From Flavobacterium buctense (GTDB lineage Bacteria > Bacteroidota > Bacteroidia > Flavobacteriales > Flavobacteriaceae), in assembly GCF_014486695.1 (NCBI RefSeq), contig NZ_JACTAB010000002.1, forward strand, positions 62,001-126,000: a stretch of DNA of 64,000 nt, given 5' to 3'. The notes under the pieces were generated by a model, which saw nothing but the letters and a program-made list of their open reading frames with translations, was not told the DNA's origin and made no database searches. The position numbers and the translations under genes were made by a program. The stretch's first letter is position 1; the number at the start of each line of letters is the position of its first letter. Of the stretch, positions 1 through 64,000 are shown one piece after another.

Positions 1-442
1 CACTTTGAATGGCTGCAATTTGGGCTTCGAGCGAAGTTACTTTTCCGCCATAAGATATTCCGGCTTGTTCTTTGGCTTTGAGTTGGCTTTGAGTATTTTT
101 AACCAAATTAGGGTCAAGGTAATCTTCTTTGGTTTCCGAAATAAAAAGAATAGTATCCCCTTTTTGCACAAAATCACCTTCTTTGACGTACCATTTTTCA
201 ATTCTTCCCGCGATAGCAGAATGAATGGTTTGTGGTCTTTGGTCTGGTTTTAAAGTGGTTACGGCTCCGGTTCCGGAGATGTTTTGTGTCCAAGGTAAAA
301 ACAAGATTAGCAAACCCAATAGTGAAACGCCTATTATGATTTTGTTTAAAATTTTATAGTACGGTCGATTGCTAAGCGTTTTAAACGTACTGTAATTTTC
401 CAAGCTTTCGCCAATTCGGTTGTTGTTTGAAATGTTAAGCAT
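1..442 (-). CDS. HlyD-family membrane fusion protein, N-terminal part (runs off the window)
   Basis: Reading the minus strand from the ATG at 442-440 gives an open frame to the window edge (147 codons). The product has a cytosolic N-terminus, one membrane segment near residues 33-50 (IIIGVSLLGLLILFLPW), then a lipoyl/biotinyl-like half motif (GRIEKWYVKEGDFVQKGDTI) and the start of a coiled-coil hairpin (SQLKAKEQ, SLEAQIAAIQ). That is the standard order of HlyD/EmrA-type periplasmic adaptors, which link an inner-membrane exporter to an outer-membrane channel. It starts two bases after the stop of the ABC exporter gene, so the two are very likely one transport system. An outer-membrane TolC partner may lie beyond the edge. 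The C-terminal part is not visible, so the subfamily is unresolved. Confidence 0.9.
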   Translation of the reverse strand, partial: MLNISNNNRIGESLENYSTFKTLSNRPYYKILNKIIIGVSLLGLLILFLPWTQNISGTGAVTTLKPDQRPQTIHSAIAGRIEKWYVKEGDFVQKGDTILFISETKEDYLDPNLVKNTQSQLKAKEQAGISYGGKVTSLEAQIAAIQS

Positions 443-444
443 CG

Positions 445-2112
445 TTATTGTTTTTTAGTGTCTCTAATGATTTTTCCATCGCTCATCGTAATTTTTCTTG
501 AGCATTTTTCTTTCCAATAATCGTTTTTAGAAGAAACGATTAGCGTCCATTTGTTGTCATTAGAAGTAATGAAGTCTATTACTTCTTTTGCGGCATCATT
601 GTCCATTTTGTCTAAAGCATCTTCGTAGAATAAAATTTTTGGTCGGTTGATAATACTCCGAGCCAAAAGTACTTTCTGTGCATTGGACGATGACAATTGT
701 TTGCCCTCAGGATAAATTTTGGTATCTAAACCTTTGGGTAATGACTTGATAAAATCACCCAAGTTTACACTTTCGATGGCCCATTTCAAATCTTCTTGAG
801 AAATCAATGGATTGTTAAAAGTGATGTTCTCCAAAATTGTACCTTCAAAAGGTGTTTCGCCAATAATAATGGTGCTGATTTGTGAGCGGTATTGTTCCAA
901 ATCAATTTTTCGATAAGTATCATCATTGATGTAAAACGAACCCGAAGTGGGTTGCAACAATCCGGAAAGAATTCGAATTAGCGTTGTTTTGCCCGAACCA
1001 TTTAACCCTTCCAAATATATTTTTTCAGATTGTTCGATGGTCAGATTGATTTTTTCCAACACAAAATCAGCAGCGTCAGGAAATTTATAACTTAAGTTTT
1101 CAGCGGCCAAATGGATATTGGTGTAGCAATAATCGGCCTCTTTTGGATTCGTTTCTTCTACTTCTAAGTCGGTTATTTGTCCTATTTTTTCCACAGCGGT
1201 TAATACGTCATAAAGGGTTTCCAACCCAATTACGATTTTTTCCACCGAATTTATAACCAATAAAATGATAATTTCTGCTGCTACGAATTGACCAATATTC
1301 ATCTTTTGGTTCAAAACCAAATAGCCACCAATCAATAATAATCCGGCGGTAATTATGATTTTGAAGACAATCAATTGGGTAAATTGTCTTTTGATAATTC
1401 CAAAATGTTTTTCGCGATATGTTAAGTACTCTGAAACCAAACGGTCATTTTTAGTTAAAGCAAAATCGAAGTTGGATGTTTTTTTAAAACTGAAATTGTT
1501 TCTGGCAATTTCTTGCAACCAACTCACCACTTTATACTTGTATTTAGACTCTTTCATGCTGCTGGATAATCCGGAATTATACGAAAAGCGGAAAATAACA
1601 TAAAGTAAAATAACGAGAAAAAAACCAAAGAAAATAAAGAACGGATGGTATAGCGACAGCAAGAGGATTCCGAAAATAATTTGTAATAAGGCTGACGAAA
1701 AGTCAATCAGTAGTTTAGAAGCGCCTTTTTGAATGGTCAAAGTGTCAAAAAAACGGTTGGCCAATTCGGGAGGATATTGGTTGTGCAGGACATCGGTCTT
1801 AATTTTTGGCAATCGGAAACCAAATTCAAACGAGGAACGGATGAATATTTTTTGTTGTAAATTTTCTGTTATTCGCAATTGCATTAGGGACAAGATTCCT
1901 ACTAAAGCCACGCCCGCAATAACGATAAATACTAAAACTATCCAGGAAATGCTAACTCTTCCGGATTGAATCAGATTGATAATCGCCTGTATGCCCAAGG
2001 GAAGCGACAAACTTACCAATCCTGCGAATATGGCATAAAAAAACACTTGTGAAATGTCCTTTCGGTCGAGTTTCAGGAGGTTGAATAATCTTTGAGAAGC
2101 TGATAGTGCCAT
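445..2112 (-). CDS. ABC exporter, fused membrane and ATPase domains, with degenerate ATPase motifs
   Basis: The 555-residue protein has an N-terminal exporter transmembrane domain (hydrophobic segments around residues 20-300) and a nucleotide-binding domain (about 330-555). Walker A is intact (GLNGSGKTT). The other motifs deviate: the Q-loop region reads TIIIGETPFEGT without the expected Gln, the signature is LSSSNAQ instead of LSGGQ, Walker B is ILFYEDALDKMD with Glu/Asp swapped against the usual DE, and the switch histidine is missing (LIVSSKND). There is no N-terminal C39 peptidase domain. It lies between a TetR gene and a HlyD adaptor in one tight operon, so it is probably the inner-membrane part of a type I-like export system with unusual ATPase chemistry. 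The substrate is unknown. Confidence 0.88.
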   Translation of the reverse strand: MALSASQRLFNLLKLDRKDISQVFFYAIFAGLVSLSLPLGIQAIINLIQSGRVSISWIVLVFIVIAGVALVGILSLMQLRITENLQQKIFIRSSFEFGFRLPKIKTDVLHNQYPPELANRFFDTLTIQKGASKLLIDFSSALLQIIFGILLLSLYHPFFIFFGFFLVILLYVIFRFSYNSGLSSSMKESKYKYKVVSWLQEIARNNFSFKKTSNFDFALTKNDRLVSEYLTYREKHFGIIKRQFTQLIVFKIIITAGLLLIGGYLVLNQKMNIGQFVAAEIIILLVINSVEKIVIGLETLYDVLTAVEKIGQITDLEVEETNPKEADYCYTNIHLAAENLSYKFPDAADFVLEKINLTIEQSEKIYLEGLNGSGKTTLIRILSGLLQPTSGSFYINDDTYRKIDLEQYRSQISTIIIGETPFEGTILENITFNNPLISQEDLKWAIESVNLGDFIKSLPKGLDTKIYPEGKQLSSSNAQKVLLARSIINRPKILFYEDALDKMDNDAAKEVIDFITSNDNKWTLIVSSKNDYWKEKCSRKITMSDGKIIRDTKKQ

Positions 2113-2114
2113 AA

Positions 2115-2789
2115 TTATTTGCTTAAAGTTTTTTGGGCCAAATCAATGTAAAATTGGGTTGGCGAATTGTTTTCATTGCAATCGGTAATAGTTTTCAAAT
2201 GATCTTTTAAAAAATGTTGGTGTAAGGAGCCTTCAACAATTGATGACGCTAGGCTTTTTGCATAACTGTAATCGGGATTTACTTCTTGAATGATGTCGAT
2301 GATTCGGTTAATCACTCTTTTGTAGACCAAAAAGAAGCCTTCTTTGTTTTCTTCATCTACCTCTTTGGTTAGCAGTGTTTTGGTAAATTCAGCGATGATA
2401 ATTTTATTTAAAACAGCTTCGTTGATATGAAGTGTAGATGAATCGTCTTGTATTTTTTCGGTGACTATGGTAATTGCTCTTTTGAGTTTGTCCATCGGGT
2501 CTACAATATTGGTGGTATAAATAGCCAAACGGCATTCCATCCAACCCCAATACCAAGAGCACAAATAAACCAATAGTTTATGCTTACTTTCAAAATAGCG
2601 GTAGATTGAACTTTCATTAGACCCAATTCTTTCGCCAAGTTTTTTAAAGGTGAAAACTTCAAAACCTATTTCTTCAATCAAGATAATACTCTCTTGAATA
2701 ATTTTTTTTCCAAGCGTTGAAGTCTCCGGATCTTTAACGTAGATTTTTTCGTTTACTTGAATTTTTAATGTTAAGAATAAATTGTTCAT
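2115..2789 (-). CDS. TetR/AcrR-family transcriptional regulator
   Basis: The 224-residue protein has a TetR-type helix-turn-helix near residues 45-70 (FTFKKLGERIGSNESSIYRYF), containing the family's Y-x-Y/H-F ending, followed by a helical ligand-binding domain without recognisable specificity. About 20 residues precede the usual TetR N-terminus; the first ATG is kept because no later start fits better. The gene is inside the operon, 3 bp after the DUF2490 gene and 2 bp before the ABC exporter. A perfect 17-bp palindrome on the -7 promoter element of this operon, and of the neighbouring one, is a good candidate for its binding site. The usual role would be repression relieved by a ligand; this is inferred. 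Confidence 0.85.
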   Translation of the reverse strand: MNNLFLTLKIQVNEKIYVKDPETSTLGKKIIQESIILIEEIGFEVFTFKKLGERIGSNESSIYRYFESKHKLLVYLCSWYWGWMECRLAIYTTNIVDPMDKLKRAITIVTEKIQDDSSTLHINEAVLNKIIIAEFTKTLLTKEVDEENKEGFFLVYKRVINRIIDIIQEVNPDYSYAKSLASSIVEGSLHQHFLKDHLKTITDCNENNSPTQFYIDLAQKTLSK

Positions 2790-2792
2790 TTT

Positions 2793-3506
2793 TTAGTCAT
2801 TTGTTGTTGGATGAAAGTCAACATTCTCTTTTTTCTTTTTTAAATCGAAGTTGTAAAGTAATGCGATGTTAAAAAAATCACGTCCAGTCTCATCATTAAT
2901 TTTGTAATCAAACTGGTGAATGTATCCGGTTTGAACTGCTATGTTTTCTGAAAACTCATATCCACCTCCAATGAAGAGTCTGTTTCTTTCGAAAAAGGGT
3001 TCGTTATCTGTAAAAAAAATTTCATTCCAAACAGATAAATAAAATGTTTTTGGGGTTATTTTTTTTCCTTGCAACGGAATAACAGCTGATAATCTGTATC
3101 TAAAACGATTCCGATAACCATTTGAAGTAAAGCGCTGCTCAGCTCTATAACGATGTTCAAATGTAATATAATCAAATGGGTTTTTTAAATTAGCCTGAAC
3201 CCAAGTTCTAATTTCATCGTTTTGCATAGGGGATACGAAATTTCCGCCTTCAGTGTAGGTATTATAATCTCCAAATCCTGTTGTTACAGAAAAGTTCGGT
3301 TTAATTTTATAGGTCAAGCCCGTTTTAATTTCATAATAATGAAAATCATCATAAAAGGATAAACTTCTTATTTGTCCTTCCGTGAAAACACTCCATTTAG
3401 AATTTACTTTCATGGTTACACTCAAAATATTCCATGAACCAAGGTCGTTTTGAGCCATTGTTTTACTTCCAAAAATCAGCAATAATGCAAGTTTGATTTT
3501 TTTCAT
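2793..3506 (-). CDS. DUF2490 protein, predicted outer-membrane beta-barrel
   Basis: The 237-residue product starts with a signal peptide (KLALLLIFGSKTMAQ). It is rich in alternating amphipathic strands with aromatic ends, with motifs typical of DUF2490: W-x-x-hydrophobic near the start, EHRYRAEQRF, NRFRYRL and an N-R-x-F-x-G-G-G-Y strand. The family has no assigned biochemical function; an outer-membrane beta-barrel is the best structural guess. The gene overlaps the terC-like stop by one base and is followed 3 bp later by the TetR gene. A second DUF2490 gene at 5012-5797 is under the same putative operator, so the two may be partners or alternatives. Confidence 0.8.
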   Translation of the reverse strand: MKKIKLALLLIFGSKTMAQNDLGSWNILSVTMKVNSKWSVFTEGQIRSLSFYDDFHYYEIKTGLTYKIKPNFSVTTGFGDYNTYTEGGNFVSPMQNDEIRTWVQANLKNPFDYITFEHRYRAEQRFTSNGYRNRFRYRLSAVIPLQGKKITPKTFYLSVWNEIFFTDNEPFFERNRLFIGGGYEFSENIAVQTGYIHQFDYKINDETGRDFFNIALLYNFDLKKKKENVDFHPTTND

Positions 3507-4216
3507 TATCCGTTTTTAGTTGTTGTATTTACTTTGACGGTTTTCATTTGGATAACATCTACTAAAAAGGCAAATGCCATAGAAAAATAAATATATCCTT
3601 TTGGAATTTCAAAATGGAAACCTTCGGCAAGCAAAGAAACGCCAATCATTAGTAAGAAGCATAATGCTAATATTTTGAATGAAGGGTGTTTCGAAATAAA
3701 TTCGCTTATGGGTTTTGAAGCAACAAGCATTATTATTACAGTAACAATCACTGCTGCATACATTACCCATAATTCATTCACCATTCCAACTGCTGTGATA
3801 ATGGAGTCGATAGAGAAAACTAAATCTAAAATGATTACTTCACCAAGTAATTTTCTGAAACTGCCTTTTTTAGGGAGTGCTGACTCATGTGAATTCGCAA
3901 TTTCGGTCTTATGATAGATTTCTTTAGTGCTCTTGTAAATTAAAAATAATCCTCCAATAATTAATATTAATCCTTTTCCTGTAAAGTCAACATCAGCAAA
4001 CGTAAACAAGGTTTTGTCTAGTTTTAAAATCCAAGAAATCAGGGCTAATAAGCTTAATCTCATGATCATTGCCAGTCCAATTCCCCAGTATCTTAGTTTG
4101 TTTCTTTGGTTTTCGGGTAGTTTATCAGCTAATATGGATATAAAAATGATATTGTCTATTCCGAGGATTACTTCCAGTGCAATTAAGGACAATAAAGGGA
4201 TTAATGCTTCTGTCAT
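3506..4216 (-). CDS. TerC-family integral membrane protein
   Basis: The 236-residue protein has about seven hydrophobic segments and the two TerC signature motifs: EVILGIDNIIF (acidic residue near 21) and ILDLVFSIDSIITAVGM (Asp near 131 and 137). TerC-family proteins (Alx, YkoY, YceF) are linked to manganese export, metalation of secreted enzymes and tellurite resistance. It starts one base after the stop of the LRR gene and overlaps the DUF2490 start, so translation is probably coupled. The context with an exporter and envelope proteins suggests a role at the cell envelope, possibly metal supply during export; this is inference. The family is certain, the substrate is not. Confidence 0.9.
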   Translation of the reverse strand: MTEALIPLLSLIALEVILGIDNIIFISILADKLPENQRNKLRYWGIGLAMIMRLSLLALISWILKLDKTLFTFADVDFTGKGLILIIGGLFLIYKSTKEIYHKTEIANSHESALPKKGSFRKLLGEVIILDLVFSIDSIITAVGMVNELWVMYAAVIVTVIIMLVASKPISEFISKHPSFKILALCFLLMIGVSLLAEGFHFEIPKGYIYFSMAFAFLVDVIQMKTVKVNTTTKNG

Positions 4217-4217
4217 T

Positions 4218-4865
4218 TTATTTTAAATTAATTTTAAATCCGAAATTTACGTTGTTTAGTTCCGGAATGTTAGGGTTAATGTTATTGTCTTTTAAATCTA
4301 AATATTGTAAATATTCTAAAGACATGACCTGTTTGGGTAATTCTATAAATTTGTTATTATTTAAGTATAATAATTCTAAATTTTTTAGCTTTTCTATTTT
4401 GTTGGGCAGTGCCTTTAAATTATTATTCTCAAGGTGTAATTCTCTTAAACTGGTCATACTAGAAATGATGTCCATGTTTTGCTTTAAGTCAAACTCTTTT
4501 TCATCGTTTAGATATAAAACTTCTAATTTTGACAACCCTTTTAATGTATTGGGTAATGTTTTGAAATTGTTACCACTTAAATCCAATATTTTTAATTTGG
4601 TCAATTTGGCAATCCCTTCCGGAATTGAAGTTAAGTGATCATTCTTTAAACTAAGGTATTCCAAGTTGATGAATACTTCCCAATTAATATCTTTTAAAAG
4701 TACAGTTTGATTGCTTAAATCAAGACTAATTACTTTTTCAGTATTTTGTAAAGCTTCAGTTAAGTTAGAAAACTTATTTGAATTGGGTACATTTTCAATT
4801 TGAGCGAAAAGGATAGCATTGCAGAACAAAAGACTTAGTGCTGTTATAAGGATATGTTTCATCAT
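4218..4865 (-). CDS. Secreted leucine-rich-repeat protein
   Basis: The 215-residue protein has a signal peptide (ILITALSLLFCNAILFA, cleavage near QIEN) followed by six or so leucine-rich repeats of about 23 residues. Units such as LKILDLSGNNFKTLPNTLKG and LELLYLNNNKFIELPKQ fit the LxxLxLxxNxLxxLP pattern. No enzyme domain or sorting tail is visible, so it probably works by binding a protein partner in the periplasm or outside. It is the first gene of the six-gene operon. Its start lies about 20 bases after the predicted transcription start at the palindrome-bearing promoter. An alternative start one codon downstream (MKHILIT) would give the same mature protein. Confidence 0.82.
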   Translation of the reverse strand: MMKHILITALSLLFCNAILFAQIENVPNSNKFSNLTEALQNTEKVISLDLSNQTVLLKDINWEVFINLEYLSLKNDHLTSIPEGIAKLTKLKILDLSGNNFKTLPNTLKGLSKLEVLYLNDEKEFDLKQNMDIISSMTSLRELHLENNNLKALPNKIEKLKNLELLYLNNNKFIELPKQVMSLEYLQYLDLKDNNINPNIPELNNVNFGFKINLK

Positions 4866-4889
4866 AGTTAGATTTAAACTTTAGATTGC

Positions 4890-4912
4890 AAAGATAATAG
4901 TAATACTATTAA
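4890..4912 (-). promoter_or_regulatory. Promoter -7 box with overlapping 17-bp palindromic operator (copy 1)
   Basis: On the minus strand TATCTTTG (4897-4890) matches the Bacteroidota -7 consensus TAnnTTTG. The perfect palindrome TAATAGTATTACTATTA covers 4896-4912, sharing its last two bases with the box. A further conserved stretch, TAAAAGTTAAA, lies upstream at 4932-4922. The same arrangement recurs at 6575-6597. A repressor bound here would block RNA polymerase; the TetR protein encoded in the operon is the obvious candidate. No clear TTTG -33 element was seen. Confidence 0.75.
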
Positions 4913-5011
4913 AAATGAAATTTTAACTTTTATTTTAATATTGTTTCCAAACTGCTTAAAGTAAAATTTTGATCAGATTGTTTTTTTTGAATTTAGTAGC
5001 TACGGCTAATA

Positions 5012-5797
5012 TTAATGGGTTAATTGGTTTTTTTTTGACAAATCAAAATTAAAGTGGGTATTGATGATAAAACCGTTGTTATTTTGAAATACATTTCTAT
5101 TGTCTACTTCTCTACCCAATTGTAGTGTTTGGTTAAAATATCCGGCTTCAACTCTAATTGTATTGCTGAATTTATAACCAAAAAGAATTCCAAATCGGTT
5201 TTGATCAAATACATTTTCATTTACATTTTCACCAAAACCAAGCATAATTTCATCATAAATTGCCAGATATGGAGTTTTGTTTTCTATGGATTGTCCTTTT
5301 AGAGGAATTTGCATTCTAAACATATATCGAAAACGATGTGATAATGGAAACTCATCTTCTTTTGATAAACCAGAATTAGAATATCTACCAACCCATCTTT
5401 GTTCCAACATAAATCGATGTGAAAAGTCAACAATTGACACTTTATCGTTTAAAGTTACCATTTGAAATGCTCTATGTTCTGTAAATTCTTTTCCAAAACC
5501 ATTGATTGAAATCTCACCATATGGATAGGTTTCTATCCAGGCATAACCCAGTCTTAATTGGACTTTCGGGCTTAATTGATAATTTATACCTAAACGCAAT
5601 AAACCTTGTTGTTTATCGGTAATATAGTTATCTCTTCGCAACTGATATTCTGTATGGATGCTGTATCTTTTATCCAATTTTAAAGTTCCGAAATAATTGT
5701 ACCAACCAATATTGTTGTAATTATTTATCCTAGTGTTTTGACCTATTAATGAGTAATTAATAAAGCCAAATGCAATAAACAGATAGGTGTATTTCAT
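5012..5797 (-). CDS. DUF2490 protein, second copy
   Basis: The 261-residue protein has a signal peptide (YLFIAFGFINYSLIG) and the same DUF2490 features as the gene at 2793-3506: a WYNYFG start, repeated amphipathic strands, LEQRW, HRFRYMFRMQIPL and a closing barrel strand ending NFDLSKK. Function is unknown; an outer-membrane beta-barrel is likely. It follows the NTF2-like lipoprotein gene by 44 bases, with a hairpin terminator or attenuator between them, so it may be made at a lower level than the lipoprotein. Both appear to be read from the palindrome-bearing promoter at 6575-6597. Confidence 0.8.
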   Translation of the reverse strand: MKYTYLFIAFGFINYSLIGQNTRINNYNNIGWYNYFGTLKLDKRYSIHTEYQLRRDNYITDKQQGLLRLGINYQLSPKVQLRLGYAWIETYPYGEISINGFGKEFTEHRAFQMVTLNDKVSIVDFSHRFMLEQRWVGRYSNSGLSKEDEFPLSHRFRYMFRMQIPLKGQSIENKTPYLAIYDEIMLGFGENVNENVFDQNRFGILFGYKFSNTIRVEAGYFNQTLQLGREVDNRNVFQNNNGFIINTHFNFDLSKKNQLTH

Positions 5798-5802
5798 AAA
5801 AA

Positions 5803-5832
5803 AAAATTATGGGTTGACTTTTAAATCAACCC
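5803..5832 (-). terminator. Rho-independent terminator or attenuator between two co-directional genes
   Basis: On the minus strand a GGGTTGA/TCAACCC stem (5832-5826 with 5817-5811) is followed by an A/T stretch and eight T. It lies after the lipoprotein gene and just before the downstream DUF2490 start, so it can reduce read-through instead of ending the unit. Confidence 0.65.
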
Positions 5833-5841
5833 AAGTTTATA

Positions 5842-6507
5842 TTATTTAGTTGGGGAGTATGGTAGTGACGATTTATGAACAATTATTCGAAGTTTTCCAT
5901 CTTTTCCCTTTTTGAAAACCCATGTTTTATCGACCATTATTTCTTTACCCGTTTTATCAGTAACCCAAACATTTCCCATCGTAATCGCTATCGATCCATA
6001 AATTTGTATGCCTTCATTTTTTTCGCCTGTATTATCATAGCGCGCTTTTACCCATGGTGTAAGTGCAAATCCTTTGTCGTTTGGATAATTTGGATCGCCA
6101 CCAATAAAATAAGCCAAGGCTCCATTTTTATCATTTCTAAAAGTTTGATCGCCATAAGCTAAAGTAGGTTTGAAAAAAACTTTTCCATGGTCATAGTTAT
6201 AGGCGTCTGAAAGCACTTGTTCAGCGAAAGTTTTATAATCGCCACCTTCTTCTTTTAATTGGCCAATTTTCACTAAAGCATCACACCAGGCTTGTTGAGC
6301 GGCGTTTACTTCGTCGTAGGTAATAATTGTTTGTGCACCTTCTTCAACATAAACTAATCCAAGTTCATCAATTACTTTTTGAACTTCCTGATTGGTTTGA
6401 GAGACTATTTTGTTGGTCTCTTCTTCAATTTTTTGAGAAGCTTGATTACATGAAGTTAATAAAGTTGTTGTTACAACTAAACCTAAAATTAATTTTTTTG
6501 CAGTCAT
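5842..6507 (-). CDS. Lipoprotein with an NTF2/SnoaL-like domain
   Basis: The 221-residue protein has a lipoprotein signal (LVVTTTLLTSCNQ, lipobox LTSC, lipidated Cys20), a short helical linker of charged residues, and then a domain of about 150 residues. The pattern of that domain is aDDEV-AQQAWCDALVKIG, YNYDHGKVFFKPTL, GDPNYPNDKGFALTPW and WVFKKGKDGKLRIIVHKSSLPY, resembling SnoaL/NTF2-like proteins. Proteins of this type are sometimes labelled phosphoribosyl-AMP cyclohydrolase; nothing here supports that enzyme. It is the first gene after the second palindromic operator and precedes a DUF2490 gene. The lack of an acidic or Lys-rich tail after the Cys suggests periplasmic, not surface, anchoring. 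Confidence 0.7.
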   Translation of the reverse strand: MTAKKLILGLVVTTTLLTSCNQASQKIEEETNKIVSQTNQEVQKVIDELGLVYVEEGAQTIITYDEVNAAQQAWCDALVKIGQLKEEGGDYKTFAEQVLSDAYNYDHGKVFFKPTLAYGDQTFRNDKNGALAYFIGGDPNYPNDKGFALTPWVKARYDNTGEKNEGIQIYGSIAITMGNVWVTDKTGKEIMVDKTWVFKKGKDGKLRIIVHKSSLPYSPTK

Positions 6508-6574
6508 AGTGATTTTTTTAATTGCCTACTTTTTTTACAGTGTTCAGCTTGTCTGTTTTTAATAATGATATATG

Positions 6575-6597
6575 CAAAGATAATAGTAATACTATTA
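6575..6597 (-). promoter_or_regulatory. Promoter -7 box with overlapping 17-bp palindromic operator (copy 2)
   Basis: The minus strand carries TATCTTTG (6582-6575) overlapped by the palindrome TAATAGTATTACTATTA (6581-6597), identical to the copy at 4890-4912. TAAAAGTTAAA follows upstream (6618-6608), one base further away than in copy 1. It drives the lipoprotein/DUF2490 pair with a leader of about 60 bases. Confidence 0.75.
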
Positions 6598-6702
6598 AAA
6601 TAGAAACTTTAACTTTTAATTATAATTATTTACCATTTTCCTCATGAGAAATGTCATATTTTTATAAGGCATTCCGAATTAATTTTGACCAAAATTTTAG
6701 AT

Positions 6703-7971
6703 ATGAGCAAATATGTTACGGCTGCAGAAGCAGTGAAAGTTGTAAAATCAAACGATAGGGTTTATGTCCAAGCGGCTGCAGCGACCCCCACCATTTTAAC
6801 CAAAGCACTGGCCGACAGAGCTACAGAACTTCGCAATGTTGAGGTTTGTCATTTGCATACCGAAGGTCCGGCACCTTATGCTAATATTGAATTAGCGGAT
6901 AGTTTTCATGTGAATTCTTTTTTCATCGGAGCTAATGTTCGACATACGTTAACTGCTGGAAATGGTTCATACACCCCCGTTTTTTTAAGCGAATTGCCAC
7001 ACCTGTTTCGCAAAAAAGTATTAGTAATTGATGTTGCATTTATTCATGTTTCGCCACCGGATAAGCACGGATATTGTTCGCTCGGTGTTTCGGTTGAAGC
7101 AACGGTAGCGGCTATCGAAAATGCTAAAATTGTTATTGCCCAAGTCAATCCGCAAATGCCAAGAACTTTTGGGGATGGGATTCTTCATATTTCTGAAATA
7201 GATTATTTAGTAGAAGTAAACGAATCTATTTTTGGCCATGCACCAACGCCTTTTTCCAAAGAAGAAGAAAAAATAGGCGAGTATGTGGCTTCTTTAATTG
7301 AAAACCGAAGTACTTTGCAAATGGGCATAGGTTCAATACCTAACGCAGCTTTAAGTAAATTAAAAAATCACAAAGATTTAGGTTTACACACCGAAATGTT
7401 CTCTGATGGCGTAATTGATTTGATAGAAAGCGATGTCATCAATTGCAATTATAAAGGCACCTTGCGCGGCAGAGTGCTTGCCACTTTCTTAATTGGTTCC
7501 AAACGATTGTATGACTTTGTTAACGACAATCCTTTTATAGAAATGAAAGAATCTTCCATGGTGAACGATACGGCTCGTATTCGTAAAAACCCAAAAATGG
7601 TAGCTATCAATTCTGCTATAGAAGTGGATGTTACCGGACAAGTATGTGCCGATTCTATTGGAGCCAAAATGTATTCCGGTGTTGGAGGTCAAATGGATTT
7701 TATTCGTGGCGCTTCCTTAAGCGAAGGCGGAAAAGCAATTATTGCTTTGCCATCCATAACAAAAAGAGGCGAAAGCAGAATTGTGCCTTATTTGAAACAA
7801 GGTGCCGGAGTAGTTTCAACCCGTTCCCACGTGCAATATATCATCACTGAAAACGGCATAGCCGATTTATATGGCAAAACCTTAAAACAACGCCTGAATG
7901 AAATGGTCAAAATTACACACCCAACCCATCAGGAAAGTATTGAAAGAAGTTATTATGAAATGTTGAAATAA
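6703..7971 (+). CDS. Acetyl-CoA hydrolase/transferase family protein
   Basis: The 422-residue protein belongs to the acetyl-CoA hydrolase/4-hydroxybutyrate CoA-transferase family (two-domain class I CoA-transferase fold). The motif LHTEMFSDGVIDL holds the catalytic glutamate (about E231), which forms the glutamyl-CoA thioester. Conserved patches include SPPDKHGYCSLG, GIGSIPNAAL, GVGGQMDFIRGA and GVVSTRSHVQYI in the C-terminal domain. It transfers or hydrolyses CoA between short acyl groups in the cytosol; the exact acid is not predictable. The ATG at 6703 (MSKYVTAAEA) fits the family start; an in-frame TTG lies 18 bases upstream. It is monocistronic and ends at a bidirectional terminator shared with gpmI. 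Confidence 0.9.
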   Translation: MSKYVTAAEAVKVVKSNDRVYVQAAAATPTILTKALADRATELRNVEVCHLHTEGPAPYANIELADSFHVNSFFIGANVRHTLTAGNGSYTPVFLSELPHLFRKKVLVIDVAFIHVSPPDKHGYCSLGVSVEATVAAIENAKIVIAQVNPQMPRTFGDGILHISEIDYLVEVNESIFGHAPTPFSKEEEKIGEYVASLIENRSTLQMGIGSIPNAALSKLKNHKDLGLHTEMFSDGVIDLIESDVINCNYKGTLRGRVLATFLIGSKRLYDFVNDNPFIEMKESSMVNDTARIRKNPKMVAINSAIEVDVTGQVCADSIGAKMYSGVGGQMDFIRGASLSEGGKAIIALPSITKRGESRIVPYLKQGAGVVSTRSHVQYIITENGIADLYGKTLKQRLNEMVKITHPTHQESIERSYYEMLK

Positions 7972-7999
7972 AAAAAGCCCTAAACTGAGGGCTTTTTTT
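7971..7999. terminator. Bidirectional terminator between convergent genes
   Basis: The stem AAAAAGCCCT/AGGGCTTTTT with a short loop has a T-run on both strands. It sits between the CoA-hydrolase stop and the gpmI stop and can end both transcripts. Confidence 0.9.
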
Positions 8000-9524
8000 A
8001 TAATCGCACTAAAAGTGATTTTCCGGTCATGACTTCGGGTTTTGGAATGCCCATCAGTTCTAAAATGGTTGGTGCTAAATCGCCCAAAACGCCATCGTGC
8101 ACTCTAATTTGGTCTTTGTCAACCATAATAATCGGCACAGGATTGGTTGTGTGCGCAGTGTTTGGCGAACCGTCAGGGTTAATCATCGTTTCGCAATTGC
8201 CATGGTCGGCTATGATGATAGTGGTATAACCGTTGGCCAGAGCGGTTTCTACCACTTCTTTTACACAAGCATCTACAGCTTCACAAGCTTTTATCGCTGC
8301 TTCCATTACGCCGGTGTGGCCTACCATATCGCCATTGGCAAAATTCAAACAAACGAAATCAACTTCGCCTTTTTGCAATTCTGGAACTAATGCGTCTTTG
8401 AGTTCGTAAGCACTCATTTCCGGTTGTAAATCGTATGTGGCTACTTTAGGAGAGTTTCTTAAAATGCGAGTCTCGCCCTTAAAAGGCACTTCACGACCAC
8501 CCGAAAAGAAGAAAGTTACATGAGGATATTTTTCGGTTTCAGCAATTCGAATCTGAGATTTTCCGGCTTTTTCCAATACTTCCCCTAAGGTTTCGGTAAT
8601 GTTGTCTTTGTCGTAAATCACGTGTACATTTTCATAAGTATCATCGTAATTGGTCATCGTGACATAGTACAAATTGAGCTTATGCATATTGAATTCGTGG
8701 GAGTCTTTTTGCGAAAGTACTTCAGTTAATTCTCTTCCTCTATCAGTTCTGAAGTTAAAGAAAATCACCACGTCATCGTTTTGTATTGTTGCCAAAGGTT
8801 GGTTGTTAGAATCAACAGCAGTAAGCGGTTGGATAAACTCATCGGTTACATTTTCAGCATAGCTCTCGGCTATACTTTGAACCAAATTTGAGGTGTGTTT
8901 TCCGGTGCCGTTTACGAGTAAATCATAAGCCAATTTCACACGTTCCCATCGTTTGTCTCTGTCCATGGCATAATAACGACCAATAACGGATGCAATTTTT
9001 GCCGTTGTATTTTGAAGGTAATTTTCTAAATCTTGTAGGTAACCTTTACCCGACTTTGGGTCAACATCGCGTCCATCGGTAAAAGCGTGAACAAAGACTT
9101 TTTGTAATCCAAATACCTGTGAAGCATCAATTAATCCGCGTAAGTGAGATGTATGTGAATGCACGCCACCATCAGAGACCAATCCTAAGAAGTGAACTGC
9201 TTTGTTGTGGTCTTTGGCATATTGAAAAGCAGCCACTAGAGGTTTTTCTTGGGCCATAGTTTTATTGGCTACAGCCAAATTAATTTTAGCCAAATCTTGG
9301 TAAACAATTCTTCCGGCACCAAGGTTCATGTGGCCGACTTCGGAGTTCCCCATTTGACCTTCGGGTAAACCTACGTTTAAGCCGTCAGTTCTGAGTTGGG
9401 CATTAGGGTACTGTTTATATAAGCCGCTAATAAACGGAACATTGGCATTGTCAATAGCAGATACTTTTGGGTCGGGTGATTTGCCCCAACCGTCTAAAAT
9501 CATTAGGATTACTTTCTTGTTCAT
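7998..9524 (-). CDS. gpmI: 2,3-bisphosphoglycerate-independent phosphoglycerate mutase
   Basis: The 508-residue protein interconverts 3- and 2-phosphoglycerate in glycolysis and gluconeogenesis. It belongs to the alkaline-phosphatase superfamily and uses two Mn ions. The first metal Asp is in ILDGWGKS (D11) and the phosphorylated Ser in GQMGNSEVGHMNLGAGR (S61). The phosphate-transfer domain shows HSHTSHLRGL, FTDGRDVDP and GRYYAMDRDKRW. The second metal site is in NFANGDMVGHTG and IIADHGNCE, and the protein ends in SLL. The start at 9524 (MNKKVILMILDGWG) is chosen because a predicted -7 box lies at 9543-9550, which rules out the upstream ATG at 9545. Confidence 0.97.
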   Translation of the reverse strand: MNKKVILMILDGWGKSPDPKVSAIDNANVPFISGLYKQYPNAQLRTDGLNVGLPEGQMGNSEVGHMNLGAGRIVYQDLAKINLAVANKTMAQEKPLVAAFQYAKDHNKAVHFLGLVSDGGVHSHTSHLRGLIDASQVFGLQKVFVHAFTDGRDVDPKSGKGYLQDLENYLQNTTAKIASVIGRYYAMDRDKRWERVKLAYDLLVNGTGKHTSNLVQSIAESYAENVTDEFIQPLTAVDSNNQPLATIQNDDVVIFFNFRTDRGRELTEVLSQKDSHEFNMHKLNLYYVTMTNYDDTYENVHVIYDKDNITETLGEVLEKAGKSQIRIAETEKYPHVTFFFSGGREVPFKGETRILRNSPKVATYDLQPEMSAYELKDALVPELQKGEVDFVCLNFANGDMVGHTGVMEAAIKACEAVDACVKEVVETALANGYTTIIIADHGNCETMINPDGSPNTAHTTNPVPIIMVDKDQIRVHDGVLGDLAPTILELMGIPKPEVMTGKSLLVRL

Positions 9525-9542
9525 AAGAATAATTTTGAACCA

Positions 9543-9550
9543 CAAAGATA
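9543..9550 (-). promoter_or_regulatory. Predicted -7 element of gpmI
   Basis: TATCTTTG on the minus strand matches TAnnTTTG exactly. It lies 18 bases before the gpmI ATG and supports the shorter start. Confidence 0.6.
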
Positions 9551-9569
9551 AGGCTAAATTTCTGTTTTT

Positions 9570-12026
9570 TTAGAAGCGCTCTCTCGTTTTGGGTTTGGTA
9601 AACGAATTGTAAAATCGGGAGTTTTTTACGGTGTTGTAATCAATAAAATATCGGATACTGATGGAGAAAACATGGTTTAAGTTTTCGCTGTTTAAAGCAT
9701 CATTAATATTGTTTTCGTATTGGCGACTGAATTCGCGGCTAAAAAGAGCACTGTTGTTTCGGTACAAAACAGACACTTGACTACCAGGTGCAAACCACCA
9801 GGAATAGGTAAGGTCAAGATTCCATAAATTCAGGTTCGAATTTTTATTAGTGGTATAACTTGAATTATTTACATAGCTCCCGTCATCCATTAAAGTTAAT
9901 ATTTCATGATTGGTAGCATATGACCAATAATGGCGAACATTTAAATTAAAGTTCATCGTGTTATTGATGGAGTATTTTCCTTGAAGCGTATTAATGTAAG
10001 TAATTCTGTTTCTTCGAGCGAAAATGGTGTTGTCATCATCATCAAAATCAATCCAACCGACATTGTTGTTCTGTCGGGTAAACGTGAAGCCGTAGATTAG
10101 AGAAAAACGATCGTTGAATCGGTATCTTGGGCTAAATAAAAAACCATAGTTTCTTCTTCCTTTTTCATCAAAAATAGTAATTGTAGGATTGAAGTCAATG
10201 GCAAATTGGCGGTTGTAATTGGTTGAATATAAAAAGTAAGTTCTGACATTTCTTGGGATGTTTACAAAACGCTGTTCTCCTGTAGACCTTGGCTCATAAA
10301 AATCGGATACATCTAATGGATTGCTATAGATTCCGAAGCCATAAAAGTCATTTAGTTTGTCGAAGGCATTAAAGTAGAGATTTAAATTTCCGGCTTGAAT
10401 TCTTCCGGTTCTGTTGTCAAATTCTGTGTAAGTATTCAAAAAAGCTTGAAAAGAATTAAATATTTTATTCGGATTTAAAGTTCTGTAATTCGAATTGATA
10501 TAAAAACCGTGATAATGGGTCATAAAGTTGATGCCCAAATCATTGTTGTCAAAATCGGTTGAGGCATAAACACCACCAATACTATAGCGATAGTTACCAC
10601 TGGTTTCTCCTAAGTTTAGATAGGCTGCAACTCCTTTTTTGTCTTCCTCATCGGTCCTATTATTGACATAGCTGTATTTAACATTTCCCGAAAGATTATA
10701 CGTGTTTTTTTTGGTGTTCAAGTCCCAAACCAAAGCAGATACATTAGCATCTCTAAATTCGCCGTTTCGAGTCACGTTAGTGTTAATCAATGATATTGAG
10801 GAGTTTTGTCTGAAACGTTGGTCAAGAACGAAAACATTATAGTTGGCAAGAGGCGCGATATTTTGCAAACGTGTTTCACCGGTATCGTTATTTTTTACAA
10901 TCACACTAGTGTTTTCTGTTACGGCATTTAAGACCCCAATACCCAAACCACTTTTAGTTCTGCCGGAAACTTTTAAAGCATTTATTAATCGAATGGAACC
11001 GGGTTGATCAATTATCGTTTCGTTATCGGCTACATTAATTTCGGGTGTTTCTCCAATTCTTCGTGTATACAGCAAACTTCCTTTGCTAAACAAATCAGTT
11101 CCTTCGGTAAAAAAAGGGCGGTTTTCACTGAATTGTTGTTCAAAAGCGGTTAGGTTTAATTCGACGTTGTCAAATTTGGTTTGGCCAAAATCAGGAATTA
11201 AAATCGCATCTAAAGTAAAAGCATCATTAATACCATATTTAATATCCATTCCTCCTTTGAATTCACCTACAGTTTTCTGAAATTTACTGGAATACAAATA
11301 TTGCGAAGCATATGGAATTATAAATAATCGGGTAGGCGTTTCTATATTTTCAATTCCTTCTAAAATTCCGGCTTGTGTACTTTCATTAGCAATTTTTCTG
11401 TCTAACATGGACCAAGAAAATTGTTGTCTTAAGCGACGAACTTCTCGATAAAAATTGATTCCCCAAGTTTGTTTTTTCTCTGAGGGAAATCTCAGGGCAG
11501 CATATGGTATTTTCATTTCAACGCGCCAACCAAAATTGGTCACATCAACATGGCTGTCCCAAATGGCATCCCAAGAAAAGTCTTCGTCGTTGGATTCGGT
11601 GTAAACACCATCTTGTTGTACTCCCGCGGCACTTACAAAAAAGCGAAACTCTTGTTGTCCGTCATTGTAGCCATTGATTAATACACCAAAATGATCTGCG
11701 GTTGCGAAATCATCTCTTAATGTATATTCCTTTAGTATTTTTTGTGGTTCATCATCATGTAGTGTTGCAGCAATATAAATGGCGGTGTTGTCATAAACTA
11801 TTTTTACCTCAGTTCGCCTTTCAGAAGGCTCCGGTTTTCCATTATCAGGTTCAATCATAACAAAATCAGTTGCTATCTCTGCATCTTTCCATGCTGGCTC
11901 ATCAAACTTACCGTCAATCGTAATTTTGTTATCAGTAGATTTTGTTTTAACAGTTTTCTTTTGGCTAAAAACTAAGCAAGAAAATAGCAAAAAGCCATAA
12001 AGAAATAAGTGGGAAAACTTAGGCAT
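9570..12026 (-). CDS. DUF5916 outer-membrane protein with N-terminal CBM9-like domain
   Basis: The 818-residue protein has a signal peptide (LFLYGFLLFSCLVFSQ). Next comes a CBM9-like carbohydrate-binding domain at about residues 35-220 (ITIDGKFDEPAWKDAEIATDF, YDNTAIYIAATLHDDEP, WRVEMKIPYAALRFP). A long DUF5916 region (about 240-818) follows, made of alternating beta strands with many Asn and aromatic residues, as in an outer-membrane beta-barrel (for example FYINSNYRTLNPNKIF, SLIYGFTFTRQNNN, and the last strand near VFSISIRYFIDYN). A role in sugar or polymer handling at the cell surface is possible, but the family has no proven function. It is transcribed alone from its own promoter. Confidence 0.85.
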   Translation of the reverse strand: MPKFSHLFLYGFLLFSCLVFSQKKTVKTKSTDNKITIDGKFDEPAWKDAEIATDFVMIEPDNGKPEPSERRTEVKIVYDNTAIYIAATLHDDEPQKILKEYTLRDDFATADHFGVLINGYNDGQQEFRFFVSAAGVQQDGVYTESNDEDFSWDAIWDSHVDVTNFGWRVEMKIPYAALRFPSEKKQTWGINFYREVRRLRQQFSWSMLDRKIANESTQAGILEGIENIETPTRLFIIPYASQYLYSSKFQKTVGEFKGGMDIKYGINDAFTLDAILIPDFGQTKFDNVELNLTAFEQQFSENRPFFTEGTDLFSKGSLLYTRRIGETPEINVADNETIIDQPGSIRLINALKVSGRTKSGLGIGVLNAVTENTSVIVKNNDTGETRLQNIAPLANYNVFVLDQRFRQNSSISLINTNVTRNGEFRDANVSALVWDLNTKKNTYNLSGNVKYSYVNNRTDEEDKKGVAAYLNLGETSGNYRYSIGGVYASTDFDNNDLGINFMTHYHGFYINSNYRTLNPNKIFNSFQAFLNTYTEFDNRTGRIQAGNLNLYFNAFDKLNDFYGFGIYSNPLDVSDFYEPRSTGEQRFVNIPRNVRTYFLYSTNYNRQFAIDFNPTITIFDEKGRRNYGFLFSPRYRFNDRFSLIYGFTFTRQNNNVGWIDFDDDDNTIFARRNRITYINTLQGKYSINNTMNFNLNVRHYWSYATNHEILTLMDDGSYVNNSSYTTNKNSNLNLWNLDLTYSWWFAPGSQVSVLYRNNSALFSREFSRQYENNINDALNSENLNHVFSISIRYFIDYNTVKNSRFYNSFTKPKTRERF

Positions 12027-12046
12027 TGATGATTTTGTTTGACGAA

Positions 12047-12076
12047 CAAAAATAACTATTTAATTGGTATTTACAA
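12047..12076 (-). promoter_or_regulatory. Predicted promoter of the DUF5916 gene
   Basis: The minus strand has TTG at 12076-12074, a 19-bp spacer and TATTTTTG at 12054-12047, matching the TTG/TAnnTTTG promoter type. It lies about 20 bases before the start codon. Confidence 0.6.
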
Positions 12077-12150
12077 CCTTTAGTAAAATAAAAGCTATTG
12101 ATTTATAAAGTATTATAAAAATTAAAATTAGCTTAATAAAAGTAAAATAA

Positions 12151-12182
12151 TTTGGTTTTATATAATTATGAATATATATTTG
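12151..12182 (+). promoter_or_regulatory. Predicted promoter of the L,D-transpeptidase-like gene
   Basis: TTTG (12151-12154), a 20-bp spacer and TATATTTG (12175-12182) form a near-ideal Bacteroidota promoter. It is divergent from the DUF5916 promoter, and the start codon follows 36 bases later. Confidence 0.7.
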
Positions 12183-12218
12183 TCAAACCCAAGTCTAACA
12201 GTAAACCTATAGCAGTCA

Positions 12219-12926
12219 ATGAATTATAAATCACTCTCTTTATTGTTTTTTGTCTTGTTGATGTCTTTCAACAGTTTACCTGACAAATTAAACCCAATAA
12301 CTACAATTCCTGAGAATACAGAGAAAACGGTTACAACCAATGTGACTTTGTACAGTCAAATAGACGCTAATTCTCATGCGTTACCTAGTTTTGAAAGTTT
12401 TAATCTTGCATTAGACGGATTCAATCATCTTAAAGAGAAAGGGCTGATTCAGAAAAATATACTGACGATTGTTGATTTTAGTTTGTCTTCTAATACCAAA
12501 AGACTATGGGTAATAGATTTAGATAAAAATATAGTATTGTTTCAAACTTTAGTAGCACACGGCAGAAATACGGGTGAAGAATTTGCCCAGGCCTTTTCTA
12601 ATCAAGCCGAATCTTTTAAAAGTAGTGTTGGTTTTTATGCTACTGCTGAAATCTACAATGGTAAACACGGGATGTCTCTAAAATTAGACGGATTACAAAA
12701 AGGGTTGAACGATAAAGCCCGTGAAAGAGCTGTTGTCATGCATGGTGCGGATTATGTTTCAGAATCTTTCATTAAGCAAAACAAAAGATTAGGCAGAAGT
12801 TTAGGTTGCCCGGCTGTACCGGTTGAACTTAACCAAAAAATCATTAACGTGATTAAAGACAAATCTTGTTTGTTTATTTATCATCCTGCGGCCAAACAAG
12901 AAATTGTTTCCAAGTTAGCTTTATAG
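12219..12926 (+). CDS. Murein L,D-transpeptidase catalytic-domain protein (YkuD_2 type)
   Basis: The 235-residue protein has a signal peptide (LSLLFFVLLMSFNSLP) and a YkuD_2-like domain. Motifs in order are LWVIDLDKNIVLFQTLVAHG, a GxKHGMSLKLDGLQ segment, VMHGADYVSE with the conserved His (H175), and GRSLGCPAVP with the nucleophile Cys (C197). Enzymes with this Cys/His pair act on peptidoglycan tetrapeptides or attach proteins to the wall in the periplasm. The family is common in Bacteroidota and its exact reaction is little studied. Its stop overlaps the end of the convergent GNAT gene by six bases. Confidence 0.85.
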   Translation: MNYKSLSLLFFVLLMSFNSLPDKLNPITTIPENTEKTVTTNVTLYSQIDANSHALPSFESFNLALDGFNHLKEKGLIQKNILTIVDFSLSSNTKRLWVIDLDKNIVLFQTLVAHGRNTGEEFAQAFSNQAESFKSSVGFYATAEIYNGKHGMSLKLDGLQKGLNDKARERAVVMHGADYVSESFIKQNKRLGRSLGCPAVPVELNQKIINVIKDKSCLFIYHPAAKQEIVSKLAL

Positions 12927-13358
12927 TTTTTTCCACATTACATAATGCAGACCAACATTCGGAATTTCAAATGAATTCCCTATGATTTGGTAGCCCATTT
13001 TTTGGTAAAAACCTACTGCATTAATACGAGCATTGAACCAAATTAAAGGTGTGTTTTGCGTTTTGAGTATCTTTTCGGAATGTTCCACCAATAATCGTCC
13101 GTATCCCTTTCCCTGATTGTTTTCCAAAACAGCCATGCCTCTGATTTGTGTTTGTTTCTTGTCCTCGAAAAGTGGATTGTTGTTTTCAAAAAGTGAAATG
13201 ACACCTTTTATTTGATCATTTTCATGCAAACCAAAATGTGATGTGGTGTCTAAATCATCACCGTCAAAGTGACAACTTTCAATTTGTTTTCCTTTTCTGA
13301 GCACAGGATGACGTACAGTATAAGTTTCTTGGGCCGAAATTTTTCTAATAGTTATCAT
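12921..13358 (-). CDS. GNAT-family N-acetyltransferase
   Basis: The 145-residue protein shows the GNAT acetyl-CoA-binding core: IRGMAVLENNQGKGYGRLLVEHSEKIL (motif A, Q/R-x-x-G-x-G/A form) followed by IWFNARINAVGFYQKMGYQIIG (motif B). The start MITIRKISAQETYTVRHPVLR is typical of small stand-alone cytosolic acetyltransferases. The substrate cannot be predicted. It converges on the L,D-transpeptidase gene with a six-base overlap and is not clearly in an operon. Confidence 0.88.
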   Translation of the reverse strand: MITIRKISAQETYTVRHPVLRKGKQIESCHFDGDDLDTTSHFGLHENDQIKGVISLFENNNPLFEDKKQTQIRGMAVLENNQGKGYGRLLVEHSEKILKTQNTPLIWFNARINAVGFYQKMGYQIIGNSFEIPNVGLHYVMWKKL

Positions 13359-13433
13359 GGAAAATTTTATAACTAAATGGTTTTGTTTGTGTTATAAACG
13401 TCGAAATTTTTAAAGCATTTTTTTTTGAAAAAA

Positions 13434-13466
13434 TTTGCATCAAAGCAAACTTATTCTATATATTTG
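13434..13466 (+). promoter_or_regulatory. Predicted promoter of tRNA-Gly
   Basis: TTTG at 13434-13437, a 21-bp spacer and TATATTTG at 13459-13466 match the Bacteroidota promoter pattern. The mature tRNA begins about 54 bases downstream. Confidence 0.7.
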
Positions 13467-13519
13467 CACTCGCAAACAAGTTCATAGAACACTTTATTTA
13501 AGTGACATGGACAAGTAAT

Positions 13520-13576
<57 letters not shown>

Positions 13577-13592
<16 letters not shown>

Positions 13593-13714
13593 CTTAAGTT
13601 AAAAACCTCTAATTAACGTTAGGGGTTTTTTTATGCAATTAGGCGAGAAGTTTATCCCGTTCCATCGGGAAGCCTCGTCTTCCGCTCTTAAATTTAAACC
13701 TCTAATTAACGTTA
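13577..13714 (+). repeat. Duplicated tRNA-Gly 3' end (att-like direct repeat)
   Basis: About 45 bases covering the last 16 bases of the tRNA and the left half of its terminator (13577-13621) recur at 13671-13714 with three small differences. Between the copies are about 50 bases, including the terminator right arm. A partial tRNA 3' end next to the complete tRNA is the signature left by site-specific integration or slipped duplication. No integrase gene is present between or near the copies. Confidence 0.8.
13601..13632 (+). terminator. Terminator after tRNA-Gly
   Basis: The stem AACCTCT/AGGGGTT (one G-T pair) with the loop AATTAACGTT is followed by seven T. The left arm and loop are repeated at about 13697-13714 without the right arm. 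Confidence 0.75.
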
Positions 13715-13735
13715 TAATAATATCAAGGTTAAATT

Positions 13736-14446
13736 TTACATTTCTAAATAAGCCAAATCAGTTTCCGGAGCCAATTCTTCCGGAGTTTGATTTTGTTGAA
13801 ACAATCTTGCGGTTAAACTTCCTTTTAAAATTATCTTTTCGCCGGCAACTTCCAGCCAACTTCCTTCACGCAATCCTAAAACCGGAGTTGTGTTGAACGC
13901 ATGAAATTCTTTAATTCTCGTTTCACGGGTTTCGCCCATGTGCTTGCTATTCATATCCGGATCTAAATAATGCGGATTTAAATTAAAAGGAATCAGCCCC
14001 AAAGTTTTAAAACTCGGTGGATAAATAATCGGCATGTCATTAGTGGTTTGCATCGTCAATCCGGTAATATTGCTTCCGGCGCTTGTACCTAAATAAGGTG
14101 TGCCTTTTTTCAATGTTTCAGCTAAAATTTCCATGACGTTATTTTGATACAATTGGGTAACCAATAAAAAAGTATTGCCGCCACCGGTAAAAATACCTTG
14201 TGCTTTTTGAATAGCTTCTGTAGAATTCTCAAATTCATGCAAACCTTTTATCGCTTTATTAATTTTGGCGAAAGCCAGACCAACATTAGCGGTATAATCA
14301 TCATGAGAAATTCCACCCGGACGTGCGTATGGTATGAAAAGAATTTCATTACAGTCTTTGAAATGATTTTCCAAAGCAGGCAACAAATAATCTAGATAAC
14401 TTCCTCCGTGTACCGTTGATGTACTGGCAATAATTAGTTTTTTCAT
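13736..14446 (-). CDS. pepE: Dipeptidase PepE (peptidase family S51)
   Basis: The 236-residue cytosolic protein hydrolyses N-terminal Asp-X dipeptides in the E. coli relative. The S51 layout is clear: KLIIASTSTVHGGSYLDYL, FIPYARP, IFTGGGNTFLL, then the nucleophile elbow YLGTSAGSN (S122), NDMPI (D137) and LNPHYLD (H159), matching the Ser-Asp-His triad. The spacing and the 236-residue length are close to E. coli PepE (229). It ends about 22 bases past the duplicated tRNA end on the opposite strand. No partner genes are nearby. Confidence 0.92.
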   Translation of the reverse strand: MKKLIIASTSTVHGGSYLDYLLPALENHFKDCNEILFIPYARPGGISHDDYTANVGLAFAKINKAIKGLHEFENSTEAIQKAQGIFTGGGNTFLLVTQLYQNNVMEILAETLKKGTPYLGTSAGSNITGLTMQTTNDMPIIYPPSFKTLGLIPFNLNPHYLDPDMNSKHMGETRETRIKEFHAFNTTPVLGLREGSWLEVAGEKIILKGSLTARLFQQNQTPEELAPETDLAYLEM

Positions 14447-14762
14447 TTTTTAATTCATTTTATCCGACTGCCATTCGCAGTTCTGCACTTACTATCAAAT
14501 CTCAAAAGTAATGTTTTTACTGATTTTATTTAACAAATAATTACCAAGACTTTGGCATTTATTTAGGAGAGCTCTGAGATATTTTTACCATATCTAAAGC
14601 ATTAATGTTATTAGTTGGTTTAGTAAGTTCAATTTAAATTTTATAGAATACCCAATGTGAAATAGTAAATACTTTACATTAACTGACCTAAAAATACTTT
14701 AATCTATTGAAGGTTAAAGATAAATAGTTACTATTTTTGAGCAGTATTAAAAAGCAATCAAA
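14447..14762. other. AT-rich intergenic region with one predicted promoter
   Basis: No gene or RNA was recognised in these 316 bases between divergent genes. On the plus strand TTG (14707-14709), a 22-bp spacer and TATTTTTG (14732-14739) form a plausible promoter for the downstream gene at 14763. A small inverted repeat, GTAAA-TAC-TTTAC, lies at 14665-14677, about 30 bases before the -33 position, and might be a protein site. Confidence 0.5.
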
Positions 14763-15524
14763 ATGAAGGTTCTGCTACCAATTTTACTTTTATTTATCCA
14801 AAACATCGGGTTTTCACAATCCACTGAATTGGTTTTTCTCAAAGGTAAAGTGGTTTGTGCCATTAAAGAACTCAACCAAATAAATGTTTTCAATCTCCGC
14901 TCCGAATCGTCAACCACGACCAATGAAACCGGTGATTATTCGATGTTTGTGAAAGTAGGTGACACACTTCGATTTAAAAGTTTGCAGATAGAAACCAAAG
15001 ACATTGTAATTCAGGAAGCTGATTTAGCTAAAAAGCTTTTGGCTACTACACTTATTCCTAAAGTAATAGCCTTAGAAGAAGTGGAAATTAAAGAGTACAA
15101 AGATATTAATGCGGTTTCACTGGGAATTTTAGACAAACCCGCCAAAAAATATACTCCGGCAGAGAGAAGGTTAGCGGCTGCGGAGGAATTCCATTGGTAT
15201 AGTCCGTTATTAATTCCGTTGGGCGGAATGAGTTTCGATGGTTTAATCAACTCAATTAACGGAAGAGCGGCTATGTTGAAGAAAGAACTCGAAGTGGAGA
15301 AAAAAGAACTGTTAATGACCAAAATTGAAAATCAATTCGAAACCAACTATTTTATCGAAAAATTAAAAATCCCGGAAGAGAACGTTAAAGGGTTTTTGTT
15401 TTATATAGTAGAAGATCCAAAAGTAATGGAATTGATAAATGCCAAAGATAAAGAGATGTCCAAGTTCAGAATGAGTGAATTGGCGACCAATTATCTCGCC
15501 TTACTAAAACCGGAGAAAGAATAA
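14763..15524 (+). CDS. Secreted protein with carboxypeptidase-like regulatory domain
   Basis: The 253-residue protein has a signal peptide (LLPILLLFIQNIGFSQ) followed by a domain of about 85 residues with the CarboxypepD_reg-like pattern (LKGKVVCAIKELNQINVFNLRSESSTTTNETGDYSMFVKVGDTLRFKS style: KGKV, N-V-x-N, T-N-x-x-G-x-Y, VGDTLxF). The rest is helical and charged with no recognised fold. In Flavobacteriia such genes commonly stand before a DUF6702 gene and an M1 peptidase gene, as here, where the stop is one base before the next ATG. The function is unknown; it is probably periplasmic and linked to the peptidase. Confidence 0.75.
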   Translation: MKVLLPILLLFIQNIGFSQSTELVFLKGKVVCAIKELNQINVFNLRSESSTTTNETGDYSMFVKVGDTLRFKSLQIETKDIVIQEADLAKKLLATTLIPKVIALEEVEIKEYKDINAVSLGILDKPAKKYTPAERRLAAAEEFHWYSPLLIPLGGMSFDGLINSINGRAAMLKKELEVEKKELLMTKIENQFETNYFIEKLKIPEENVKGFLFYIVEDPKVMELINAKDKEMSKFRMSELATNYLALLKPEKE

Positions 15525-15525
15525 G

Positions 15526-16032
15526 ATGAACCTGAAAAAATTGCTGAGACTATTCGTTTTGTCATTGATTTTTGTCGGACTAACTTCGGCGGATTCACAT
15601 CGATTTTATGTGTCGATTTACCAAATTGATTTTGTGCCACAGAAAAAAAGGGTTGAAATCACCACCAGGATTTTTATGGATGACTTGAATGACGCTGTTA
15701 CCAAAGCTTATAAAAAAAGCACCAACATCGGCACCGAAAAAGAAACACCGGAAGACGTTGTTTTACTAAAAAAATACCTTGCAGAAAACTTCAAACTTTC
15801 CATAAACGGAAAATCTAAAGCCTTCAATTATTTAAGTAACGAAGTCGAGAGCAATGTGGTGATTTGTTATTTAAGCATCAAAGAAGTGTCTAAAGTTGCA
15901 TCGCTCGAGGTTGAAAATTCTATACTAACCGAAGTGCATTCCGAGCAACAAAATATTATTCAATTTAATAATAACGGTAAGAAACAAAACCTTTTATTGT
16001 CTTCAGCAATCACTAAAGGAATGTTAAAATAA
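15526..16032 (+). CDS. DUF6702 family protein
   Basis: The 168-residue protein has a signal peptide (LFVLSLIFVGLTSAD), then the typical DUF6702 opening HRFYVSIYQIDFVPQKKRVEITTRIFMDDLNDAV and a beta-rich remainder. The family has no known biochemical role and is periplasmic or envelope-bound in Bacteroidota. It begins one base after the preceding stop and is followed 59 bases later by the M1 peptidase gene, forming a probable three-gene unit. Confidence 0.8.
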   Translation: MNLKKLLRLFVLSLIFVGLTSADSHRFYVSIYQIDFVPQKKRVEITTRIFMDDLNDAVTKAYKKSTNIGTEKETPEDVVLLKKYLAENFKLSINGKSKAFNYLSNEVESNVVICYLSIKEVSKVASLEVENSILTEVHSEQQNIIQFNNNGKKQNLLLSSAITKGMLK

Positions 16033-16091
16033 TTTTCGCCTTTATACTATAAAATAAATTTCTATACATTTATAACCTTAAAAGAAAGGCT

Positions 16092-18341
16092 ATGAATCGT
16101 AAAACAAAGGTTTTATCATTTTTGTTAGTGTTGTTTATGGGTTTGACCCAAGCACAAGAAACTCCAAAAAATACCAAATCAGAGGAAAGAAATCCTGATA
16201 AATTCAAGCAGATGTACGACTTGATGGCAACGCCTAATATGTATCGTACAGCATCTGGTGCGCCGGGACCTGAATACTATCAACAACAAGCGGATTACAA
16301 GATTGATGTCGAATTGGATGATAAAAACCAAAAATTGTATGGTTCAGAAACCATCACCTACACCAATAATGCTAAAGAATCTTTAGATTATTTATGGGTT
16401 CAATTAGACCAGAACGAAAAAGCCAGAAACTCTAATTCGCCTTTGGTAGAAAATAAAAAAACCGATCCTGCAATTTCAGCACAAGCCTTTTCTCGTAAAT
16501 ATTTGGAAGAAGATTTTGATGGCGGATTTAGAATTGAGTATGTGAAAGATGCTCAAGGAAAGCCAATGAATTATACCATTAACCAAACTATGATGCGTAT
16601 AGAGTTGCCTAAACTCTTAAAGCACAAAGAAAAAATTACTTTCTCTATCAAATGGTGGTATAATATTAATAATTACACTATTGACGGTGGCCGTTCGGGT
16701 TACGAGCACTTTGAAAAAGACGGCAACAACCTCTATGTTTTAGCACAGTTCTACCCAAGAATGGCCGTTTATAGCGATGTCGAAGGTTGGCAAAACATGC
16801 AATTTTGGGGTTCGGGAGAGTTTGCGTTGACTTTTGGAAATTATGAAGTGAACATAACAGTGCCGGCCGATCATATTATGGAAGCTACGGGTTCATTAAT
16901 GAATAGAAGCGAAGTATTTACCGCGGAACAATTAAAAAGATATGCAGCAGCTGAAAAATCATTCGACAAACCAGTTGTAGTAGTTACTCAAGCTGAAGCC
17001 GAAGCCGCGGAAAAAGGGTTTTCAGACAAGAAAAAAACATGGAAATTCAAAGCTGAAAATGTTCGTGATTTTGGGATTTCAACTTCTAGAAAATTCATTT
17101 ACGATGCGATGGCGGTTAAAACCGGAAGCACCACTTCCATGGCGATTTCTTTGTATCCAAAAGAAGGCAATCCGCTTTGGGGTGAATATTCCACCCGAAT
17201 TGTGGCGCATACTTTAAAAAGTTATTCGTATTATACTTTTGATTATCCTTATCCAAAAGCAGTTTCTATCAATGCCAGAGATCAAGGTATGGAATACCCA
17301 ATGATTTGTTGGAATTATGGTCGTCCGGATGAAAACGGGAAATATTCCGATCAGACAAAGTATGGCATGTTAGGCGTAATTTGTCACGAAGTAGGCCACA
17401 ATTTCTTTCCAATGATTATCAATTCCGATGAGCGCCAATGGACATGGATGGATGAAGGACTCAATTCTTTCATGGAATATTTAGCCGAAAAAACATTTGA
17501 CCCTAATTTTCCAACCCGTCGCGGTCCTGCCAAAAACATCATTCCTTATATGAGTGGTGACCAATCCGGTTTGGAACCGATTATGACCAATTCTGAAAGT
17601 ATTCGACAATTTGGAAATAACGCCTATGGAAAACCGGCAACAGCTTTAAATATTTTACGAGAAACCATTATGGGTCATGATTTATTTGATTATGCTTTCA
17701 AAACTTATGCAAATAGATGGAAGTTTAAACACCCTACACCAGAAGATTTTTTCAGAACCATGGAAGATGCTTCGGCAGTCGATTTAGATTGGTTTTGGCG
17801 AGGTTGGTTTTACACTACTGATTATACGGATATAGGTATTAAGGAGGTAAAGAAATATTATGTAAGCAATGACCCTTCAAAAGAAGTGAGTGAATTTTTA
17901 AAAACAAGACGTCGTCGTGACTCAAGAAATGGCGCCATGGTTTATATGATAGCTGAAGGAAGTGAGGATTTCAAATCAGAACTGAATAAGCCATTTAAAA
18001 TTCAAGATTTTCAAGCTTTAGACGATTATGTAAACAAACAATTTACAGCTGAAGAGAAAGCCAAATTAAACGAGCCTAAGTATTTTTACCAAGTGACTTT
18101 TGACAAACCTGGTGGATTGGTAATGCCGATTATCGTTGAAATTACTTTTGAAGACGGCACCATTGAAAACCACTATTTTCCGGCTCAAATATGGAGAATG
18201 AATGACAAAGAGGTCATCAGAACTTTTGCGACTAAAAAAGCCATTGCTAAAATTGTAGTCGATCCTAAGCAAGAAACGGCAGATATTGATACAGCCAATA
18301 ATTCTTGGCCAAAAACAGTTGAAAAATCAAAATTTGATTAA
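16092..18341 (+). CDS. M1-family zinc metallopeptidase, exported
   Basis: The 749-residue protein has a signal peptide (LSFLLVLFMGLTQAQE) and an M1 aminopeptidase fold. The zinc motif HEVGHN (H432, E433, H436) is followed 19 residues later by the third ligand in WMDEGLNSF (E455). The substrate-side motif that is GAMEN in classical M1 enzymes reads GMEYPM here, typical of the Bacteroidota gluzincin subgroup. The last 200 residues form the helical/beta tail. It probably trims peptides in the periplasm or outside. The length and the two upstream genes match a common flavobacterial arrangement. Exact specificity is unknown. Confidence 0.93.
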   Translation: MNRKTKVLSFLLVLFMGLTQAQETPKNTKSEERNPDKFKQMYDLMATPNMYRTASGAPGPEYYQQQADYKIDVELDDKNQKLYGSETITYTNNAKESLDYLWVQLDQNEKARNSNSPLVENKKTDPAISAQAFSRKYLEEDFDGGFRIEYVKDAQGKPMNYTINQTMMRIELPKLLKHKEKITFSIKWWYNINNYTIDGGRSGYEHFEKDGNNLYVLAQFYPRMAVYSDVEGWQNMQFWGSGEFALTFGNYEVNITVPADHIMEATGSLMNRSEVFTAEQLKRYAAAEKSFDKPVVVVTQAEAEAAEKGFSDKKKTWKFKAENVRDFGISTSRKFIYDAMAVKTGSTTSMAISLYPKEGNPLWGEYSTRIVAHTLKSYSYYTFDYPYPKAVSINARDQGMEYPMICWNYGRPDENGKYSDQTKYGMLGVICHEVGHNFFPMIINSDERQWTWMDEGLNSFMEYLAEKTFDPNFPTRRGPAKNIIPYMSGDQSGLEPIMTNSESIRQFGNNAYGKPATALNILRETIMGHDLFDYAFKTYANRWKFKHPTPEDFFRTMEDASAVDLDWFWRGWFYTTDYTDIGIKEVKKYYVSNDPSKEVSEFLKTRRRRDSRNGAMVYMIAEGSEDFKSELNKPFKIQDFQALDDYVNKQFTAEEKAKLNEPKYFYQVTFDKPGGLVMPIIVEITFEDGTIENHYFPAQIWRMNDKEVIRTFATKKAIAKIVVDPKQETADIDTANNSWPKTVEKSKFD

Positions 18342-18351
18342 CTTAAGTTTG

Positions 18352-18359
18352 TAACTTTG
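18352..18359 (+). promoter_or_regulatory. Predicted -7 element upstream of tatA
   Basis: TAACTTTG matches TAnnTTTG and lies 28 bases before the tatA ATG. A TTTG at 18333-18336 is 15 bp upstream, shorter than usual, so the -33 assignment is weak. Confidence 0.5.
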
Positions 18360-18387
18360 CAACCTCACAATTAAGAAGTTTTAATAT

Positions 18388-18711
18388 ATGTTCGGATTTG
18401 GTTTTGGCGAATTAATTTTTATCGTTTTCATAGCTTTAATGCTTTTCGGTTCCGATAAAGTACCGGAAATCGCTCGAACTTTGGGCAAAATAATGGCGCA
18501 AGTCAAAAATGCTACCAATGAGATTAAAACTGAAATTCAGAAAAGTGCCGATGTGAAAGAAATCAATGAATCCGTAAAAGGGCTGACTTCAACCTTCACT
18601 GAAGAAGTAGAAAAGGTAAAAAACAATGTCTCTGAAAATATTGTACCGGAAGTCAACAAAGCCGTTGAAGATATAGATTCGTTAACCGGTCCGATAAAAC
18701 GCCAATTTTAA
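18388..18711 (+). CDS. tatA: Twin-arginine translocase subunit TatA/TatB family
   Basis: The 107-residue protein has a short N-terminal membrane helix (ELIFIVFIALMLFG), the conserved hinge FGSDKVPEIARTLGK and an amphipathic helix, followed by a charged cytosolic tail. This is the layout of TatA/TatB components of the Sec-independent export pathway for folded proteins. The tail, longer than in minimal TatA, leaves open a TatB-like role. No tatC is in the window. The stop overlaps the PAP2 start by one base (TAATG), suggesting coupled translation. Confidence 0.9.
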   Translation: MFGFGFGELIFIVFIALMLFGSDKVPEIARTLGKIMAQVKNATNEIKTEIQKSADVKEINESVKGLTSTFTEEVEKVKNNVSENIVPEVNKAVEDIDSLTGPIKRQF

Positions 18712-19268
18712 TGCTCGAAAAAATAATCGACCTAGACAAACAATTGTTGGTATACCTGAACAGCTTAGGTTCAGAAAGATTCGACGGTTTGTGGTTAATT
18801 ATTACTAAACAAGTTTATTGGACTCCTATTTTTTTATTGATTTTTTATTTTTTGCAAAAGAAAATCGGCTGGAAAAATTTTGGCTATTATGTCCTTTTTA
18901 CTGCAGTCATGATTTTGATTTGTGACCAAACGGTAAATCTTTTCAAATATTCTTTTGAGCGTTTGCGACCCTGTAATGACCAAGAGATTAAAAATATAAT
19001 CAGATTGGTAAAAACCAGTAGCTCCTTCAGCTTTTTCTCAGGACATGCAACCAATTCAATGGCTAGTACGGTTTTTGGATTCCTGATTTTGAAACGATAT
19101 TACAAACACGCTTATTGGCTGTTTTTATTTCCTTTAATTTTTGCTTACAGTAGAATTTATCTCGGTTTACACTTCCCAACAGATGTATTAACTGGCTATA
19201 TTTTCGGAGCTATTGCAGGTTTAGGTTGTTATAAACTATATGCAAAATTCGTAATTAAGAATTCGTAA
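18711..19268 (+). CDS. PAP2-family membrane phosphatase
   Basis: The 185-residue protein has about five membrane segments and the three PAP2 motifs: KYSFERLRP (K-x6-RP form), SFFSGHATNS (PSGH form, here FSGH) and SRIYLGLHFPTDVLTGY (SR-x5-H-x3-D). Members dephosphorylate lipid phosphates such as undecaprenyl pyrophosphate, phosphatidylglycerol phosphate or lipid A. The substrate is not assigned. The last seven codons are made of the AATTCGTAATT repeat (19246-19270), so the C-terminus KFVIKNS may have been set by that repeat invading the gene end. Confidence 0.88.
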   Translation: MLEKIIDLDKQLLVYLNSLGSERFDGLWLIITKQVYWTPIFLLIFYFLQKKIGWKNFGYYVLFTAVMILICDQTVNLFKYSFERLRPCNDQEIKNIIRLVKTSSSFSFFSGHATNSMASTVFGFLILKRYYKHAYWLFLFPLIFAYSRIYLGLHFPTDVLTGYIFGAIAGLGCYKLYAKFVIKNS

Positions 19269-19270
19269 TT
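19246..19270 (+). repeat. Short-word repeat AATTCGTAATT (two copies) at a gene end
   Basis: AATTCGTAATT occurs at 19246-19256 and again at 19260-19270, spanning the last codons and stop of the PAP2 gene. It belongs to a set of low-complexity intergenic words seen across this window. Confidence 0.6.
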
Positions 19271-19278
19271 CAAAATTT

Positions 19279-19920
19279 TTATTTCACTCTCGAAACGGTC
19301 AAGCCATCTCGTATAGGTAACAAAACTGTCTCTACTCGATTATCATTTTTCAAGAGTTCATTGTATTCCAATAGGATTTTGGTCGTAAGATCATTCGGTT
19401 TTACTTCTTCTAAAACTTTGCCACTCCACAAAACGTTATCCGAAAGGATGATACCACCTTTGTTCATCATTGGAACAACAAGGTGAAAATAATTGATATA
19501 GTTTTCCTTATCGGCATCAATAAAAACCAAATCGTATTTTTTATTTAAAGTCGGAATGATTTCCAAAGCATCGCCAAGATGTTGCGTAATTTGATTTGAC
19601 CATGGACTCTTGTCAAAATATTTTCGTTGAAAATCAACTAATTCTTCTTCAATATCTATGGTATCAATTGTTCCGGCTTCAGCTAAACCTTCGGCCAAAC
19701 ATAAAGTGGCATAACCGGTGTAAGTACCAATTTCCAGGATATTGATTGGATGAATAATTTTGGATAGCATACTCAATACTCGCCCTTGAAAATGACCGCT
19801 TAACATTCGGGGTTGTAAAATTTTTTGGTAAGTTTCTTTGTTCAATTGTGCCAACAATTCCGGTTCGTTTTGGGAATGTTGCGTTACATAGTGGTCTAAT
19901 TCGTCGGAAAGGAAATGCAT
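19279..19920 (-). CDS. SAM-dependent O-methyltransferase
   Basis: The 213-residue protein belongs to the small bacterial O-methyltransferase family (caffeoyl-CoA/catechol type). The SAM-binding glycine loop is LEIGTYTGYATLCLAEGL, the acidic residue ending strand 2 is in IDTIDIEEE, and the metal and catalytic segment is FIDADKENYINYFHLVVPMMNKGGIILSDNVLW. The start at 19920 (MHFLSDELDHYVTQHS) is chosen over an upstream ATG because the predicted -7 box is at 19935-19942. The acceptor is unknown. Confidence 0.9.
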   Translation of the reverse strand: MHFLSDELDHYVTQHSQNEPELLAQLNKETYQKILQPRMLSGHFQGRVLSMLSKIIHPINILEIGTYTGYATLCLAEGLAEAGTIDTIDIEEELVDFQRKYFDKSPWSNQITQHLGDALEIIPTLNKKYDLVFIDADKENYINYFHLVVPMMNKGGIILSDNVLWSGKVLEEVKPNDLTTKILLEYNELLKNDNRVETVLLPIRDGLTVSRVK

Positions 19921-19934
19921 GACTTTATTTTTTA

Positions 19935-19976
19935 CAAAAATACAAATTAACAACTAACCAAAATACCCTAAATTTG
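19935..19976. promoter_or_regulatory. Closely spaced divergent -7 elements (methyltransferase and rlmN)
   Basis: The minus strand has TATTTTTG (19942-19935) for the methyltransferase gene. The plus strand has TAAATTTG (19969-19976) for rlmN. With a start site about 7 bases after the box, the rlmN mRNA would begin at or next to its ATG at 19981, that is, leaderless or nearly so. Confidence 0.6.
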
Positions 19977-19980
19977 CGCC

Positions 19981-21021
19981 ATGGAAATCGAGAAAAAAGA
20001 CATCCGAAGTTTGACCAAAGCACAATTACGTGATTTTTTTGTGGCCAATGGTGACAAAGCGTTTCGTGGCAATCAAGTCTATGAATGGTTATGGAGTAAA
20101 GCCTCACATAGTTTTGAAGACATGACCAATGTCTCCAAAGAAACCCGTGCGATGCTGGAAAACAACTTTGTGATAAACCATATTAAAGTCGATACCATGC
20201 AACGTAGCGAAGACGGAACAGTCAAAAATGCCGTGCGTTTGCATGACGGTTTAATCGTTGAAAGTGTTTTGATTCCCACAGATACAAGAACGACAGCTTG
20301 TGTTTCCAGTCAAGTAGGTTGTAGTTTGGATTGTAATTTTTGTGCGACAGCGCGTTTAAAAAGAATGCGAAATTTGGAACCCGGTGAAATTTATGACCAA
20401 GTAGTAGCGATTGATCGGGAAAGTCGTTTGTATTACAATCGACCGCTTTCTAATATAGTTTTTATGGGTATGGGCGAACCGTTGATGAATTATAACAATG
20501 TGATGAAAGCCATTGATATGATTACTTCTGAAGAAGGGTTAGGGATGTCGCCAAAAAGAATTACGGTTTCCACTTCGGGTGTTTCTAAAATGATTAAAAA
20601 AATGGCCGATGATGAAGTGAAATTCAAATTGGCTGTGTCATTGCATTCCGCAATAGAAGAAACCAGAAATCATATAATGCCATTTACCAAGAATTTTCAG
20701 TTGCCCGAATTGAAAGAAGCTTTGCAATATTGGTACCAAAAAACCAAAAGCAAAGTCACTTATGAATATGTGGTTTGGAAAGGGATTAACGACGATAAAG
20801 CTTCAATTGATGCGTTGGTTAAATTCTGTAAATATGTGCCTTGCAAAGTCAATCTAATTGAATACAATCCAATTGATGATGGGGAATTCCAACAAGCTTC
20901 AGACGAAGCGATTGACAATTACATCAAAGCTTTGAGCAAATACGACATTGTAGCTAAAGTGCGTCGCAGCCGCGGAAAAGATATCGATGCCGCTTGTGGA
21001 CAATTGGCTAATAAATCATAA
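19981..21021 (+). CDS. rlmN: 23S rRNA (adenine2503-C2)-methyltransferase, also acting on tRNA
   Basis: The 346-residue radical-SAM enzyme methylates A2503 in the peptidyl-transferase centre and A37 of some tRNAs. The 4Fe-4S motif CSLDCNFC is at C114, C118 and C121. The second catalytic cysteine lies in the C-terminal DAACGQL (C339), and a glycine-rich SAM motif is in IVFMGMGEPLMNYNNV. The N-terminal accessory helices (LRDFFVANGDKAFRGNQVYEWLWSK) contact RNA. The gene is single, with a terminator directly after the stop. Confidence 0.97.
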   Translation: MEIEKKDIRSLTKAQLRDFFVANGDKAFRGNQVYEWLWSKASHSFEDMTNVSKETRAMLENNFVINHIKVDTMQRSEDGTVKNAVRLHDGLIVESVLIPTDTRTTACVSSQVGCSLDCNFCATARLKRMRNLEPGEIYDQVVAIDRESRLYYNRPLSNIVFMGMGEPLMNYNNVMKAIDMITSEEGLGMSPKRITVSTSGVSKMIKKMADDEVKFKLAVSLHSAIEETRNHIMPFTKNFQLPELKEALQYWYQKTKSKVTYEYVVWKGINDDKASIDALVKFCKYVPCKVNLIEYNPIDDGEFQQASDEAIDNYIKALSKYDIVAKVRRSRGKDIDAACGQLANKS

Positions 21022-21050
21022 AAAAAGCTCCCGAACTCGGGAGCTTTTTC
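21021..21050 (+). terminator. Terminator after rlmN
   Basis: A strong stem AAAAAGCTCCCGA/TCGGGAGCTTTTT immediately follows the stop codon and ends in a T-rich stretch. The A-run on the other side makes it usable for the convergent lipoprotein gene as well. Confidence 0.9.
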
Positions 21051-21075
21051 TTTCTATAACTAAGTTCAAATAAAA

Positions 21076-21906
21076 TTAATTTCCTAGGGTAATCGTAGTA
21101 GTTGTTCCGTTAACGGTCAAAGTAGCTTGGTTGTCACAATCTCCGTTTCCGTAGTCTAAAGTTGCAGTATTGTTGGTTCCAACAATATTGACCACTCCGC
21201 TAACAATATGCGGACAGCTGGCTTCCACTCTTAATGGTGTTGTGATGGTTGAAGTTCTGGTTCCGGCTGGGAAAGTAGTAGTCCAACTTCCTGAAATTGA
21301 AAATACGTTATCGGCCCAAATCATTGGTGTGCCAAAACCTTCAATCATTTCTCTTACTCTGTTGCCTTCTCTATGGTAAACATTTCCGTTAGGGAAAGTC
21401 ACCGTCATATCAATGGTCATATTAGCAATAGGATGAACAGCAGTTAATGTAGCTGTGCTTTGCAGACTTCTAGTGATGGTTCTGTTGCCTTCAATCAAGA
21501 TGTCATTGTGGTGAAAATCAACAAAACTATAACTGATTGTATGCGACGGCGTGTCAAAATTTAAGCTACCACTTACAATGATAGTTCCGTCTAAAACATT
21601 ACCGTTTGGTAAAGTACAGTTGTCAAAAACAACAGTTCTGGTCCATGAAGTTGCTGTCAATTGGATTGTAACAGTTGCACATGGAGGAAGAGCTTGAGTT
21701 TCAAGGTCATTTTTTCCTGCGCCGGGATTGGCTTGAAGGGCATATTGATCTTCAGCAATTTTGGCAACATCTTCGGTTACCATGTCTATTTTGGCACTTA
21801 CTTGAGCTTCACTTAAATCCGATGATGAACTATTGCTATCATCTTTACTACAGCTTAGGATAAACATTGATAATGTTACTCCTAATACAAGGTTTTTAAT
21901 TTTCAT
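21076..21906 (-). CDS. Hypothetical lipoprotein, probably surface-exposed
   Basis: The 276-residue protein has a lipoprotein signal (LGVTLSMFILSCSKDDS). The residues after the Cys (SKDDS) resemble the flavobacterial lipoprotein export signal that sends lipoproteins to the cell surface. The rest is a Thr/Asn-rich beta protein (TVTIQLTATSWTRTVVFDNC, TIDMTVTFPNGNVYHREGNRV) with six non-lipid Cys. No known domain was recognised and no function is proposed. It is transcribed from a promoter divergent from the polyprenyl synthase gene. Confidence 0.7.
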   Translation of the reverse strand: MKIKNLVLGVTLSMFILSCSKDDSNSSSSDLSEAQVSAKIDMVTEDVAKIAEDQYALQANPGAGKNDLETQALPPCATVTIQLTATSWTRTVVFDNCTLPNGNVLDGTIIVSGSLNFDTPSHTISYSFVDFHHNDILIEGNRTITRSLQSTATLTAVHPIANMTIDMTVTFPNGNVYHREGNRVREMIEGFGTPMIWADNVFSISGSWTTTFPAGTRTSTITTPLRVEASCPHIVSGVVNIVGTNNTATLDYGNGDCDNQATLTVNGTTTTITLGN

Positions 21907-21962
21907 ATCTTTTAATTTTTTTGGTTCAAGTGTTGGAATGAAAAATCTATAAATGGTTTAAT

Positions 21963-22007
21963 CAAAGGTAAATATTTTTTTCAAACGGTTCCATTATTGT
22001 ATCTTTG
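21963..22007. promoter_or_regulatory. Divergent -7 elements (lipoprotein gene and polyprenyl synthase gene)
   Basis: Minus strand: TACCTTTG at 21970-21963. Plus strand: TATCTTTG at 22000-22007. Both match TAnnTTTG. The plus-strand box lies 31 bases before the ATG at 22038 and excludes an upstream ATG at 22005 as the start. Confidence 0.6.
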
Positions 22008-22037
22008 AATGCCCGATGGAACTCGGTTGTTATTTTA

Positions 22038-23018
22038 ATGAATATTACTTCGCAAATAAAAAAGCCTATCCAAGACGAAATGGAACTTTTTGAGAAAAAG
22101 TTCTATGAATCAATGACTTCAAAAGTAGCGCTTTTAAACAGAATTACTTATTATATAGTCAATCGAAAAGGAAAGCAAATGCGTCCTATGTTTGTTTTTC
22201 TGGTAGCTAAAATGCTTTCCGAGAAAGACGAAGTCAACGAAAGAACGTATCGTGGTGCTTCGGTAATTGAATTAATTCATACCGCAACTTTGGTTCACGA
22301 TGACGTGGTAGATGACAGCAATCGCCGCCGCGGATTTTTCTCCATCAATGCATTGTGGAAAAACAAAATTGCCGTTTTGGTTGGCGATTATTTATTATCG
22401 AAAGGATTATTGCTTTCCATAGACCATGGCGATTTCGATTTACTTCGAATAATTTCTGTTGCCGTACGCGAAATGAGTGAAGGCGAATTGCTTCAAATAG
22501 AAAAAGCCCGTCGATTAGATATAGTCGAAGACGTCTACTACGAAATCATCCGTAAAAAAACGGCAACTTTAATTGCGTCTTGTTGTGCGCTTGGTGCCAA
22601 ATCGGTTTCTGAAGATGAAATTCAGGTAGAAGCGATGCGAAAATTCGGTGAACTCATCGGAATGGCTTTCCAAATTAAAGACGATTTATTCGATTATACC
22701 GATGACGCTATTGGTAAACCAACCGGAATCGATATCAAAGAACAAAAAATGACTTTGCCGTTGATACATGCCTTAAACAATTGTACCGATAAAGAAAAAA
22801 GTTGGTGCATCAATTCGATTAAAAATCATAACAAAGACAAAAAACGTGTTAAGGAAGTCATCCAATTCGTAAAAGATAAAAACGGCTTGCAGTATGCCGA
22901 GCAAAAAATGATGCAATTCCAAGACGAAGCGCTTCAAATCCTTCAAAATTTTCCCCAATCAGAATACCGAGAGGCACTTTCGCTCATGGTAAATTACGTT
23001 ATCGAAAGAAAAAAATAA
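22038..23018 (+). CDS. Polyprenyl diphosphate synthase (long-chain, quinone side chain)
   Basis: The 326-residue protein is an all-helical trans-isoprenyl diphosphate synthase. The first aspartate-rich motif is LVHDDVVDDSNRRRG and the second is IKDDLFDYTDD, both in canonical places; GKQMRPMFVFL is the first conserved block. Bulky residues do not block the chain pocket just before the first motif (ELIHTATLVHD), which fits a medium- to long-chain product such as the menaquinone side chain. It acts in the cytosol on IPP plus an allylic diphosphate. It could be named ispB, but chain length is not certain from sequence alone. Confidence 0.92.
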   Translation: MNITSQIKKPIQDEMELFEKKFYESMTSKVALLNRITYYIVNRKGKQMRPMFVFLVAKMLSEKDEVNERTYRGASVIELIHTATLVHDDVVDDSNRRRGFFSINALWKNKIAVLVGDYLLSKGLLLSIDHGDFDLLRIISVAVREMSEGELLQIEKARRLDIVEDVYYEIIRKKTATLIASCCALGAKSVSEDEIQVEAMRKFGELIGMAFQIKDDLFDYTDDAIGKPTGIDIKEQKMTLPLIHALNNCTDKEKSWCINSIKNHNKDKKRVKEVIQFVKDKNGLQYAEQKMMQFQDEALQILQNFPQSEYREALSLMVNYVIERKK

Positions 23019-23110
23019 TTTTTTTTAAAATATTTTACGCTGTAAAGCATTGATTTTATTGAGTTTATCTATTTTCTTATTTTAAAATTGAATTTTTTTC
23101 GTATCCTCAT

Positions 23111-23138
23111 GCAACCATTTTTCGACGACTCTCGTCTA
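23111..23138 (+). promoter_or_regulatory. Candidate ECF-sigma-dependent promoter (autoregulation)
   Basis: GCAACC (23111-23116), a 16-bp spacer and CGTCTA (23133-23138) resemble the -35 AAC / -10 CGTC architecture of ECF sigma promoters. It lies 27 bases upstream of the sigma gene start. No TAnnTTTG box is present, so the sigma factor may activate its own operon. Confidence 0.55.
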
Positions 23139-23165
23139 TGCCAATAGAAACACTAAGCAATAGTT

Positions 23166-23726
23166 TTGAAAGTAATCAACTTACATAAAGAGGAAAAAGA
23201 ATTAATCGAACTGGCTGTCGAAAATAATCGCCACGCTCAGCATCAGATTTATTCCAAATATGCCCCGAAAATGTTGAGTGTTTGCCGTCAGTATATTAAA
23301 GATGTACATCAGGCAGAAGACATCATGATTACCGCTTTTATGAAAGTGTTTACCAATCTGAAAAATTTTGAGCACAAAGGCAGTTTCGAAGGTTGGATCA
23401 GAAGAATAATGATTAACGAATGTATTTCTTTTATCAGAGTTCAAAAGAAAGTAAAGTTCATTGAAGACGAGAATTATTTTGAAGAAAGGCATAACAATAT
23501 AGAAAGCCAGTTTTCAGTAGAAGACATTCAGTTTTTGATTGACAGTTTGCCTGATGGCTACAAAATGATTTTCAACTTATATGCGATTGAAGGTTTCAAG
23601 CATCAAGAAATCGCAACTATGTTAGGCATCAGTGAAGGCACTTCAAAATCACAATTATCACACGCTCGAAAAATGTTGCAGGAACAAATTACCAAATCAA
23701 AAAATTACCACAATGGAACCGAATAA
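23166..23726 (+). CDS. ECF-type RNA polymerase sigma factor
   Basis: The 186-residue protein has sigma region 2 (IYSKYAPKMLSVCRQYIKDVHQAEDIMITAFMKVF.. GSFEGWIRRIMINECI) and region 4 (LPDGYKMIFNLYAIEGFKHQEIATMLGISEGTSKSQLSHARKML), with nothing between but a short linker. These are the hallmarks of extracytoplasmic-function sigma factors. Translation most likely starts at TTG (23166), because the reading frame and family start MKVINLHKEE fit and no suitable ATG exists. The stop overlaps the next gene by 14 bases, which suggests that the downstream membrane protein is its partner or regulator. Confidence 0.92.
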   Translation: MKVINLHKEEKELIELAVENNRHAQHQIYSKYAPKMLSVCRQYIKDVHQAEDIMITAFMKVFTNLKNFEHKGSFEGWIRRIMINECISFIRVQKKVKFIEDENYFEERHNNIESQFSVEDIQFLIDSLPDGYKMIFNLYAIEGFKHQEIATMLGISEGTSKSQLSHARKMLQEQITKSKNYHNGTE

Positions 23727-24456
23727 AATAGAAAAACAATTCAGAGAAAAGTTGAATGCCAGAGAGATTCAGCCATCAGCCCAAGCTTGGGACCGATTGG
23801 ATGCGATGCTTTCGGTTGCCGAAGAAAAAAAAACAAGAAAACCTTTTGGCTTTTTGTTTATAGCTGCCAGTATTTTGGTTTTCGTAACACTTGGTTTGTT
23901 TTTGTTCAATCAAAATGGAACAGAAATTAACACTACAAATACAGTAGTCGCAACAGAAACTAAAATCGATACAACTCAAAGTAAAATAGAAAATGTTCAA
24001 TTACCAATAGTTGAGAGCCAAAAGCAAAATAAAGCTTTAGTCACTTCGGAAGTTCAACCAACAACCAACAACCAACAACCAACAATTAATCATCAAAGAG
24101 TTTCAATCAGTAATCAATCAACAACCCATCAAAATCAAATCATCAAAGACAAGGAAATTGTATTTCAAAACTCATCCGATGTAGCTCAAAAAGACATGCC
24201 AAGAATTATGGAGCAAACGCAAATTGTAGTTGGAAAGCAAAATACCTCAAAATCAGACGAAAGTTTGTTAGCCGGCTTAGACAAATCTGCTAAAGAATCT
24301 GCCAGCAAAAAAACTTCTCTAAAAGTGGATGCCAAAAGTTTACTTTCTCAAGTTGATGGTGAAGTAGAGTATACCTTTAGAGAAAAAATGCTCCAAAAAA
24401 TTAATAAAAATTACCAAGAAGTTAAAGTGGCTTTGGCCAACAGAAATAACGAATAA
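23713..24456 (+). CDS. Membrane protein after the ECF sigma gene, putative anti-sigma factor
   Basis: The 247-residue protein has a cytosolic N-terminus of about 45 residues (EPNKIEKQFREKLNAREIQPSAQAWDRLDAML), one membrane segment (FLFIAASILVFVTLGLFLF) and a long low-complexity periplasmic part. This topology, and the overlap with the sigma gene, fit an anti-sigma factor, although the N-terminal domain is not a classic ASD or zinc type. Residues about 114-146 are Gln/Asn/Thr-rich and encoded by repeated CCAACAA words (24055-24145), unlike the rest of the gene. An N-terminal extension starting at 23632 inside the sigma gene is rejected. Confidence 0.65.
   Translation: MEPNKIEKQFREKLNAREIQPSAQAWDRLDAMLSVAEEKKTRKPFGFLFIAASILVFVTLGLFLFNQNGTEINTTNTVVATETKIDTTQSKIENVQLPIVESQKQNKALVTSEVQPTTNNQQPTINHQRVSISNQSTTHQNQIIKDKEIVFQNSSDVAQKDMPRIMEQTQIVVGKQNTSKSDESLLAGLDKSAKESASKKTSLKVDAKSLLSQVDGEVEYTFREKMLQKINKNYQEVKVALANRNNE
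24055..24145 (+). repeat. Short-word repeat (CCAACAA and relatives) inside a coding region
   Basis: Four near-tandem CAACCAACAA units followed by degenerate ATCAATCAACAA-like words encode an in-frame Gln/Asn/Thr linker. The composition is like the intergenic word repeats in this window and unlike the flanking codons. Confidence 0.6.
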
Positions 24457-24465
24457 TAACAATAA

Positions 24466-24518
24466 CAATTTCAATTTTCAATGTTTAACATTGCTATTGA
24501 TTTTTGAAATTGAAATTG
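24466..24518. repeat. Self-complementary intergenic word repeat
   Basis: CAATTTCAATTT (24466-24477) is the exact reverse complement of AAATTGAAATTG (24507-24518). The stretch between repeats CAAT/ATTG words. A hairpin in the mRNA between two genes is expected. A related sequence is at 43045-43106. Confidence 0.7.
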
Positions 24519-24565
24519 CCATTGAAATTTAAACCATCATTAATCAATTTTAAATCACAATCATC

Positions 24566-25600
24566 ATGAAAAATTTTACTATTTATGTAGCGCTGTTATT
24601 ATGCCTAATGGCAAGTAAATTATCGGCGCAAGAATCTTTTGAATCAAAGGCAAGAGCAATTGCCGATAAAATTGAAAGCATTACCAAAGAGGAAAAAGCC
24701 GCTTTAAAAGCAGAAATCGAATCGGTAAATAAAGACCTCGAAGCCGGTACCATTAACAAAGAACAAGCGGACGCTAAGAAATTGCAATTTGCTGAAATTC
24801 GCTCAAAAAATATCGAAACCAGAGTGGGTCAAGCGCAAGAAGAATTAAAAGAGTTGGTCAACCAAAAAGTAGCCGGAAAAATCAAAGATAAATACAGTTA
24901 TGTTTATGGCATTCGTTATAAAATTGACACCAAACATGATTCTATCCGAAAAAACAGAGGCGAAAGAAGAACCACTTCGCAGTTTGTTTTTGCAGCCGGA
25001 GTAAATAATTTAGTGACTGATGGTAGTGTGGCTAATTCAGACTTCAGATATTGGGGTTCGCATTTCTACGAATGGGGTTTTACTTCAAACACCAGATTGT
25101 TTAAAAATGATAACTTGTTGCACTTAAAATATGGGATGTCTGTAATGTACAATAATTTGCGCCCAACAGACAATCGCCTGTTTGTGGTGAATGGAAATCA
25201 AACCAATTTGGAAACCAGTTCGGTGAATTTAAAAGATTCGCGTTTTAGAAATGTTTATCTAACCGTGCCGATGCACCTAGAATTTGATTTTACCAAATCA
25301 AAAGATAAAGACGGAAAGAAAATATTCAGAACCCATGAGAGTGTTCGTTTCGGAATTGGTGGTTACGCTGGAATTAGAGTAAAATCCAAACAAAAAACAA
25401 AATACGAATTAGATGGTAATGACTTTAACATCAAAGAAAAAGGTGATTTTAATGCAAATGATTTCATCTACGGTGTGAGTACTTACATTGGATACAAAGA
25501 AACCAGTATTTATTTGAAATACGACTTGAATCCTTTGTTTAAAGACAATGCTATTAAGCAAAATAATATTTCATTAGGGGTTCGTTTCGACTTCAATTAA
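24566..25600 (+). CDS. Exported protein, predicted outer-membrane beta-barrel with N-terminal coiled coil
   Basis: The 344-residue protein has a signal peptide (YVALLLCLMASKLSAQE), a charged helical region at residues 22-110 (heptad-like ARAIADKIESITKEEKAALKAEIE) and then beta-rich segments ending in a typical barrel strand (NNISLGVRFDFN). The strand pattern (SQFVFAAGVNNLV, LHLKYGMSVMYNNL, FRNVYLTVPMHLEFDF, TSIYLKYDLNPLF) suggests an eight-stranded barrel like those in envelope-stress regulons. It follows the ECF sigma/putative anti-sigma pair and probably belongs to the same transcription unit, with an intergenic hairpin before it. Function unknown. Confidence 0.72.
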   Translation: MKNFTIYVALLLCLMASKLSAQESFESKARAIADKIESITKEEKAALKAEIESVNKDLEAGTINKEQADAKKLQFAEIRSKNIETRVGQAQEELKELVNQKVAGKIKDKYSYVYGIRYKIDTKHDSIRKNRGERRTTSQFVFAAGVNNLVTDGSVANSDFRYWGSHFYEWGFTSNTRLFKNDNLLHLKYGMSVMYNNLRPTDNRLFVVNGNQTNLETSSVNLKDSRFRNVYLTVPMHLEFDFTKSKDKDGKKIFRTHESVRFGIGGYAGIRVKSKQKTKYELDGNDFNIKEKGDFNANDFIYGVSTYIGYKETSIYLKYDLNPLFKDNAIKQNNISLGVRFDFN

Positions 25601-25630
25601 AAAATTTGTTAGGTTAGTTTATACTTCGAA

Positions 25631-25661
25631 AAGATGTTTCAGCAATGAAGCATCTTTTTTT
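25631..25661 (+). terminator. Terminator after the ECF gene group
   Basis: The stem AAGATGTTTC/GAAGCATCTT (one G-T pair) with a 6-base loop is followed by T-rich sequence. It separates the group from dnaG. Confidence 0.85.
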
Positions 25662-25749
25662 ATTTTAAATTTTAAATTTTAAATTCTGAATGTGTAAATT
25701 TACCCTCTTTGATTTCTTTTTAAAATTTCTAACAATCTAACAATCTATT

Positions 25750-27729
25750 TTGATTACCCGCGAAACCATAGATAAAGTATTTGAAACCGCTCGTGTGGAA
25801 GAAGTCATCGGTGATTTTGTCCAACTCAAACGTGCCGGAAGTAATTACAAAGGCTTGAGTCCGTTTTCAGATGAGCGCTCACCGTCGTTTATGGTGTCAC
25901 CGGTAAAGCAAATCTGGAAAGATTTTAGTTCGGGAAAAGGAGGAAGTGTTGTGACTTTTCTGATGGAACATGAGCATTTCACTTATCCGGAAGCTATTCG
26001 TTTTTTGGCTAAAAAATACAATATCGAAATTGAAGAAACTGAAGTCTCTCAAGAAGATAAAATGGAGGCCAATGAAAAAGAAAGCTTGTATTTAGTTTCC
26101 GAGTTTGCTAAATCCTATTTCCACGAAACGCTTTTAAATACCGAAGAAGGCAAAGCAATTGGGTTGTCTTATTTTAAAGAAAGAGGTTTTACCAATGAAA
26201 CCATTGCCAAATTTGGTTTAGGTTATTCGCCTGAATCTTGGGATGCCTTTACCAAAGAAGCTTTAGCCAAAGGGTACCAATTAGAATTCTTAGAAAAAGT
26301 CGGATTAACCATCACTAGAGAAGATGGAAAACATTTCGACCGTTTCAAAGGAAGAGTAATGTTTCCAATTCAAAGTTTGTCCGGAAGAAACTTAGGTTTC
26401 GGTGGAAGGATTTTAACCAATGATAAAAAAGCGGCCAAATACCTCAATTCACCCGAAAGCGATCTTTACCACAAGAGTAAAATTTTGTATGGAATTTTTC
26501 ATGCCAAACAAGCCATAGCAAAGCAAAACAATTGTTATTTAGTGGAAGGCTATACCGATGTGATTCAGTTGCATCAAGCCGGAATTGAAAATGTGGTTGC
26601 GTCTTCGGGAACGGCTTTGACGCCTGACCAAATTCGATTAATTAATCGCTTAACCAAAAACATTACGGTGCTTTTTGACGGTGATGCTGCCGGCTTACGC
26701 GCTTCTGTCCGCGGAATCGATTTGATTTTGGAAGAAGGCATGAATGTAAAAGTATGTACATTCCCTGACGGAGATGATCCGGATAGTTTTGCCCGAAAGA
26801 ATTCGTATGAAGATTTGGTGAACTATTTAGAGAACAACGCCAAAGATTTTATTCAGTTTAAAGCGTCGCTTTTGATGAATGAAGCCCACAATGATCCAAT
26901 AAAGAAAGCCGATTTGATTCGCGATATGGTCGTAAGTATATCTAAAATTCCAGACCGAATCAAAAGAGAAATCTACATCCAAGAAACGGCTCGTATCATG
27001 GATATTTCAGAGCAAGTATTGCTAAATACCTTGGCACAAATGGTGCAAAAAGATATTTCGGATGCCAGCAAAAAGCTCAAACAGGAACAAACAGCTTTTG
27101 AAGTCGTAAAAAACGAACCGCAAATTGCTCAAGAAAAAATTAATATTGTTTATGATTTAGAGCGAAAGATAATTGAGATGTTGTTGCTATATGGGACACA
27201 TGAAGCTGATTTCGATGATTTTATTCTGAAAGCCAATGAGGAAGGTGAAATGGTAGAGGAAAAAGAAACCAATTCGTTTAAAGTGTTCCAGAGAATTTAC
27301 CTGAGCTTACAAGAGGATGAAGTTGAATTAGCTAATCCTGTATTTAAGGAAATTTATTCGGATTTAATCAATTACTACAACCAAAACGAAGAATTCAACA
27401 TAGAACATTACTTAATGCAATTGACACCGGAACATGCTCAAATGGTTACCGATATATTAATGAATGAAGAGAAAGAAGTACTTCACAATTGGGAAACCAA
27501 ACACATTTACGTCAAGAGCAAAACACAAAATGTAAGTCAATATGTTTCCGAAACCATTATTTCACTTCGCGAATATCTAATCAATAAGTTGATATTGGAT
27601 TTGATTAATTCTTTTAACCATGAAGAAGAAGCTGATTCGGCAGAAATTTTGGCCACTATAAATGATTACAACAAACTTAAGGTTAGTTTGACCAATAAAA
27701 TTGGAAGAATACGGTCGACCTATATATAA
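25750..27729 (+). CDS. dnaG: DNA primase DnaG, zinc ligands not conserved
   Basis: The 659-residue primase makes RNA primers at the replication fork. The TOPRIM catalytic core is intact (CYLVEGYTDVIQLHQ and VLFDGDAAGLRAS), and a C-terminal helical region for DnaB contact follows (about 440-659). The N-terminal CHC2 zinc ribbon keeps its fold-defining residues, but the four metal ligands are replaced: the usual CPFH reads SPFS (residues 37-40) and the usual CxxC reads DFSS (58-61). It starts at TTG (25750): the frame fits MITRETIDKV and there is no close ATG. Confidence 0.95.
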   Translation: MITRETIDKVFETARVEEVIGDFVQLKRAGSNYKGLSPFSDERSPSFMVSPVKQIWKDFSSGKGGSVVTFLMEHEHFTYPEAIRFLAKKYNIEIEETEVSQEDKMEANEKESLYLVSEFAKSYFHETLLNTEEGKAIGLSYFKERGFTNETIAKFGLGYSPESWDAFTKEALAKGYQLEFLEKVGLTITREDGKHFDRFKGRVMFPIQSLSGRNLGFGGRILTNDKKAAKYLNSPESDLYHKSKILYGIFHAKQAIAKQNNCYLVEGYTDVIQLHQAGIENVVASSGTALTPDQIRLINRLTKNITVLFDGDAAGLRASVRGIDLILEEGMNVKVCTFPDGDDPDSFARKNSYEDLVNYLENNAKDFIQFKASLLMNEAHNDPIKKADLIRDMVVSISKIPDRIKREIYIQETARIMDISEQVLLNTLAQMVQKDISDASKKLKQEQTAFEVVKNEPQIAQEKINIVYDLERKIIEMLLLYGTHEADFDDFILKANEEGEMVEEKETNSFKVFQRIYLSLQEDEVELANPVFKEIYSDLINYYNQNEEFNIEHYLMQLTPEHAQMVTDILMNEEKEVLHNWETKHIYVKSKTQNVSQYVSETIISLREYLINKLILDLINSFNHEEEADSAEILATINDYNKLKVSLTNKIGRIRSTYI

Positions 27730-27733
27730 AAAA

Positions 27734-27754
27734 ACCCGCGATTAGCGGGTCTTT
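27734..27754. terminator. Bidirectional terminator between dnaG and the response-regulator gene
   Basis: The stem ACCCGC/GCGGGT (27734-27739 with 27745-27750) has a T-run on the minus strand and a shorter one on the plus strand, between two convergent stops. Confidence 0.8.
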
Positions 27755-27758
27755 AGTT

Positions 27759-28388
27759 TTAAACGATTTCCAGAGTCTTCGCTTTATTTACAAGATCAAC
27801 CAAATTGGTTACATTTAGCTTCGTCAATAAACGAAGTTTGTAGGTACTAATGGTTTTCTCATTAAGCGTTAAAATTTTGGCAATTTCGTTGTTTTTTTTA
27901 CCATCGCTTAAGAAACGCAATACTTCAATCTCTCTGTTTGAAAGTTTTCTGTACAAACGCTCTGATTTGTTTTGCTTGGCAATTAACGCTAAGTTTCTCT
28001 TGATTTCTTCATTTAGGATGATTTGTCCTTGGCTGACCTTGACAATGGTAACACCTAAATTCTCAAGCTTTGATGTCTTATGAACATATCCCGCACAACC
28101 TGCTTTAATAGCATTAGGGGCATAAATGTGTTCAGACAAACTACTGAAGACGACAACTTTAGTTTTTGGAAAATTTCTGATGATTGACTTGAGTTCGTAA
28201 ATACTTTTGAGTCCTTCAAGTTCTAAATCGATGATTAAGACGTCAATTTCTTTATTTCTTAAAGCATCGGGAACCATAAAAAAATTTCCTACGTTGGAAA
28301 CGATACTTATTTCAGGATGGTCCTTAAAATAAGCCTTCATTCCAAAGTGTACAACCGGAAAGTTATCCGCAATACATACATTTATCAT
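27759..28388 (-). CDS. Orphan LuxR/NarL-type response regulator
   Basis: The 209-residue protein has a receiver domain (about 1-120) with phosphoacceptor Asp54 (VLIIDLELEG), the Thr/Ser switch in VVFSS and the conserved Lys in GYVHKTSK. The acidic pocket reads ADNF, with Asn where the second acid usually is. A LuxR helix-turn-helix follows (KLSNREIEVLRFLSDGKKNNEIAKIL.. KTISTYKLRLLTKL). No histidine kinase is adjacent, so its partner must lie elsewhere. It probably binds DNA as a dimer on phosphorylation. Targets are unknown. Confidence 0.92.
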   Translation of the reverse strand: MINVCIADNFPVVHFGMKAYFKDHPEISIVSNVGNFFMVPDALRNKEIDVLIIDLELEGLKSIYELKSIIRNFPKTKVVVFSSLSEHIYAPNAIKAGCAGYVHKTSKLENLGVTIVKVSQGQIILNEEIKRNLALIAKQNKSERLYRKLSNREIEVLRFLSDGKKNNEIAKILTLNEKTISTYKLRLLTKLNVTNLVDLVNKAKTLEIV

Positions 28389-28471
28389 AATTGTGGTATT
28401 TGATAAAAAATTAATAGAAATTTACTGTAAAGTTAAAAAATTATATTGTAAAAATGTTAAATAAATCGTCT

Positions 28472-29278
28472 TTATTTTAAAAAACTTGGGATAATACATA
28501 CAGGAATTGGGTTCATTTTGTGTTGATTTACAGCGTTTAACTTTTTATAAATATCAAACACTTCTCTCTCTCTTCCCGTGAAATTTTCACTTTTTTTATT
28601 GTTTTCAGCTTCCAACATAGCCCATTCTAATTCGTCATAACTGGCTCCCAATTGGTCTTCATCGGTTCTTGAATCGCCAAATAATCCATCGGTCGGAGCT
28701 GCTTGCTGAATTGATTTTGGAATTTCCAAATAAGCACCCAAAGCATAAACATCACTTTTCATTAAATCGGCAATCGGACTCAAATCAACACCTCCATCGC
28801 CATATTTGGTGTAAAAACCAACGCCAAAATCCTCTACTTTATTTCCGGTTCCGGCCACTAACAAACCATGAATCCCAGCGAAATAATACAAGGTTGTCAT
28901 TCTTAATCTTGCTCTGGTATTCGCCAAAGACAAATTAAGTTTGGTGTCATTATCCGAACTAGGAACCGCACTTTTAAAGGTTTCAAAAACACCGGTCAAA
29001 TCCGCTTCTGCATTTTGGACATTAGGAAATCGCTTTTTCAATTGCTCAATGTGTTCTCTTCCACGACTTACTTGGCTTGGGTCTTGGTGAATCGGCATTT
29101 CTACACATAAAGTAGTTAGTCCGGTTTGGGCACACAAAGAAGAGGTTACAGCCGAATCAACACCTCCTGAAATGCCAATTACAAAACCATTTACTTTTGC
29201 TTTTGTAGCGTAATCCTTTAACCATGTAACAATATGGGTGTTAGTTTCCCCTACCTTGATTTTACTTTTTTTAGCCAT
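28472..29278 (-). CDS. nadE: NAD+ synthase (ammonia-dependent type)
   Basis: The 268-residue enzyme converts deamido-NAD to NAD using ATP and ammonia in the last step of NAD synthesis. The PP-loop is clear (VIGISGGVDSAVTSSL), as are the substrate segments LANTRARLRMTTLYYFA, GTGNKVEDFGVGFYTKYGDGGVDLSPIADL and PTDGLFGDSRTDEDQLG. There is no glutaminase domain, so ammonia must come from elsewhere. The start at 29278 (MAKKSKIKVGE) is chosen over an upstream ATG because the predicted promoter box lies at 29318-29325. Confidence 0.95.
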   Translation of the reverse strand: MAKKSKIKVGETNTHIVTWLKDYATKAKVNGFVIGISGGVDSAVTSSLCAQTGLTTLCVEMPIHQDPSQVSRGREHIEQLKKRFPNVQNAEADLTGVFETFKSAVPSSDNDTKLNLSLANTRARLRMTTLYYFAGIHGLLVAGTGNKVEDFGVGFYTKYGDGGVDLSPIADLMKSDVYALGAYLEIPKSIQQAAPTDGLFGDSRTDEDQLGASYDELEWAMLEAENNKKSENFTGREREVFDIYKKLNAVNQHKMNPIPVCIIPSFLK

Positions 29279-29309
29279 TTTTTTATGAAAGTTTTTAGAA
29301 ACGGAAATG

Positions 29310-29325
29310 TATATTTGCAAATGTA
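29310..29325. promoter_or_regulatory. Abutting face-to-face -7 elements of gldB and nadE
   Basis: TATATTTG on the plus strand (29310-29317) and TACATTTG on the minus strand (29325-29318) touch without a gap. Both fit TAnnTTTG. Polymerases at the two promoters would cover the same DNA, so the genes are probably read in alternation. Confidence 0.6.
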
Positions 29326-29374
29326 AAAAATCACAAACTTTTCAATCCTCTTTTTGTCATATAAAATCTTTATA

Positions 29375-30337
29375 ATGAAAAAGTATTTTGCAATTATAAT
29401 GTTCTTTTTTCTATTGGTTTCTTGTGATCAGAAATCCAAAGTGGAAAAAGCAGTTGAAGAAATTCCTGTTGTGTTAAAGGTCGACAGATTTGACCAAGCT
29501 TTTTTTGAAGCGAAGCCAAGTGAATTGGTTAATTTGAAAGCAGAATATCCTTTTTTCTTTCCGGAAGGGTTTGATGATAAGCTTTGGATAGAGAAAATGG
29601 AAAACAAAGATTGGCGAGATTTATATGCCGAAGTGCAAAAAAAGTATCCTGATTTTGGCAAGCAGACCACTGAAATTGAAGACTTGTTTAAACATTTAAA
29701 ATACTATTTTCCGGAAACAGTTTTGCCAAAAGTTTACACTGTTATTGGAGAGATGGACTATAATAAAAAAGCCATTTATGCCAATGACAAATTAGTTATT
29801 GCCTTGGAATTGTATCTCGGAAAAGAGGCCAAGTTCTATACTTTTCCGAAATATCTAAGGCAAAATTTCGAAGAACGACAAATGATGCCGGATATCGTAA
29901 CCAGCTATGCGATGTTAAAAAATCCTCCGCCTACCGATAAAACATTGTTGGGCGAAATGATTTATTACGGTAAAGAATTATTTTTAAAAGATTTGGTACT
30001 TCCCAATTATACCGATGCTGAAAAAATTGGGTACTTGCCCGAGAAATTAACTTGGTGTCAGGAAAATGAAAGCTATATTTGGCGCTATTTTATTGAAGAA
30101 GATTTGCTTTTTAGTTCTGATTCAAGATTGTCTAATCGCTTTATAAATCCGGCGCCGTTTTCTAAATTTTTTCTCGAAGTTGACAATGAATCTCCGGGAA
30201 GTGTAGGGCGATGGGTTGGCTGGCAGATTGTGCGTTCGTTTATGGAAAATAATGAAGTAAGTTTGCAAGACATGCTGAAAATGGATGCCAAAGAATTATT
30301 TGAAAAATCAAAATACAAACCCAAAAAGGATGAGTAA
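29375..30337 (+). CDS. gldB: Gliding motility lipoprotein GldB
   Basis: The 320-residue protein has a lipoprotein signal (IIMFFFLLVSCDQK, lipidated Cys about residue 16), followed by the GldB pattern VLKVDRFDQAFFEAKPSEL, YPFFFPEGFDD, FKHLKYYFPE, SYAMLKNPPPTDKTLLGEMIYYGKELFLKDLVLP and PGSVGRWVGWQIVRSFME. GldB is required for gliding motility in F. johnsoniae and is found with the type IX secretion/gliding genes; its exact role is not known. An ATG 21 bases upstream would add seven residues before the signal and is less likely. It overlaps gldC by eight bases. Confidence 0.95.
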   Translation: MKKYFAIIMFFFLLVSCDQKSKVEKAVEEIPVVLKVDRFDQAFFEAKPSELVNLKAEYPFFFPEGFDDKLWIEKMENKDWRDLYAEVQKKYPDFGKQTTEIEDLFKHLKYYFPETVLPKVYTVIGEMDYNKKAIYANDKLVIALELYLGKEAKFYTFPKYLRQNFEERQMMPDIVTSYAMLKNPPPTDKTLLGEMIYYGKELFLKDLVLPNYTDAEKIGYLPEKLTWCQENESYIWRYFIEEDLLFSSDSRLSNRFINPAPFSKFFLEVDNESPGSVGRWVGWQIVRSFMENNEVSLQDMLKMDAKELFEKSKYKPKKDE

Positions 30338-30665
30338 TACCATAAAATCTGAAATAAAATTCCTTGTAGAATTAGACGAAAACCGTGTGCCTGAAAAATT
30401 ATTGTGGACGGCGCAAGATGGCGGTGTAGAACAAGAAGAAGCCAAGGCGATGATGCTTTCCATTTGGGACAGCAAAGCACAAGAAACACTCCGTATTGAT
30501 TTGTGGACTAAGGATATGCCTGTAGACGAAATGAAATTATTCTTCCACCAAACTTTAGTAGCCATGGCTGATACTTTTCAACGTGCTACTGCTGATGAAA
30601 AAATGGCAGATACCATGAAAGATTTTTGTGATTATTTTGCGGAGAAATTGGAATTGAAAAAGTAA
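30330..30665 (+). CDS. gldC: Gliding motility protein GldC
   Basis: The 111-residue soluble protein (MSNTIKSEIKFLVELDENRVPEKLLWTAQ and onward) matches GldC, which lies after gldB in F. johnsoniae, where it enhances gliding. It has no signal peptide and is cytosolic. The start at 30330 is chosen because the ATG overlaps the gldB end by eight bases, suggesting coupled translation; an earlier ATG would overlap gldB by 53 bases. The acidic helices near the end (ADEKMADTMKDFCDYFAEKLELKK) are family-typical. Confidence 0.93.
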   Translation: MSNTIKSEIKFLVELDENRVPEKLLWTAQDGGVEQEEAKAMMLSIWDSKAQETLRIDLWTKDMPVDEMKLFFHQTLVAMADTFQRATADEKMADTMKDFCDYFAEKLELKK

Positions 30666-30669
30666 ATAA

Positions 30670-31287
30670 TTACAGGTTTCCACTTTTAAACATTTGCTCA
30701 TTTACTTCATCAATAAAGCCCAAAACTTTATCTCTTCCGGTCGATTCTAAAGCTGAGGTTACAAAATGTTGTGGCATTTCTTCCCAGTTATTAGCCAAAA
30801 GCGCTTTGCGGTAAGCCGCAATGTGCGAGTCTATTTTGGTTTTACTGATTTTATCGGCTTTGGTAAAAATGATGCAAAACGGCACTTCAATCTCGCCCAA
30901 ATAAGTAATGAATTCCAAATCAATTTTTTGTGCTTCCAATCGGATGTCGATTAAAACAAAGGCGCAAACCAATTGCTCTCTTTTTTCAAAATAATCGGTG
31001 ATAAACTCTTGAAAAACTTCTTTGGTTTTCTTTGAAACACGAGCATAGCCATAACCCGGCAAATCCACTAGAAACCAATTTAAATTAATTTTAAAGTGAT
31101 TAATTAACTGTGTTTTTCCGGGTTTACCGGAAGTTTTAGCCAAATTTTTATGGTTGGTCAACATGTTAATCAAAGATGATTTTCCCACATTGGAACGACC
31201 AATAAAAGCATACTCCGGCAAAGGATCTTTTGGACATTTGCTTACGTCAGAATTGCTGATGATAAATTCGGCACTGGTAATTTTCAT
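30670..31287 (-). CDS. engB: Ribosome biogenesis GTP-binding protein YihA/YsxC (EngB)
   Basis: The 205-residue single-domain TRAFAC GTPase helps assemble the large ribosomal subunit. G1 is IGRSNVGKSSLIN, G3 is VDLPGYGYARVSK and G4 is IFTKADKI; the SAL-like G5 is in TSALESTG. The start at 31287 (MKITSAEFIIS) is chosen over an upstream ATG at 31314 because that would overlap the terminator hairpin at 31304-31324. It converges with gldC, the two stops being four bases apart. Confidence 0.96.
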   Translation of the reverse strand: MKITSAEFIISNSDVSKCPKDPLPEYAFIGRSNVGKSSLINMLTNHKNLAKTSGKPGKTQLINHFKINLNWFLVDLPGYGYARVSKKTKEVFQEFITDYFEKREQLVCAFVLIDIRLEAQKIDLEFITYLGEIEVPFCIIFTKADKISKTKIDSHIAAYRKALLANNWEEMPQHFVTSALESTGRDKVLGFIDEVNEQMFKSGNL

Positions 31288-31303
31288 GATAGTATTAAAA
31301 TAA

Positions 31304-31324
31304 AAAAGTCCCAAAAGGACTTTT
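31304..31324 (-). terminator. Terminator of the alpha/beta-hydrolase gene
   Basis: On the minus strand the stem AAAAGTCC/GGACTTTT is followed by a T-run (31307-31302), just before the engB start. Confidence 0.75.
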
Positions 31325-31326
31325 GT

Positions 31327-32091
31327 TTATAAATGAACTTCTTTCAGCCATTCATGCAATAATCGGTTAAACTCGTCGGGATGCTCCATCATAGCAGCGT
31401 GTCCACATTTGTCAATCCAGTACAATTCAGAATTAGGCATTAATTTATGAAATTCTTCCGCTACTTCCGGTGGTGTCACTTGGTCATTTTTACCCCAAAT
31501 GATACAGGTTTTCACATGCATTTTTGGCAAATCTTTGGCCATATTATGGCGAATGGCGCTTTTGGCAATTGTCAAGGTTTTAATTACTTTTATTCTATCG
31601 TTTACAACCGAAAAAACTTCGTCAACGATTTCTTTTGTGGCAACATTCGGGTCATAAAAGACGGCTTCTGCTTTCTTTTTAATGTATTCATAATCACCTC
31701 GTTTTGGGTAACTGTCGCCCATTGCGCTTTCATAAAGCCCTGAACTTCCTGTGATTACTAAGCCAGCTACTTTTTCAGGATACATTTTAGAATGGTACAA
31801 AGCAATATGTCCGCCAAGCGAATTTCCCAAAAGAATAACACGATCGAATCCTTTGAAAGTAATAAAATCTTTCACGTATTTGGCGAAAGCTTTAACATTA
31901 GTTTTCAAGATGTTTTGCGTGTAAATAGGCAATTCAGGAATGACTACTTTATAGCCATGTGAAGAGAAATAATTGGCAACACCGTTAAAATTACTCAATC
32001 CGCCCATCAATCCGTGTAAAACAACGATTGGTGTGCCTTCTCCTGCTTCGTAATAGGAGTATCTGCCTTCTTTTTTAAAATTTCCTTCCAT
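31327..32091 (-). CDS. Alpha/beta-hydrolase fold protein
   Basis: The 254-residue cytosolic protein shows the alpha/beta-hydrolase layout: oxyanion-hole motif VVLHGLMGGLSNF, nucleophile elbow LLGNSLGGHIAL (S91), the acid region near IIWGKNDQVTPPE and the catalytic His in DKCGHAAMMEHPDEFN. It resembles esterases and C-C hydrolases of the MhpC/2-hydroxymuconic type; the substrate cannot be told. It is the gene upstream of engB on the same strand, separated by a terminator. Confidence 0.9.
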   Translation of the reverse strand: MEGNFKKEGRYSYYEAGEGTPIVVLHGLMGGLSNFNGVANYFSSHGYKVVIPELPIYTQNILKTNVKAFAKYVKDFITFKGFDRVILLGNSLGGHIALYHSKMYPEKVAGLVITGSSGLYESAMGDSYPKRGDYEYIKKKAEAVFYDPNVATKEIVDEVFSVVNDRIKVIKTLTIAKSAIRHNMAKDLPKMHVKTCIIWGKNDQVTPPEVAEEFHKLMPNSELYWIDKCGHAAMMEHPDEFNRLLHEWLKEVHL

Positions 32092-32120
32092 GTAATTTTT
32101 TTGACTTTTTACCTCGGCAA

Positions 32121-32128
32121 CAAATATA
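32121..32128 (-). promoter_or_regulatory. Predicted -7 element of the alpha/beta-hydrolase gene
   Basis: TATATTTG on the minus strand, 29 bases before the ATG, matches TAnnTTTG. Confidence 0.6.
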
Positions 32129-32393
32129 TGATTTTAAAGATAAAAATAAGGTTATGAGAGGAATATTTACTGCTAAAATGCAGTTTTTCGTTAATAATTT
32201 TTCGAATAAACAACTTGTCCATTTCAAAATTATAGTCAATTATTTTCATGCCGATAAATCAATTTTATGCAACAAAATGGCTTAAAATGAGTTTTTTATA
32301 CTTTTTTTTCTTCTTAAATACCAATTCATTAAACATTCGTTAAGGAATCGACAAAGTGAAATTTATTGAGTTTTTACCTGAAAAGGGAATGAA
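32129..32393. other. AT-rich intergenic region before the mraZ operator
   Basis: No gene or RNA was recognised between the hydrolase promoter and the GTGGTA repeats. One AAAGTGA at 32353-32359 resembles the repeat core but is out of phase with the other copies. Otherwise I see nothing. Confidence 0.4.
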
Positions 32394-32458
32394 GTGGTAA
32401 AACTTATCAACAAAGTGGTATTTTGTGGTAAATTGTGGTAATAATTTTTATATTTTTG
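32394..32458 (+). promoter_or_regulatory. mraZ promoter with GTGGTA operator repeats
   Basis: GTGGTA occurs at 32394, 32415, 32425 and 32435, the last three exactly 10 bp apart on one face of the helix and the first about two turns upstream. TATTTTTG (32451-32458) is a perfect -7 box just after them. MraZ of other bacteria binds directly repeated short G-rich boxes with a 10-bp period upstream of its own gene, so these are likely MraZ sites and would control the whole division cluster. Confidence 0.75.
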
Positions 32459-32481
32459 CTCATAACCAAAATAAACAACAA

Positions 32482-32955
32482 TTGAACTCCATAATCGGAA
32501 CATATGAATGCAAAGTTGACGCCAAAGGAAGACTCATGATTCCTTCGGCTTTAAAGAAGCAACTAGCTAATTCTCTTCAAGATGGTTTCGTCTTGAAGCG
32601 TTCTGTGTTTCAGCCGTGTTTGGAATTATATCCAATGACCGAATGGAATTTGATGATGCAAAAAATAAACAAGCTCAACCGATTTGTAAAGAAAAATAAT
32701 GACTTTATCCGTCGTTTTACAGCCGGAGTGAAAGTCGTAGAAGTCGATGATTTGGGCCGATTGTTAATCCCGAAGGATTTAGTGGTTTTTGGTCACATTT
32801 CAAAAGATATCGTGCTTTCCTCAGCGGTGAACATCGTGGAAATTTGGGACAAAGATTTATATGAAAAATCAATTGCAGGTGATGATATCAACTTTGCCGA
32901 TTTAGCGGAAGATGTAATGGGAAATATAAATGATGATGGAGATGGAATATCATAA
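32482..32955 (+). CDS. mraZ: Division/cell-wall cluster transcriptional repressor MraZ
   Basis: The 157-residue protein has two AbrB-like (SpoVT/MraZ) domains, each with the D-x-K/L-G-R motif: CKVDAKGRLMIPSALK (first) and VEVDDLGRLLIPKDL (second). MraZ forms a ring and represses the dcw operon. Translation most likely starts at TTG (32482), giving MNSIIGTYECKVDAKGRL; an open frame further upstream would run back into the operator repeats. The last codons overlap rsmH. Confidence 0.93.
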   Translation: MNSIIGTYECKVDAKGRLMIPSALKKQLANSLQDGFVLKRSVFQPCLELYPMTEWNLMMQKINKLNRFVKKNNDFIRRFTAGVKVVEVDDLGRLLIPKDLVVFGHISKDIVLSSAVNIVEIWDKDLYEKSIAGDDINFADLAEDVMGNINDDGDGIS

Positions 32956-33838
32956 TCCTGTTTTGTTGAAGGAAACTGTCGATGGCTTGAATATCAAACC
33001 GGATGGGATTTATGTAGATGTGACTTTTGGCGGTGGCGGACATTCAAAAGAGATTTTGAGCCGATTAGGACCAAACGGAAGATTGTTCGGATTTGACCAA
33101 GATGAAGATGCTTTAGGCAATGCGTTACCCGATGAAAGATTCACTTTAATTCATGAGAATTTCAGGTATATCAAACGTTTTTTGAGATTTCACGGAGTAA
33201 AAAGTGTGGACGGGATTTTAGCCGATTTAGGGGTTTCATCTCACCAATTTGACGTTCCGGAAAGAGGTTTTTCTACTCGCTTTGATGCCGATTTGGATAT
33301 GAGAATGAGTAAAAGAAACGAACTCGATGCACACAAAGTGATTAACGAGTACGATGATGCCAATTTGAAAAGAGTGTTTTTGGATTATGGTGAATTAAAA
33401 GCCGCGCCGGCAATAGCAAGAACAATTATTGAAGCCAGAGAATACAAAACAATCAATACGACTGACGAATTGAAAATGGTTTTGGCCAAATTTTTACCCG
33501 ATCAGTTTAAAAATAAAATTTTGGCACAAATCTATCAAGCGATTCGAATTGAAGTCAACCAAGAAATGGAAGTGCTCAAAGAATTTTTGGAACAATCGCT
33601 TGAAATATTGAAACCCGAAGGCAGATTAAGCGTGATTTCTTACCACTCTTTAGAAGATAGACTGGTAAAGCGTTTCATGAAAAACGGATTATTTGAAGGC
33701 GAACCGGAACGCGATTTTTTCGGAAATTTTTCTGTGCCGTTTAAGTTAGTTGGAAAACTAATCGTTCCTGATGATGCTGAAATTAAAATCAATAATAGAG
33801 CGAGAAGTGCCAAATTAAGAATAGCAGAAAAACGATGA
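32930..33838 (+). CDS. rsmH: 16S rRNA (cytosine1402-N4)-methyltransferase
   Basis: The protein (about 302 residues) methylates C1402 of 16S rRNA. The SAM site is YVDVTFGGGGHSKEIL, with GFDQDEDAL and GILADLGVSSHQFD; RLSVISYHSLEDRLVKRFM and the ending RARSAKLRIAEKR are family signatures. Several in-frame ATGs at the start (32930, 32933, 32936, 32942) make the exact start uncertain; a GGAG precedes the last one. It overlaps mraZ and is overlapped by ftsL (ATGA), so translation is coupled. Confidence 0.95.
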   Translation: MMMEMEYHNPVLLKETVDGLNIKPDGIYVDVTFGGGGHSKEILSRLGPNGRLFGFDQDEDALGNALPDERFTLIHENFRYIKRFLRFHGVKSVDGILADLGVSSHQFDVPERGFSTRFDADLDMRMSKRNELDAHKVINEYDDANLKRVFLDYGELKAAPAIARTIIEAREYKTINTTDELKMVLAKFLPDQFKNKILAQIYQAIRIEVNQEMEVLKEFLEQSLEILKPEGRLSVISYHSLEDRLVKRFMKNGLFEGEPERDFFGNFSVPFKLVGKLIVPDDAEIKINNRARSAKLRIAEKR

Positions 33839-34182
33839 AAAAAGGAGTTTACAGCATATTAAAAGCTCGATTCTTAGTCAATGAAGACGCTACCAAAAAT
33901 TGGCGATTCATAGTATTTCTGATAGTACTTGCTATTTTGATGATTGCCAACGAACACCGTTACGATCAAAAGATTTTCAGAATAGCCGAGTTGACCAACG
34001 AAGTAAAAGAATTGCGTTCTGAATTTGTAGACAAACGCTCCGAATTAATGAAATTAAAAATGGAATCGACCGTTTCCGAAAGAATGAAAGAGAGAAATAT
34101 TTTTCCTTCGTCGGTTCCACCACAAAAAATAAAAATTAAAAAACCGGTCGAAAAAACTTTTTTCCAAAAATTATGGCAGTAG
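33835..34182 (+). CDS. ftsL: FtsL-like cell division protein
   Basis: The 115-residue protein has a cytosolic stretch, one membrane helix (FIVFLIVLAILMIAN) and a periplasmic coiled coil (IFRIAELTNEVKELRSEFVDKRSELMKLKME), the layout of FtsL, which links FtsQ and FtsB/FtsI at the septum. Sequence similarity to E. coli FtsL is not expected; position between rsmH and ftsI supports it. It overlaps rsmH by four bases (ATGA) and ftsI by ten. Confidence 0.85.
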   Translation: MKKGVYSILKARFLVNEDATKNWRFIVFLIVLAILMIANEHRYDQKIFRIAELTNEVKELRSEFVDKRSELMKLKMESTVSERMKERNIFPSSVPPQKIKIKKPVEKTFFQKLWQ

Positions 34183-36182
34183 AAGATAAACATATCTCTT
34201 ATCGAATCTACCTAGTAGCTTTCTGTCTCTTTTTGATGGCTTTGGCTATTACTTTCAAACTCACTAAAATTCAGTGGGTTGAAGGTGACCATTACCGAAA
34301 ATTAGCCAAAGAAAGAACGGTGAAGAACTTTGTGATTCCTGCCAATAAAGGAAATATTTATTCCGCTGACGGTAGTTTGCTCGCCACTTCTATTCCCAAT
34401 TACAACATCCGTTTTGATGCTGTAGCGCCAAAAGGAGAAAATTTCGAGGAAAATGTTAGACCATTAGCCGATTCTTTGTCGAAAATGTTAGGCAAACCAA
34501 GTTCTTTTTATCATTCGCAATTGAGAATGGCGAGAGCCAACAAAAACAGGTATTTATTAGTAGCTCGAGATCTGAGTTATACCCAATACATGAAAATTAA
34601 AAGTTTCCCATTGTTCAATTTAGGTGCCAATAAGGGCGGAATGATTACCGAACAAGAAACCGTTCGCGAACATCCAATAGGGAAAATTGCCGAGAGAACC
34701 ATTGGCTACGAAAGAATTACACCGGAAGGAAAACCTGACGGCAAAGGAATTGAATGGTCATTCAGAAAATATTTAAACGGAAAAGACGGTAAAGTTTTAA
34801 AACAAAAAATCGCTAAAGGTCAATGGAAACCAATCCGTGATGTAAACGAAGTTGATCCGCAAGATGGTTATGATGTGATTTCTACTATTGATGTTTATAT
34901 CCAAGATATTGCGCATCATGCTTTGTTAAAACAATTACAAGAGTTCAAAGCAGAACACGGTTGCGTAATTGTAATGGAAACCAAAACCGGAAAAATCAGA
35001 GCAATCTCCAATTTAGGGAAACTAAAAGAAAGCGATTCAACTTATTTCGAAACCACCAATTACGCTATTGCGGAATCTCATGAACCCGGTTCTACATTCA
35101 AACTAGTTGATATGATTGCACTGTTAGATGACGGAAAAGTAGATACCAGTAAAGTTTACGACAGTCGAGGCGGAATTGTAGAATACAGAGGTAAAAAAGT
35201 ACGCGATTCTCACGAAGGTGGTTACGGAAAAATTTCATTAGGAAGAGGTTTTGAAGTGTCTTCCAACACCGTTTTGGTACAAGCGGTTTATGAAAATTAT
35301 AAAAACAACCCAAAAGAATTCGTAGACAGAATCGACAGAATGGGTTTAAACAAACCATTAGGATTGCCTTTTCAAGGAGAAGGCAAACCTTATATTCCGC
35401 AACCCGGTGACAAACATTGGAGTGCTATTTCTTTGCCATGGATGGCTTTTGGATACGGGGTTTCCGTTACGCCGCTACAGACTTTGACCTTATATAATGC
35501 AGTAGCGAATAACGGTGAAATGGTAAAACCACAATTCGTTTCCGAAATCAAAGAATGGAACAAAACCATCAAAAAATACAACAAAGAAGTCATCAATCCG
35601 AAAATCTGTTCCGATGAAACCGTTAAGAAACTAAAAGCGGTTTTAGAAAATGTTGTTAAAAGAGGAACGGGTTCTAAATTGTATTCCAAAGATTTCTCGA
35701 TGGCCGGAAAAACCGGAACAGCACAAGCCAATTATGGTAAAAACGGTGGAAGCGAAAAGCATTATATCTCTTCTTTCGTGGGTTTTTTCCCAGCCGAAAA
35801 CCCTAAATATTCTTGTATCGTTGTGGTACATAAGCCCAATACTTCAGGTAATAATTATTACGGTGCTGATGTGGCCGGACCGGTTTTCAAACGCGTCGCT
35901 CAAAAGATTTTTACGGATGCACCATCTACCAACGAGATCAAAAATTTGAACAAAAAAATTGCCAAGCAAGAGAAAGCATACAAAGTATACGAAGACAAAT
36001 CGAATGCAGACGGAAAAACAATTCCCAATGTAAAAGGCATGAGCGGTATGGACGCCGTAGCGCTTTTGGAAAACATGAAAGTGAAAGTAAAAGTAATTGG
36101 GTTTGGAAAGGTAAAAAGACAATCCATTCAACCCGGTTCAGCTTTAAGTAAAAATCAAATCATCATACTCGAATTATCGTGA
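34173..36182 (+). CDS. ftsI: Septal peptidoglycan transpeptidase (class B PBP, FtsI) with PASTA domain
   Basis: The 669-residue protein has an N-terminal membrane helix (LVAFCLFLMALAITFKL), a dimerisation domain and the transpeptidase domain. The catalytic serine is in SHEPGSTFKLVDM (S307, K310), SSN is in FEVSSNTVL and the KTG motif is AGKTGTAQAN (K513). A PASTA domain at about 610-669 (IPNVKGMSGMDAVALLENM..) is unlike E. coli FtsI and typical of Bacteroidota. It crosslinks septal peptidoglycan with FtsW. It overlaps ftsL by ten bases and murE by four (GTGA). Confidence 0.95.
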   Translation: MAVEDKHISYRIYLVAFCLFLMALAITFKLTKIQWVEGDHYRKLAKERTVKNFVIPANKGNIYSADGSLLATSIPNYNIRFDAVAPKGENFEENVRPLADSLSKMLGKPSSFYHSQLRMARANKNRYLLVARDLSYTQYMKIKSFPLFNLGANKGGMITEQETVREHPIGKIAERTIGYERITPEGKPDGKGIEWSFRKYLNGKDGKVLKQKIAKGQWKPIRDVNEVDPQDGYDVISTIDVYIQDIAHHALLKQLQEFKAEHGCVIVMETKTGKIRAISNLGKLKESDSTYFETTNYAIAESHEPGSTFKLVDMIALLDDGKVDTSKVYDSRGGIVEYRGKKVRDSHEGGYGKISLGRGFEVSSNTVLVQAVYENYKNNPKEFVDRIDRMGLNKPLGLPFQGEGKPYIPQPGDKHWSAISLPWMAFGYGVSVTPLQTLTLYNAVANNGEMVKPQFVSEIKEWNKTIKKYNKEVINPKICSDETVKKLKAVLENVVKRGTGSKLYSKDFSMAGKTGTAQANYGKNGGSEKHYISSFVGFFPAENPKYSCIVVVHKPNTSGNNYYGADVAGPVFKRVAQKIFTDAPSTNEIKNLNKKIAKQEKAYKVYEDKSNADGKTIPNVKGMSGMDAVALLENMKVKVKVIGFGKVKRQSIQPGSALSKNQIIILELS

Positions 36183-37642
36183 TTATTTTAAAAGACATAT
36201 TATACAAAGTCGCTATCGAAGTCGTAAAAGGTTCGACCGAAATGACTATTGGAAAAATCGAATTCGACTCCCGAAAAGTTCAGGAGAATGATGTTTTTGT
36301 GGCGATTCGCGGCAGTGTTTCTAATGGGCATGACTTTATCGAAAAAGCGATAAATCTTGGCGCAACCGTTATCGTTTGTGATACTTTGCCTGAGGTTATT
36401 GTGACCGGCGTGACTTACATACAAGTAAAAGACACCAATTCCGCTTTGGCCTTTTTGGCTTCTAATTATTATGGTAATCCGTCTCAAAATTTAAAATTAG
36501 TCGGAATCACCGGAACGAATGGCAAAACCACTATTGCTTCACTTTTGTTCCAATTATTCAAAAAAGCAGGCTACAAAGTTGGTTTGTTATCCACCGTAAA
36601 AATTATGGTGGATGATACCGAATTCAAAGCCACGCACACAACTCCGGATTCTCTGACCATCAATTATTATTTGGCAGAAATGAATGCAGTTGGCGTGGAA
36701 TATTGTTTTATGGAAGTGAGCTCGCACGGGATTCACCAAAAACGTACCGAAGGGTTACACTTTACCGGTGGTGTTTTCACCAATTTGTCACACGACCATT
36801 TAGATTATCATCCAACTTTCGCCGAATACAGAGATGTAAAAAAATCATTTTTTGACCATTTGCCAAAAACGGCTTTTGCCTTGACCAATATCGATGATAA
36901 AAACGGATTGGTAATGTTGCAAAACACTTTTGCCCGAAAACTGACCTATGCGCTAAAATCTTATGCCGATTATAAAGCGCAAATCTTAGAAAACCAATTG
37001 TCTGGATTGTTGTTAAAAATCAATGAAAATGAGGTTTGGGTTAGACTAATCGGAACTTTCAATGCCTATAATTTATTGGCGATTTTCGGAACTGCAGTTG
37101 AATTAGGTTTAGATAAATTAGAAGTGTTGCGTTTGCTTTCTGAATTAGAAAGTGTTTCGGGTCGATTCCAATTTATCGTTTCCAGCCAAAAAATCACAGC
37201 AATCGTTGATTATGCACACACACCGGACGCTTTGGAAAATGTGTTGAGTACCATTAATGATATTCGCACCAATAACGAAAAACTAATCACCGTTGTTGGT
37301 TGTGGCGGTGACAGAGATAAAGCCAAAAGACCAATCATGGCCAACATTGCAACCACAATGAGCAACCAGGTTATAATCACGTCTGACAATCCAAGAACCG
37401 AAGATCCTATTGACATAATAGCCGATATGGAAAAAGGCGTTGAGCCACAAAATCACAAAAAAACCTTGTCGATTGTCGATAGAAAACAAGCCATTAAAAC
37501 CGCTTGTCAATTGGCAAGCCCAAATGACATCATCCTAATTGCCGGAAAAGGACACGAAACCTATCAGGAAATTCAAGGTGTTCGCCATGATTTTGACGAT
37601 ATGAAAATTGTAAAAGAACTATTAGAACAGCTAAACAAATAA
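36179..37642 (+). CDS. murE: UDP-MurNAc-L-Ala-D-Glu:meso-diaminopimelate ligase
   Basis: The 487-residue ligase adds meso-DAP to the peptidoglycan precursor in the cytosol. The ATP site is [15 protein letters not shown]. The DNPRTEDP motif near residue 402 is the DAP-specific signature (DNPR), so the wall contains DAP rather than lysine. The central domain has [11 protein letters not shown] and [10 protein letters not shown]. It starts at GTG (36179), which overlaps the ftsI stop. Confidence 0.96.
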
Positions 37643-37646
37643 ACCT

Positions 37647-38867
37647 ATGTTATATTATTTATTTGAATACCTCGACAAAACCATGGATGTTCCGGGAACC
37701 GGAGTTTTCCAATACATTACTTTTCGTTCGGCTTTAGCACTAATTCTTTCCTTGATGATTTCAACCATTTACGGTAAAAAAATCATCAACTTTTTGAGAA
37801 ACCAACAAGTAGGGGAAACGGTTAGAGAATTGGGATTACAAGGGCAAAATGAAAAAGCGGGAACACCAACGATGGGTGGATTAATCATCATTATCGCTAC
37901 ATTGATTCCGGTAATTCTTTTGACGAAGTTGAATAATATCTACATCATCCTTTTAATAGTAACCACACTTTGGATGGGAACTATCGGATTCATTGATGAT
38001 TACATCAAAATTTTCAAAAAAGACAAACAAGGGTTAAAAGGGATTTTCAAAGTAATCGGGCAAGTAGGTTTAGGATTAATCGTAGGTTCGGTTTTGTATT
38101 TTCATCCGGGCGTAACCGTTAGAGAAAAAGCCGTAACTACTGTAAACCAAACAGAAAACGTAATTTCTCAAACACCTATTGAGCACAAATCAACAACGAC
38201 AACTATTCCTTTCACCAAAAACAATGAGTTGGATTATGCCAAATTCATTGAATGGACAGGTGAAGGTTATGAAAACTGGGCATGGTTAATCTTTATTCCA
38301 ATCGTAATTTTTATCATCACTGCAGTTTCCAATGGAGCCAATTTAACCGATGGTATCGATGGATTAGCCGCCGGAACTTCAGCCATTTCGGTACTCGCAT
38401 TGGGAATTTTCACTTTCGTTTCGGGTAACGTGATTCTTTCAGGCTATTTAAATATTATGTACATCCCAAATTCTGGTGAAATGACGGTTTTCATTTCGGC
38501 ATTCGTCGGAGCTTTAATCGGATTCCTTTGGTACAATTCTTTCCCGGCATCAGTATTTATGGGTGATACAGGAAGTTTAACTATTGGCGGAATTATAGCG
38601 GTTTTGGCAATTTCGGTTCGCAAAGAAATGTTGTTACCGGTTTTGTGCGCCATTTTCTTTGCCGAAAACTTATCCGTTATCATGCAGGTTTCCTATTTCA
38701 AATACACCAAAAAACGCTTTGGCGAAGGCAAACGAATTTTCCTCATGTCGCCATTGCACCATCATTACCAAAAGAAGGGTTATCACGAAAGTAAAATTGT
38801 AACCCGTTTTTGGATTGTTGCTATACTATTAGCCATCGTTTCTATAGTGACTTTAAAATTGAGATAA
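37647..38867 (+). CDS. mraY: Phospho-MurNAc-pentapeptide transferase (lipid I synthase)
   Basis: The 406-residue integral membrane enzyme attaches the MurNAc-pentapeptide to undecaprenyl phosphate. Motifs are [59 protein letters not shown] and [13 protein letters not shown], with ten membrane segments. The cytoplasmic loop near residues 155-205 ([19 protein letters not shown]) is longer than in E. coli (360 aa total), as in other Bacteroidota. Starts four bases after murE. Confidence 0.97.
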
Positions 38868-40201
38868 TGCAAAGATTGGTTGTACTTGGCGGAGGAGAAA
38901 GTGGGGTTGGAACCGCCATTTTAGGAAAGAAAGAAGGATACGATGTTTTTGTATCCGATATGGGGAAAATAAAAGAAAATTACAGAGACGTTCTGAATAA
39001 ATATGAAATTAAATGGGAAGACGAAAAGCATACAGAGGAATTAATCCTCAATGCCGATGTAGTCATGAAAAGTCCCGGAATTCCTGAGAAAGCGCCATTG
39101 GTAAAAAAACTATTGGAAAAAGGAATTTCAGTCATTTCCGAAATAGAATTTGCTTATCCGTTTACCGACGCCAAAACCATCGGAATCACCGGAAGTAACG
39201 GTAAAACAACCACAACAATGTTGACTTACCATTTACTGAAAGAAGGCGGATTGAATGTAGGATTGGGTGGCAATATCGGCAAGAGTTTTGCCTGGCAAGT
39301 AGCCGAAGAAAACTACGATTGCTATGTGTTGGAATTGAGTAGTTTTCAATTGGACGGAATAATAAATTACAAGCCCGACATAGCAATCCTAACCAACATC
39401 AGTCCGGATCATTTGGACCGATATGAGTACAAATATGAAAATTACATTGCGTCAAAATTTAGAATAACCATGAACCAAACTGAGGATGATTTTTTCATCT
39501 ACGACGCTGATGACGAAGCGATTTCAGAATGGTTACAGAATAACAAAACAAAAGCACAATTAATTCCATTTTCACTATTACAAACTTTTGAAAACGGAGC
39601 CTTTATAAAAAACGATACTATGGACATCATCATCAACAACGAGGAATTTGAAATGAAAACAGCGGACATTTCTTTGGAAGGAAAACACAACATGAAAAAC
39701 GCTATGGCTGCCACTTCTGTCGCCCAATTGATGAAAATCAGAAAGCAAACCATTCGCGAGAGTTTGTCCAATTTCCAAGGCGTAGAACACCGTTTGGAAA
39801 AAGTACTCAAAATTCAAAATGTGCAGTACATCAACGATAGCAAAGCGACCAATGTAAACGCGACTTTCTTCGCTTTAGACAGCATGACGGTTCCAACGGT
39901 TTGGATTGTCGGTGGGGTTGACAAAGGAAACGATTATAGCGAGCTGATGCCTTTAGTTCGTGAAAAAGTAAAAGCAATTATATGCCTTGGTTTAGATAAC
40001 AAAAAAATCATCGACGCGTTCAGTGATGTAGTCGATATGATGGTAGAAGTAGATAATATGCGTGATGCGGTAAATACAGCCAAACATCTAACCGAAAAAG
40101 GCGACGCTGTTTTATTATCTCCGGCTTGCGCGAGTTTTGATTTGTTCCAAAACTACGAAGACAGAGGAAATCAGTTTAAAGTAGCCGTACAGAATTTATA
40201 A
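38867..40201 (+). CDS. murD: UDP-N-acetylmuramoyl-L-alanine:D-glutamate ligase
   Basis: The 444-residue ligase adds D-Glu. The ATP-binding loop is GITGSNGKTTTTML; ELSSFQLDGI, NISPDHLDRYEYKYENYI, FQGVEHRLEKV, INDSKATNVNATFFAL and LLSPACASFDLFQNYEDRGNQF are family signatures. The N-terminal nucleotide domain is QRLVVLGGGESGVG. The ATG at 38867 shares its A with the mraY stop. An earlier ATG in mraY would add 19 odd residues and is rejected. After murD the operon is interrupted by an IVP-type gene. Confidence 0.96.
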   Translation: MQRLVVLGGGESGVGTAILGKKEGYDVFVSDMGKIKENYRDVLNKYEIKWEDEKHTEELILNADVVMKSPGIPEKAPLVKKLLEKGISVISEIEFAYPFTDAKTIGITGSNGKTTTTMLTYHLLKEGGLNVGLGGNIGKSFAWQVAEENYDCYVLELSSFQLDGIINYKPDIAILTNISPDHLDRYEYKYENYIASKFRITMNQTEDDFFIYDADDEAISEWLQNNKTKAQLIPFSLLQTFENGAFIKNDTMDIIINNEEFEMKTADISLEGKHNMKNAMAATSVAQLMKIRKQTIRESLSNFQGVEHRLEKVLKIQNVQYINDSKATNVNATFFALDSMTVPTVWIVGGVDKGNDYSELMPLVREKVKAIICLGLDNKKIIDAFSDVVDMMVEVDNMRDAVNTAKHLTEKGDAVLLSPACASFDLFQNYEDRGNQFKVAVQNL

Positions 40202-40210
40202 TATAAAATA

Positions 40211-40611
40211 TTAGATATTAAATATCAAATATGACAAACGATGAGTTAAAAAATAGAACTAAGCAATTCTCTTTACTGATTTTAAATTTAGTCGAGAAAA
40301 TGCCGAATTCAATTTCATCAAGAGTTGTCATTAATCAATTGGCTAAGAGTGCAACTTCTGTTGGAGCAAATTATAGAGCGGTTTGTAGAGCAAGAAGTGA
40401 TAAAGAGTTTGTAGCAAAGTTGAATATTGTTTTAGAAGAAGTTGATGAAGCTCAATTTTGGCTTGAAATTATAACCGAAATGAACTGGATAAGTAAATCA
40501 GAATTAGAATTTTCTCTAAAAGAATCAAGTGAACTAGTGGCAATTTTCGTTTCAACCTTAAAAACAGTAAACAACCGATTGAACAACAAAACATAAATAT
40601 TTAATATCTAA
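40211..40611. repeat. Perfect 15-bp inverted repeats flanking the four-helix-bundle gene
   Basis: TTAGATATTAAATAT (40211-40225) and ATATTTAATATCTAA (40597-40611) are exact reverse complements. They bracket the IVP-type gene within a few bases on each side. Further degenerate copies (TCTAAAATCTAAAATTTAATATTA) follow to 40632, next to the ftsW start. Such ends could be marks of insertion of a small cassette, or hairpins isolating the inserted gene. Confidence 0.7.
40231..40596 (+). CDS. Four-helix-bundle protein of the 23S rRNA intervening-sequence (IVP/S23) family
   Basis: The 121-residue protein shows the family pattern: LKNRTKQFSLLILNLVEKMP, RVVINQLAKSATSVGANYRAVCRARSDKEFVAKLNIVLEEVDEAQFWLEII and a last helix with LVAIFVSTLKTVNNRL. 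Relatives are encoded in 23S rRNA intervening sequences of some bacteria, and the Avd proteins of diversity-generating retroelements share the fold; many stand-alone copies occur in Bacteroidota and their function is unknown. It sits between murD and ftsW, a place where no gene is expected, and is flanked by inverted repeats. No reverse transcriptase is nearby. Confidence 0.88.
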   Translation: MTNDELKNRTKQFSLLILNLVEKMPNSISSRVVINQLAKSATSVGANYRAVCRARSDKEFVAKLNIVLEEVDEAQFWLEIITEMNWISKSELEFSLKESSELVAIFVSTLKTVNNRLNNKT

Positions 40612-40632
40612 AATCTAAAATTTAATATTAAG

Positions 40633-41943
40633 ATGAAAGAACTAATTCACAGCTTAAAAGGAGATAAAGTCATCTGGGCATTCGTGGCCTTGTTGGCGTT
40701 GTTTTCGTTTATGCCGGTGTTTAGTGCGAGTAGTAATTTGGCCTACATGCGCCACGGTTCCGGAAATGCCTTAACGTATTTGTTGAAACACGGTGCGCAA
40801 GTATTTGTTGGATTTTTTATTCTTTACAAAATCCACAAAGTGCCGTATCACTATTTCCGAACGATTTCGCGCTTGTTATTGCCGGTCGTTTGGATATTGT
40901 TGATTTATACTTTGCTTAAAGGAACCATTATCGATGGAGCCAATGCAAGTCGGTGGATCCAAATCCCATTCATCGGAATTACATTCCAAACATCAACTTT
41001 AGCCTCGATTGTTTTGTATGTTTTTGTGGCGCGATATTTATCCAAAAGCCGTGAAACACCCATCACTTTTCAATCGTCTTTATGGGATTTATGGACACCA
41101 GTTTTTATCACGGTAATCCTGATTTTACCGGCAAATTTATCTACCGCAGCATTGATATTCTCCATGGTTTTGATGTTGGCGTTTATCGGGAAATATCCGT
41201 TAAAATATATCGGAATCATCGTCGGTGCCGGAATTATTGGACTAACATTTTTCATCTTAGTAGCCAAAGCGTTTCCGGATGCTTTCCCCAATCGTGTGGA
41301 TACATGGATTAACCGAATAGATAATTTCACCACCGATAAACCCGATGAAGATGATTACCAAATCGAGAAAGCCAAAATCGCCATCGCATCAGGTGGTGTG
41401 TATGGTTTAGGTCCGGGAAAAAGCGTGCAGAAAAACTTCTTGCCGCAATCGTCTTCCGATTTTATTTATGCGATTATTGTTGAAGAATACGGATTGTTCG
41501 GAGGGATTTTGGTTTTGTTTATGTACTTGCTTTTGTTGTTCCGATTTGTAGTCGCTGCACACAAATCTAATTCGCTTTTCGGCAAACTCGTCGTCATAGG
41601 TTTAGGTTTTCCAATTATTTTTCAGGCAATGACCAATATGGCAGTTGCGGTAGAATTATTACCCGTTACCGGACAAACGTTACCCTTGATTAGTTCTGGT
41701 GGAAGTTCCATTTGGATGACTTGTATCGCGCTCGGGATTATTTTAAGTGTGACCAAAAAAGAAGAAGAAATCGCTGAAGAATTAGCCGATAAACAAAAAA
41801 GAGAAGACGCTTTGCAACGAATGATTGACAAACAATTACAAGAAGAGGAAGAAGCAGAAAAAGCAGCATTACTAGCCGAATTGGAAAGCTTTTCTATTGA
41901 AGATAAAGCGAATCCTTTGGAGCCAATTTTAAAAGGAAAATAA
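40633..41943 (+). CDS. ftsW: Septal peptidoglycan glycosyltransferase FtsW (SEDS family)
   Basis: The 436-residue protein has about ten membrane segments and the SEDS motifs GANASRWIQIPFIGITFQTS, a long periplasmic loop with PDEDDYQIEKAKIAIASGGVYGLGPGKSVQKNFLPQSSSDFIYAIIVEEYGLFGG and PVTGQTLPLISSGGSSIW. It polymerises lipid II at the septum with FtsI. A charged coiled-coil tail (EEEIAEELADKQKREDALQRMIDKQLQEEEEAEKAA) of about 55 residues extends into the cytosol, longer than in E. coli. Confidence 0.96.
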   Translation: MKELIHSLKGDKVIWAFVALLALFSFMPVFSASSNLAYMRHGSGNALTYLLKHGAQVFVGFFILYKIHKVPYHYFRTISRLLLPVVWILLIYTLLKGTIIDGANASRWIQIPFIGITFQTSTLASIVLYVFVARYLSKSRETPITFQSSLWDLWTPVFITVILILPANLSTAALIFSMVLMLAFIGKYPLKYIGIIVGAGIIGLTFFILVAKAFPDAFPNRVDTWINRIDNFTTDKPDEDDYQIEKAKIAIASGGVYGLGPGKSVQKNFLPQSSSDFIYAIIVEEYGLFGGILVLFMYLLLLFRFVVAAHKSNSLFGKLVVIGLGFPIIFQAMTNMAVAVELLPVTGQTLPLISSGGSSIWMTCIALGIILSVTKKEEEIAEELADKQKREDALQRMIDKQLQEEEEAEKAALLAELESFSIEDKANPLEPILKGK

Positions 41944-41946
41944 CAA

Positions 41947-43038
41947 ATGAGCAAACTAAAATTCATATTAAGCGGTGGCGGAACTGGCGGACATATTTAT
42001 CCGGCGGTTGCTATTGCCAATGAATTAAAGTCTCGTTTCCCGGAAGCAGAGTTCCTTTTTGTAGGTGCCAAAGACAAAATGGAAATGCAAAAAGTACCGC
42101 AAGCCGGTTACAAAATTGAAGGGCTTTGGATTGCCGGTTTGCAAAGAAAAGTAACATTACAAAATATGATGTTTCCCTTTAAACTCATTAGCAGTTTGTG
42201 GAAATCTCGAAAAATTATAAAAAGTTTCAAACCCGACGTAGTAATCGGAACCGGAGGTTTTGCCAGCGGACCGTTATTGCAAATGGCCAATAGTTTGAAT
42301 ATACCAACCGTCATTCAGGAACAAAATTCCTATCCCGGAATTACCAACAAACTGTTGAGCAAAAAAGCCAATGCGATTTGTGTGGCTTATGAAAATTTAG
42401 AAAGATTTTTTCCAAAAGAAAAAATCGTTTTCACCGGAAATCCCGTGCGTCAGGATTTGCTCGATGTGGCAACTAAAACAGAAGAAGGTAAAGCCTACTT
42501 TAAATTAGATACCAATAAAAAAACCTTGTTGGTTTTAGGCGGAAGTTTGGGTGCCAGAAGAGTAAACCAATTAATCGCGAAAGAACTCGATTTTCTGTTG
42601 GAAAGCGGTGTTCAGGTTTTTTGGCAATGCGGCAAATTGTATTTCGACGATTACCAACATTTCAATGAAAGAGAAAACGTGCAAGTCGTTGCCTTTATTG
42701 ACAGAATGGATTTGATTTATGCCGCAGCCGATTTTGTGATTTCACGAGCCGGAGCTTCATCTGTTTCGGAATTGTGTTTGGTCGGGAAACCAACCATTTT
42801 CATTCCGTCACCCAATGTGGCCGAAGACCATCAAACTAAAAATGCCAAAGCCATAGTAGATAAAAATGGCGCGATTCTTTTAAAAGAAAATGAACTGGAT
42901 GAAAAATTTGAGACCACGTTTTCAGATTTGATTTCAAATGAAGAATTACAGAAAGATTTGAGCCAAAACATTAAAAAATTGGCCAAACCCAACGCCACAA
43001 AAGATATAGTAGAAGAAATAATAAAACTGATAAAATAG
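41947..43038 (+). CDS. murG: UDP-GlcNAc:lipid I N-acetylglucosaminyltransferase
   Basis: The 363-residue membrane-associated GT28 enzyme makes lipid II. The glycine loops are [21 protein letters not shown] and [13 protein letters not shown]; the UDP-GlcNAc site is in [38 protein letters not shown]. It follows ftsW by three bases. Confidence 0.97.
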
Positions 43039-43044
43039 CAATAA

Positions 43045-43106
43045 CAATGTCAATAGCAATCATCAATATTGAATTTTGACATTGAATTTTGAAATTGAAA
43101 TTTAAA
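43045..43106. repeat. Self-complementary intergenic word repeat between murG and murC
   Basis: CAATGTCAA (43045-43053) pairs with TTGACATTG (43076-43084). The spacer consists of CAAT, ATTG and GAAATT words and ends in GAAATTGAAATTTAAA, also seen in nearly the same form at 24506-24531. Confidence 0.65.
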
Positions 43107-44447
43107 ATGAACCTAAACCAAATCCACAACGTCTATTTCATCGGCATCGGAGGCATCGGAATGAGTGCCTTGGCGCGTTATTTCCAAAACATTGGTAAAA
43201 ATGTTTCTGGTTATGACAAGACGCCAACCATGTTAACCGACGAATTGATTGCGGCCGGAATGAATATTCATTTTGAAGACAATATTGGTTTAATTCCAAG
43301 CGATTATTACACCGAAAATACTTTGGTAATCATCACTCCGGCAGTACCGGTAACCCATTCAGAATGGAACTACTTTTTAGAAAGAGAGTATGTAGTTAAG
43401 AAACGCGCCGAGGTTTTAGGCATCATCACCAAAGACACATTTTGTTTCGCCGTTGCCGGAACGCACGGAAAAACAACGACTTCGAGCATACTCGGTCACA
43501 TTCTTTACGAAAGTGGAGCAGATGTTACGGCTTTCTTAGGTGGAATTGTAGAAAATTACCATTCCAATTTAATCGGAAACGGGAAAACTGTGACGGTAGT
43601 TGAAGCCGATGAATTCGATCGCTCGTTTTTGCATTTGCATCCGAATATTGCTTGCGTAACCTCAATGGATGCAGATCACTTAGACATTTATGGCGATGCA
43701 ACTGCGATTGAAGATTCGTTCCGTGAATTTGCCGATAAAGTAGAAGATAATAACAATTTATTCGTTCCGAAAGGTTTACCGCTAGAAGGTCTAACCATTG
43801 GAATCGATGAAGAATCAACCTATAAAGCTTTCAACATCCGAATTGAAAACGGATTCTATGTTTTTGATGTGCAAACGCCGTCGGAAACAATCCGTGATTT
43901 GAAATTTGGTTTGCCCGGAAGACACAATTTAATGAATGCCTTGATGGCTTTAGCAATGTCTAAGACTTTTGGTACCCCGACCGAGTCCATTGCTAAAGCC
44001 TTGGCTTCATTTAAAGGAATTCAGCGCAGATTTTCTTATCAAATCAAAACAAATGACTTGGTTTATATAGATGATTATGCGCATCATCCTACAGAAATTA
44101 ACGCAGTGCATCAAGCGGTTCGTGAGTTGTATCCGAACCAAAAAGTATTGGCGATTTTCCAACCGCATTTGTTCAGTAGAACGAAAGATTTTGCCGATGA
44201 TTTTGCCAAAAGTTTGTCGCAATTCGACGAAATTTTGTTGTTAGATATTTATCCCGCCAGAGAATTACCGATGGAAGGAATTACCTCAAGTTGGTTGCTT
44301 TCCAAAATGGAAAATAACAATAAAAAATTGGTTACAAAAGGCGAATTAATTCCTTCAATTTTGAATAGTAGCGCTAAAATAATTGTCACCATCGGCGCAG
44401 GAGACATTGGTGAAATAGTTCCAAAAATTAAATTGGCTTTATCATGA
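43107..44447 (+). CDS. murC: UDP-N-acetylmuramate:L-alanine ligase
   Basis: The 446-residue ligase adds the first amino acid to UDP-MurNAc. Motifs are VYFIGIGGIGMSALARYF (nucleotide fold), AGTHGKTTTSSILGHIL (ATP loop), VVEADEFDRSFLHLHP and YIDDYAHHPTEINAV. The start at 43107 (MNLNQIHNVYFIGIGG) is typical; an ATG 18 bases upstream lies in the word-repeat spacer. The stop overlaps ftsQ (ATGA). Confidence 0.96.
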   Translation: MNLNQIHNVYFIGIGGIGMSALARYFQNIGKNVSGYDKTPTMLTDELIAAGMNIHFEDNIGLIPSDYYTENTLVIITPAVPVTHSEWNYFLEREYVVKKRAEVLGIITKDTFCFAVAGTHGKTTTSSILGHILYESGADVTAFLGGIVENYHSNLIGNGKTVTVVEADEFDRSFLHLHPNIACVTSMDADHLDIYGDATAIEDSFREFADKVEDNNNLFVPKGLPLEGLTIGIDEESTYKAFNIRIENGFYVFDVQTPSETIRDLKFGLPGRHNLMNALMALAMSKTFGTPTESIAKALASFKGIQRRFSYQIKTNDLVYIDDYAHHPTEINAVHQAVRELYPNQKVLAIFQPHLFSRTKDFADDFAKSLSQFDEILLLDIYPARELPMEGITSSWLLSKMENNNKKLVTKGELIPSILNSSAKIIVTIGAGDIGEIVPKIKLALS

Positions 44448-45166
44448 GAATTTTCACTTGGACAAATATCAGATTAGTATTGATGATTTCGGTCGTTATC
44501 TTCCTATTTTCCTTCACTTCGCACCGAAATACTATGAGAAAAATATCGAAAACCGAAGTGGTTTTTGTAGGTGAAAACACTCTTTTTTTGAAGCCGGAAA
44601 TGGTTAATAAATTGTTAATAGAAAAAAATCAGGACCTAAAAACTATCAATAAAGATGGTTTAGATTTGAATAAATTGGAAAAATCCGTTAGTAGTCATCA
44701 AATGATTCAAAAAGCGGATGTTTTTATCAGTGTTGATGGGGTTTTAAAAGCAGTGGTGGAACAAAAAACACCAGTAGGCAGAGTGTTTGACGAAACGGGT
44801 TCTTTTTATATTGATAATGAGGGAAATAAAATGCCGTTATCAGATAATTACACCGCCAGAGTGCCACTACTATCGGGGGAAATTACAGCAGTAAAAAAGG
44901 AAAAATTATCTGAAGTTTTAGGGATGATTGCGGAAGATGATTTTTTGAAAAAAAATATCATAGGTGTTCAAGTTTTGCCTAGCGGTGGCTTAATTATGGC
45001 GAACAGAAATTACGATTATCAAATCGATTTTGGCAGAACTATCAACATCGAAAGAAAATTTAAGAATTACAAAGCCTTTTTTCAAAAGGCGGTTTTAGAT
45101 AGCACTTTGGACAAGTACCGAAGAATTAATTTGAAGTTTACCAAGCAAGTGGTGTGCATTAAATAG
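44444..45166 (+). CDS. ftsQ: Cell division protein FtsQ
   Basis: The 240-residue bitopic protein has an N-terminal membrane helix (VLMISVVIFLFSFTSH), then a POTRA-like domain (KTEVVFVGENTLFLKPEMVNKLL.. LNKLEKSVSSHQMIQKADVFISVDGVLKAVVEQKTPVGRVFD) and a beta domain. It bridges FtsA/FtsW and FtsL/B. Sequence similarity to E. coli is low; position between murC and ftsA and the topology support it. It overlaps murC by four bases. Confidence 0.9.
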   Translation: MRIFTWTNIRLVLMISVVIFLFSFTSHRNTMRKISKTEVVFVGENTLFLKPEMVNKLLIEKNQDLKTINKDGLDLNKLEKSVSSHQMIQKADVFISVDGVLKAVVEQKTPVGRVFDETGSFYIDNEGNKMPLSDNYTARVPLLSGEITAVKKEKLSEVLGMIAEDDFLKKNIIGVQVLPSGGLIMANRNYDYQIDFGRTINIERKFKNYKAFFQKAVLDSTLDKYRRINLKFTKQVVCIK

Positions 45167-45172
45167 AAGATT

Positions 45173-46552
45173 ATGGAAAAAGAGAATATTGCAGTCGGAT
45201 TAGACATTGGGACAACCAAGATTGTGGCCATGATTGGCAAGAAAAATGAGTACGGAAAATTGGAAATTTTGGGTGTCGGAAAATCCAAAAGTCTTGGTGT
45301 GGCTCGTGGCGTTGTTAACAATATCACGCAAACGATTCAATCCATTCAACAAGCAGTTCTTGAAGCAGAAAATAATTCAGGTTATAAAATAAACGATGTG
45401 GTGGTTGGTATTGCCGGACAACACATCAGAAGCATACAACATACCGATTACGTAATCAGAACAAACCCTGAAGAAGTAATTAGCGGAAGAGACATCCAAT
45501 TGTTAATCGACCAAGTAAACAAATTGGCAATGCTACCGGGAGAAGAAATTATCCACGTATTGCCACAAGAATTTAAAATCGACGGGCAATCGGAAATCAA
45601 AGAACCCATCGGAATGTACGGTGGCAGATTGGAAGCGAGTTTCCACGTGGTAGTCGGACAAGCGTCTTCTATCAGAAATGTTGGAAGATGTATTCAAAGT
45701 TCAGGCATTGAATTGTCAGGATTGACTTTGGAACCTTTGGCTTCAGCCGATGCGGTTTTGAGTCAGGAAGAAAAAGAAGCCGGAGTAGCGTTGATTGACA
45801 TAGGTGGTGGAACCACAGATTTGGCCATTTTCAAAGATGGAATCATTCGCCACACAGCGGTTGTACCTTTTGGAGGAAACGTAATTACCGATGATATCAA
45901 AGAAGGTTGTTCAATTATTGAAAAACAGGCAGAGTTATTAAAAGTTAAATTCGGCTCTGCATGGCCGGGAGAAAATAAAGACAACGAAATTGTTTCCATT
46001 CCGGGTTTACGCGGAAGAGATCCCAAAGAGATTTCGCTTAAGAATTTATCGAAAATTATTCACGCCAGAGTAGTGGAAATTATCGAGCAGGTTTTCACCG
46101 AAATTAAAGCCTACGGACACGAAGATCCACGCAAGAAATTGATTGCCGGAATCGTTTTAACTGGTGGTGGTTCCCAATTGAAACACATCAAACAATTGGT
46201 GGAATACATCACAGGAATGGACACCAGAATCGGTTATCCAAATGAGCATTTGGCAGGCAATTCGGGTGAAGAAATTTCAAGTCCGTTATATGCTACCGCA
46301 GTAGGATTGGTTATGAACAGCATCGAAAACAATTCGAACAGTGCTTACAAAATTGAATTAAAAGAGGTAGCTACTGAAGCGCCAAGACAAACCATTCAAC
46401 AACCGGTTTTTGAACCTAAAGAGGAAGAGATTACCAATGAAGTAATAGTAGAAGAAAAGCCTGAACCTGAAACTACGGAAAGTAAAATCAGACGCTCGTT
46501 TTTTGACCGCTATGTGGACAAGATTAAAGATTTTTTAGATAACGCAGAGTAA
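45173..46552 (+). CDS. ftsA: Cell division protein FtsA
   Basis: The 459-residue actin-like ATPase tethers FtsZ to the membrane. Phosphate 1 is VGLDIGTTKIVAMIG, phosphate 2 is GVALIDIGGGTTDLAIFKDG and the adenosine site is IVLTGGGSQLKHIKQL. The 1C subdomain is at about 85-165. The C-terminal amphipathic membrane-targeting helix is RSFFDRYVDKIKDFLDN, behind an acidic linker. Gap to ftsQ is six bases. Confidence 0.96.
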   Translation: MEKENIAVGLDIGTTKIVAMIGKKNEYGKLEILGVGKSKSLGVARGVVNNITQTIQSIQQAVLEAENNSGYKINDVVVGIAGQHIRSIQHTDYVIRTNPEEVISGRDIQLLIDQVNKLAMLPGEEIIHVLPQEFKIDGQSEIKEPIGMYGGRLEASFHVVVGQASSIRNVGRCIQSSGIELSGLTLEPLASADAVLSQEEKEAGVALIDIGGGTTDLAIFKDGIIRHTAVVPFGGNVITDDIKEGCSIIEKQAELLKVKFGSAWPGENKDNEIVSIPGLRGRDPKEISLKNLSKIIHARVVEIIEQVFTEIKAYGHEDPRKKLIAGIVLTGGGSQLKHIKQLVEYITGMDTRIGYPNEHLAGNSGEEISSPLYATAVGLVMNSIENNSNSAYKIELKEVATEAPRQTIQQPVFEPKEEEITNEVIVEEKPEPETTESKIRRSFFDRYVDKIKDFLDNAE

Positions 46553-46553
46553 A

Positions 46554-46583
46554 GTGTGCAGTGGTCAGTTTATAGTGATCAGT
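46554..46583 (+). repeat. Short-word repeat (GTGG/TAGTGATCAGT words) between ftsA and ftsZ
   Basis: The sequence GTGCAGTGGTCAGTTTATAG and the following TGATCAGTAG are built from CAGT/GTCAGT/GATCAGT words, another low-complexity type in this window. The remaining 70 bases before ftsZ are AT-rich with no other feature. Confidence 0.45.
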
Positions 46584-46653
46584 AGGGCAAGTTGGAAAAA
46601 ATAAATAAGACAAAACAGAATACAAAATATATAATACCTAACACCAAAATAGT

Positions 46654-48624
46654 ATGATAAGCAACTCAGAATTTGGAAGCATCTCATTTGATTTACCAAA
46701 GAATCAATCAAATGTGATCAAAGTAATCGGTGTTGGTGGCGGCGGAAGTAACGCTATCAATCACATGTTCAAACAGGGAATCAAAGGTGTAGATTTCATC
46801 GTTTGTAATACCGACTCACAAGCACTTCAAAACAGCCCGGTGCCTAATAAAATTCAGTTGGGTGTAAACTTAACCGAAGGTCTTGGCGCAGGTGCTAACC
46901 CGGATGTTGGACAACAATCCGCATTGGAAAGTGTGGGCGACATTGAAAAAATGTTGGACAGCAATACCAAAATGGTTTTCATCACAGCCGGTATGGGCGG
47001 TGGAACCGGAACCGGTGCAGCTCCAGTTATTGCGCAATTGGCCAAAGAAAGAGATATTCTTACCGTTGGTATCGTGACAATTCCTTTCCAATTTGAAGGA
47101 AAAGTGCGTTCGGAACAAGCCTTGTTGGGTGTTGAAAAATTAAGAAAACAAGTAGATTCTTTGATTGTTATCAATAACAATAAATTGAGAGAAGTGTACG
47201 GGAACTTAGGTTTCAAAGCAGGTTTCTCTAAAGCTGATGAAGTATTGGCTACCGCTTCTCGTGGTATCGCGGAAGTAATTACACACCACTACACACAAAA
47301 CATCGACTTAAAAGACGCCAAAACCGTACTTTCCAATAGCGGCACTGCCATTATGGGTTCTTCTATCGCTACCGGTGATAACCGTGCTAAAGAAGCCATC
47401 ATCACCGCTTTAGATTCTCCTTTGTTAAATGATAATAAAATCTCCGGTGCTAAAAACGTATTGTTGCTTATCGTTTCAGGCTCAAGCGAGATTACTATTG
47501 ATGAAATCGGAGAAATCAACGACCACATCCAATCGGAAGCTGGCTTTAATGCCAACATTATTATGGGAGTTGGTGAAGACGAAACGTTAGGGGAAGCGAT
47601 TGCCGTAACTATTATCGCGACAGGTTTCAACGTTGAACAACAAAACGGTATCGTAAACACTGAAGTGAAGAAAATTGTTCACGCTTTAGAAGACGATCAA
47701 AAATTGGTGCGCGACTTAACGCAAAAACCGGTGGAAGTTTTCCAAAGTATTGTTGATACGCCAAAAGCTGAAGTAAAAGAAGAAAAAATCGTATTCGAAT
47801 TAATCGAAGAAGAGATAGAAATGCCAACAGTAGCCACTGCAGCTATTGATGACAACGAATTAATCGCGATGAACCAATTCATCCGCAATTTAGACGTGAC
47901 TTTCGAAATCGTTTCGCCTATCATGGACATCGATTACAAAGTAACTACGCCTGAAGTACGCGAAATGAAAGTGGTTGAACCACAAAACATCATCGAAGAA
48001 GAACAAATCACTTTCACTTTTGATATGCCTGCTGCGACGCCGGTATTCGAAAAAGTGGAAGTAGTAGAAGCAGTTCAAGAAGTGGAAGAAAGCAGAATCG
48101 TTTTCGATTTGTCTGAAGCCAATGAAATTGTGGTAAACGAGCCTGTACAATTCGTTCCGGTAACGGAATTGAACGAAGGTGGCGTAATCAAATATTCTTT
48201 GGAAGAGTACATGGAGTTAGAAAACGACTTATTGAATTCTAAACCGGCGGCCAAAATCGTTGAAGAGCCAATCGCTGAAGAGTTAAACATCACCATGAAA
48301 CAAGTTGTGGAAACCGAGAAACCTCAAACCACTTCAGTTAATTACTTCGATGACGCTTCTCCGGTAGAAATGACTATCGAAGAAACCTTGAAACACAGAG
48401 CGGACGAGCGCAGAAGAAAATTAAAAGAGTTCAATTACAAATTCCACAACAATCCGTCAAGAATTGAGGAAATGGAAAAAGAACCGGCTTACAAAAGATT
48501 AGGGGTTGAACTGTCAAACAACGCCGACAATAGCTCAAACTCAAGAATGTCATTGGGAACTGATAGTAACGACGATTTACAAATCAGAACCAACAATTCG
48601 TTCTTGCATGATAATGTAGATTAG
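46654..48624 (+). CDS. ftsZ: Cell division GTPase FtsZ with long C-terminal tail
   Basis: The 656-residue protein polymerises into the Z ring. The tubulin signature is AGMGGGTGTGAAP (residues 112-124); the N-terminal GTP loop is GVGGGGSNAINHM; GSSIATGDNRAKEAIITALDSPLL is the T7/H8 region. The GTPase body ends near residue 335. The remaining about 320 residues are an acidic, Val/Glu-rich linker (VEEPIAEEL, EVVEAVQEVEESRI) and a terminal motif (KEPAYKRLGVEL.. NNSFLHDNVD) that probably binds FtsA. E. coli FtsZ has 383 residues; long linkers are usual in Flavobacteriia. Confidence 0.97.
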   Translation: MISNSEFGSISFDLPKNQSNVIKVIGVGGGGSNAINHMFKQGIKGVDFIVCNTDSQALQNSPVPNKIQLGVNLTEGLGAGANPDVGQQSALESVGDIEKMLDSNTKMVFITAGMGGGTGTGAAPVIAQLAKERDILTVGIVTIPFQFEGKVRSEQALLGVEKLRKQVDSLIVINNNKLREVYGNLGFKAGFSKADEVLATASRGIAEVITHHYTQNIDLKDAKTVLSNSGTAIMGSSIATGDNRAKEAIITALDSPLLNDNKISGAKNVLLLIVSGSSEITIDEIGEINDHIQSEAGFNANIIMGVGEDETLGEAIAVTIIATGFNVEQQNGIVNTEVKKIVHALEDDQKLVRDLTQKPVEVFQSIVDTPKAEVKEEKIVFELIEEEIEMPTVATAAIDDNELIAMNQFIRNLDVTFEIVSPIMDIDYKVTTPEVREMKVVEPQNIIEEEQITFTFDMPAATPVFEKVEVVEAVQEVEESRIVFDLSEANEIVVNEPVQFVPVTELNEGGVIKYSLEEYMELENDLLNSKPAAKIVEEPIAEELNITMKQVVETEKPQTTSVNYFDDASPVEMTIEETLKHRADERRRKLKEFNYKFHNNPSRIEEMEKEPAYKRLGVELSNNADNSSNSRMSLGTDSNDDLQIRTNNSFLHDNVD

Positions 48625-48648
48625 TCTGCCATTTTTTCTAATCGGATG

Positions 48649-48687
48649 ACCCGAAAATTTCACTGAGATTTTCGGGTTATTTTTTTT
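48649..48687 (+). terminator. Terminator after ftsZ
   Basis: The ten-base stem ACCCGAAAAT/ATTTTCGGGT (48649-48658 with 48668-48677) is followed by a T-run (48680-48687). It ends the dcw transcription unit. Confidence 0.9.
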
Positions 48688-48698
48688 ACCTTCGCAGT

Positions 48699-48822
48699 GC
48701 TTTTTAGGCTAGTCCCAAATTTAGTTTGGGAAGCGAAAGGTTCGGGCAGTTTCAGTAATCCATTTTCCCGCTGTCCGCAGTATCTCTTCGAGGATACTTG
48801 CTCCCATCGGGGCTAAAAAGCC
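48699..48822 (-). ncRNA. Structured intergenic element, possibly Flavo-1-like RNA
   Basis: On the minus strand the element starts GGCTTTTTAGCCCCGATGGG (48822-48803), has a hairpin AGTATC/GATACT (48798-48779) and GCGGACAGCGGG (48778-48767), a second hairpin with CCCAAA/TTTGGG, and ends CTAAAAAGC; the ends share the nine-base inverted repeat GCTTTTTAG/CTAAAAAGC. I recognise the AGCCCCGAT..GCGGACAGCGGG pattern as a widespread flavobacterial intergenic element and think it corresponds to the Flavo-1 motif, but this is from memory. No promoter was seen, so expression is uncertain; it could also be a mobile repeat. Confidence 0.5.
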
Positions 48823-48837
48823 AATCATTTAGAGAAA

Positions 48838-48858
48838 CTAAGAAGTCTAATTATCTAA
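48838..48858 (+). repeat. 21-bp direct repeat, copy before yqeY
   Basis: These 21 bases, with core CTAAGAAGTCTAATTATC, are identical to 49390-49410. They are followed by TCTAACAATCTA (48854-48865), which also occurs at 25728-25739 shortly before the dnaG start. The two copies bracket yqeY. Confidence 0.7.
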
Positions 48859-48876
48859 CAATCTAATAATATAAAT

Positions 48877-49326
48877 ATGAGTTTAGAAACACAAATCATG
48901 GACGAAATGAAAAACGCCATGAGAGCCAAAGATACCGTCGCTTTAGAAGCTTTAAGAGCCATAAAATCAGGCATCATTTTAGCCAAAACCGAAGCCGGTG
49001 CCAGCGATACTTTATCTGCAGAAGATGAAATTAAATTGTTGCAACGTTTGGTTAAGCAAAGAAAAGACAGCGCCAACATTTATACCGAGCAAAACCGTGC
49101 CGACTTAGCCGCACCCGAGTTAGCCCAGGTAGCCGTAATCGAAAAGTTCTTGCCCGCACAATTATCAGAAGAAGAAGTTGAAGCTACGGTTGCAAAAATT
49201 ATCACTGAAGGCGGTTTCTCAGGCATGGCATCCATGGGACAAGTTATGGGCAAAGCCTCAGCTGCCTTAGCCGGTAAAACCGATGGTAAAACCATTTCGA
49301 CTATCGTTAAAAAATTATTGACCTAA
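48877..49326 (+). CDS. yqeY: GatB/YqeY domain protein
   Basis: The 149-residue helical protein has the two helical bundles of the YqeY family (SLETQIMDEMKNAMRAKDTVALEALRAIKSGI; KFLPAQLSEEEVEATVAKIITEGGFSGMASMGQVMGKASAALAGKTDGKTISTIVKKLL). The C-terminal part resembles the tRNA-binding domain of GatB. A tRNA-related role is likely but unproven; it is often beside ftsZ in Bacteroidota. A tRNA-Arg gene lies 87 bases downstream. Confidence 0.93.
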   Translation: MSLETQIMDEMKNAMRAKDTVALEALRAIKSGIILAKTEAGASDTLSAEDEIKLLQRLVKQRKDSANIYTEQNRADLAAPELAQVAVIEKFLPAQLSEEEVEATVAKIITEGGFSGMASMGQVMGKASAALAGKTDGKTISTIVKKLLT

Positions 49327-49352
49327 TGAAGATTATTAGACTACTTAGAAAG

Positions 49353-49410
49353 TTAGACTTCTTAGATTCAATCTAACGAATCTAAAAATCTAAGAAGTCT
49401 AATTATCTAA
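49353..49410 (+). repeat. Long hairpin with word repeat before tRNA-Arg
   Basis: TTAGACTTCTTAGATT (49353-49368) is the perfect reverse complement of AATCTAAGAAGTCTAA (49387-49402), an 18-base loop between. The right arm is part of the 21-bp repeat (49390-49410) shared with the sequence before yqeY. The tRNA begins four bases later. No T-run follows, so it is not a classical terminator. Confidence 0.75.
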
Positions 49411-49413
49411 AAC

Positions 49414-49487
49414 GGCTGCGTAGTTCAACTGGATAGAATATCAGATTTCGGCTCTGAGGGTTGGGGGTTCGAATCCCTTCGCGGTCA
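49414..49487 (+). tRNA. tRNA-Arg (anticodon TCG)
   Basis: A 74-base cloverleaf. The acceptor GGCTGCG pairs with CGCGGTC (two G-T pairs) and A is the discriminator base. The D arm is GTTC/GAAT. The anticodon stem TCAGA/TCTGA holds the loop TTTCGGC with anticodon TCG at 49448-49450. The T arm is GGGGG-TTCGAAT-CCCTT. CCA is not encoded. It reads CGA, a rare Arg codon in such genomes. No own promoter was found; it may be read with yqeY. Confidence 0.93.
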
Positions 49488-49491
49488 CACA

Positions 49492-49519
49492 AAGCTCAAG
49501 AATTACTTGGGCTTTTTTT
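49492..49519 (+). terminator. Terminator after tRNA-Arg
   Basis: The stem AAGCTCAAG/CTTGGGCTT (one G-T pair) with a 5-base loop is followed by seven T. Confidence 0.85.
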
Positions 49520-49532
49520 ATATCTTTAGCCA

Positions 49533-50348
49533 ATGGAAGTTATTTTTATCATACTGGTTGGCCTGCTTCTTTTAGGCGCTTTTTTCTTCTTCTTTTTTAT
49601 GTTTATCATGAGTGTGCTCGATGATATCTCAATCGCTCTTCTCCACAGACCGCTTTATATCCATCTGTATTTGAATCCAAAAAAAATAAGCCCTGAAGAA
49701 GAATCTTTTCTAAGACAAAAGTTTCCTTTCTATCAAAAGCTTTCAGAAAAACACAAAGTGTATTTTCACCACCGGTTGGCGACTTTTAAAGAAACCTATC
49801 AATTTATACCCAGAGAGGATTTCCAAATCAATAGAGAAGTACAAACCCTGATTGCCGGAACTTATGTGATGTTAACCTTTGGCATGCGACGTTATCTGAT
49901 TACTTCTTTTGATAAAATCATTATCTATCCAAAAGAATATTATTCCAGCCATACAGAACAATACCACAAAGGAGAATTCAATCCGAGAATGAAAGCAGTG
50001 GTCTTTTCCTGGAAAGATTTTATGGACGGATACGAAATTGGTAATGATAATTTAAACTTAGGCATTCACGAGTTTTCTCATGTCATCCATCACCATAGTT
50101 TGCGAAGCGATGACGGCAGTTCGTTGGCTTTTCGAAAGCAGCACGATCGACTTCACAAAGAAGTAAGTCATCCGCCCAACAGACAAAGACTAATCGATTC
50201 CGAGTATTTTCGGATTTATGCCTATACCAATCATTTCGAATTCATTTCGGTCATCATTGAACATTATTTTGAAACGCCTAGTGAATTTAAAATGCAATTC
50301 CCGGAACTGTTTGATAACGTTAGCAAGATGCTGAACCACAAACACTAA
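49533..50348 (+). CDS. M90/MtfA-type zinc peptidase, membrane-anchored
   Basis: The 271-residue protein has an N-terminal membrane helix (FIILVGLLLLGAFFFFFFMFIM) and a cytosolic or periplasmic Peptidase_M90 (MtfA-like) domain. The zinc motif is GIHEFSHVIHH (H179, E180, H183), with FRIYAYTNHFEFISVIIEHYFETP further on providing the third ligand and the family-typical E/H pattern. E. coli MtfA regulates PtsG by binding Mlc and is a zinc peptidase; the membrane helix here is absent in E. coli. It is next to the galactose genes but in the opposite orientation. Confidence 0.85.
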   Translation: MEVIFIILVGLLLLGAFFFFFFMFIMSVLDDISIALLHRPLYIHLYLNPKKISPEEESFLRQKFPFYQKLSEKHKVYFHHRLATFKETYQFIPREDFQINREVQTLIAGTYVMLTFGMRRYLITSFDKIIIYPKEYYSSHTEQYHKGEFNPRMKAVVFSWKDFMDGYEIGNDNLNLGIHEFSHVIHHHSLRSDDGSSLAFRKQHDRLHKEVSHPPNRQRLIDSEYFRIYAYTNHFEFISVIIEHYFETPSEFKMQFPELFDNVSKMLNHKH

Positions 50349-50351
50349 TTA

Positions 50352-52022
50352 CTACCAGAATATTGTATACAAAGCCGCTAGTATAGATACGATTACCAAC
50401 ATTCCTACGGTAAAACTCGGCGACATTTTAAACATCGTTTTATCAACTTCTAAACCGTTTGGTTTAACCCCTTTGCGAGTTTCATATATACTGATAAAGT
50501 ACATGCCAATTACACAAATGGCGAATACAAATCCCATACGGTCAATAAACGGAATTTCGTAAACACCCTCGGCATTCGGCACTGCAAATCCCATCGGATT
50601 AAAGAAAGATAAATCGACAAAAGCCGGCATAAACTTGAATAGAATAGAGAATATGAAACCGCCAATGGTAGCAAAGAGTGCCGCATTAGAAGTCGTTTTT
50701 TTCCAGAAGAAACCAAGAATAAACATCGCAAAAACACCCGGACTCACAAAACCGGTATATTCCTGTATGTATTGGAAACCGCCTTTTTTGTCAATCCCTA
50801 AAAACGGAGCAACCACCACAGCAATAATCATCGCAGTAATGATGGTCAGTTTTCCAATGTTGACTAATTTTTTCTCATCGGCATCAACATTCAGTTTGGT
50901 TTTATAAACGTCTAAAGTGAATATCGTGGCAATGCTGTTGGCTTTTCCGGCTAACGAAGCTACAATCGCAGCGGTTAAAGCGGCAAAGGACAATCCTTTT
51001 AAACCAACCGGCAATAAGTTCAATAAAATAGGATACGCTCTGTCAGGATTCACGGTTCCGTCTTGCAACATCTCGGTTTGGAAATGTCCGTTTTGGTATA
51101 AAACATAAGCGGCAATTCCCGGTAAAACCACAATGATTGGCATTAATAATTTTAAGAAAGCGGCGAATAGAATTCCGCCACGAGCGGTTTTTAAATCGGC
51201 ACCCAAAGCTCTTTGCGTTATGTATTGGTTACAACCCCAATAATTCAAATTGATAATCAACATACCGCCAATCAACACCGACAATCCCGGTAAATCCATA
51301 TAATTCGCATTCGATTTGTCGAAAATCATATGGAAATGGTCATCCGCTTTCTCTCGCATCAGGTTAAATCCGCTGATTACGCCTTCGGAACCAAATTCGG
51401 TAGCCACTAAATTCAAAGCCAAATAAGTTGTCACCAATCCGCCCAAAATCAAAAAGAACACCTGAATTACATCGGTATAACCAATTACTTTCATGCCGCC
51501 CAATGTAATCATCACCGCGAAGAAAGCTAAGAATATCATGCAAAAAGTAATGTTCAAACCAGAGATACTGCTAATCGCCAAAGCGCCTAAATATAAGATA
51601 GAAGTCAGATTGACCAACACGTAAAGCAACAACCAAAACACCGCCATAATCATTGCTACATTGCTGTTGTAACGCTTGTTGAGATATTGCGGCATCGTGA
51701 AAATTTTGTTTTTCAAATACACCGGCATAAAGAAAATCGCAACAATTACTAACGTTGCCGCTGCCATCCATTCGTATGTGGCAATCGCCAATCCCATTTT
51801 GAAACCGCTACCACTCATCCCAATAAATTGTTCGGCACTGATGTTACTCGCAATCAATGACGCACCAATCGCCCACCAAGTCAGCGAACCTTCAGCCAGG
51901 AAATAATCGTTACTACTGGTTTGTGCTTTCTTTTTTCGGTTGTAAATCCAAAATCCGTAGCCGACAATAATGACGAAATACGCGAAGAAAACAATATAAT
52001 CTTGGGTGGCTAAAGTTTGCAT
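50352..52022 (-). CDS. Sodium/sugar symporter (SSS family, SGLT-like)
   Basis: The 556-residue protein has about 13-14 membrane segments and the solute:sodium symporter pattern: YDRK/NRKKKAQTSSNDYFLAEGSLTWWAIGASLIASNISAEQFIGMSGSGFKMG, GGMKVIGYTDVIQVFFLILGG and ALTAAIVASLAGKANSIATIFTLDVYK. It is closely like Vibrio vSGLT, which imports galactose or glucose with Na+. As last gene of the galactan locus it should import galactose released in the periplasm. It follows galT by one base. Confidence 0.93.
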   Translation of the reverse strand: MQTLATQDYIVFFAYFVIIVGYGFWIYNRKKKAQTSSNDYFLAEGSLTWWAIGASLIASNISAEQFIGMSGSGFKMGLAIATYEWMAAATLVIVAIFFMPVYLKNKIFTMPQYLNKRYNSNVAMIMAVFWLLLYVLVNLTSILYLGALAISSISGLNITFCMIFLAFFAVMITLGGMKVIGYTDVIQVFFLILGGLVTTYLALNLVATEFGSEGVISGFNLMREKADDHFHMIFDKSNANYMDLPGLSVLIGGMLIINLNYWGCNQYITQRALGADLKTARGGILFAAFLKLLMPIIVVLPGIAAYVLYQNGHFQTEMLQDGTVNPDRAYPILLNLLPVGLKGLSFAALTAAIVASLAGKANSIATIFTLDVYKTKLNVDADEKKLVNIGKLTIITAMIIAVVVAPFLGIDKKGGFQYIQEYTGFVSPGVFAMFILGFFWKKTTSNAALFATIGGFIFSILFKFMPAFVDLSFFNPMGFAVPNAEGVYEIPFIDRMGFVFAICVIGMYFISIYETRKGVKPNGLEVDKTMFKMSPSFTVGMLVIVSILAALYTIFW

Positions 52023-52023
52023 A

Positions 52024-53076
52024 CTAGGTGGTTTTAGTTTTGTAATATTGGTTTGGTAAGTCTCTTAAAATTTTGGCACTTTGTTCCGGTGAAATATCGC
52101 GTTGCGCTTCGCCTAGCATTTCGTAGCCGACCATGAATTTTTTCACGGTAGCGCTTCGCAACAATGGCGGATAAAAATGCATGTGGAAATGCCACTCAGG
52201 ATGCGAAACCCTATCGGTAGGTGCTTGGTGAATTCCGGAAGAATAAGGAAAAGACGTTTCAAAAAGATTGTCGTATTTCACGGTAATGCCTTTGATGATT
52301 TCGGCGAAAGCTTTGGTTTCTTCGTTGCTCATCGCGATGATATTGCCAAAATGTCTTTTGCTGATAATGATGGTTTCATAAGGCCAAGTTGCCCAAAATG
52401 GCACTAAAACTGCAAAGTGTTCATTCTCTAAAACGATGCGTTCTTCTTTTTTTAATTCTTGGTCTAAATAGTCTTTAAGTAAGCTGGTTTTGTTTTTTTC
52501 GTAATAGGCGCGAAGGCTTTTTTGTGTTTTCTCAACTTGTGTCGGCAAAGATGATTGCGCCCAAATTTGCCCATGTGGATGAGGATTACTGCAACCCATA
52601 ACGCTGCCTTTGTTTTCAAAAATCTGAACATAATTGATAAAATCGTGACTGCCCAATTCGATGTATTGTGCTGCCCAAGTTTGGACTACTTTTTCAATCG
52701 CTTCGACTTCCATTTCAGGCAATGTTAAGTTGTGTTTGGGGGAAAAACAAACCACTTTGTTGATGCCGCGTTCCGGTTTTAATTGGAATAGAGATTTTGC
52801 TTTATTTTCAAAAGTAACTTCTTCTTTCAGTAGTGCCGAAAAGTCATTTTCAAACACATAACAATCAGTATAATCGGAATTTTTTACGCCATTGGCACGA
52901 ACATTTCCGGCGCACAAATAGCAATCTGCGTCGTGTTCAGGGCGATGGTCTGCGTGAACGGTTTCTTTTTGGCCTTGCCATGGTCGCTTGGCGCGATGTG
53001 GCGAAACCAAAATCCATTCGTCGAGCAACGGGTTGTATCTTCGGTGTGGATGTTCGTTATGGTTGAATTGTGTCAT
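52024..53076 (-). CDS. galT: Galactose-1-phosphate uridylyltransferase
   Basis: The 350-residue enzyme swaps UMP between UDP-glucose and galactose 1-phosphate (Leloir pathway). The catalytic motif is [13 protein letters not shown] (HPH), a metal-binding CYLCAGN is near residue 56, and the opening [32 protein letters not shown] is family-typical. The C-terminal [21 protein letters not shown] contributes the second metal site. galE is not in the window. Confidence 0.96.
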   Translation of the reverse strand: [350 protein letters not shown]

Positions 53077-53079
53077 GAG

Positions 53080-54249
53080 TTAGTCTTTGTAAAGCGAGGT
53101 GCCTTTTGAAATTTTTACTTTGTAAGCTTTTAATTCGATGTCAAAGGCGTTTCGGTATTGGGCTGATATTTTTTCGATTAATTCATTTTCAGAGCCTTTT
53201 TCAATCAGATTGATGGAACAACCGCCAAAGCCGCCACCCATCATTCTTGAACCAAGAACTGATTTTTCGTGTTGTACGGCATCGACTAAAAAGTCAATTT
53301 CATCACAACTCACTTCGTAGTCTTTGGACAAACCTTCATGCGTTTCCGACATTAATTGTCCTAATCTTTTAAAATCAGAATCGTTCAAAGCCTTTGCGGC
53401 ATCAAGTACACGTTGGATTTCTTTGACCACAAAATGACAACGTCTGAAAATGACATTGCCTAAAGTTTCTTTCAACTCCAAAACCATGTCTTCAGTACAA
53501 TCTCTGAAAGTTTTCACCTGTGGAAAATGGTTTTTTATTATCGCTAAACCTTGTTCTACTTCTTGTCTTCTGACATTGTAGCCAGAAGTCAAATGCGTAT
53601 GTTTTACATTGCTGTCCAATAAAAGTAACGAATATTTCTTGAAATTGGCTTTGTAGTACTCATATTCCAAAGTATTGCAATCGAGTTTGATTACACTATT
53701 TTTTTTACCAAAAACTGAGGCAAATTGGTCCATAATGCCACAATTCACACCCACAAAAGTGTGTTCGGATTTTTGACCAATTAAAGCGATTTCTTCTTTG
53801 GTTAAACCCAAATTAAACAGTTTATTCATCGCATAACCAATACCACATTCTAAAGCGGCTGAGGAAGAAAGCCCGGCACCCATTGGGATTGTACTACTGA
53901 AAACCATGTCAAAACCTTTTAGGTTGTAACCTCTTTTTTTGATTTCGTGTAAAACGCCCAGTATATAATTCGCCCACATTTTTTCGATGGGTTTTAGGTC
54001 GTCATTTAAGTCAAATTTGTAGGCTTCGTTGAGATCTTTGGCAATAAGGGTGCAATCGGAATCGTTGTTTTTGGAAACGGCAAAACAAATGTATTTGTTG
54101 ATGGCCGCCGGCATGACAAAACCATCATTGTAATCCACGTGTTCTCCTATAATGTTGATTCTTCCCGGCGAAAGGAAAATAGTTTCGGGTACTTTTTGAA
54201 AGATTTTTTCAAAATGTTCCGTGGTGTGTTGGATGAGTTTCTTCTTCAT
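53080..54249 (-). CDS. galK: Galactokinase
   Basis: The 389-residue GHMP kinase phosphorylates galactose at C1. The galactokinase signature is SPGRINIIGEHVDYNDGFVMP, the ATP loop is STIPMGAGLSSSAALECGIGYA, and motif 3 is GSRMMGGGFGGCSINLI. The catalytic Asp lies in VNCGIMDQFASVFG. It overlaps the stop of the GH2 gene by one base and is followed by galT three bases later. Confidence 0.96.
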   Translation of the reverse strand: MKKKLIQHTTEHFEKIFQKVPETIFLSPGRINIIGEHVDYNDGFVMPAAINKYICFAVSKNNDSDCTLIAKDLNEAYKFDLNDDLKPIEKMWANYILGVLHEIKKRGYNLKGFDMVFSSTIPMGAGLSSSAALECGIGYAMNKLFNLGLTKEEIALIGQKSEHTFVGVNCGIMDQFASVFGKKNSVIKLDCNTLEYEYYKANFKKYSLLLLDSNVKHTHLTSGYNVRRQEVEQGLAIIKNHFPQVKTFRDCTEDMVLELKETLGNVIFRRCHFVVKEIQRVLDAAKALNDSDFKRLGQLMSETHEGLSKDYEVSCDEIDFLVDAVQHEKSVLGSRMMGGGFGGCSINLIEKGSENELIEKISAQYRNAFDIELKAYKVKISKGTSLYKD

Positions 54250-56657
54250 TATTTAGATTGTATAATTGTTGAAGCTGAAACCAATCCGTTCGCTTTGGCT
54301 TCTAATTTTATGGAACCAGCTGTTTTTCCTGCCAAAATAATCACTTGGCATTTTCCGTTGAAAGCACTTCGTTGCCAAGCGCCATCTCTGCATTTATCCG
54401 GTTCGTGTGAACTTGGATCACCGTTACCCACGCCAATGATTTTGGCATCGCCGGTTAGATAAAACTTAACCATATTATCGGCAATTGGCACTTCGCGTCC
54501 TTTGTCATCACTGATGGAAATATTGACTACGGTAGCATCTTTTCCGTCGGCGGTTAAAATGGTTTTGTCCGGAGTTAATACCACGTTGTAAGCTACGCCG
54601 GTAGTTTCCACTTTTGAAGTCAGTTTTTTGCCTTTTTTGTAACCAATGGCTTCCAGTGTTCCGGGTTCGTAGTTGACAGTCCAATTCAAATGGCTGTTTC
54701 TCGGCATCACTTTTTTACCTAAACTTTTACCGTTTAGAAATAATTCTACTTCGTCAGCATTAGAATTTACCCAAACTTCAATTGGTTTGCCCACTTTTTC
54801 CGGCCAGTTCCAATGCGGTGAAATGTGTAGAACGTCTTCGTTGGTCCACCAACTTTTATAGTAGTAATAAATGTTTTTCGGGAAACCGCAAACATCCATA
54901 ATCCCGAAGTGTGAACTGATATTAGGCCATTTGTAAGGTGTTGGTTCACCGCGATAATCGAATCCGGTCCAGACATAACCGCCCAACCAAAAATCATTTT
55001 CAGCGGCCAATTTCCACCAAGTTTCTGCTTTACTTGCCCACCATGGATGGGTGATATCTTGGTCTGGTACATAAGCTCTGATTCTGTCTTTTTCATAAAT
55101 GCCGCGCGTCGTAACGGTACTTCCCATTTCGGTTCCCAATAACGGTTGGTTCGGATGATCTCTATGGTAATCCGCTACAGCATATTCCCGATAATTGAAT
55201 CCGCGAATCGGAATTACTTCGTTTACACCTTTAAAAACATTGGGCATATCAGCAGCATAAGTGCTGGTTCTGGTTGGGTCTAAATCTTGTTGAATGGCCA
55301 ATAGGGTTTGGGCAATTTTTTTTCCATAGTCGTTGCCTTGTATGTTTTGTTCTTCATTTCCGATTGACCATAAAAATACGGATGGATGATTCCTGTCGCG
55401 TTTGATTATTCGTTTGAATTGGTCTACATATTCCGGACTACTGTTTAACAAACGTTGTTCATCTAAAACCAACATGCCTAAGCTATCGCAAGCATCCAAA
55501 AGTTCGGGAGTTGGTGCATTATGGCTTGCTCTATAGCTGTTTGACCCCATTTCTTTCAACAATTTTACGCGATAATATTGCAAATAATCGGATAGTGCAC
55601 TTCCAATTCCTGCGTGGTCCTGGTGGTTGTTGGTGCCTTGAATCTTGAGATGTTTTCCGTTTAAGAAGAATCCTTTATTGGCATCAAATTTTACCGTTTT
55701 GATTCCGAAACGCGTTTTGGTTTGGTGTACAATTTGGTTCCCTGATTTTACCACCGAAATCACTCGGTACAAATAAGGATCTTCTAACGACCATAGGCGA
55801 GCGTTGCTCAAATTTATTTTTTGCTTGACCGAAGTGTTTTTATGAACGCCTAAAGCAATTTTTTGTTCCGAAGTTTTGGCTAAAACTTTTCCGTTTCTAT
55901 CGGTAATGTAACAGTAAACGGAGCCGTTGGAAGTTTGTAAATTATTGTTTTGAACTGTAGTTTCAATATTTACAATAGCATTTTTCCCTTTTACTTCAGC
56001 ATGTACAAAAACGCCATCACTCGGAATAAATACTTTTTCGGTTATATTTAACCAAACGTGGCGGTAAATTCCGGCGCCTTCATAAAACCAACCTTCATAT
56101 TGTGTGGCATCCACCCGAACGACCATTACATTTTCTCCTTCAAAATTAATGTAATCGGTAACATCGTAAGAATTGCCAACGTAGCCACTAAAATTGGTGC
56201 CGACATAAAATCCGTTAATCCAAATTTCAGCATTTCTGTAGATGCCATCGAATTGAAGTTCGAAACGCTTGTTGCTTTTTGATTTATCAACTGAGAAATG
56301 CTTGCGATACCAGCCAATACTTGTCTCAGCATAGATTCCGCCAACCGGTTTATAACCGTGACTGTCCATTTCCACTTGAGGAGAATTTACAAAAGGAAGT
56401 TCGACAACCCAATCATGAGGAACGTTTACGGATGCCCAAGCAGTATCCACAAACTTTGGATTCACTACAGTCGTTGCAAATACGTTAGATTTATGAAGCA
56501 AAGCGGTTTTGCTGTAATCAAAATCTTTTTCCGGATTAGCGGCATGACCAAAATGGAACTTCCAATCTTCGTCGAGGCTTATTTTTTCTTGCGCATTAGC
56601 CGTGAAGCCAATAGCTAAAATGACCACAAGAATATATTGGTACTGTAATTTTTTCAT
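54249..56657 (-). CDS. Exported GH2 beta-galactosidase
   Basis: The 802-residue protein has a signal peptide (YILVVILAIGFTANAQE). Domains in order: sugar-binding jelly roll (25-190), immunoglobulin-like (190-300), TIM barrel (300-600) with acid/base in LWSIGNEEQN (about E433) and nucleophile in LLGTEMGST (about E509), then an Ig-like DUF4982-type domain and a C-terminal Big/invasin-like domain. Family and operon context point to beta-galactosidase acting on galacto-oligosaccharides from GH53 action. It is probably periplasmic. Confidence 0.93.
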   Translation of the reverse strand: MKKLQYQYILVVILAIGFTANAQEKISLDEDWKFHFGHAANPEKDFDYSKTALLHKSNVFATTVVNPKFVDTAWASVNVPHDWVVELPFVNSPQVEMDSHGYKPVGGIYAETSIGWYRKHFSVDKSKSNKRFELQFDGIYRNAEIWINGFYVGTNFSGYVGNSYDVTDYINFEGENVMVVRVDATQYEGWFYEGAGIYRHVWLNITEKVFIPSDGVFVHAEVKGKNAIVNIETTVQNNNLQTSNGSVYCYITDRNGKVLAKTSEQKIALGVHKNTSVKQKINLSNARLWSLEDPYLYRVISVVKSGNQIVHQTKTRFGIKTVKFDANKGFFLNGKHLKIQGTNNHQDHAGIGSALSDYLQYYRVKLLKEMGSNSYRASHNAPTPELLDACDSLGMLVLDEQRLLNSSPEYVDQFKRIIKRDRNHPSVFLWSIGNEEQNIQGNDYGKKIAQTLLAIQQDLDPTRTSTYAADMPNVFKGVNEVIPIRGFNYREYAVADYHRDHPNQPLLGTEMGSTVTTRGIYEKDRIRAYVPDQDITHPWWASKAETWWKLAAENDFWLGGYVWTGFDYRGEPTPYKWPNISSHFGIMDVCGFPKNIYYYYKSWWTNEDVLHISPHWNWPEKVGKPIEVWVNSNADEVELFLNGKSLGKKVMPRNSHLNWTVNYEPGTLEAIGYKKGKKLTSKVETTGVAYNVVLTPDKTILTADGKDATVVNISISDDKGREVPIADNMVKFYLTGDAKIIGVGNGDPSSHEPDKCRDGAWQRSAFNGKCQVIILAGKTAGSIKLEAKANGLVSASTIIQSK

Positions 56658-56660
56658 GTT

Positions 56661-57677
56661 TTAATTTTCTTTAAAAGCATCCAATGCCGGTGAAGGTTTT
56701 CCGTCAGCTTGCCAAGCACTAAGCGCGTAATGACTCCAGCTTTTGGCGCCTTGCGGTTCCCAATAGAGTACGCCAATTCCTTTGTTGTTAGGAACATTTT
56801 TTACCGCTTTAATTGTGGCTGCTAAAAGTTCGTAAGTATTTTGCACTTTGTCATCTTCACCACCAACTTCAACTACCATGACTTCTTTGTCGTAGCGTTT
56901 GGCCATATCGTTTAGGTTGAACTGCAAATCAGCTATGGTTTCAGAATAGTCTTTTTTTATCCAATACGGATAATAAGATAATCCAATCACGTCGTATTTC
57001 ACCTTTTGTTCCGTAGCATTGTCGAAAAACTTTCTGAATTTGGCGTTGTTGTTGCCTTCGTCGACATGAACAATTACTTTGATATTTTTATCCACGGCTT
57101 TTACCGCATCGTAACCTTTGTTTAATAATTGTCCGAGTTGGTGCCAATTATCGGTGCTGCCTTCGGGCCACATCATACCGCCGGGAATTTCGTTACCGAC
57201 TTGAACCCATTCCGGTGTAACTCCGGCAACTTTTAAAGCATTGATTACGTCAAAAGTGTGATTGTAAACATCGTTAAGTAATTCAGGGAAAGAATGTTTT
57301 TCCCAAGCTTTGGGTTTGAACTGTTTTGCCGGATCAGCCCAAGAATCAGAGTAGTGAAAGTTAATCATGATTCGGAATCCCATTTTTTGGGCGCGTAATG
57401 CCATCACTACGGTTTCTTCTTTACTGCAATGGCCGCTGGCTTTGTCGTCATTTGGATTTACCCAAACTCTGAGACGAATAGAGTTCATGCCACGGTCTTT
57501 TAACAGTTGCAGACAATCTTTTTCACTGCCATCTGAATCGTAGAATTTATACCCTGTGGCTTCCATTTGGGGTAACCAACCGACATCGGCACCTTTTGAA
57601 AAAGCGGCTTCTTTATTTTGTCCAAAGCTTACTTCAGTTATCAGAAGTATCAAAAAGATCATTGATTTTAGTTTCAT
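56661..57677 (-). CDS. GH53 endo-beta-1,4-galactanase, secreted
   Basis: The 338-residue protein has a cleavable signal peptide (SMIFLILLITEVSFGQ) and a GH53 barrel. Signatures: GADVGWLPQMEATG, RLRVWVNP, INFHYSDSWADPAKQFKPKAWE, VQVGNEIPGGMMWPEGS (acid/base Glu) and VMVVEVGGED (nucleophile Glu). It cleaves beta-1,4-galactan, for example pectic galactan side chains or arabinogalactan I. The neighbouring gene is a second GH53 with a lipoprotein signal, so one enzyme is probably periplasmic or released and the other on the surface. Confidence 0.93.
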   Translation of the reverse strand: MKLKSMIFLILLITEVSFGQNKEAAFSKGADVGWLPQMEATGYKFYDSDGSEKDCLQLLKDRGMNSIRLRVWVNPNDDKASGHCSKEETVVMALRAQKMGFRIMINFHYSDSWADPAKQFKPKAWEKHSFPELLNDVYNHTFDVINALKVAGVTPEWVQVGNEIPGGMMWPEGSTDNWHQLGQLLNKGYDAVKAVDKNIKVIVHVDEGNNNAKFRKFFDNATEQKVKYDVIGLSYYPYWIKKDYSETIADLQFNLNDMAKRYDKEVMVVEVGGEDDKVQNTYELLAATIKAVKNVPNNKGIGVLYWEPQGAKSWSHYALSAWQADGKPSPALDAFKEN

Positions 57678-57679
57678 AA

Positions 57680-58747
57680 TTATTCAGCATTGAATACCTC
57701 CAAAACCGGAAGTGAATTGTTATTAAAATCCCAAAGTGATTGGTTTTCCCAGGGCGAACCGTTGGTTGATGTTGGTCCTCTGAAAGCTACCCATTCAGCA
57801 CCCCAATAGCAAAATCCAATGCCGTGAGTACTTTGGTTTATGGTGTTTTTTATTGTGGAAAGAAATGATTTTTGGCCAGTTTCAGTTGCCGCAAACGCAG
57901 GTAGAATTTGACTTGGCAAGCCTATAATATTATTGGTGTAATCATTGTATCCGAAAGTAAAAGGGTAAGCAGTTTCGGCGATGATTACCTTTTTATCATA
58001 CAATTCGCCTAATGTGTTCATCGTGTTTTGCAGTGTAACCAAACTACTACCATGCCAAATCGGGTAATAAGAAAGACCAATGTAGTCGTAATCGATATTG
58101 GCTACTTTGCTGTAATACCAATCTGCGCCTGATGTTCCGGCGTGGTGTAACATGATTTTGGTTGTGGTAGATTGGCTTCTGATGGCTGCACTCGCACTTG
58201 AAACCAGTTCCAAATATTGGGTTTCATTAGTCGATAGTCTTCCTTCCGGCCAAAGCATACCGTCGTTGGTCTCGTTTCCGATTTGGAAAATATCAGGGTC
58301 AATTTCAGTCATTACCAAATTGGTATAATCAGAAACTGCTGATTTTAAGGCTGTAAAACTCATGCTTTGCCAAGCGGCAGGTTTGGTTTGGTTCGCCGGA
58401 TCAGCCCACGTATCAGAATAATGTACGGTTAGCCATACTTTTAAACCGGCAGCTTTCACTCTTAGGGCAAAGGCTTTTACTTCAGCCATTCCAGAATGTG
58501 CGTTGGATGGATTTTGCCAAAGACGCATTCGAATGGCATTGCAACCTGCATTTTTTAAAGTTATAATTGGGTCTTCATTTACGCCGTTGTGTTTATAAAT
58601 TGTGCCTTCGCTTTCTATTAAAGGTAAATAAGACATGTCGGCACCGCGAATAAATTCGTCTTCTAAGATTGGTTCGTTTTCAGAATTACTGTCTGAAGAA
58701 CAAGAGAATAATGAGATTGAAAATAAAATAAAAAGTATCTTTTTCAT
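57680..58747 (-). CDS. GH53 endo-beta-1,4-galactanase, lipoprotein
   Basis: The 355-residue protein has a lipoprotein signal (ILFILFSISLFSCSSDS). The acidic tail after the Cys (SSDSNSENEPILEDE) is in line with surface export of Bacteroidota lipoproteins. The GH53 barrel shows GADMSYLPLIESEG, MRLWQNP, LTVHYSDTWADPANQTKPAAWQ, FQIGNETNDGMLWPEGR (acid/base) and VIIAETAYPFT (nucleophile, the canonical form). It should cut galactan outside the cell. It lies between galM and the other GH53 gene, two to three bases from each. Confidence 0.93.
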   Translation of the reverse strand: MKKILFILFSISLFSCSSDSNSENEPILEDEFIRGADMSYLPLIESEGTIYKHNGVNEDPIITLKNAGCNAIRMRLWQNPSNAHSGMAEVKAFALRVKAAGLKVWLTVHYSDTWADPANQTKPAAWQSMSFTALKSAVSDYTNLVMTEIDPDIFQIGNETNDGMLWPEGRLSTNETQYLELVSSASAAIRSQSTTTKIMLHHAGTSGADWYYSKVANIDYDYIGLSYYPIWHGSSLVTLQNTMNTLGELYDKKVIIAETAYPFTFGYNDYTNNIIGLPSQILPAFAATETGQKSFLSTIKNTINQSTHGIGFCYWGAEWVAFRGPTSTNGSPWENQSLWDFNNNSLPVLEVFNAE

Positions 58748-58749
58748 AG

Positions 58750-59796
58750 CTATAGATTTTCAAATTTGAATGTGGTTTGGTGTAAATATTCTTCATTTTT
58801 TCTTAAGACGGAGTTTGGAAAATGGCTGTGATTTGGAGCGTCCGGGAAATTTTGGGTTTCAAAACAAATGGCACTTGCTGGGTGATAATCGGCGTTTTCT
58901 TTTGCTTTGATTTGGCCGAAACAATTGCCACCAACATAAACGTGAACTCCGGGTTGATTGGTAAAAACCGTCATTTTTATTTTAGTGTTTTCACTGTACA
59001 GAGTTGCCGCTTCTTTGCTTTCTAAAACAAAAGTATTGTCTATAATAATTGGGCAGTTTTTTGGACTTGAAAAATCGAAAGTATGGTTTTTTAAGTCGGT
59101 ATAATTTCCTGTCGGAATCAATTCAGTTGTGGTTTCCAGTATGTTTTTGGCATTGATAAAAAGTTTTTGAGAAGCGATATCTTTTGTATGTCCGTCAAGA
59201 TTGAAATAACTGTGTTGGGTTAAATTGATTATAGTGTCTTCGGTTGATTTGGCTTGAAAAGTTACTTTGAGTTCGTTGTTTTCGGTTAAAGTGTAAGTAA
59301 CTTTTACGTTTAATTCTCCGGGAAAATTTTCTTCGTTAGCCAAACTTGTATATTCTAAAGTGATAGAAGGATTTATATCTTCGTAGATTGAAGTTACTTC
59401 CCAAAACTTTCGACTAAAACCTTCTAATCCACCGTGAATTTGATGGGATTTGTGGTTTTTGGTTAGCTGTACTTTTTCTCCATTTAATTTGAAAGAAGCG
59501 TTGTTGATTCGTCCGGCATATCTTCCTACAACCGTTCCGAGATAAGGCGCGCTTGGTAAATCAAACGAATTAATGTAGTCTTCTAAAGTATCAAAACCCA
59601 GAACTACATCCGTTTTTTGTCCGTTTGAAGTTGGGATTTTTATCGAGGTAATTGTTGCGCCATGATTGATTACAGAGCATTCCATGCCGTTTTTATTAGT
59701 CAAAGTATAGCAAAGAACTTCTTTATTGTCCGGTGTTGTCCCGAACAATTTCGTATTTATACTACTGTTAATTTGTGAAATATGATTTTTTATCAT
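58750..59796 (-). CDS. galM: Aldose 1-epimerase (galactose mutarotase)
   Basis: The 348-residue protein without a signal peptide converts beta- to alpha-galactose. Conserved segments are INHGATITSIKIPT, VVGRYAGRINNASFKLNG, NHKSHQIHGGLEGFSRKFWE, LTQHSYFNLDGH (catalytic His) and AICFETQNFPDAPNHSHFPNSVL (catalytic Glu). It is the first gene of the seven-gene minus-strand galactan unit and starts about 25 bases from the predicted promoter box. Cytosolic. Confidence 0.94.
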   Translation of the reverse strand: MIKNHISQINSSINTKLFGTTPDNKEVLCYTLTNKNGMECSVINHGATITSIKIPTSNGQKTDVVLGFDTLEDYINSFDLPSAPYLGTVVGRYAGRINNASFKLNGEKVQLTKNHKSHQIHGGLEGFSRKFWEVTSIYEDINPSITLEYTSLANEENFPGELNVKVTYTLTENNELKVTFQAKSTEDTIINLTQHSYFNLDGHTKDIASQKLFINAKNILETTTELIPTGNYTDLKNHTFDFSSPKNCPIIIDNTFVLESKEAATLYSENTKIKMTVFTNQPGVHVYVGGNCFGQIKAKENADYHPASAICFETQNFPDAPNHSHFPNSVLRKNEEYLHQTTFKFENL

Positions 59797-59818
59797 GACA
59801 TTTTTATCAATCTTATAA

Positions 59819-59886
59819 CGAAATTATTGTTTTATCTTTCTTGTCCATACCACTACCTACCGGTTTTTTTGTAACTTACCACCAGT
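59819..59886. promoter_or_regulatory. Divergent control region of the galactan locus
   Basis: The minus strand has TAATTTCG (59826-59819), a variant of TAnnTTTG, before galM. Between this and the regulator gene are TACCACTACCTACCGG (59848-59863) and TACCACCAGT (59877-59886), related direct repeats about 29 bp apart. They are the likely binding sites of the divergent GntR-type regulator. Confidence 0.5.
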
Positions 59887-59899
59887 TAATTGTATTTAG

Positions 59900-60898
59900 A
59901 TGAAAATCATCAATATAAACCCTAATTCGGCCCAACCGAAATACAAGCAAATTGTATTATCGGTAGAAATGGCTATAGCCGAAAAGCGATTGAAACGCGA
60001 TGAGAAATTACCTTCGGTAAATAAAGTCAGTTTGGAATTTTCAATTTCGCGGGACACGGTTTTGTTGGCTTATGACGAATTAAAGAGACGCGGAATTATC
60101 TACGCGGTTCTGGGCAAAGGTTATTATGTGAAAAGTGTTGAATTTACTTTGGAACAGAGAATTTTTCTGCTGTTTGATGAGTTGAATGCTTTTAAAGAAG
60201 ATTTGTATACGTCCTTTTTATATCATGTGAATAAGAACTTTCAGATTGATATTTTCTTTCATCATTTTAATTTGGAGATGTTTAAAAAATTGGTAAATGA
60301 AAGCAAAGGCAATTATTCGAAGTATATAATAATGCCCTCTAATTTGGAGATTCCAAACGATGTTATTAAATCATTGCCATTGAACGACACTTATATTTTA
60401 GACCAAACTACGGAAGTTTTCAAGGATTATCCGGCGGTTTATCAGGATTTTGTGGCCGATATGTATGATGCTTTAATGAATGGATTGGATAAAATCAAAA
60501 AGTATGAAGAGTTGATTTTGATCTTTCCCGGAGATAAAGAACCGATTGGAATGGTGACCGGATTTCAAAAATTTTGTTCTGAAAATAATTGTCAGCATTC
60601 CGTTGTTTCGACTTTTGAGAAGGATGAGATAATGAAAGGTAGTTTGTTTATTATTCCAAGTGACCGACATTTAGTAAATGTGATTGAGCAAGCTAAGATT
60701 CAAAACTTGTCCTTGGGTATTGATTACGGAATCATTTCTTATAATGATACTTCTCTTAAAAAAGTAGTGGAAAACGGCATTACAACCATTTCTACTGATT
60801 TTAATGAAATGGGAAAGATTTTGGCTGAAATGATTAATACTAATTTGAAGTCGCATATAAAAAACGACTCCAAATTAATATTAAGAAATTCTATTTGA
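59900..60898 (+). CDS. GntR-type regulator with LacI-like sugar-binding domain
   Basis: The 332-residue protein has an N-terminal winged helix of the GntR type (residues 8-75: QPKYKQIVLSVEMAIAEKRLKRDEKLPSVNKVSLEFSISRDTVLLAYDELKRRGIIYAVLGKGYYV) and a C-terminal periplasmic-binding-protein-like domain (about 85-325; YIIMPSNLEIP, IIPSDRHLVNVIEQAK, LSLGIDYGIISYNDTSLKKVVENGITTISTDFNEMGKILAEMI). This combination is common for sugar-utilisation regulators in Bacteroidota. It is transcribed away from the galactan genes and probably responds to galactose or a galacto-oligosaccharide. Confidence 0.9.
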   Translation: MKIININPNSAQPKYKQIVLSVEMAIAEKRLKRDEKLPSVNKVSLEFSISRDTVLLAYDELKRRGIIYAVLGKGYYVKSVEFTLEQRIFLLFDELNAFKEDLYTSFLYHVNKNFQIDIFFHHFNLEMFKKLVNESKGNYSKYIIMPSNLEIPNDVIKSLPLNDTYILDQTTEVFKDYPAVYQDFVADMYDALMNGLDKIKKYEELILIFPGDKEPIGMVTGFQKFCSENNCQHSVVSTFEKDEIMKGSLFIIPSDRHLVNVIEQAKIQNLSLGIDYGIISYNDTSLKKVVENGITTISTDFNEMGKILAEMINTNLKSHIKNDSKLILRNSI

Positions 60899-60903
60899 TA
60901 AGA

Positions 60904-61566
60904 TTATAAAGTTGTGATTTTCTTTAAATCAACGATAGTTTGCATTGGATTGTCTGCTTTAAAAACAAAGTTTCCGGCCACTAGAACATCGGCTCCGGCT
61001 TGCACTAATCTTTTGGCATTTTTGTCGGTCACGCCGCCGTCAATTTCAATAATGGTTGAAGCGTTTTTGCGGATGATTAGTTCTTTTAGTTTCTCAATTT
61101 TTGAGTAAGTATTTTCGATAAAAGATTGTCCGCCAAAACCAGGATTTACACTCATTAAGCAAACCATGTCAATGTCTTTGATGGTATCTTCCAAAAGCGC
61201 CACATTGGTATGCGGATTTAAAGCTACACCGGCTTTCATGCCTTCAGCTTTGATGGCTTGTAGTGTTCGGTGTAAATGAGGGCATGCTTCGTAGTGTACC
61301 GTTAAAATGTTGGCACCTAAACCGGCAAAAGTTTTGATGTATCTATCGGGGTCAACAATCATTAAGTGTACGTCGATTGTTTTTTTGGCATGTTTTGAAA
61401 TCGCCTCCAAAACCGGCATTCCGAATGAGATATTCGGAACAAAAACACCATCCATAATGTCGATGTGGAACCAATCGGCTTCACTGGCATTAATTATTTC
61501 GATATCGCGTTGTAAATTGGCAAAATCGGCTGCGAGAACTGATGGTGCAATAATTGTGTTTTTCAT
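60904..61566 (-). CDS. rpe: Ribulose-phosphate 3-epimerase
   Basis: The 220-residue TIM-barrel enzyme interconverts ribulose 5-phosphate and xylulose 5-phosphate. Metal and catalytic residues are in IAPSVLAADFANLQ, WFHIDIMDGVFVPNISFG, DVHLMI, VNPGFGGQSFI and EIDGGVTDKNA. The start at 61566 (MKNTIIAPSVLAADF) is chosen because a predicted -7 box lies at 61593-61600; an ATG 114 bases upstream would precede it. Confidence 0.96.
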   Translation of the reverse strand: MKNTIIAPSVLAADFANLQRDIEIINASEADWFHIDIMDGVFVPNISFGMPVLEAISKHAKKTIDVHLMIVDPDRYIKTFAGLGANILTVHYEACPHLHRTLQAIKAEGMKAGVALNPHTNVALLEDTIKDIDMVCLMSVNPGFGGQSFIENTYSKIEKLKELIIRKNASTIIEIDGGVTDKNAKRLVQAGADVLVAGNFVFKADNPMQTIVDLKKITTL

Positions 61567-61592
61567 TTTATAAAGTATGTGTGTTGTTGATG

Positions 61593-61600
61593 CAAAGATA
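61593..61600 (-). promoter_or_regulatory. Predicted -7 element of rpe
   Basis: TATCTTTG on the minus strand, 26 bases before the rpe ATG, matches TAnnTTTG. Confidence 0.6.
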
Positions 61601-61645
61601 CTTTTTTGCCACGAATGCACGAATAAATGATGGGTGATTTCTATA

Positions 61646-61677
61646 AAAAGTAAAACTCCGGTAATCAGCCGGAGTTT
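61646..61677 (-). terminator. Terminator of rpoD
   Basis: On the minus strand the nine-base stem AAACTCCGG/CCGGAGTTT (61677-61669 with 61661-61653) is followed by a T-rich stretch, 126 bases after the rpoD stop. Confidence 0.8.
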
Positions 61678-61728
61678 CAATCATCAATCAAAAAACGAAC
61701 AGTTAATCAGACTGTTGTTGCCTTTATT

Positions 61729-61802
61729 AGTCTAATGTCATAATGTCGAAAGTCCTAACGTCAAAAACTTTATGACTTTGGACGTTTGACTTTAAGACTT
61801 AA
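61729..61802. repeat. Short-word repeat (GTC/GAC words) directly after rpoD
   Basis: The stretch repeats TAATGTC, AAAGTC, AACGTC and their complements. Its halves (AAAGTCCTAACGTCAAA and CTTTGGACGTTTGACTTT) form an imperfect palindrome. It ends at the rpoD stop codon and resembles in style the other intergenic word repeats. Confidence 0.6.
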
Positions 61803-62666
61803 TTATCCTAAATATGTTTTTAAAATTTTACTTCTAGAAGTATGTTTTAATCTACGGATTGCTTTTTCTTTAATTTGACGCACACGTTCACGAGTTAAAT
61901 CGAAAGTTTCTCCAATTTCTTCTAAAGTCATTGGGTGTTGGTCACCTAAACCAAAGTACAAACGAACTACGTCGGCTTCTCTTGGGGTTAAAGTTTCTAA
62001 AGAACGCTCAATTTCAGTACGCAATGATTCATGAATCAATTCTCTGTCCGGATTTGGCGATTCTCCTGAACGCAAAACGTCGTAAAGGTTAGAATCTTCT
62101 CCTTCTACAAGTGGTGCATCCATTGATAAGTGACGACCTGAGTTTTTCATAGACTCTTTTACATCATTTACGGTCATGTCTAATTCCTTTGCAATTTCCT
62201 CAGCAGAAGGTGCGCGTTCGTTAGATTGCTCTAATAAGGCGTACATTTTGTTGATTTTATTGATAGAGCCAATTTTATTCAAAGGCAAGCGTACAATACG
62301 AGATTGTTCCGCTAGAGCTTGTAGAATAGATTGACGAATCCACCAAACGGCATATGAAATGAATTTAAAACCACGAGTTTCATCAAAACGTTGAGCAGCT
62401 TTAATCAAACCTAAATTTCCTTCGTTAATCAAATCGGGAAGTGTTAAACCTTGATTTTGGTACTGTTTTGCTACAGAAACTACAAAACGCAAATTAGCTT
62501 TTGTCAATTTCTCCAAAGCTCTTTGATCTCCGGCTTTAATCTTTTGGGCTAATTCCACTTCTTCATCGGCAGTAATTAAGTCTACTTTTCCGATTTCTTG
62601 TAGGTACTTGTCTAAGGAAGCAGTTTCACGGTTGGTTACCTGCTTGGTGATTTTGAGTTGTCTCAT
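61803..62666 (-). CDS. rpoD: Primary sigma factor RpoD/SigA (short Bacteroidota type)
   Basis: The 287-residue sigma-70 lacks region 1.1, as usual in Bacteroidota. Region 1.2 is [26 protein letters not shown]; region 2 has [56 protein letters not shown]; region 3 begins [17 protein letters not shown]; region 4 ends [37 protein letters not shown]. It recognises the TTTG/TAnnTTTG promoters seen in this window. A strong Shine-Dalgarno sequence precedes it. Confidence 0.97.
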
Positions 62667-62675
62667 TTAATGTAT

Positions 62676-62682
62676 CTCCTTT
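62676..62682 (-). promoter_or_regulatory. Strong ribosome binding site of rpoD
   Basis: AAAGGAG on the minus strand, nine bases before the ATG, is a near-perfect Shine-Dalgarno sequence. Most genes in this window have none that is recognisable. Confidence 0.6.
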
Positions 62683-62750
62683 ACTTTAAAGTGTTCTTGG
62701 GTTGTACGTGCAAAAAACCAAAAAAGTTACAATTTTTTAATAATAAATTT

Positions 62751-62786
62751 AAAAACCCCGATTCTTTTTGTGAATCGGGGTTTTTT
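62751..62786 (-). terminator. Terminator of pnp
   Basis: The stem AAAAACCCCGATTC/GAATCGGGGTTTTT with a 7-base loop lies after the pnp stop and before the rpoD promoter region. T-runs on both strands. Confidence 0.9.
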
Positions 62787-62808
62787 ATGAATTAATATAT
62801 TTAGAATA

Positions 62809-64000
62809 TTAACCTTGTGGAGCGTCTTTTTTCTCTTCTCTTGGAGGTCTTGGTAAAAGTGCTTTTTTCGACACTTTTTCTTTTCTGGTTTTTGGGTCAA
62901 CACCTAAGTATTTTACCATAAACACATCGCCCATTTTTACAACGTCGGCAACGTTTTCTGTTCTTTCCCAAGCCAATTCTGAAACGTGTAATAAAACTTC
63001 ATTTCCTGGAGCAGCTGTATATTCTACAACGGCACCAAAGTCAAGCATTTTAATTACTTTAACTTCGTAAGATTCGCCAACTGTCGGTTTGAAAATGATA
63101 GAATCAATTTTCGCTAATACAGCTGCAATTCCGTCCGGATCAGTTCCTAAGATTTCAACTACACCTTGCTCGTCCACTTCGTTAATAACGATAGTAGTTC
63201 CCGTAGCTTTTTGTAATTCTTGAATCACTTTTCCGCCAGGTCCGATTAAAGCACCAATGAAGTTACCAGGAATGGTTCTCATAATGATTTTTGGAGCGTG
63301 AACTTTAACGTCAGTTCTTGGTTGGGCTAATGTTTCAGTCAATTTTCCTAAGATATGCAAACGGCCATCACGAGCTTGAGCCAAAGCTTGCTCCATGATT
63401 TCGTATTTCAATCCGTCAATTTTGATGTCCATTTGGCAAGCGGTAATTCCTTCTGAAGTTCCGGTTACTTTGAAATCCATATCGCCTAAGTGATCTTCAT
63501 CACCTAAGATATCAGAAAGAACCGCGAAACGATCACCGTCAGTAATCAATCCCATAGCAATTCCTGAAACCGGGCGAATCATTTGAACTCCGGCATCCAT
63601 TAAGGATAATGTTCCTGCACAAACAGTTGCCATTGAAGACGAACCATTAGATTCTAATACTTCAGAAACCACACGGATTGTATATGGACAATCGGCAGGA
63701 ATCATATTTTTTAACGCTCTTTGAGCCAAGTTTCCGTGACCAACTTCTCTTCTTGAAGTTCCTCTTAACGGACGAGCTTCTCCTGTTGAAAATGGTGGGA
63801 AATTATAGTGTAAATAGAATTTTTCTTCTCCTTGTTCAGATGGAGAATCAATTTGGTTAGCTTCTCTAGATGTTCCTAAAGTTGCTGTAGCCAAAGCTTG
63901 GGTTTCTCCACGAGTAAATAAAGCCGAACCGTGTACCGATGGTAAATAATCTACTTCACACCAGATTGGTCTGATTTCAGTAGTTTTTCTTCCGTCTAAA
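62809..64000 (-). CDS. pnp: Polynucleotide phosphorylase, C-terminal part (continues beyond the window)
   Basis: The visible 397 residues cover the second RNase PH core, KH and S1 domains. They begin [16 protein letters not shown].. [20 protein letters not shown] and contain [45 protein letters not shown]-like VSGIAMGLI and [18 protein letters not shown] (catalytic Asp region). The KH domain ([25 protein letters not shown]) and S1 domain ([20 protein letters not shown]) follow. It degrades RNA 3' to 5' using phosphate. No stop interrupts the frame up to 64000; the N-terminal part lies outside. Confidence 0.96.

Follow-up and report, generated by a model that had tools for sequence, protein, structure and literature searches.

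Which protein reads the two identical 17-base palindromes that stand before two neighbouring operons of the window (the whole 64-kb stretch of DNA analysed here), and what is the business of the genes placed behind them? According to an earlier note, made from the letters alone, the TetR-family protein encoded in the first operon binds both sites and represses itself and both units, and a regulon joining TerC, two DUF2490 proteins, a leucine-rich-repeat (LRR) protein and a type I-like exporter was not one known to its author. Its description of the promoters held: the palindromes, given at 4896-4912 and 6581-6597, are indeed identical, the second position being exact and the first off by one (4895-4911); each overlaps a minus-strand promoter box by two bases, and an element common to both (TAAAAGTTAAA) does lie upstream with the same spacing. 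The gene order held with corrections, as the first unit runs beyond the window edge and the supposed "lipoprotein" gene codes for a homologue of iota-carbonic anhydrases (iota-CA). This identity had been missed, and the link to carbonic anhydrase (CA) recasts the subject of the regulon (Table 1).

Table 1. Features of the exporter unit (LRR-TerC-DUF2490-tetR-ABC-HlyD-TolC) and of the carbonic anhydrase unit
Feature	Position	Strand	Basis or remark
TolC-type outer-membrane factor	L007:4711-6096 (outside window)		after HlyD
HlyD-type adaptor	1..442	-	remainder beyond window at L007:6096-7442
ABC exporter, type I-like permease/ATPase	445..2112	-	Pfam/NCBIfam profiles
TetR-family regulator, proposed O1/O2 binder	2115..2789	-	PF00440 33.5 bits (cut-off 24); TetR-fold model; motif co-occurrence
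Second DUF2490 barrel (DUF2490a)	2793..3506	-	PF10677 156.2 bits (cut-off 29.8)
TerC-family membrane protein	3506..4216	-	PF03741 164 bits
Leucine-rich-repeat protein	4218..4865	-	PF13855 and relatives; signal peptide read by eye
-7 box TATCTTTG, exporter unit	4889..4896	-	two bases common with O1
Probable operator O1, exporter unit	4895..4911	-	TAATAGTATTACTATTA, 0 mismatches
O2, exporter unit, putative second copy of O1, degenerate and placed 21 bp farther upstream	4916..4932	-	begins TAAAAGTTAAA (4922-4932)
DUF2490 outer-membrane barrel, CA-linked type (DUF2490b)	5012..5797	-	PF10677 160.4 bits (cut-off 29.8)
Iota-carbonic anhydrase homologue, 221 aa	5842..6507	-	NF047901, PDB 7c5v, 7c5x; lipoprotein signal LTSC by eye
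-7 box TATCTTTG, carbonic anhydrase unit	6575..6582	-	two bases common with O1
Probable operator O1, carbonic anhydrase unit	6581..6597	-	same 17 bases TAATAGTATTACTATTA, 0 mismatches
O2, carbonic anhydrase unit, proposed	6602..6618	-	TAAAAGTTAAA at 6608-6618

Palindromes and promoter boxes of the window

Both 17-mers are perfect 8+1+8 palindromes, only four of which exist in the window, and the whole 2.92-Mb genome contains no exact copies of TAATAGTATTACTATTA other than these two. With up to three mismatches allowed, four hits were registered in the window, which are the same two sites read on both strands, versus a mean of 0.31 and a maximum of 2 in 100 dinucleotide shuffles of the window. 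A one-mismatch site found elsewhere in this genome (C47:30898) was set aside as a chance occurrence, since it lies inside an ORF in L003 and has no adjoining -7 box. The box TATCTTTG fits TAnnTTTG, the consensus of the Bacteroidota-type -7 box; terms for this consensus gave no match in the open-licence literature searched.

Similarity to O1 shows a further peak upstream of it, at -21 in the close group of promoters and at -22 in the distant one. This profile rests on 93 promoters kept after filtering (-7 box and no more than three mismatches); the listing behind it included spurious distant hits (L008, L051, L052), for which the 1.5-kb flank stopped short of the promoter, and contained no palindrome in the 1.5-kb flanks of L050, L059 and L062. 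Of the 42 operator promoters 28 have GTTAA at -31, whereas 490 other boxes show it at that distance only twice, and because of the latter figure it was rejected as a general promoter element. The pool for this count, composed of the window and 40 related loci, is hence not independent. O2 is proposed to be a weaker second TetR site that probably helps binding, which is inferred from sequence in the absence of binding data.

Link between the palindrome and tetR

The predicted fold of the regulator (pLDDT 86.5, pTM 0.84) is the all-helical one of the TetR family. Its best Foldseek match had E 4.1e-4, the two top rows being titled superantigen PfiT, which we take to be a TetR-like protein, and the other rows were mostly TetR-type regulators (DarR, FadR, AibR, AmtR, SlmA). 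The helix-turn-helix stretch is near-invariant among the relatives.

The earlier note named two observations that would refute its proposal, namely palindromes at many unrelated promoters and their absence where tetR is kept, and neither was seen. Within 2.5 kb before tetR a palindrome with at most three mismatches is present at all 60 sampled loci of the family versus 9 of 179 control stretches, and it is placed on a -7 box at 57 of the 60 versus none of the 179. Of the 109 genus genomes that possess a tetR orthologue 88 contain the strict motif, compared with 1 of the 90 lacking the orthologue. Combined with TTTG the motif gave 95 hits in these 199 genomes; 92 hits share a contig with tetR, every one of them in an upstream position, while the reversed control pattern gave no hits in the same set. 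Most of the upstream sites (65) are 17-47 bp away from the gene, and the other 27 are at 0.65-5.1 kb. In the loci read such far sites are separated from tetR by extra genes, and whenever insertions precede tetR, the operator is located ahead of the first inserted gene. The sole motif without tetR (G490) was dismissed as chance; it is located just before a DAHP-synthase-like gene, according to a reading of the sequence without family search.

For 21 genus genomes with tetR the strict motif was not registered. Long loci of nine of them (G327, G349, G407, G422, G426, G439, G452, G460 and G492) were examined, and a site with 1-3 mismatches is present in every one; in G348 no site was present within 1.5 kb before tetR (L062), which was the only stretch seen, and the remaining eleven were not included in the locus reading. 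The loose pattern NNAWAGTNNTACTATTA (one mismatch) was left unused for these 21 genomes, as control hits were equal or greater in nearly all. The association extends to tetR paralogues with 39-50% identity (palindromes with up to three mismatches at 10 of 11 loci versus 1 of 31 controls), and among phylum-level tetR loci it is found in only 10 of 20 (3 of 56 controls). Neither these counts nor those for neighbouring genes given below were corrected for shared ancestry.

Thus, the co-occurrence itself is shown, and together with the footprint over the -7 box it makes the palindrome the likely operator of the TetR of the adjoining operon, acting on its own and on the carbonic anhydrase unit. The claim that TetR (2115-2789) binds both sites and represses itself and both units is strongly supported in silico, with no data on binding, repression or expression. 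The regulon of two units proposed in the earlier note is not fixed: tetR-ABC-HlyD-TolC is the conserved core, and what is added around it (LRR, TerC, DUF2490 or CA genes) varies. ABC exporter, HlyD-type adaptor and TolC-type factor in one unit meet the gene-content criterion of type I secretion; every NCBIfam type I model listed scored below its cut-off for the exporter, in which the Pfam result showed no peptidase domain. The TerC protein was closest to the YkoY subfamily in NCBIfam (90 bits, below cut-off).

Autorepressing pairs of a regulator and an exporter are known from the TetR, QacR and AcrR type. The system described here shares with them a TetR-fold regulator encoded with an exporter and a palindromic site that overlaps the -7 box of the regulator's own promoter, but differs in that it seems to control a further unit, which codes for a carbonic anhydrase homologue and a porin-like barrel, and in the possible tandem O1/O2 with a distance of 21-22 bp; the ligand is not known.

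Carbonic anhydrases and inorganic-carbon genes

The product of the gene at 5842..6507 gained 182.2 bits (E 7.7e-54) with NF047901 and is called a homologue rather than an equivalog because the cut-off of 350 bits was missed. It matched PDB entries 7c5v (E 2e-43, residues 61-218) and 7c5x (E 2e-61), and its T115, Y133, H211 and S213 correspond to the catalytic Thr106, Tyr124, His197 and Ser199 of the Anabaena iota-CA (PMC8425729). The 158-residue domain and the catalytic T/Y/H/S are therefore common with the characterised enzymes of Anabaena (7c5v) and Bigelowiella (7c5x; PMC8425729), whereas the window protein differs from them in its score below the NF047901 cut-off, in being a lipoprotein by eye, in the position of its gene under a TetR-type operator, and in HK instead of HH in all five aligned copies. 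The (H)HHSS motif is absent from it, HKSS being found instead, as in four of the five copies (HKSA in L173). It is likely, with the activity inferred from sequence, that this protein is a secreted or envelope CO2-converting enzyme.

The uncharacterised DUF2490b barrel encoded next to it is a likely outer-membrane partner of exported carbonic anhydrases. A CA gene adjoins it in 20 of 30 genus loci containing DUF2490b (7 iota, 13 beta), and the notion that its partner is "nearly always" a CA was given up as too strong. Five models had pLDDT of 58.9-87.2, and the best one (87.2) is nearest to the porins NanC (Z 15.1, 182 residues, 3.2 A) and KdgM (Z 14.1); Foldseek gave no match for the model at E <= 0.001. 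DSSP registered 11 strands of at least 3 residues, with about 9% identity to NanC, and the KdgM/NanC fold is 12-stranded. What is shared with these porins is the barrel alignment of the best model; identity is only 7-10%, and the DUF2490 family has many invariant Arg and adjoins CA genes. A search of open-licence literature for DUF2490 with carbonic anhydrase gave no match.

A second site before the CA-DUF2490 unit recurs where this unit is linked to tetR, with iota-CA at four loci (L076, L077, L245, L247) and beta-CA at L080. In G438 a beta-CA (Pro_CA 137 bits) takes the place of iota-CA under the operator, and in G446 a beta-CA (143 bits) follows the DUF2490 gene there. These two beta-CAs are unrelated to iota-CA and apparently exported. 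The arrangement is not universal: unlinked iota-CA copies of two tetR genomes (G305 and G479) have no operator site, the site of G422 is degraded (3 mismatches, -7 box lost), G426 has a beta-CA-DUF2490 pair ahead of the unit and its only site found is before LRR, and no palindrome site of L254 passed the filter. The gene under the operator in G362 was rejected as a beta-CA, since the front part of a beta-CA is fused there to a DUF2490 barrel without CA domain; this genome was left out of CA counts, and the label "both" of L178 on the tree is wrong to that extent.

The neighbourhood of the regulator's relatives points in the same direction. Ten of the 11 genus paralogues of tetR have genes for beta-CA, SulP, SbtA or bestrophin next to them, and TetR relatives with similar palindromes adjoin SulP, SbtA, DabA, bestrophin and CA genes. 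At L253, for instance, the order is SulP-betaCA-DabA-DabB-like, tetR, an exact palindrome and iotaCA-DUF2490-DUF2490; at L254, L258 (Chryseobacterium) and L344 beta-CA or iota-CA is divergent from tetR-exporter. Of 37 tetR genes from the phylum as a whole, 6 have a beta-CA no more than 5 kb away, where 0.14 would be expected (P 1e-8). An inorganic-carbon (Ci) gene is present within 6 kb at 11 of 60 family loci, and no known one was found within this distance at the other 49 and at 16 of 21 phylum-level tetR. TetR relatives thus sit in uptake clusters known to combine SulP/BicA, SbtA or DabAB with CA, but the window unit has no adjoining SulP, SbtA or Dab; SbtA and beta-CA of the same genome are located elsewhere (C47:120799-122270), where no palindrome was listed. 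The substrate of the relatives' SulP proteins is left open because their likeness to BicA is partial (132 of 880 cut-off bits). In the open-licence literature searched we found no TetR regulator for inorganic-carbon genes or CA in Bacteroidota and nothing that joins carbonic anhydrase to the TetR family in Flavobacterium johnsoniae; the sole "tetr" string of PMC13144422 is part of "tetramer".

Proposed regulation and rival explanations

Based on these data one can assume that a TetR subfamily of Bacteroidota is tied to inorganic carbon and controls an exporter together with, in this genome, a CA module of the envelope. We consider this likely, with binding, repression, enzyme activity and ligand being inferred. 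Seated on O1, a dimer of the TetR protein would mask the -7 box and obstruct RNA polymerase, and would therefore repress both its own unit and the neighbouring one with iota-CA lipoprotein and DUF2490; O2, two helical turns upstream and weaker, would probably aid binding, and a ligand on TetR would derepress both units jointly. On at least two occasions an envelope CA module has been set beside the tetR-exporter core, behind a copy of the operator. The likely job of the regulon would be to switch on an envelope system for CO2 hydration, with an Arg-rich DUF2490 barrel for the anion (passage of bicarbonate is inferred), TerC as a possible metal supplier to exported proteins, and the exporter.

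To our knowledge, no regulator of iota-carbonic anhydrases has been described, and little is known about regulation of CO2/bicarbonate supply in bacteria whose way of life does not rest on fixing CO2. For this question the analysis points to a specific protein, an operator of 17 bases and a small set of targets, and the conservation of this pair of transcription factor and operator can be read throughout a bacterial family. In a bolder reading, which we are slightly inclined to doubt, the subfamily would be a Bacteroidota-wide inorganic-carbon switch that senses CO2/bicarbonate supply or a metabolite reporting it and, via the ATAGTAWTACTAT operator, controls two unrelated classes of envelope CA, a bicarbonate-type porin (DUF2490), Ci importers (SulP, SbtA, DabAB, bestrophin) and the ABC exporter. 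If true, it would mean regulated envelope CO2 capture in bacteria not living by CO2 fixation.

Among the rivals of the inorganic-carbon reading the exporter-centred one is rather unlikely but remains possible. It implies that TetR senses a substrate of ABC-HlyD-TolC, as in classical pairs, and that CA, DUF2490, TerC and LRR are envelope passengers without special link to inorganic carbon. It is favoured by the tetR-ABC-HlyD core in 58 of 60 family loci (not L115 and L117) and in 14 of 21 phylum-level tetR, and by the loci without Ci genes described above, which is why the actual signal may be the substrate of the exporter, with CA genes having joined later as passengers. Against it are the exporter-less paralogues adjoining Ci genes, the two unrelated CA classes under the operator and the excess of beta-CA in the vicinity of tetR. 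The label "exporter plus Ci" changes 15 times on the TetR tree, at least 11 times on well-supported branches, and such neighbourhoods were therefore gained or lost many times, which also speaks against this rival; the scatter of this label is, however, nearly that of shuffled labels (mean 18.7).

Less probable is a regulon responding to envelope metal shortage or alkalinity, where TerC would load metal into exported enzymes and CA would be one client. TerC is present in the window unit, in 9 of 60 family loci and beside iota-CA-DUF2490 in G305, and in Bacillus subtilis exported enzymes receive their metal from TerC proteins (PMC10550928). However, TerC is not near tetR in 51 of the 60 loci, whether iota-CAs need a metal is a matter of dispute (PMC8425729), and the paralogue loci hold transporters of inorganic carbon, not of metals.

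Finally, the palindrome could be bound by another regulator or be a structural promoter element linked to tetR by synteny only, for which the lack of TetR binding data and a LysR gene near several loci may be adduced, but this is very improbable, as the motif tracks tetR through the family despite changing gene order and is found in a single genus genome without tetR, LysR is not constant among the loci, and paralogues of tetR elsewhere have variant palindromes of their own.

Palindrome, promoter boxes and tetR

The earlier note described two identical palindromes, each on a -7 box, and read them as a TetR-controlled two-operon regulon. The pair held, only the first coordinate being off by one base: TAATAGTATTACTATTA is found on the minus strand at both sites (see table), sharing two bases with TATCTTTG in each case, and TAAAAGTTAAA stands upstream of both at equal distance. 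At up to three mismatches the window yielded four matches, i.e. both strands of the two sites (window shuffles: mean 0.31, maximum 2). No other exact copy is present in the whole genome, and the next-closest one, with a single mismatch, falls inside an open reading frame.

At E 1e-15 or better, 113 of 199 genomes of the genus and 190 of 299 of the family have a tetR match; by identity the 113 were divided into 109 with an orthologue (≥57%) and 4 with a paralogue only. A strict motif (palindrome core plus TTTG), searched in the same 199 genomes, was registered in 89, of which 88 carry the tetR orthologue, and thus in one (G490) of the 90 lacking it; the reversed control pattern gave no match in these 199 genomes. 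Of 95 matches, 92 share a contig with tetR and lie upstream of it in every case, 65 at 17–47 bp and 27 at 0.65–5.1 kb; the remaining three belong to G490 and, on other contigs, to two tetR genomes (G453 and G319). The strict motif is missing from 21 tetR genomes: all nine read in long loci show a site with 1–3 mismatches, one (G348) has no site within the 1.5 kb examined, and the other eleven genomes stayed outside the reading.

Sixty tetR-centred loci were selected for their tetR match without regard to neighbouring genes, 40 from genus genomes and 20 from other genera, these 20 drawn chiefly from the head of the match list. The palindrome (≤3 mismatches) lies within 2.5 kb before tetR in all of them, in 57 on a -7 box, versus 9 palindrome-like sites, none on a box, in 179 equal-length stretches of the same loci. 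If LRR, TerC or DUF2490 genes separate the promoter from tetR, the operator precedes the first of them. Such constancy and placement fit the prediction of TetR autoregulation; binding and repression are inferred, without binding data.

All eleven tetR paralogue matches (39–50% identity) were examined, and the palindrome (≤3 mismatches) was found at 10 loci versus 1 of 31 control stretches, usually with altered outer bases (TGATAGTAATACTATCA type) and at only one locus on a -7 box. Phylum-wide loci outside the family have it in 10 of 20 cases versus 3 of 56 control stretches. The helix-turn-helix stretch of TetR hardly varies between the window protein and those of Chryseobacterium and uncultured Bacteroidia. 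In sequence, therefore, site and recognition region are conserved jointly, with drift at phylum level.

When 93 promoters were aligned on the proposed operator (O1), palindrome similarity peaked 21 bp upstream for the 63 with a TetR closest to the window's (9.60/17; 6.63 in shuffles there) and at 22 bp for the remaining 30 (9.47; shuffles 7.03). Of 42 operator promoters, 28 carry GTTAA at 31 bp upstream of the -7 box, versus 2 of 490 other TAnnTTTG boxes. This element could be a degenerate second operator (O2) two turns from O1, its binding being inferred without binding data; that it serves polymerase or an activator instead is not excluded.

Carbonic anhydrases beneath the proposed operator

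The gene identities proposed earlier for LRR, TerC, DUF2490, TetR and ABC held (Pfam and NCBIfam), and beyond the window edge the tetR unit continues with HlyD and then a TolC-type protein. What the earlier note called a lipoprotein is, by matches to an NCBIfam model and to enzymes of solved structure, a homologue of iota-carbonic anhydrase (iota-CA), with lipobox LTSC seen by eye. It has no Pfam match; with the NCBIfam metal-independent carbonic anhydrase model it gives E 7.7e-54 and 182 bits, below the equivalog cut-off of 350, and with solved iota-carbonic anhydrases E 2e-43 (7c5v) and 2e-61 (7c5x). The proposed catalytic residues Thr106, Tyr124, Ser199 and His197 (PMC8425729) are all kept as T115, Y133, S213 and H211; the motif is HKSS instead of HHSS, K taking the second place in 5/5 aligned Bacteroidota copies. 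We therefore call the protein a homologue that retains its active site, CO2 hydration being only inferred.

Iota-CA is rare in the genus (7/199 genomes), and in all seven it is followed by a DUF2490 gene of the window barrel's type. Operator-fronted CA units adjoin the tetR unit in the window, genomes G346 and G338, F. macrobrachii and F. dankookense. In G438 the operator precedes a beta-CA (Pro_CA 137 bits; signal peptide by eye) with DUF2490 behind it; in G446 the order is operator, DUF2490 gene, beta-CA (Pro_CA 143 bits; lipoprotein by eye). Here an unrelated enzyme class for the same reaction, as judged from sequence, lies beneath the same proposed operator. In G426 a beta-CA (136 bits) and DUF2490 stand before the tetR unit, and the sole site found precedes LRR. 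Genus loci found via this DUF2490 type have an adjacent CA in 20 of 30 cases (7 iota, 13 beta), and at 30 of 80 named or MAG loci found via iota-CA the type is encoded on the same strand no more than 4 kb away. Iota-CA units unlinked to tetR (G305, G479) have no operator, in G422 the operator is degraded, and in the own genome SbtA and beta-CA lie together away from the window units with no palindrome listed there. The inferred regulon thus spreads by neighbourhood and takes in only some of the carbon genes of the cell.

In the proposed mechanism TetR dimers on O1 (and O2) would mask the -7 box and repress both units, which a still unidentified ligand would release, and the CA lipoprotein would hydrate CO2 at the envelope. 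The DUF2490 protein is predicted to be an outer-membrane barrel (five models, confidence 58.9 to 87.2), nearest to NanC (Z 15.1) and KdgM (Z 14.1) in a second structural comparison; Foldseek alone returned nothing at E 0.001. NanC and KdgM are porins for acidic sugars, and the DUF2490 family keeps about 12 invariant arginines, which suits an anion pore, a role that remains a possibility by analogy. TerC proteins in Bacillus supply metal to exported enzymes (PMC10550928), and TerC of the tetR unit may do likewise; the exporter would join the system with unidentified cargo.

Inorganic-carbon genes near tetR

Inorganic-carbon (Ci) genes adjoin 10 of 11 genus tetR paralogues as SulP-CA, SbtA (three loci, 1.8–3.2 kb), bestrophin-CA or CA alone; the eleventh (locus L298) has an exporter instead. 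In L253, from a Bacteroidia MAG, tetR comes after SulP, beta-CA, DabA (677 bits) and a DabB-like protein, an exact palindrome separates it from iota-CA and two DUF2490 genes, and TerC and exporter genes are close by. In two Chryseobacterium species (L254, L258) tetR-ABC-HlyD-TolC diverges from iota-CA-LRR, the palindrome being present in L258 and none passing the filter in L254; in genome G507 it diverges from beta-CA-LRR-DUF2490 (beta-CA 144 bits). Loci of the iota-CA search (L253, L254, L258, L222, L284, L290) illustrate the association and cannot quantify it.

For a measure independent of that selection both tetR (alignment A2) and Pro_CA were sought in 198 phylum genomes, giving 37 tetR in 31 genomes and 51 Pro_CA in those 31. 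Six of the 37 are within 5 kb of a beta-CA versus 0.14 expected (Poisson P 1e-8), and at 11 of the 60 tetR-centred loci a Ci gene lies no more than 6 kb away (2 iota-CA, 2 beta-CA, 6 SbtA, 1 DabA), both counts being uncorrected for ancestry. Against the carbon link counts the absence of Ci genes within 6 kb at 49/60 family loci and 16/21 phylum-level tetR; the exporter is present at 58/60 and 14/21, respectively.

For 111 TetR proteins of mixed sampling, placed on a tree that carries long-branch warnings, neighbourhoods were labelled exporter-only (68), Ci-only (18), both (20) or neither (5); one "both" locus, L178, holds a beta-CA remnant only. Ci-only neighbourhoods cluster on the tree, with 5 changes versus a shuffled mean of 17.0. 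"Both" required 15 changes, of which 11 or more fall on well-supported branches, a total near the shuffled mean of 18.7; combined neighbourhoods were gained or lost many times. No paper on a TetR-CA regulon of this kind was found in the literature searched (open-licence papers only).

Coordinates of the features (L, loci cut from compared genomes)
Locus	Position	Feature
Window	2115-2789, minus	tetR
Window	4895-4911, minus	palindrome
Window	5012-5797	DUF2490 barrel
Window	5842-6507	iota-CA homologue
Window	6581-6597, minus	palindrome
L164 (G490)	8340-8361	sole strict motif among genus genomes lacking tetR; a DAHP-synthase-like gene follows directly
L178 (G362)	8165-8917	gene under operator: front of exported-type beta-CA fused in frame to DUF2490 barrel, without CA domain
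L245 (Flavobacterium macrobrachii)	7906-7922	CA operator, -7 box on both strands, so a divergent acyl-CoA hydrolase/transferase-like gene may come under its control too
L173	9817-11135	Fic-domain and small MscS beta-domain proteins, recurring within CA-DUF2490 modules
L246	9592-10886	same pair
L253	2-10259	compact Ci island
L258 (Chryseobacterium takakiae)	7562-7769	two short beta-CA-like pieces immediately before iota-CA, possibly remnant of a replaced beta-CA
L281 (Chitinophagaceae MAG)	2244-7446	iota-CA between HlyD and TolC genes of such an exporter; opposite strand TerC-DUF2490-betaCA-SulP
L299	7892-9479	bestrophin-type channel gene adjoining beta-CA, divergent from tetR paralogue
L183	6067-7660	same arrangement; bestrophin frame apparently interrupted
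L098, L101, L107, L110, L112, L123		SbtA and LysR gene in same 14 kb as tetR-exporter unit (six of 60 family loci)
L175 (G320, no tetR match)	6794-12145	iota-CA-DUF2490 between threonylcarbamoyl-AMP-synthase-like protein and SbtA/SulP

Threonylcarbamoyl-AMP synthase uses bicarbonate, and this type is also seen beside SbtA in L182 (TIGR00057) and L297.
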